Part shown: positions 1 through 9,684 of the stretch, piece by piece | How positions within the stretch are numbered: the first letter of the stretch is position 1 | Layout: each line of letters opens with the position of its first letter | Source: Methanobacteriaceae archaeon | GTDB lineage: Archaea; Methanobacteriota; Methanobacteria; Methanobacteriales; Methanobacteriaceae | Length of the DNA: 9,684 bases | Reading direction: 5' to 3' | NCBI GenBank assembly: GCA_900766745.1 | Contig: CAAFWR010000083.1 | Span: forward strand, 1 to 9,684 | Position numbers and translations under genes: made by a program | The notes under the pieces: generated by a model | Seen by the model: the letters and a program-made list of their open reading frames with translations, nothing else | Databases searched by the model: none | Told to the model about the DNA's origin: nothing

Positions 1-188
1 ATTGCGATTGTTCCGTTTCTGAAAACATATCCGTAATCTGATAAATTCACAGTCAATATGCAATATGGATCATGAGATTCAGTCTCGATTGCAATCGCAA
101 TATTTTCTGGGCATGATATATAATTTGCCCCATAAAAATACAGGTTATCTCCTTTGTAATTGATTGGCTTTTTGTTTAACTTTAGCAT
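1..188 (-). CDS. DUF4313-like small protein (N-terminal part, gene runs off the left edge)
   Basis: This is the start of a minus-strand open frame that continues past the window edge; 62 codons are visible. I chose the ATG at 186-188 because AGAGAGGG at 195-202 then sits at normal ribosome-binding distance; the in-frame ATG at 192-194 would touch it. The visible protein begins MLKLNKKPINYKGDNLYFYG and later has a DPYCILTVNLSDYG stretch. That pattern (a short strand-rich start, then a conserved 'ATLTVNL'-like segment) recalls the DUF4313 family of small proteins common on plasmids and phages of gut bacteria. The function of that family is unknown. It has its own promoter at about 225-239 and is separated from the upstream operon by a terminator at 267-289. 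The coding call is fairly firm; the family call is from memory of the motif only. Confidence 0.65.
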   Translation of the reverse strand, partial: MLKLNKKPINYKGDNLYFYGANYISCPENIAIAIETESHDPYCILTVNLSDYGYVFRNGTIA

Positions 189-224
189 AAACATCCCTCT
201 CTTCCACTTCTTTTCTTTACATAT

Positions 225-239
225 ATAGTATACCATATA
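225..239 (-). promoter_or_regulatory. Extended -10 promoter for the DUF4313-like gene
   Basis: On the minus strand the sequence reads ATATATGGTATACTATAT. It carries an extended -10 element (TG-G-TATACT, hexamer at 227-232) and no clear -35. It is a variant of the box found at 6386-6403 and 9436-9453, and lies just after the terminator at 267-289, about 40 bases before the start codon. Confidence 0.6.
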
Positions 240-266
240 TAGCACTATATATCAAGTATTTTACTT

Positions 267-289
267 AAAAAAGCCGTCAAATGACAGCT
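267..289 (-). terminator. Rho-independent terminator of the 653-aa protein operon
   Basis: On the minus strand AGCTGTC and GACGGCT (one G-U pair) form a 7-bp stem around a 4-nt loop, followed by a run of six T. It starts on the last base of the stop codon of the 67-aa gene. Confidence 0.75.
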
Positions 290-492
290 TAACTTTTAAG
301 TTCTTTCCAGTTTAAAATCACAACATTTTCACATTTGATTTCTTTACACAAAGCTTCTTGGACTCCCTTGATACCTTTTTCTGAATTGAGTTTGTTATCA
401 CGTTGGATTATATTCGAGGCAACTCCAAATCCATTTTGCGACGAATAAAAATACACAACATAATACAGATGTTTCTTACTTTTCCAGAACAT
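289..492 (-). CDS. Small conserved-type hypothetical protein, 67 aa
   Basis: I cannot assign a function. The protein starts MFWKSKKHLYYVVYFYSS, has a QNGFG segment near residue 19-23, and ends ENVVILNWKELKS. Small phage and plasmid proteins of Clostridia with a 'YY..Y..NGFG' start and a 'NVVILNW.EL' end are, as far as I recall, common, but the family has no known role. The start ATG at 490-492 lies 12 bases after the stop codon of the 653-aa gene, with AGAGGG about 9 bases upstream as a modest ribosome binding site. It is the last gene of its operon; the terminator at 267-289 begins at its stop codon. Confidence 0.65.
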   Translation of the reverse strand: MFWKSKKHLYYVVYFYSSQNGFGVASNIIQRDNKLNSEKGIKGVQEALCKEIKCENVVILNWKELKS

Positions 493-504
493 ACCAGAAA
501 CCCT

Positions 505-2466
505 CTAGGAAAGAGCCTGAATCATTTGATGTTCGGCTCTTTGAAGATTTGTTCCTTGGATGTAGTCAAATGGAACATGATTGGCTGTACAAAGCTTACA
601 TCCTTCATAATACGTTCCATGACTCATGAAATCGAACAAGAAAAATACATGACTGGCATTTTTAATCATATCAAAAGGAACTCGTTTGCGTCCGTCAATC
701 CATCTGACGTTTGAATACTTGTCTACGATTTTTCTACATAAAGTCGTATGACCACCAAGGATGACGATTTCTCCTGCGTTACGAATCAATTCCTCATCAA
801 TAGAATCAGATGTCACTTCAGTTTTCTGCTCATTGTCTGAAATGCTGAATGCATATTCTCTTAAACGATTCAATTCCTCACGTTCTTCTGATTTTAAATC
901 GTCTTTATGAAGTTCATTCTGTGCTTTTTCGATAGCTTTATCCTGCTCATGAGTTTTGATACGAAGCTGTTTTGCTTCATCTTTGGCGTTTTTAAGCTGA
1001 CGTTTCAAAGATTCGATTTCTTCATTTAAGGATTTGTTTTGTGATTTAACAGATACAAGGTCTTTTTCTGCTTTTTCAAGTTTCTTGTTGTTTTGGGTTT
1101 GACTGGATTTCTTTTGAGAGCTTTTACCGTTTTTCTTTTTCTTGGAAAAGTCAATTTCAGGAGCATATCCAATGTATTCCATAACATTTCTAGGCATCCA
1201 GTGACGTTGAGCATTGATTGAAACTTTGATAGCAGAGAAGAATACCAGCTGAGAAACAAGAACACATTTTTCATCAAAATCCATTTTTTTCCATTCTTCA
1301 AGCTCGTACATTCCTACAATAGTTTTTCTAATATAATTAATGTAGAATGGCTGAGAAAGATAAATATGAATCATTTGAGTTGTATCTGTTACAAACCCTG
1401 AAAGACCTGTACTGACCATACATGATTCATAGACTGCAAACTGTAGTCCGACGGCTTCTGAATATCGTTCTTCCAAAAGAGCATCAACGACATCATTTAT
1501 TTCATAGCCCGCCATATCATCTTTTGTAACTTTTAAAATCGTTGAGTGTAATATAAGCTTATCACCTTCAACATCAGAAAGATTTTCAATCCACTCAATA
1601 TAGCATGAACTCATAACAGCTTGCCAAGGGGCCTGCAACACCATCAAAGCATATGTGATGGCGATAATACCTAAATCTTCTACGTTCATTTTATCGAATG
1701 TTCCATAGACAGCAAAGTACCTTTCCATTGTCCTTGAAAGTGTCTGAAGACCTCCGAGCTTTTTGTAAGAATCTACTTTTAAAAGAGCATTTAGATTGTT
1801 TTCAAGGAGTCGGATGTAATCCTTTTTCACGGAACTTGTATAGAACGCAGCTTTATCCAGTGCAGACAGCAAAGCTATAAAACTAAGCTCAGTAGGCTCA
1901 TGTCCATTGTAGCTTCCAGATTTTCTCGCTTCGTCCATAATTTCCTGCACAGAGCGTTCTTCGACCCACTCTTTTGTAGATGGATTGTTTTTTAACAGAG
2001 CCATGATTTGATCTATCTGGATTCCTGTCAAGAATAAACGATAGTAATAGGTCTGATAACGTAATGAATATGTTTCTGTTGCTTCTTCTTTGTCCTTGTC
2101 TGTATCAAGGAACAGGTCAAGCGTACTTGTATTTCTTGAAAATAAATAGCGAGTATAAAGAATCTGATGAATATCGCTTCTTGGACGTTTTTTGAGAAAT
2201 TCAAAGAAATTGTTATATACAGCTATAAGTTTTGTATATTTTTCAAGCTTTTTATCATCTGAATCAGGTTGTATGGATATCCATTCATTGTATACTTTCC
2301 TATCTTGTGCTGAAATTCGTTTTGGGATTCGTCCAACATCTTCCATATTATCTATCAGATTTTTCTTTTCAGTCATGATAGATGCCAAAGGTGATGGTGA
2401 TTGAGAAGCGCTTGAATTGAAAATGTTTGAGTCTAGTTTTGTGAAAATGTTTGGTTTTGCTTGCAT
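505..2466 (-). CDS. 653-aa protein: helical N-terminal region, coiled coil, DUF2325-like C-terminal domain
   Basis: This is a cytosolic-looking protein with three parts. Residues 1-435 are mostly helical and I do not recognise them. Residues 440-460 are a Lys/Ser/Gln-rich linker (KKKKNGKSSQKKSS), followed by a coiled coil at about 460-540. Residues 565-650 form a small domain beginning EIVILGGHTTLCRKI and containing FDFMSHGTYYEGCK near 612-623 and VPFDYIQGTN near 631-640. The GGH start, the central SH and the late 'VPF.Y..' strand fit the DUF2325 family, whose biochemical role is unsettled. The start at 2464-2466 has AGAAAGGAG seven bases upstream, placed in the 14-base gap after the small membrane protein gene, so the two genes are translated from one mRNA. 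No guide-RNA cassette follows this gene, unlike the other three large genes or gene pairs here. Confidence 0.88.
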   Translation of the reverse strand: MQAKPNIFTKLDSNIFNSSASQSPSPLASIMTEKKNLIDNMEDVGRIPKRISAQDRKVYNEWISIQPDSDDKKLEKYTKLIAVYNNFFEFLKKRPRSDIHQILYTRYLFSRNTSTLDLFLDTDKDKEEATETYSLRYQTYYYRLFLTGIQIDQIMALLKNNPSTKEWVEERSVQEIMDEARKSGSYNGHEPTELSFIALLSALDKAAFYTSSVKKDYIRLLENNLNALLKVDSYKKLGGLQTLSRTMERYFAVYGTFDKMNVEDLGIIAITYALMVLQAPWQAVMSSCYIEWIENLSDVEGDKLILHSTILKVTKDDMAGYEINDVVDALLEERYSEAVGLQFAVYESCMVSTGLSGFVTDTTQMIHIYLSQPFYINYIRKTIVGMYELEEWKKMDFDEKCVLVSQLVFFSAIKVSINAQRHWMPRNVMEYIGYAPEIDFSKKKKNGKSSQKKSSQTQNNKKLEKAEKDLVSVKSQNKSLNEEIESLKRQLKNAKDEAKQLRIKTHEQDKAIEKAQNELHKDDLKSEEREELNRLREYAFSISDNEQKTEVTSDSIDEELIRNAGEIVILGGHTTLCRKIVDKYSNVRWIDGRKRVPFDMIKNASHVFFLFDFMSHGTYYEGCKLCTANHVPFDYIQGTNLQRAEHQMIQALS

Positions 2467-2480
2467 AAAAATTCTCCTTT

Positions 2481-2753
2481 CTATTTTTTGTCTAATTCGT
2501 CGAACATATTATTGAAATACTCAGCAAACAGCTGTAGATCTTCATCTGTCATACTAGGGTCTTCATTTCCGAAAGGAGTGATTTTACCCGTCAATTGCTG
2601 TTCAAGATGCTGACGTTTCCTTTCCAAATCGAAAATAGCCATCAGGTACTCATCTGATTGTTGTTTTGATTTTTTTAGTGAATGAACCAAAAACAAACAG
2701 AATATAGTGATAAGGACTACAAGACCTTGGTACATGGAAATCATTGAATTCAT
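2481..2753 (-). CDS. Small single-pass membrane protein, 90 aa
   Basis: Residues 7-24 (GLVVLITIFCLFLVHSLK region) form one strongly hydrophobic segment followed by positive residues, so the protein is probably anchored in the membrane with the rest in the cytoplasm. Residues 30-55 are charged and helical (DLERKRQHLEQQL), and the end is acidic (MTDEDLQLFAEYFNNMFDEL). There is no signal-peptidase site. AGAAGG eight bases upstream supports the start at 2751-2753. It is the first gene after a promoter at about 2783-2797 and lies 14 bases ahead of the 653-aa gene, so the two may act together. No family recognised. Confidence 0.75.
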   Translation of the reverse strand: MNSMISMYQGLVVLITIFCLFLVHSLKKSKQQSDEYLMAIFDLERKRQHLEQQLTGKITPFGNEDPSMTDEDLQLFAEYFNNMFDELDKK

Positions 2754-2782
2754 AAAAATTGCCTTCTTTCTTCTTTACATAG

Positions 2783-2797
2783 TATGTATCATATATC
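2783..2797 (-). promoter_or_regulatory. Probable promoter of the small membrane protein operon
   Basis: On the minus strand it reads GATATATGATACATA, a diverged copy of the GATATATGGTATAATATA box seen at 6386-6403 and 9436-9453. It lies about 30 bases before the start codon and downstream of the terminator at 2908-2933. The -10 is weaker than in the other copies, and the upstream GTGACG motif is absent. Between 2798 and 2907 I see nothing else. Confidence 0.45.
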
Positions 2798-2907
2798 TCT
2801 CTTACAAACATATTATAGCGCAGTTACAGTGTGGTTGCAACATATATCACTCTTTATTTTTATGCTTTTGCAAGTGTGATACAACGACATTGAACCATGA
2901 CAAGATT

Positions 2908-2933
2908 AAAAAAAAGCCATCCGATTGGACGGC
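2908..2933 (-). terminator. Rho-independent terminator at the end of tracr-like RNA 1
   Basis: On the minus strand GCCGTCC-AATC-GGATGGC forms a 7-bp stem, followed by eight T. It lies 4 bases beyond the conserved end of the tracr-like RNA at 2938. The RNA therefore appears to be transcribed on the minus strand and to end here. Confidence 0.85.
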
Positions 2934-2937
2934 ATAT

Positions 2938-3125
2938 CTAGAAAAGACTTAAGCAGGTGCAAGACTCCTGCATCTTCTCTAGGCTGAAATTTGTTTTCTC
3001 CCTCTTATTCAGCTAAAGAGGGCTCGGCGTCAAAGCAGAGGGACAACCGATGTCTTTTGTTTACGGTCTGATGCAGTCTTGCAACCTGCATACTGCCTTT
3101 TTCTATTCCTATGTAAAATTTTAAC
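2938..3125 (-). ncRNA. tracrRNA-like structured RNA, copy 1 (behind the helicase gene)
   Basis: One of four conserved copies, read on the minus strand. It begins with an anti-repeat at 3101-3118 that pairs with the adjacent repeat: GTTCTA pairs with TAGAA, then an AA/AA internal loop, then CC, a short mismatch and GTAAAA with TTTTAC. Next comes AAAAAGGC, as in Cas9 tracrRNAs just after the anti-repeat, then a 6-bp hairpin (3086-3091 with 3071-3076). A stem CCGA/TCGG (3047-3050, 3024-3027) replaces the ACTGA/TCAGT stem of the other copies, a compensatory change. A hairpin at 3000-3022 and a 10-bp terminal stem (2973-2982 with 2938-2947) follow, then the terminator. Compared with copies 2 and 3 it has about 8 extra bases between repeat and anti-repeat. 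At about 180 nt it is long for a Cas9 tracrRNA. The effector family is inferred, not seen. Confidence 0.75.
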
Positions 3126-3285
3126 GGTACGAATCGTACGAACTTTTACAAGGGTTTAGAACAATGTTCCAGCTACATAAGTTACTGTGTAGGTACGAAT
3201 CGTACGAACTTTTACAAGGGTTTAGAACGAATAAAATCATGTAAGATACACAAATCCTGTACGAATCGTACGCAATGATTTAGTT
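3126..3285 (-). CRISPR. Mini-CRISPR array 1 (two repeats, one decayed repeat, two spacers) behind the helicase gene
   Basis: Two identical 37-bp repeats lie at 3126-3162 and 3192-3228 (66-bp period). On the minus strand they begin GTTCTAAACCC and end in the palindromic GTACGATTCGTAC. A decayed third copy starts at about 3258. Spacer S1 is 3163-3191 and spacer S2 is 3229-3258. On the minus strand the order is helicase stop codon (3311-3313), decayed repeat, S2, repeat, S1, repeat, anti-repeat, tracr-like RNA. S2 matches a segment of the helicase gene itself at 25 of 30 positions (see 3838-3867). S1 has no clear match in the window. There is no leader and no adaptation gene nearby. The array is probably transcribed as the 3' end of the helicase mRNA. 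Confidence 0.85.
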
Positions 3286-3310
3286 AATTTATTAACTATT
3301 TTAGCCAATT

Positions 3311-5218
3311 CTAATAACACCATTCAACCTTACTGTTATCTACAAAATGCGAAACAGAGCTTTTCATCACCCTGCCGTACCTTTCAATATATTCGGGCTT
3401 CATAATAAATAATTTGTTCCGAGGCCTTGTTGATGCAACATAAAAACATCTAAGTTCTTCTTCGTCTTCGGGGGAACCAGCGTCATCTTCATTTGTTGAC
3501 GGGAATAAGCCGTCTACGCAGTCCATGATAAAGACCGTATCAAATTCCAGTCCTTTCGCTGAATGAATCGTAGAAAGAATCACAGCTGTATCCGTGTCAT
3601 CAACCATAACAGGATTGTCGATTGTACTGTCCAGAAAATCCTGAATACTCTTGCTTTTCTCGACAAGTTTCGTTAAAGAACCTAAATTCTTTTGTTGTCC
3701 TTTGATTCTTCCAAGATCGATTTCACGGTTTTCCTCGTTACTGTATTTCGCTTTCCGGATTCTCTCCTTTTGAAAATCACAGTAAAATTCGATTAAGAAT
3801 CCGATGTTTGTCGGCGTTAGTTCAAAGAACATCTTCTGGATGAAATCATGTAAAATACATAAATCTTTATAAAACGCTCTTTTCTTATACTTGTCATTCA
3901 GCATACCTTTTACTCCAAGAATCTTGCAGTCTGCTGCGATTCTACGAGCATTTGTTTCACCAATCAATGGCACCTGCTGAAGACATCTGAACCAAGCAAT
4001 TTCGTCATTTGGATTTACGTAAATTCTAAAGAAAGACAGGATATCTTTCACATATTCCAATTCAAAGAACTTCTTGCCACCATACTTAACATATGGAATC
4101 TTTTCCTGATTCAGAATACCTTCCAGAATATTTGAAGAACGACTGCTTCTGAAAAGGACGCAAATATCATTTGGCTTTACACCTTTGCTCAATTGTTCTT
4201 GAATTTTGATTTTGATGAATCGAGCTTCTTCTGTCGTATCATAGGAACGAACAACCTGTGGCATAACACCGTCGCCTCTGACAGACAAAAGATTGTGAGG
4301 AGGCGTTTGAAAAGCCTTCTTTGTTACTTCATTTGAAAACTCAATAATCGGAGTCGTGCTTCTGTAATTTCGCTTCAGATAAATTTCCTTGCAGTTCTCG
4401 AAATGATTAGGAAAATCCTGAATATTCTTGATTTCGGCACCTCTGAAACCGTACAGACTCTGAACAGCATCTCCTACGATTGCGATGTTATCGTGGTATT
4501 TCTGGAAACTGAACAGAAGTTTTTCCTGTAATGCGTTGCTGTCCTGATATTCGTCGACCATAATATAATGGTATTGACTAGCAAGTTTTTGGACGACATT
4601 TGGATATTCATTAAATAATCGCAAAGTCTCCACAAGCAAGTCATCATAATTTAATGTATTGTTTTCTTTTCGGTAGGCATTGAAAGAATCAATCAGTGAC
4701 ATGATTTTATATGAAAATTCACGGTATTTTGGATAATCTTCGTTAATGATTCGACTGATACTTTTTTGTGTATTTATTGACGCACTCAGAACGGACGCTA
4801 TTGTGGATGATTTTGGGAACCCTTTTGGATATTTATAATCCTTATCGGCTGAACGAATCATCTTTATGATTTCGGCATCATCACCAGGTGCCAGAATTGT
4901 AAAATTCTTAATACCAAGGAGTGCTCCGTATCTTCTAAGTGTTTCAACACAAAACGAATGGAATGTACAGGCTGTTACTCTATTCCCTTCAGGGACAAGT
5001 TTACAGATACGTTCTTTCATTTCATCGGCAGCTTTATTTGTAAAGGTTAATAACAGGATGTTTTCTGGAAGTATCCCGTTTTCAATCATATACATCGTTC
5101 GATATGTTAATGTTCTTGTTTTCCCACTGCCTGCACCCGCCAGAATACGAAGTGGACCATGTATAGTTGTAGCTGCTTCGTATTGCTCTGGATTTAGTTC
5201 GTTTTTGTAGTCAACCAT
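3311..5218 (-). CDS. UvrD/PcrA-like superfamily 1A DNA helicase, 635 aa
   Basis: An ATP-driven 3'-5' DNA helicase of the UvrD/PcrA/Rep class, expected to act in replication or repair of the element. All motifs are visible: Q motif LNPEQYEA (8-15), Walker A AGAGSGKT (27-34), TFTNKAADEM (58-67), TFHSFC (85-90), Walker B DEYQD (222-226), motif III GDAVQSLYGFRG (249-260), motif IV KRNYRS (282-287), motif V STIHSAKGLEFD (549-560) and motif VI YVASTRPR (593-600) with the arginine finger. At 635 aa it is about 100 residues shorter than chromosomal PcrA and lacks the long C-terminal tail, so it is probably an element-borne version. AGAAAGGAG five bases before the ATG supports the start. The upstream cassette (tracr-like RNA 2) has no terminator, so this gene may be read through from the 229-aa gene. 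Its own mini-array starts right after its stop codon, and spacer S2 targets an allele of this gene. Confidence 0.96.
   Translation of the reverse strand: MVDYKNELNPEQYEAATTIHGPLRILAGAGSGKTRTLTYRTMYMIENGILPENILLLTFTNKAADEMKERICKLVPEGNRVTACTFHSFCVETLRRYGALLGIKNFTILAPGDDAEIIKMIRSADKDYKYPKGFPKSSTIASVLSASINTQKSISRIINEDYPKYREFSYKIMSLIDSFNAYRKENNTLNYDDLLVETLRLFNEYPNVVQKLASQYHYIMVDEYQDSNALQEKLLFSFQKYHDNIAIVGDAVQSLYGFRGAEIKNIQDFPNHFENCKEIYLKRNYRSTTPIIEFSNEVTKKAFQTPPHNLLSVRGDGVMPQVVRSYDTTEEARFIKIKIQEQLSKGVKPNDICVLFRSSRSSNILEGILNQEKIPYVKYGGKKFFELEYVKDILSFFRIYVNPNDEIAWFRCLQQVPLIGETNARRIAADCKILGVKGMLNDKYKKRAFYKDLCILHDFIQKMFFELTPTNIGFLIEFYCDFQKERIRKAKYSNEENREIDLGRIKGQQKNLGSLTKLVEKSKSIQDFLDSTIDNPVMVDDTDTAVILSTIHSAKGLEFDTVFIMDCVDGLFPSTNEDDAGSPEDEEELRCFYVASTRPRNKLFIMKPEYIERYGRVMKSSVSHFVDNSKVEWCY
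3838..3867 (-). other. Protospacer-like segment inside the helicase gene (matches spacer 3229-3258)
   Basis: This stretch encodes helicase residues K451 to I459/I460 (KDLCILHDFI). It equals spacer S2 of array 1 at 25 of 30 bases. The five differences (at 3839, 3842, 3854, 3860 and 3866) all fall on third codon positions and all keep the amino acid (ATC/ATT, TTC/TTT, ATT/ATC, TTA/TTG, AAA/AAG). Two of them lie within the five bases at the end where a Cas9-type PAM would sit, which should protect this copy. Confidence 0.85.
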
Positions 5219-5286
5219 AATGACTCCTTTCTAAAATGACGTCTCTGGCTTTAAATGCCTGTCGAATCTTTTTTTTATTGAATAAT

Positions 5287-5466
5287 CTAGAAAAGACTTA
5301 TGCATGTGCAAGATTCCTGCATCTTCTCTAGGCTGGAACTTGTTTTCTCCCTCTTATCCAGCATAAGAGCTCTCAGTACCAAAGCAGAGGGGCAACTGAT
5401 GTCTTTTGTTTACGGTCGGATGCAGTCTTGCCACCTGCATACTGCCTTTTTCTATTCCATTGCAAA
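5287..5466 (-). ncRNA. tracrRNA-like structured RNA, copy 2 (behind the 229-aa gene)
   Basis: Same architecture as the other copies, on the minus strand. The anti-repeat at 5450-5465 (TTGCAATGGAATAGAA) pairs with the adjacent repeat start GTTCTAAACCATTGCAA, leaving only an AA/AA internal loop. AAAAAGGC, the ATGCAG/CTGCAT hairpin, the ACTGA/TCAGT stem, a CTCTTAT/ATAAGAG hairpin and the 10-bp CTAGAGAAGA/TCTTTTCTAG terminal stem follow. Unlike copies 1 and 4 no T-tailed hairpin follows; the sequence runs about 70 bases to the helicase start codon without a clear promoter, so read-through into the helicase gene is likely. The 5219-5286 stretch holds only that leader and the ribosome binding site. 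Confidence 0.75.
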
Positions 5467-5665
5467 GGTACGAATCATACTAGAAATTGCAATGGTTTAG
5501 AACGATAAAGACTATCTGGAAGCTCGCAAAACGTACGAATCATACTAGAAATTGCAATGGTTTAGAACCTTTCACGGGGTCTTAGGAATCTCCCTAAGTC
5601 TGAATCGTACTAAGCTTTACAATGATTTAGAACACGTTGTTCGAAAATGTACTAAGCTTTGCAAA
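5467..5665 (-). CRISPR. Mini-CRISPR array 2 (three repeats, one decayed remnant, two full spacers) behind the 229-aa gene
   Basis: Repeats lie at 5467-5503, 5532-5568 and 5597-5633 (65-bp period); the third is diverged. A remnant at about 5639-5665 is only 42 bases on, so most of a spacer has been lost, and it reaches to within five bases of the stop codon (5670-5672). On the minus strand intact repeats start GTTCTAAACCATTGCAA, differing from array 1 where their anti-repeat also differs. Spacers are 5504-5531 and 5569-5596. The first weakly matches the neighbouring 229-aa gene (see 5951-5978). The second has no match that I can find and contains a self-complementary stretch (CTTAGG ... CCTAAG). 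Confidence 0.82.
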
Positions 5666-5669
5666 AAAA

Positions 5670-6359
5670 TCAAATATGACAGTCTACAAAAGTCGCAACA
5701 TAATCCTTATATTTCGATACAAGAGCTTCGTAATTTTCATCCCATTCACGTTCTTCTTCAGGCGTTGCTGAACAATATGCAAACCATCCCATTTTCCCTT
5801 TTTCAATCCATTTTCCATCAGGGGTGACAATGGCGTGTGTTGAGAATTGTGATTGCGATCTTGCATATGTTTCCGCATCTTTGTATCGTAACAAAAAGTA
5901 TTTAGCGTTAAAGAAAGAGTCTTTATCTGCTGTTGCGGTTTCCTCCCAGTATTTAAGTGCGTCCTCATAGTCTTTTTGATTGATTCCAAAATCAATTTCA
6001 GAAACAGGACATTCAACGGCTGATGAACCGTCTTTTAATGGAATTGGATGCTTCCCCCATCGTCCGCCGACACTGTACCAATTCCATTTGGATTGTGGAT
6101 TGTATGTTGACCAGATGTTTCCCTCTTCGTCAATTATTCCGCCAAAATATGATCTTAAACAATCTGTCTCGGACATTGCTTTGTATTTTTCCTGAACATC
6201 AGGCTTAAGTTTGGCAAGAGTCTGTTCCATTTCTTCAACAGCTTTTTCATGTGGTATGTAAAGGTATGGTTTAACTTCCAAATTCTCGTCAAAAGAAGCT
6301 AAAAGATCTTCAAAAGAATCATCTTTTGCATGCAAAACTAAAACACTAAAGTGTGACAT
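5670..6359 (-). CDS. Phage/plasmid-type 'MSHFSVLV' family protein, 229 aa
   Basis: It begins MSHFSVLVLHAKDD and contains LLASFDENLEVKPY (residues about 19-32), EEGNIWSTYNPQSKWNWYSVGGRW in the middle, and many aromatic and acidic residues. Proteins with an MSHF-V-V start, a 'PFDEN' segment and a 'YNP.SKWDWY.IGGRW' core are frequent on phages and plasmids of Bacillota; I know no established function for them. It looks soluble, with no signal peptide or membrane segment. The start is supported by GAGGA about eight bases upstream and by a strong extended -10 promoter at 6386-6403. Mini-array 2 follows immediately after the stop codon, then tracr-like RNA 2 and the helicase gene, so the 229-aa gene probably heads a four-part transcript that ends at 2908. 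Confidence 0.9.
   Translation of the reverse strand: MSHFSVLVLHAKDDSFEDLLASFDENLEVKPYLYIPHEKAVEEMEQTLAKLKPDVQEKYKAMSETDCLRSYFGGIIDEEGNIWSTYNPQSKWNWYSVGGRWGKHPIPLKDGSSAVECPVSEIDFGINQKDYEDALKYWEETATADKDSFFNAKYFLLRYKDAETYARSQSQFSTHAIVTPDGKWIEKGKMGWFAYCSATPEEEREWDENYEALVSKYKDYVATFVDCHI
5951..5978 (+). other. Possible diverged protospacer in the 229-aa gene (weak match to spacer 5504-5531)
   Basis: The gene here encodes QKDYEDALK. Spacer 5504-5531, read on the plus strand, encodes DKDYLEARK. About 19 of 27 bases agree, including nine in a row (AAAGACTAT), and the match is in frame. Unlike the other two matches, the guide would be antisense to the mRNA. This could be chance. Confidence 0.4.
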
Positions 6360-6385
6360 AATAAAGTCCTCATTGCTTCTATATT

Positions 6386-6403
6386 TATATTATACCATAT
6401 ATC
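6386..6403 (-). promoter_or_regulatory. Extended -10 promoter of the 229-aa gene
   Basis: On the minus strand GATATATGGTATAATATA carries TG-G-TATAAT (hexamer 6389-6394). The 18 bases are identical to 9436-9453. No -35 hexamer is visible at 17-bp spacing, so the extended -10 or an activator must suffice. Confidence 0.75.
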
Positions 6404-6420
6404 ACTTTTAATCTCTTGCA

Positions 6421-6433
6421 CCGTTCCCGTCAC
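6421..6433 (-). promoter_or_regulatory. Conserved upstream box GTGACGGGAACGG, possible regulator site
   Basis: The 13-bp box differs at one base from 9471-9483 (GTGACGTGAACGG). In both places it begins 27 bp from the first base of the TATAAT hexamer, while the bases between are mostly different. Fixed spacing and a missing -35 suggest an activator or alternative recognition site. Confidence 0.5.
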
Positions 6434-6441
6434 TTAAACAC

Positions 6442-6466
6442 AAAAAAAGCCTAGCAAAAGCTAGGC
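6442..6466 (-). terminator. Rho-independent terminator closing the structured RNA region
   Basis: On the minus strand GCCTAGC-TTTT-GCTAGGC forms a perfect 7-bp stem followed by seven T. It lies two bases after the outer stem of the last RNA domain (6469-6576). Confidence 0.88.
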
Positions 6467-6583
6467 AAATGCACCAGACGATAAGTTTACGCACGGCTTG
6501 AATTTGGAAATAATTCCAAAACGTGAGTGAGCCACATTTACAAAAGATGCTCGATACGCTCGAATGAATGGTGCATATAAAAT

Positions 6584-6655
6584 ATGAAACCATCAGCCAG
6601 CTTTTGTGAACTATAGAAATGGCGTTTTTAAAAGGAATCTGGCTATACGTTTCAT
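6584..6655 (-). repeat. Structured RNA module, copy A
   Basis: Outer stem ATGAAAC/GTTTCAT (6584-6590, 6649-6655) and inner stem AGCCAG/CTGGCT (6595-6600, 6639-6644). The shared block TTTTAAAAGGA (6626-6636, plus-strand reading) abuts the inner stem, and CCATC follows the outer stem. Stem sequences differ from copies B and C but keep pairing. Confidence 0.65.
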
Positions 6656-6781
6656 TGTTTATTTAGAAAATCTGCTATAAAGTGAATTTCAGCGACTCAA
6701 GAGCTTGACTACGCATTCTAGAACTACATAATCTAACACTATTGCCTCATCCATACACCTCATCACAAACTCTAAACCCCA

Positions 6782-6854
6782 AACAAACCATCCGTCAACG
6801 GATAAATATTTGATTTTCTGTTATTTTAAAAGGATGTTAATCGTTACGTTTGTT
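6782..6854 (-). repeat. Structured RNA module, copy B
   Basis: Outer stem AACAAAC/GTTTGTT (6782-6788, 6848-6854), inner stem TCAAC/GTTAA with one U-G pair on the minus strand (6795-6799, 6836-6840), and shared blocks CCATC and TTTTAAAAGGA (6824-6834). Confidence 0.6.
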
Positions 6855-7030
6855 CGGAATTACTATTGAATATTTCCTAGACTGGGAATAAATCAGATAC
6901 CAAATTGTAGAAAAGGGTTTATATTCTGAATAAGGTATCCAGCATGAAGACGTTTGTCGTCTTTTTTTTGAGTTAGTTGTTGTATTGGGTTGATTTTTTT
7001 TCGATTTGTCAGGAAATATTCTATATGAAC

Positions 7031-7101
7031 ATGCAAACCATCTGGTGGCGAAAATCTTAGCCAATTTTTTTTAAAAGGATGCCACCAATAAACGTTTGCA
7101 T
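7031..7101 (-). repeat. Structured RNA module, copy C
   Basis: Outer stem ATGCAAAC/GTTTGCAT (7031-7038, 7094-7101), inner stem TGGTGGC/GCCACCA (7043-7049, 7081-7087), and shared blocks CCATC and TTTTAAAAGGA (7069-7079) in the same places as in copies A and B. Confidence 0.65.
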
Positions 7102-7120
7102 ATATGTTTACTTACGAATT

Positions 7121-7300
7121 CTAGAAAAGACTCAAGCAGGTGCAAGACTTCTACATCTTCTCTAGGCTGGAAATTATTTTCTCCCTCTTATCCAGCAGAA
7201 GAGGTCTCAGTACCAAAGCAGAGGGGTAACTGATGTCTTTTGTTTATGGTCGGATGCAGTCTTGCTGTCTGCATACTGCCTTTTTCTATTCCATTGCAAA
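7121..7300 (-). ncRNA. tracrRNA-like structured RNA, copy 3 (behind the TerD-like gene)
   Basis: Same layout as the other copies on the minus strand: anti-repeat at 7284-7299 (TTGCAATGGAATAGAA), AAAAAGGC, ATGCAG/CTGCAT hairpin, ACTGA/TCAGT stem, CCTCTT/AAGAGG hairpin, and the CTAGAGAAGA/TCTTTTCTAG terminal stem ending at 7121. The repeat next to it reads CCGTTGCAA instead of CCATTGCAA, giving a G-U pair with the anti-repeat on the minus strand (a C-A mismatch on the plus strand). No T-tailed hairpin follows; transcription may continue into the structured RNA region that ends at 6442. Confidence 0.75.
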
Positions 7301-7402
7301 GGTTCGAATCATGCTAAGAATTGCAACGGTTTAGAACACGCCGCTTTGATGCAAGAAAGATGCATGGGACGAATCGTACTAAGAATTACAACACTTTAGA
7401 GC
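7301..7402 (-). CRISPR. Mini-CRISPR array 3 (one repeat, one decayed repeat, one spacer) behind the TerD-like gene
   Basis: The intact repeat is 7301-7337 (minus strand starts GTTCTAAACCGTTGCAA) and the decayed copy is 7366-7402 (65-bp period), ending 20 bases from the stop codon at 7423-7425. The only spacer, 7338-7365, matches the adjacent TerD-like gene at 21 of 28 bases (see 7949-7976). On the minus strand the order is stop codon, decayed repeat, spacer, repeat, anti-repeat, tracr-like RNA, a minimal natural single-guide design. Two repeats alone would be weak evidence for CRISPR, but the match to arrays 1 and 2 makes it firm. Confidence 0.78.
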
Positions 7403-7422
7403 TAGTTTAGAACAACTAGAAA

Positions 7423-9396
7423 TTATAAATCTAAGAAAAAGTTTTCGTCAATAAGACTCAAATCAAACCCCTTGGCAACTCCAATCACGCAGTCTGCATC
7501 TTCTTTTGAGTCAACCAAAGTCACATTCTGAGCTGCAAACAGGATATCTAAATATTCCTTCAATGAGAACGGTGTTGTCATTGAATCAATTTCAAGATAA
7601 TTTCCAGAAGTTCCTACGTATCGAACGAAACGGTCCTTAATATTAATTAAACCATAATGGATATCCCTTGACTTAGAAGTTAGTTCATGAGAAATAAAAC
7701 ATGATTTAGCATCATATAGTTTTACATCTTCATTTAATTTTTCAACAGCCATCAAGCCAGTAAAGCACGTGTCGATCTCGGAGAAACAAGGTCTACCGCT
7801 ATATAGATTAATGTTTGCTGAAACACATTCAACTTCTGTGTTGTTCATATCAATGTCGATATATTCAGCCGCATCCGAATGTGTAATATCTCCAGACGTT
7901 ACGATACCTGATGATTTAAAATCACCATTCCATCCAACGTGTCCCCATACACCATTTTGTTTTAAGAAAGACGCATGTAAATCTACATCTACGCGACGGC
8001 TATCATTCCAATAAACAAAGAAACGCATTTTATTTACAGATTCAGGAATTTTGAAAGCCATACCTCCACGGTTATAGCCACCTTCTTCTGATTTTAAAAT
8101 CATAGAATGTTCAACATCATAATCCTGCGTGTCAAGATAAATCTTCTTGTCTTTCAAATCTGTTGAAATACATGACAGCTTAATGCGAAGGGTTTGTTTT
8201 AAGATGGTTTTGAAAATCTTCCAGTCACCAACTTTGTCAGCTCCCCAGCCCCTTTCAGAAGCTTCAGCTAAATCGACATTCAAAATATCGACAATAGTCT
8301 GCGTACTTAACTTTGAAGCTACTTCGGGTGAAGTTAAAGTTTCTTTTACAAATTTTGCATATCCTAAAGAAATTAAACGAATTCCCATACGCAAAAGCAT
8401 TCCTGGTCTTTGTTTCAACAGATTGAACAAACCTTTTTCATCTTTTGCTGAAATCATTTTTTCAACACCTGACATCCATGAGTGAAGCTTTTTGTCTTTC
8501 AACAGATTCACAGAATCAACGTGAGTTGAATTTCTTGAATATGTTGAGTAGTCAATATGATCCATTACACGGATGACCATTTCACGTCTTTGATTTGAAT
8601 AGATTAGATTTTCTTCAAATAAAGCACTGTCAAAAGAGTCCCATAACTTGGCAATGATACGTTTCTGAGACGTTTTCAAATGCCATGAAGAATTGTCCAA
8701 ATATTCTTTTGTGCATTTAAAAGCATCCATAGGATTCTTGCATGCCAATTTTAATAAAGGAAGTGACTTATTCTGAACGCCTAAATCGAAAATCACCTGT
8801 ACATTTTCCTTGAAAGGAATGACAAGAGCTTCTAACTGTTCTGAAGACAAGTGTGATACAGTTTCCTGAATCAATTCGTTTTGATTGTTTGTTAAACGAA
8901 CTTTTCTGGATAGAATCATTTTAGATGCGATATAGAATAAATCCTTAGCATCAACAACTTCGATTTGCTTCAAATCTGTTGTGAATGTATCAGATTTGTC
9001 ACGTTTACATGCGTTTGATTCTGGAAGCCATCCTTTTGATACAGGAGCTCCTGTAAAGAAAGCAACTCCATATGTACTCATATAGTGAAGCATCTGATGA
9101 AATCTGAATGTAGCTTCATCCATTTTCATGACTTCATCAGGGAAACCTGGATACATTGGTTCTGTATCTACATGACCAATGTAATCTGTCAATTTATCAC
9201 TTAAACCTTTCAAATCAGCACATGCAAGCAATACAAAGCTGTCAGGCGTAAATGTATAACCTAAAGACTGCATGTTTGCGTCTAATGTCATGACTTCTGC
9301 TAGGTTTTTGTCTGAAATATCTTCTTTTTTGCGAACTGGTTCAACGCCAATGATTCGAAGTTCTTGGAAAATACCGTGTCTACAATCTTTAATCAT
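7423..9396 (-). CDS. Large protein with a C-terminal TerD-like domain, 657 aa
   Basis: I recognise only the C-terminal half. From about residue 455 (numbered from the alternative TTG one codon upstream) it reads MRFFVYWNDSRRVDVDLHAS, then HVGWNGDFKSSGIVTSGDIT and AAEYIDIDM. This beta-rich pattern (V-DVDL, a central 'SGDIT', a later 'I-ID') fits TerD-type domains, known from tellurite and stress-response proteins, some of which bind calcium. The N-terminal 450 residues are mainly helical and unassigned, with a MDEATFRFHQMLHYMSTYG segment at 93-111. I chose the ATG at 9394-9396 because AGGAGG then lies seven bases upstream; the in-frame TTG at 9397-9399 would be too close. There is no signal or membrane segment. 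It has its own promoter, and mini-array 3, whose spacer targets an allele of this gene, starts right after the stop codon. Confidence 0.9.
   Translation of the reverse strand: MIKDCRHGIFQELRIIGVEPVRKKEDISDKNLAEVMTLDANMQSLGYTFTPDSFVLLACADLKGLSDKLTDYIGHVDTEPMYPGFPDEVMKMDEATFRFHQMLHYMSTYGVAFFTGAPVSKGWLPESNACKRDKSDTFTTDLKQIEVVDAKDLFYIASKMILSRKVRLTNNQNELIQETVSHLSSEQLEALVIPFKENVQVIFDLGVQNKSLPLLKLACKNPMDAFKCTKEYLDNSSWHLKTSQKRIIAKLWDSFDSALFEENLIYSNQRREMVIRVMDHIDYSTYSRNSTHVDSVNLLKDKKLHSWMSGVEKMISAKDEKGLFNLLKQRPGMLLRMGIRLISLGYAKFVKETLTSPEVASKLSTQTIVDILNVDLAEASERGWGADKVGDWKIFKTILKQTLRIKLSCISTDLKDKKIYLDTQDYDVEHSMILKSEEGGYNRGGMAFKIPESVNKMRFFVYWNDSRRVDVDLHASFLKQNGVWGHVGWNGDFKSSGIVTSGDITHSDAAEYIDIDMNNTEVECVSANINLYSGRPCFSEIDTCFTGLMAVEKLNEDVKLYDAKSCFISHELTSKSRDIHYGLINIKDRFVRYVGTSGNYLEIDSMTTPFSLKEYLDILFAAQNVTLVDSKEDADCVIGVAKGFDLSLIDENFFLDL
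7949..7976 (-). other. Protospacer-like segment inside the TerD-like gene (matches spacer 7338-7365)
   Basis: The gene encodes HASFLKQNG here. The spacer, read on the minus strand in the same frame, encodes HASFLHQSG. 21 of 28 bases agree; five of the seven differences are at third codon positions and the other two change K to H and N to S. Differences cluster towards the end where a Cas9-type PAM would lie. Confidence 0.75.
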
Positions 9397-9435
9397 CAAA
9401 ATTCCTCCTTCTTTTAAGTATGAAACATTTGTGGT

Positions 9436-9453
9436 TATATTATACCATATATC
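9436..9453 (-). promoter_or_regulatory. Extended -10 promoter of the TerD-like gene
   Basis: On the minus strand GATATATGGTATAATATA, identical to 6386-6403, with TG-G-TATAAT (hexamer 9439-9444), about 40 bases before the start codon and no clear -35. Confidence 0.75.
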
Positions 9454-9470
9454 TCTTTTTATAAAAGTGC

Positions 9471-9483
9471 CCGTTCACGTCAC
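9471..9483 (-). promoter_or_regulatory. Conserved upstream box GTGACGTGAACGG, possible regulator site
   Basis: Partner of 6421-6433, at the same distance from the -10 hexamer. It sits between the terminator of the upstream cassette and the promoter. Confidence 0.5.
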
Positions 9484-9509
9484 AAAAAAAAGCCACCCAA
9501 CTGGATGGC
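9484..9509 (-). terminator. Rho-independent terminator at the end of tracr-like RNA 4
   Basis: On the minus strand GCCATCC-AGTT-GGGTGGC (one U-G pair) is followed by eight T, four bases after the tracr-like RNA ends at 9514. It mirrors the terminator at 2908-2933. Confidence 0.85.
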
Positions 9510-9513
9510 AAAG

Positions 9514-9684
9514 CTAGAAAAGACTTATGCAGATGCAAGACTCCCGCATCTTCTCTAGGCTGGAACTTGTTTTCTCCCTCTTATCCAGCGTAAGAGGTCT
9601 CAGTACCAAAGCAGAGGGGCAACTGATGTCTTTTGTTTACGGTCGGATGCAGTCTTGCTGTCTGCATACTGCCTTTTTCTATTC
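9514..9684 (-). ncRNA. tracrRNA-like structured RNA, copy 4 (cut by the window edge)
   Basis: The fourth copy on the minus strand lacks only most of the anti-repeat, which lies beyond the window. It has AAAAAGGC, the ATGCAG/CTGCAT hairpin (9662-9667 with 9647-9652), the ACTGA/TCAGT stem, a CCTCTTA/TAAGAGG hairpin and the terminal stem ending at 9514. Inside the terminal hairpin GCGGG pairs with TCTGC through two G-U pairs that exist only in minus-strand RNA. A further mini-array, and by analogy a gene, should lie just beyond 9684. Confidence 0.75.

Follow-up and report, generated by a model that had tools for sequence, protein, structure and literature searches.

In the portogloboviruses SPV1 and SPV2, the mini-arrays carried by the virus have their targets in related viruses, at loci close to the array, and the corresponding locus of the carrier is mutated (PMC6858448). 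The closeness of target and viral mini-array is reported in that account, which leaves it unexplained. Earlier work, as cited there, found that the spacers of phage mini-arrays target adjacent genes of close relatives (PMC6858448). A review presents mini-arrays, which use host repeats, as a means by which viruses compete with one another (PMC11656645). Huge phages are described as carrying arrays directed at their phage competitors, many of them having no interference genes that could be recognised (PMC7162821). Homing endonucleases also act between phages. In co-infections the intron homing endonuclease gp210 of PhiPA3 is reported to cut the homologous gene of the other phage (PMC11620839), and phage homing endonuclease genes are described as sitting near essential genes (PMC10448857).

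We analysed a 9,684-nt stretch of DNA (contig CAAFWR010000083.1), hereafter the window, that resembles these systems in part. As described for SPV1 and SPV2 (PMC6858448), its arrays are short, have no cas genes alongside, are mismatched to the carrier's own locus and lie close to the target; the relatives' alleles are seen here as protein. SPV1 and SPV2 are archaeal viruses with host-like repeats and leaders according to the same account (PMC6858448), whereas the window holds several cassettes in 10 kb, every one of them fused to a tracrRNA-like element and lying behind a different gene. TracrRNA-carrying multi-copy cassettes are not among the features described for the phage mini-arrays of Faure et al. 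2019, as presented in PMC6858448 and PMC7099407, or in the review PMC11656645. In the tracr-L of S. pyogenes guide and tracrRNA form one molecule (PMC11417352), as is predicted here; tracr-L is described as guiding repression of the cas promoter (PMC11417352), whereas here the spacers of a repeat-spacer array are predicted to run into the tracrRNA. Like the phage homing endonucleases described in PMC11620839 and PMC10448857, the element sits in or beside a gene whose allele in a co-infecting relative would be attacked. The target of a homing endonuclease is specified by the protein, whereas here it would be specified by RNA, with the nuclease presumably in trans and homing hypothetical. TracrRNA-fused mini-arrays beside target genes did not appear among the titles and abstract starts listed in searches of open-licence literature, which is a weak negative. 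What looks new relative to the known virus mini-arrays is the fused tracrRNA-like element, the presence of several cassettes in 10 kb and the different gene ahead of each array.

Results

An array spacer matches the adjacent helicase gene

The arrays, the genes ahead of them, the tracrRNA-like elements and the terminator- and promoter-like sites given below are all on the minus strand. Array 1 lies directly behind a gene for a 635-aa UvrD/PcrA-like helicase (3311..5218; Pfam UvrD-helicase, 5.9e-71; phrog_1967, 3.5e-114), as an earlier note on this DNA had stated. In minus-strand order the array consists of a degenerate first repeat, which is the third copy (3259..3294), spacer S2 (3229..3258), the 36-nt repeat R2 (3193..3228), spacer S1 (3163..3192) and repeat R1 (3127..3162), which is contiguous with tracrRNA-like element 1. 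The boundaries of S2 follow from the 36-nt repeats at 3127-3162 and 3193-3228 together with the degenerate third copy from 3259.

The earlier note had claimed that S2 aligns without gaps to the helicase gene at 3838-3867, which is the own-allele counterpart of its protospacer, with 25 of 30 bases identical. The alignment was reproduced at exactly these coordinates, and all five differences fall at codon position 3 and are silent, also as claimed. The peptide KDLCILHDFI that spacer and gene were said to share had to be shortened. DLCILHDFI is encoded in complete codons of both, while the K needs one base outside the spacer. The dismissal of chance held up, as 0/20,000 dinucleotide shuffles reached 25 matches in the window outside the arrays (mean 18.9, largest 24). 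In translated form S2 scored 51 against the helicase, compared with a largest score of 34 among 400 shuffles. The proposal that a related helicase allele is either the source or the target of S2 is likewise well supported, since very close helicase proteins exist and array 3 repeats the pattern. Relatives P0001 (97%) and P0003 (98%, partial) carry KDLCILHDFI, and P0002 (92%) carries NDLCILHDFI.

A second spacer matches the gene ahead of array 3

The gene upstream of array 3 encodes a 658-aa protein (7423..9399; phrog_33734, 4.4e-20). Behind it stand a degenerate repeat (7367..7402), spacer S1 (7338..7366) and repeat R1 (7302..7337). S1 matches the 658-aa gene at 7949-7977, the own-allele counterpart of its protospacer, at 22/29 positions, and 3/20,000 shuffles were as good. 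Five of the seven differences are at the third codon position. S1 encodes HASFLHQSG, where the 658-aa protein of the window has HASFLKQNG and P0121, a relative that is 96% identical, has HASFLHQNG. P0121 has the K-to-H change of the spacer without its N-to-S change. When 20 proteins were searched with the translated spacer, P0121 ranked first, above the window's own 658-aa protein.

Both matches lie in the gene beside the array

Five intact spacers were defined: S1 and S2 of array 1, S1 and S2 of array 2, and S1 of array 3. Two of the five (array 1 S2 and array 3 S1) have matches in the window above chance. In each case the match lies in the gene that adjoins the array of that spacer, and both guides have the same sense as the matched gene. 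Pooled over the two, 10/12 differences are at third codon positions, where one third is expected (binomial 5e-4). Counted from the 3' end, the mismatches of the guides to the carrier's own sites include positions 2 and 5 for array 1 S2, and 3, 6 and 7 for array 3 S1. The 3' flanks of the two targets, taken from the carrier's own alleles, read AGAAGATG and ATGGGGAC, two flanks being too few for a PAM call. The target sites lie 527 nt (3838-3867) and 526 nt (7949-7977) from the gene end, a likeness between two cases that may be coincidence.

Array 2 lies behind a gene for a 229-aa protein (5670..6359; phrog_10079, 1e-23). At its start are repeat R3 in altered form (5598-5633) and one more copy, which is truncated (together 5598..5665), followed by spacer S2 (5569..5597), repeat R2 (5533..5568), spacer S1 (5504..5532) and repeat R1 (5468..5503). 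Neither spacer of array 2, nor S1 of array 1, matched anything nearby above chance in the shuffle test and the translated search. S1 of array 2 was considered as a third match to an adjacent gene and rejected. Its best place in the window is the adjacent 229-aa gene (19/29), but 2974/20,000 shuffles equal this; the match is antisense, the differing residues that it encodes are absent from close homologues, and the translated search was null. Two further stretches, 5634-5662 and 7403-7432, gave no match above chance when seven stretches were compared with 300 shuffles each. Both lie within degenerate repeats and were left out of later spacer counts.

Chance similarity is a negligible explanation for the two matches. 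It could be argued that just five spacers were tested and that three show nothing, but shuffles did as well in only 0 and 3 of 20,000 trials, each match is in the one adjacent gene, in the same sense and in frame, and P0121 carries a matching substitution. The resemblance of spacers to the neighbouring gene is real, and it is stronger than first described.

The matches might instead reflect control of the carrier's genes by its own arrays, with imperfect guides or the RNAs themselves acting on the adjacent gene. The guides do have the gene's sense and match it at 76-83% of positions, and a natural single guide is reported to repress the cas promoter in S. pyogenes (PMC11417352). This explanation is nevertheless highly improbable. 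The self-mismatches include presumed seed positions, the divergence at third positions fits a homologous allele rather than a self-tuned site, and array 3 S1 fits the protein of a relative better than the carrier's own.

A tracrRNA-like element abuts each array

An element of about 180 nt is present in four copies in the window, and one copy abuts each array. Element 1, with its anti-repeat, occupies 2937..3126, element 2 occupies 5286..5467 and element 3 occupies 7120..7301. Element 4 (9512..9684) is cut by the end of the window, and any array that belongs to it would lie beyond. Arrays are therefore seen with 3/4 elements, each right behind a minus-strand gene. They hold one or two intact spacers of 29-30 nt between repeats of 36 nt.

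In the minus-strand direction an anti-repeat forms the start of the element. In the predicted fold the part GUUCUA-AA-CCAUUGCAA of the repeat pairs with UUGCAAUGG-AA-UAGAA, giving two stems separated by an AA/AA internal loop. The whole fold has a z of -2.9, with 1/200 shuffles as good. Two stems with an internal loop are the layout of Cas9 crRNA:tracrRNA duplexes, and 36-nt repeats, 29-30-nt spacers and a stem-loop-stem duplex fit type II systems. Where the arrays differ, the repeat:anti-repeat helix still pairs, through U-A in place of C-G in array 1 and through a G-U in array 3; array 1 also has two broken pairs. Across the whole structure 94.9% of 237 cells are paired. Double changes number 5, against 1.6 in shuffles (1/500 reaches 5), and one of them is in the repeat:anti-repeat helix. 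These counts are taken as suggestive because they come from four related copies in one window. The element is predicted to be a tracrRNA whose anti-repeat pairs with the start of the repeat. Since R1 runs straight into the anti-repeat, spacer, R1 and tracrRNA could fold as one molecule, and we predict that together they form a natural single guide. A scan of Rfam gave no tracrRNA family match (E up to 1).

Predicted strand of transcription

Terminator-like sites of the intrinsic type lie directly after element 1 (2908..2933) and element 4 (9484..9509), while no such site follows elements 2 and 3. The region contains 7 terminator-like sites, compared with 4.3 (sd 2.2) in shuffles. One promoter-like site (7422..7451, 11/12) lies where the 658-aa gene ends and points into array 3, and a weaker one lies ahead of array 1 (3298..3327, 9/12). 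Promoter-like sites in the region are not in excess, with 22 against 23.7 in shuffles. Among the pairing cells, 13 G-U against 7 A-C favour the minus strand, which is modest support. Elsewhere in the window, the minus strand of the intergenic stretch 6440-6800 has a better fold than any of 100 shuffles (z -2.8), with a terminator-like site at its end (6466-6449). It is possibly a further non-coding RNA, and no tRNA was found in it.

The opposite strand would suit a type V-like system built on a Cas12 or TnpB descendant, in which a plus-strand tracrRNA ends in the anti-repeat and is followed by repeat and spacer, with the same targeting. The base pairing is almost strand-symmetric, and two IMG/VR phage contigs, L068 and L071, which encode a protein weakly related to the 658-aa protein, have the order Cas12f-like/TnpB protein, stretch of about 200 nt, repeat-spacer array. 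However, on the minus strand elements 1 and 4 are each followed by a terminator-like site and the scan lists no plus-strand site immediately behind an array, the G-U cells favour minus by 13 to 7, and the repeat and spacer lengths and the stem-loop-stem duplex fit type II as it is generally known. On account of the terminator-like sites on the minus strand and of a duplex that resembles type II, the plus-strand reading was set aside as the main explanation and kept as a rival that we consider unlikely. It stays alive because of the Cas12f-like protein ahead of the array in L068 and L071.

In these two contigs (L071:7777-9760 and L068:13602-15700) the Cas12f-like/TnpB-like protein has 488 aa and the repeat is about GTTATAACTCACGTGTATGTATGAATTGTGAG. 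Eight spacers from their arrays were compared with the window. The best agreements were 19 to 22 of 32-35 positions, no clear match by raw identity counts.

Source and relatives of the window

Relatives of the 658-aa protein were found in 65 IMG/VR loci (L009-L073) and 3 phage records, those of the 229-aa protein in 5 IMG/VR loci and 27 phage records, and those of the helicase in 157 phage records. The IMG/VR relatives that alignment found for the helicase (1 locus) and the 229-aa protein (5 loci) are all distant. Two of the genes, the helicase and the 229-aa gene, have relatives in Moorella phage MTATph1, where the helicase relative lies near recombination and nucleotide genes. The 658-aa and 229-aa families also occur in two different Rhodococcus phages, Weasels2 and Finch, rather than together in one phage. 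Relatives of the 658-aa protein are common as well in Ruminococcus and other bacterial assemblies, mostly from rumen or gut (287 stretches). For this reason a phage origin of the window is called likely and not certain. A further protein, of 653 aa (505-2466), gave weak below-cutoff matches to a coiled-coil family and DUF2325, and no match in phage records.

The DNA of a close relative, an exact protospacer and a PAM were sought in IMG/VR, phage, plasmid and GTDB contigs and were not found. The element itself was absent from IMG/VR, GTDB contigs, phage and plasmid records at the sensitivities used. Eight loci from pattern scans (L001-L008) were judged by eye to be chance matches. A search with nhmmer gave no significant match to the element in the loci with relatives of the 658-aa protein (L009-L073 and L074-L152). 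The tracr model had no convincing match in 28 genomes or records or in sets of 391 and 395 genomes, at a sensitivity uncalibrated by a positive control. Its sole match at E <=0.01 (L161, E 0.008) fits poorly, is without array-like repeats and was put down to chance. The repeat pattern was found in 0/391 genomes of the first of these two sets, which covers the class to which a Ruminococcus assembly belongs, again uncalibrated by a positive control. Array 1 searched against phage records (E up to 10) gave short weak matches in 19 records, the best rows at E 5. Within the 9.7-kb window we found no cas gene, cas9 included, and recognised no Cas12f/TnpB gene and no nuclease gene either in the cassettes or elsewhere.

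Discussion

Spacers that resemble the gene next door, joined to tracrRNA-like elements, suggest Cas9-type guides against relatives' alleles of that gene. We regard it as fairly probable that dispersed guide cassettes of this predicted type let their carrier, likely a phage, cut the allele of the adjacent gene in a co-infecting relative. Transcription of the minus strand would yield the guide RNA, and a Cas9-like nuclease supplied in trans, encoded either by the host or in another part of the carrier's genome, would use it. The guides would direct this nuclease to the allele of the adjacent gene in the co-infecting relative, which would be cut. The carrier would be spared by its self-mismatches near the presumed PAM side. 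Two outcomes can be envisaged. The cut allele may be lost, which would exclude the rival; alternatively it may be repaired from the carrier, so that the flanking allele and the cassette would be copied into the rival, in the manner of homing endonucleases.

Exclusion might also operate without any homing. Host type II spacers acquired from a related phage could have been recombined into the phage, their placement being a by-product of that event. Such plain superinfection exclusion is possible, though we would not count on it, and it overlaps with the exclusion branch of the scheme above. Recombinational acquisition from host arrays has been proposed for phage mini-arrays (PMC7099407). Four dispersed elements, three of them behind different genes with arrays of their own, are unlike the product of one recombination at a spacer. 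The repeat and tracr are moreover absent from the sampled bacterial genomes, which is a weak point against this explanation.

We therefore return to guide cassettes directed at relatives' alleles and to their second outcome. Repair of the cut allele may possibly copy the cassette into the rival, and such homing would account for the position of the guide next to its target. A position beside a gene homologous to the target, a trait of homing elements, is found for 2/3 arrays seen. More tentatively, the cassettes may represent a distributed form of RNA-guided homing, multiplied along the phage genome and served by one nuclease in trans, in effect a natural split gene drive. If so, each cassette would lie behind the gene whose rival allele is cut, and many loci would be driven through co-infecting relatives.

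The cassettes suggest a testable reason for the closeness of viral mini-arrays to their targets, namely RNA-guided exclusion or homing in which the target is set by a 30-nt spacer and not by a protein. If this is true, CRISPR would be linked to the biology of homing endonucleases. Guide-nuclease pairs would then be predicted in uncultured phages, and gene-conversion tracts would be readable from metagenomes.
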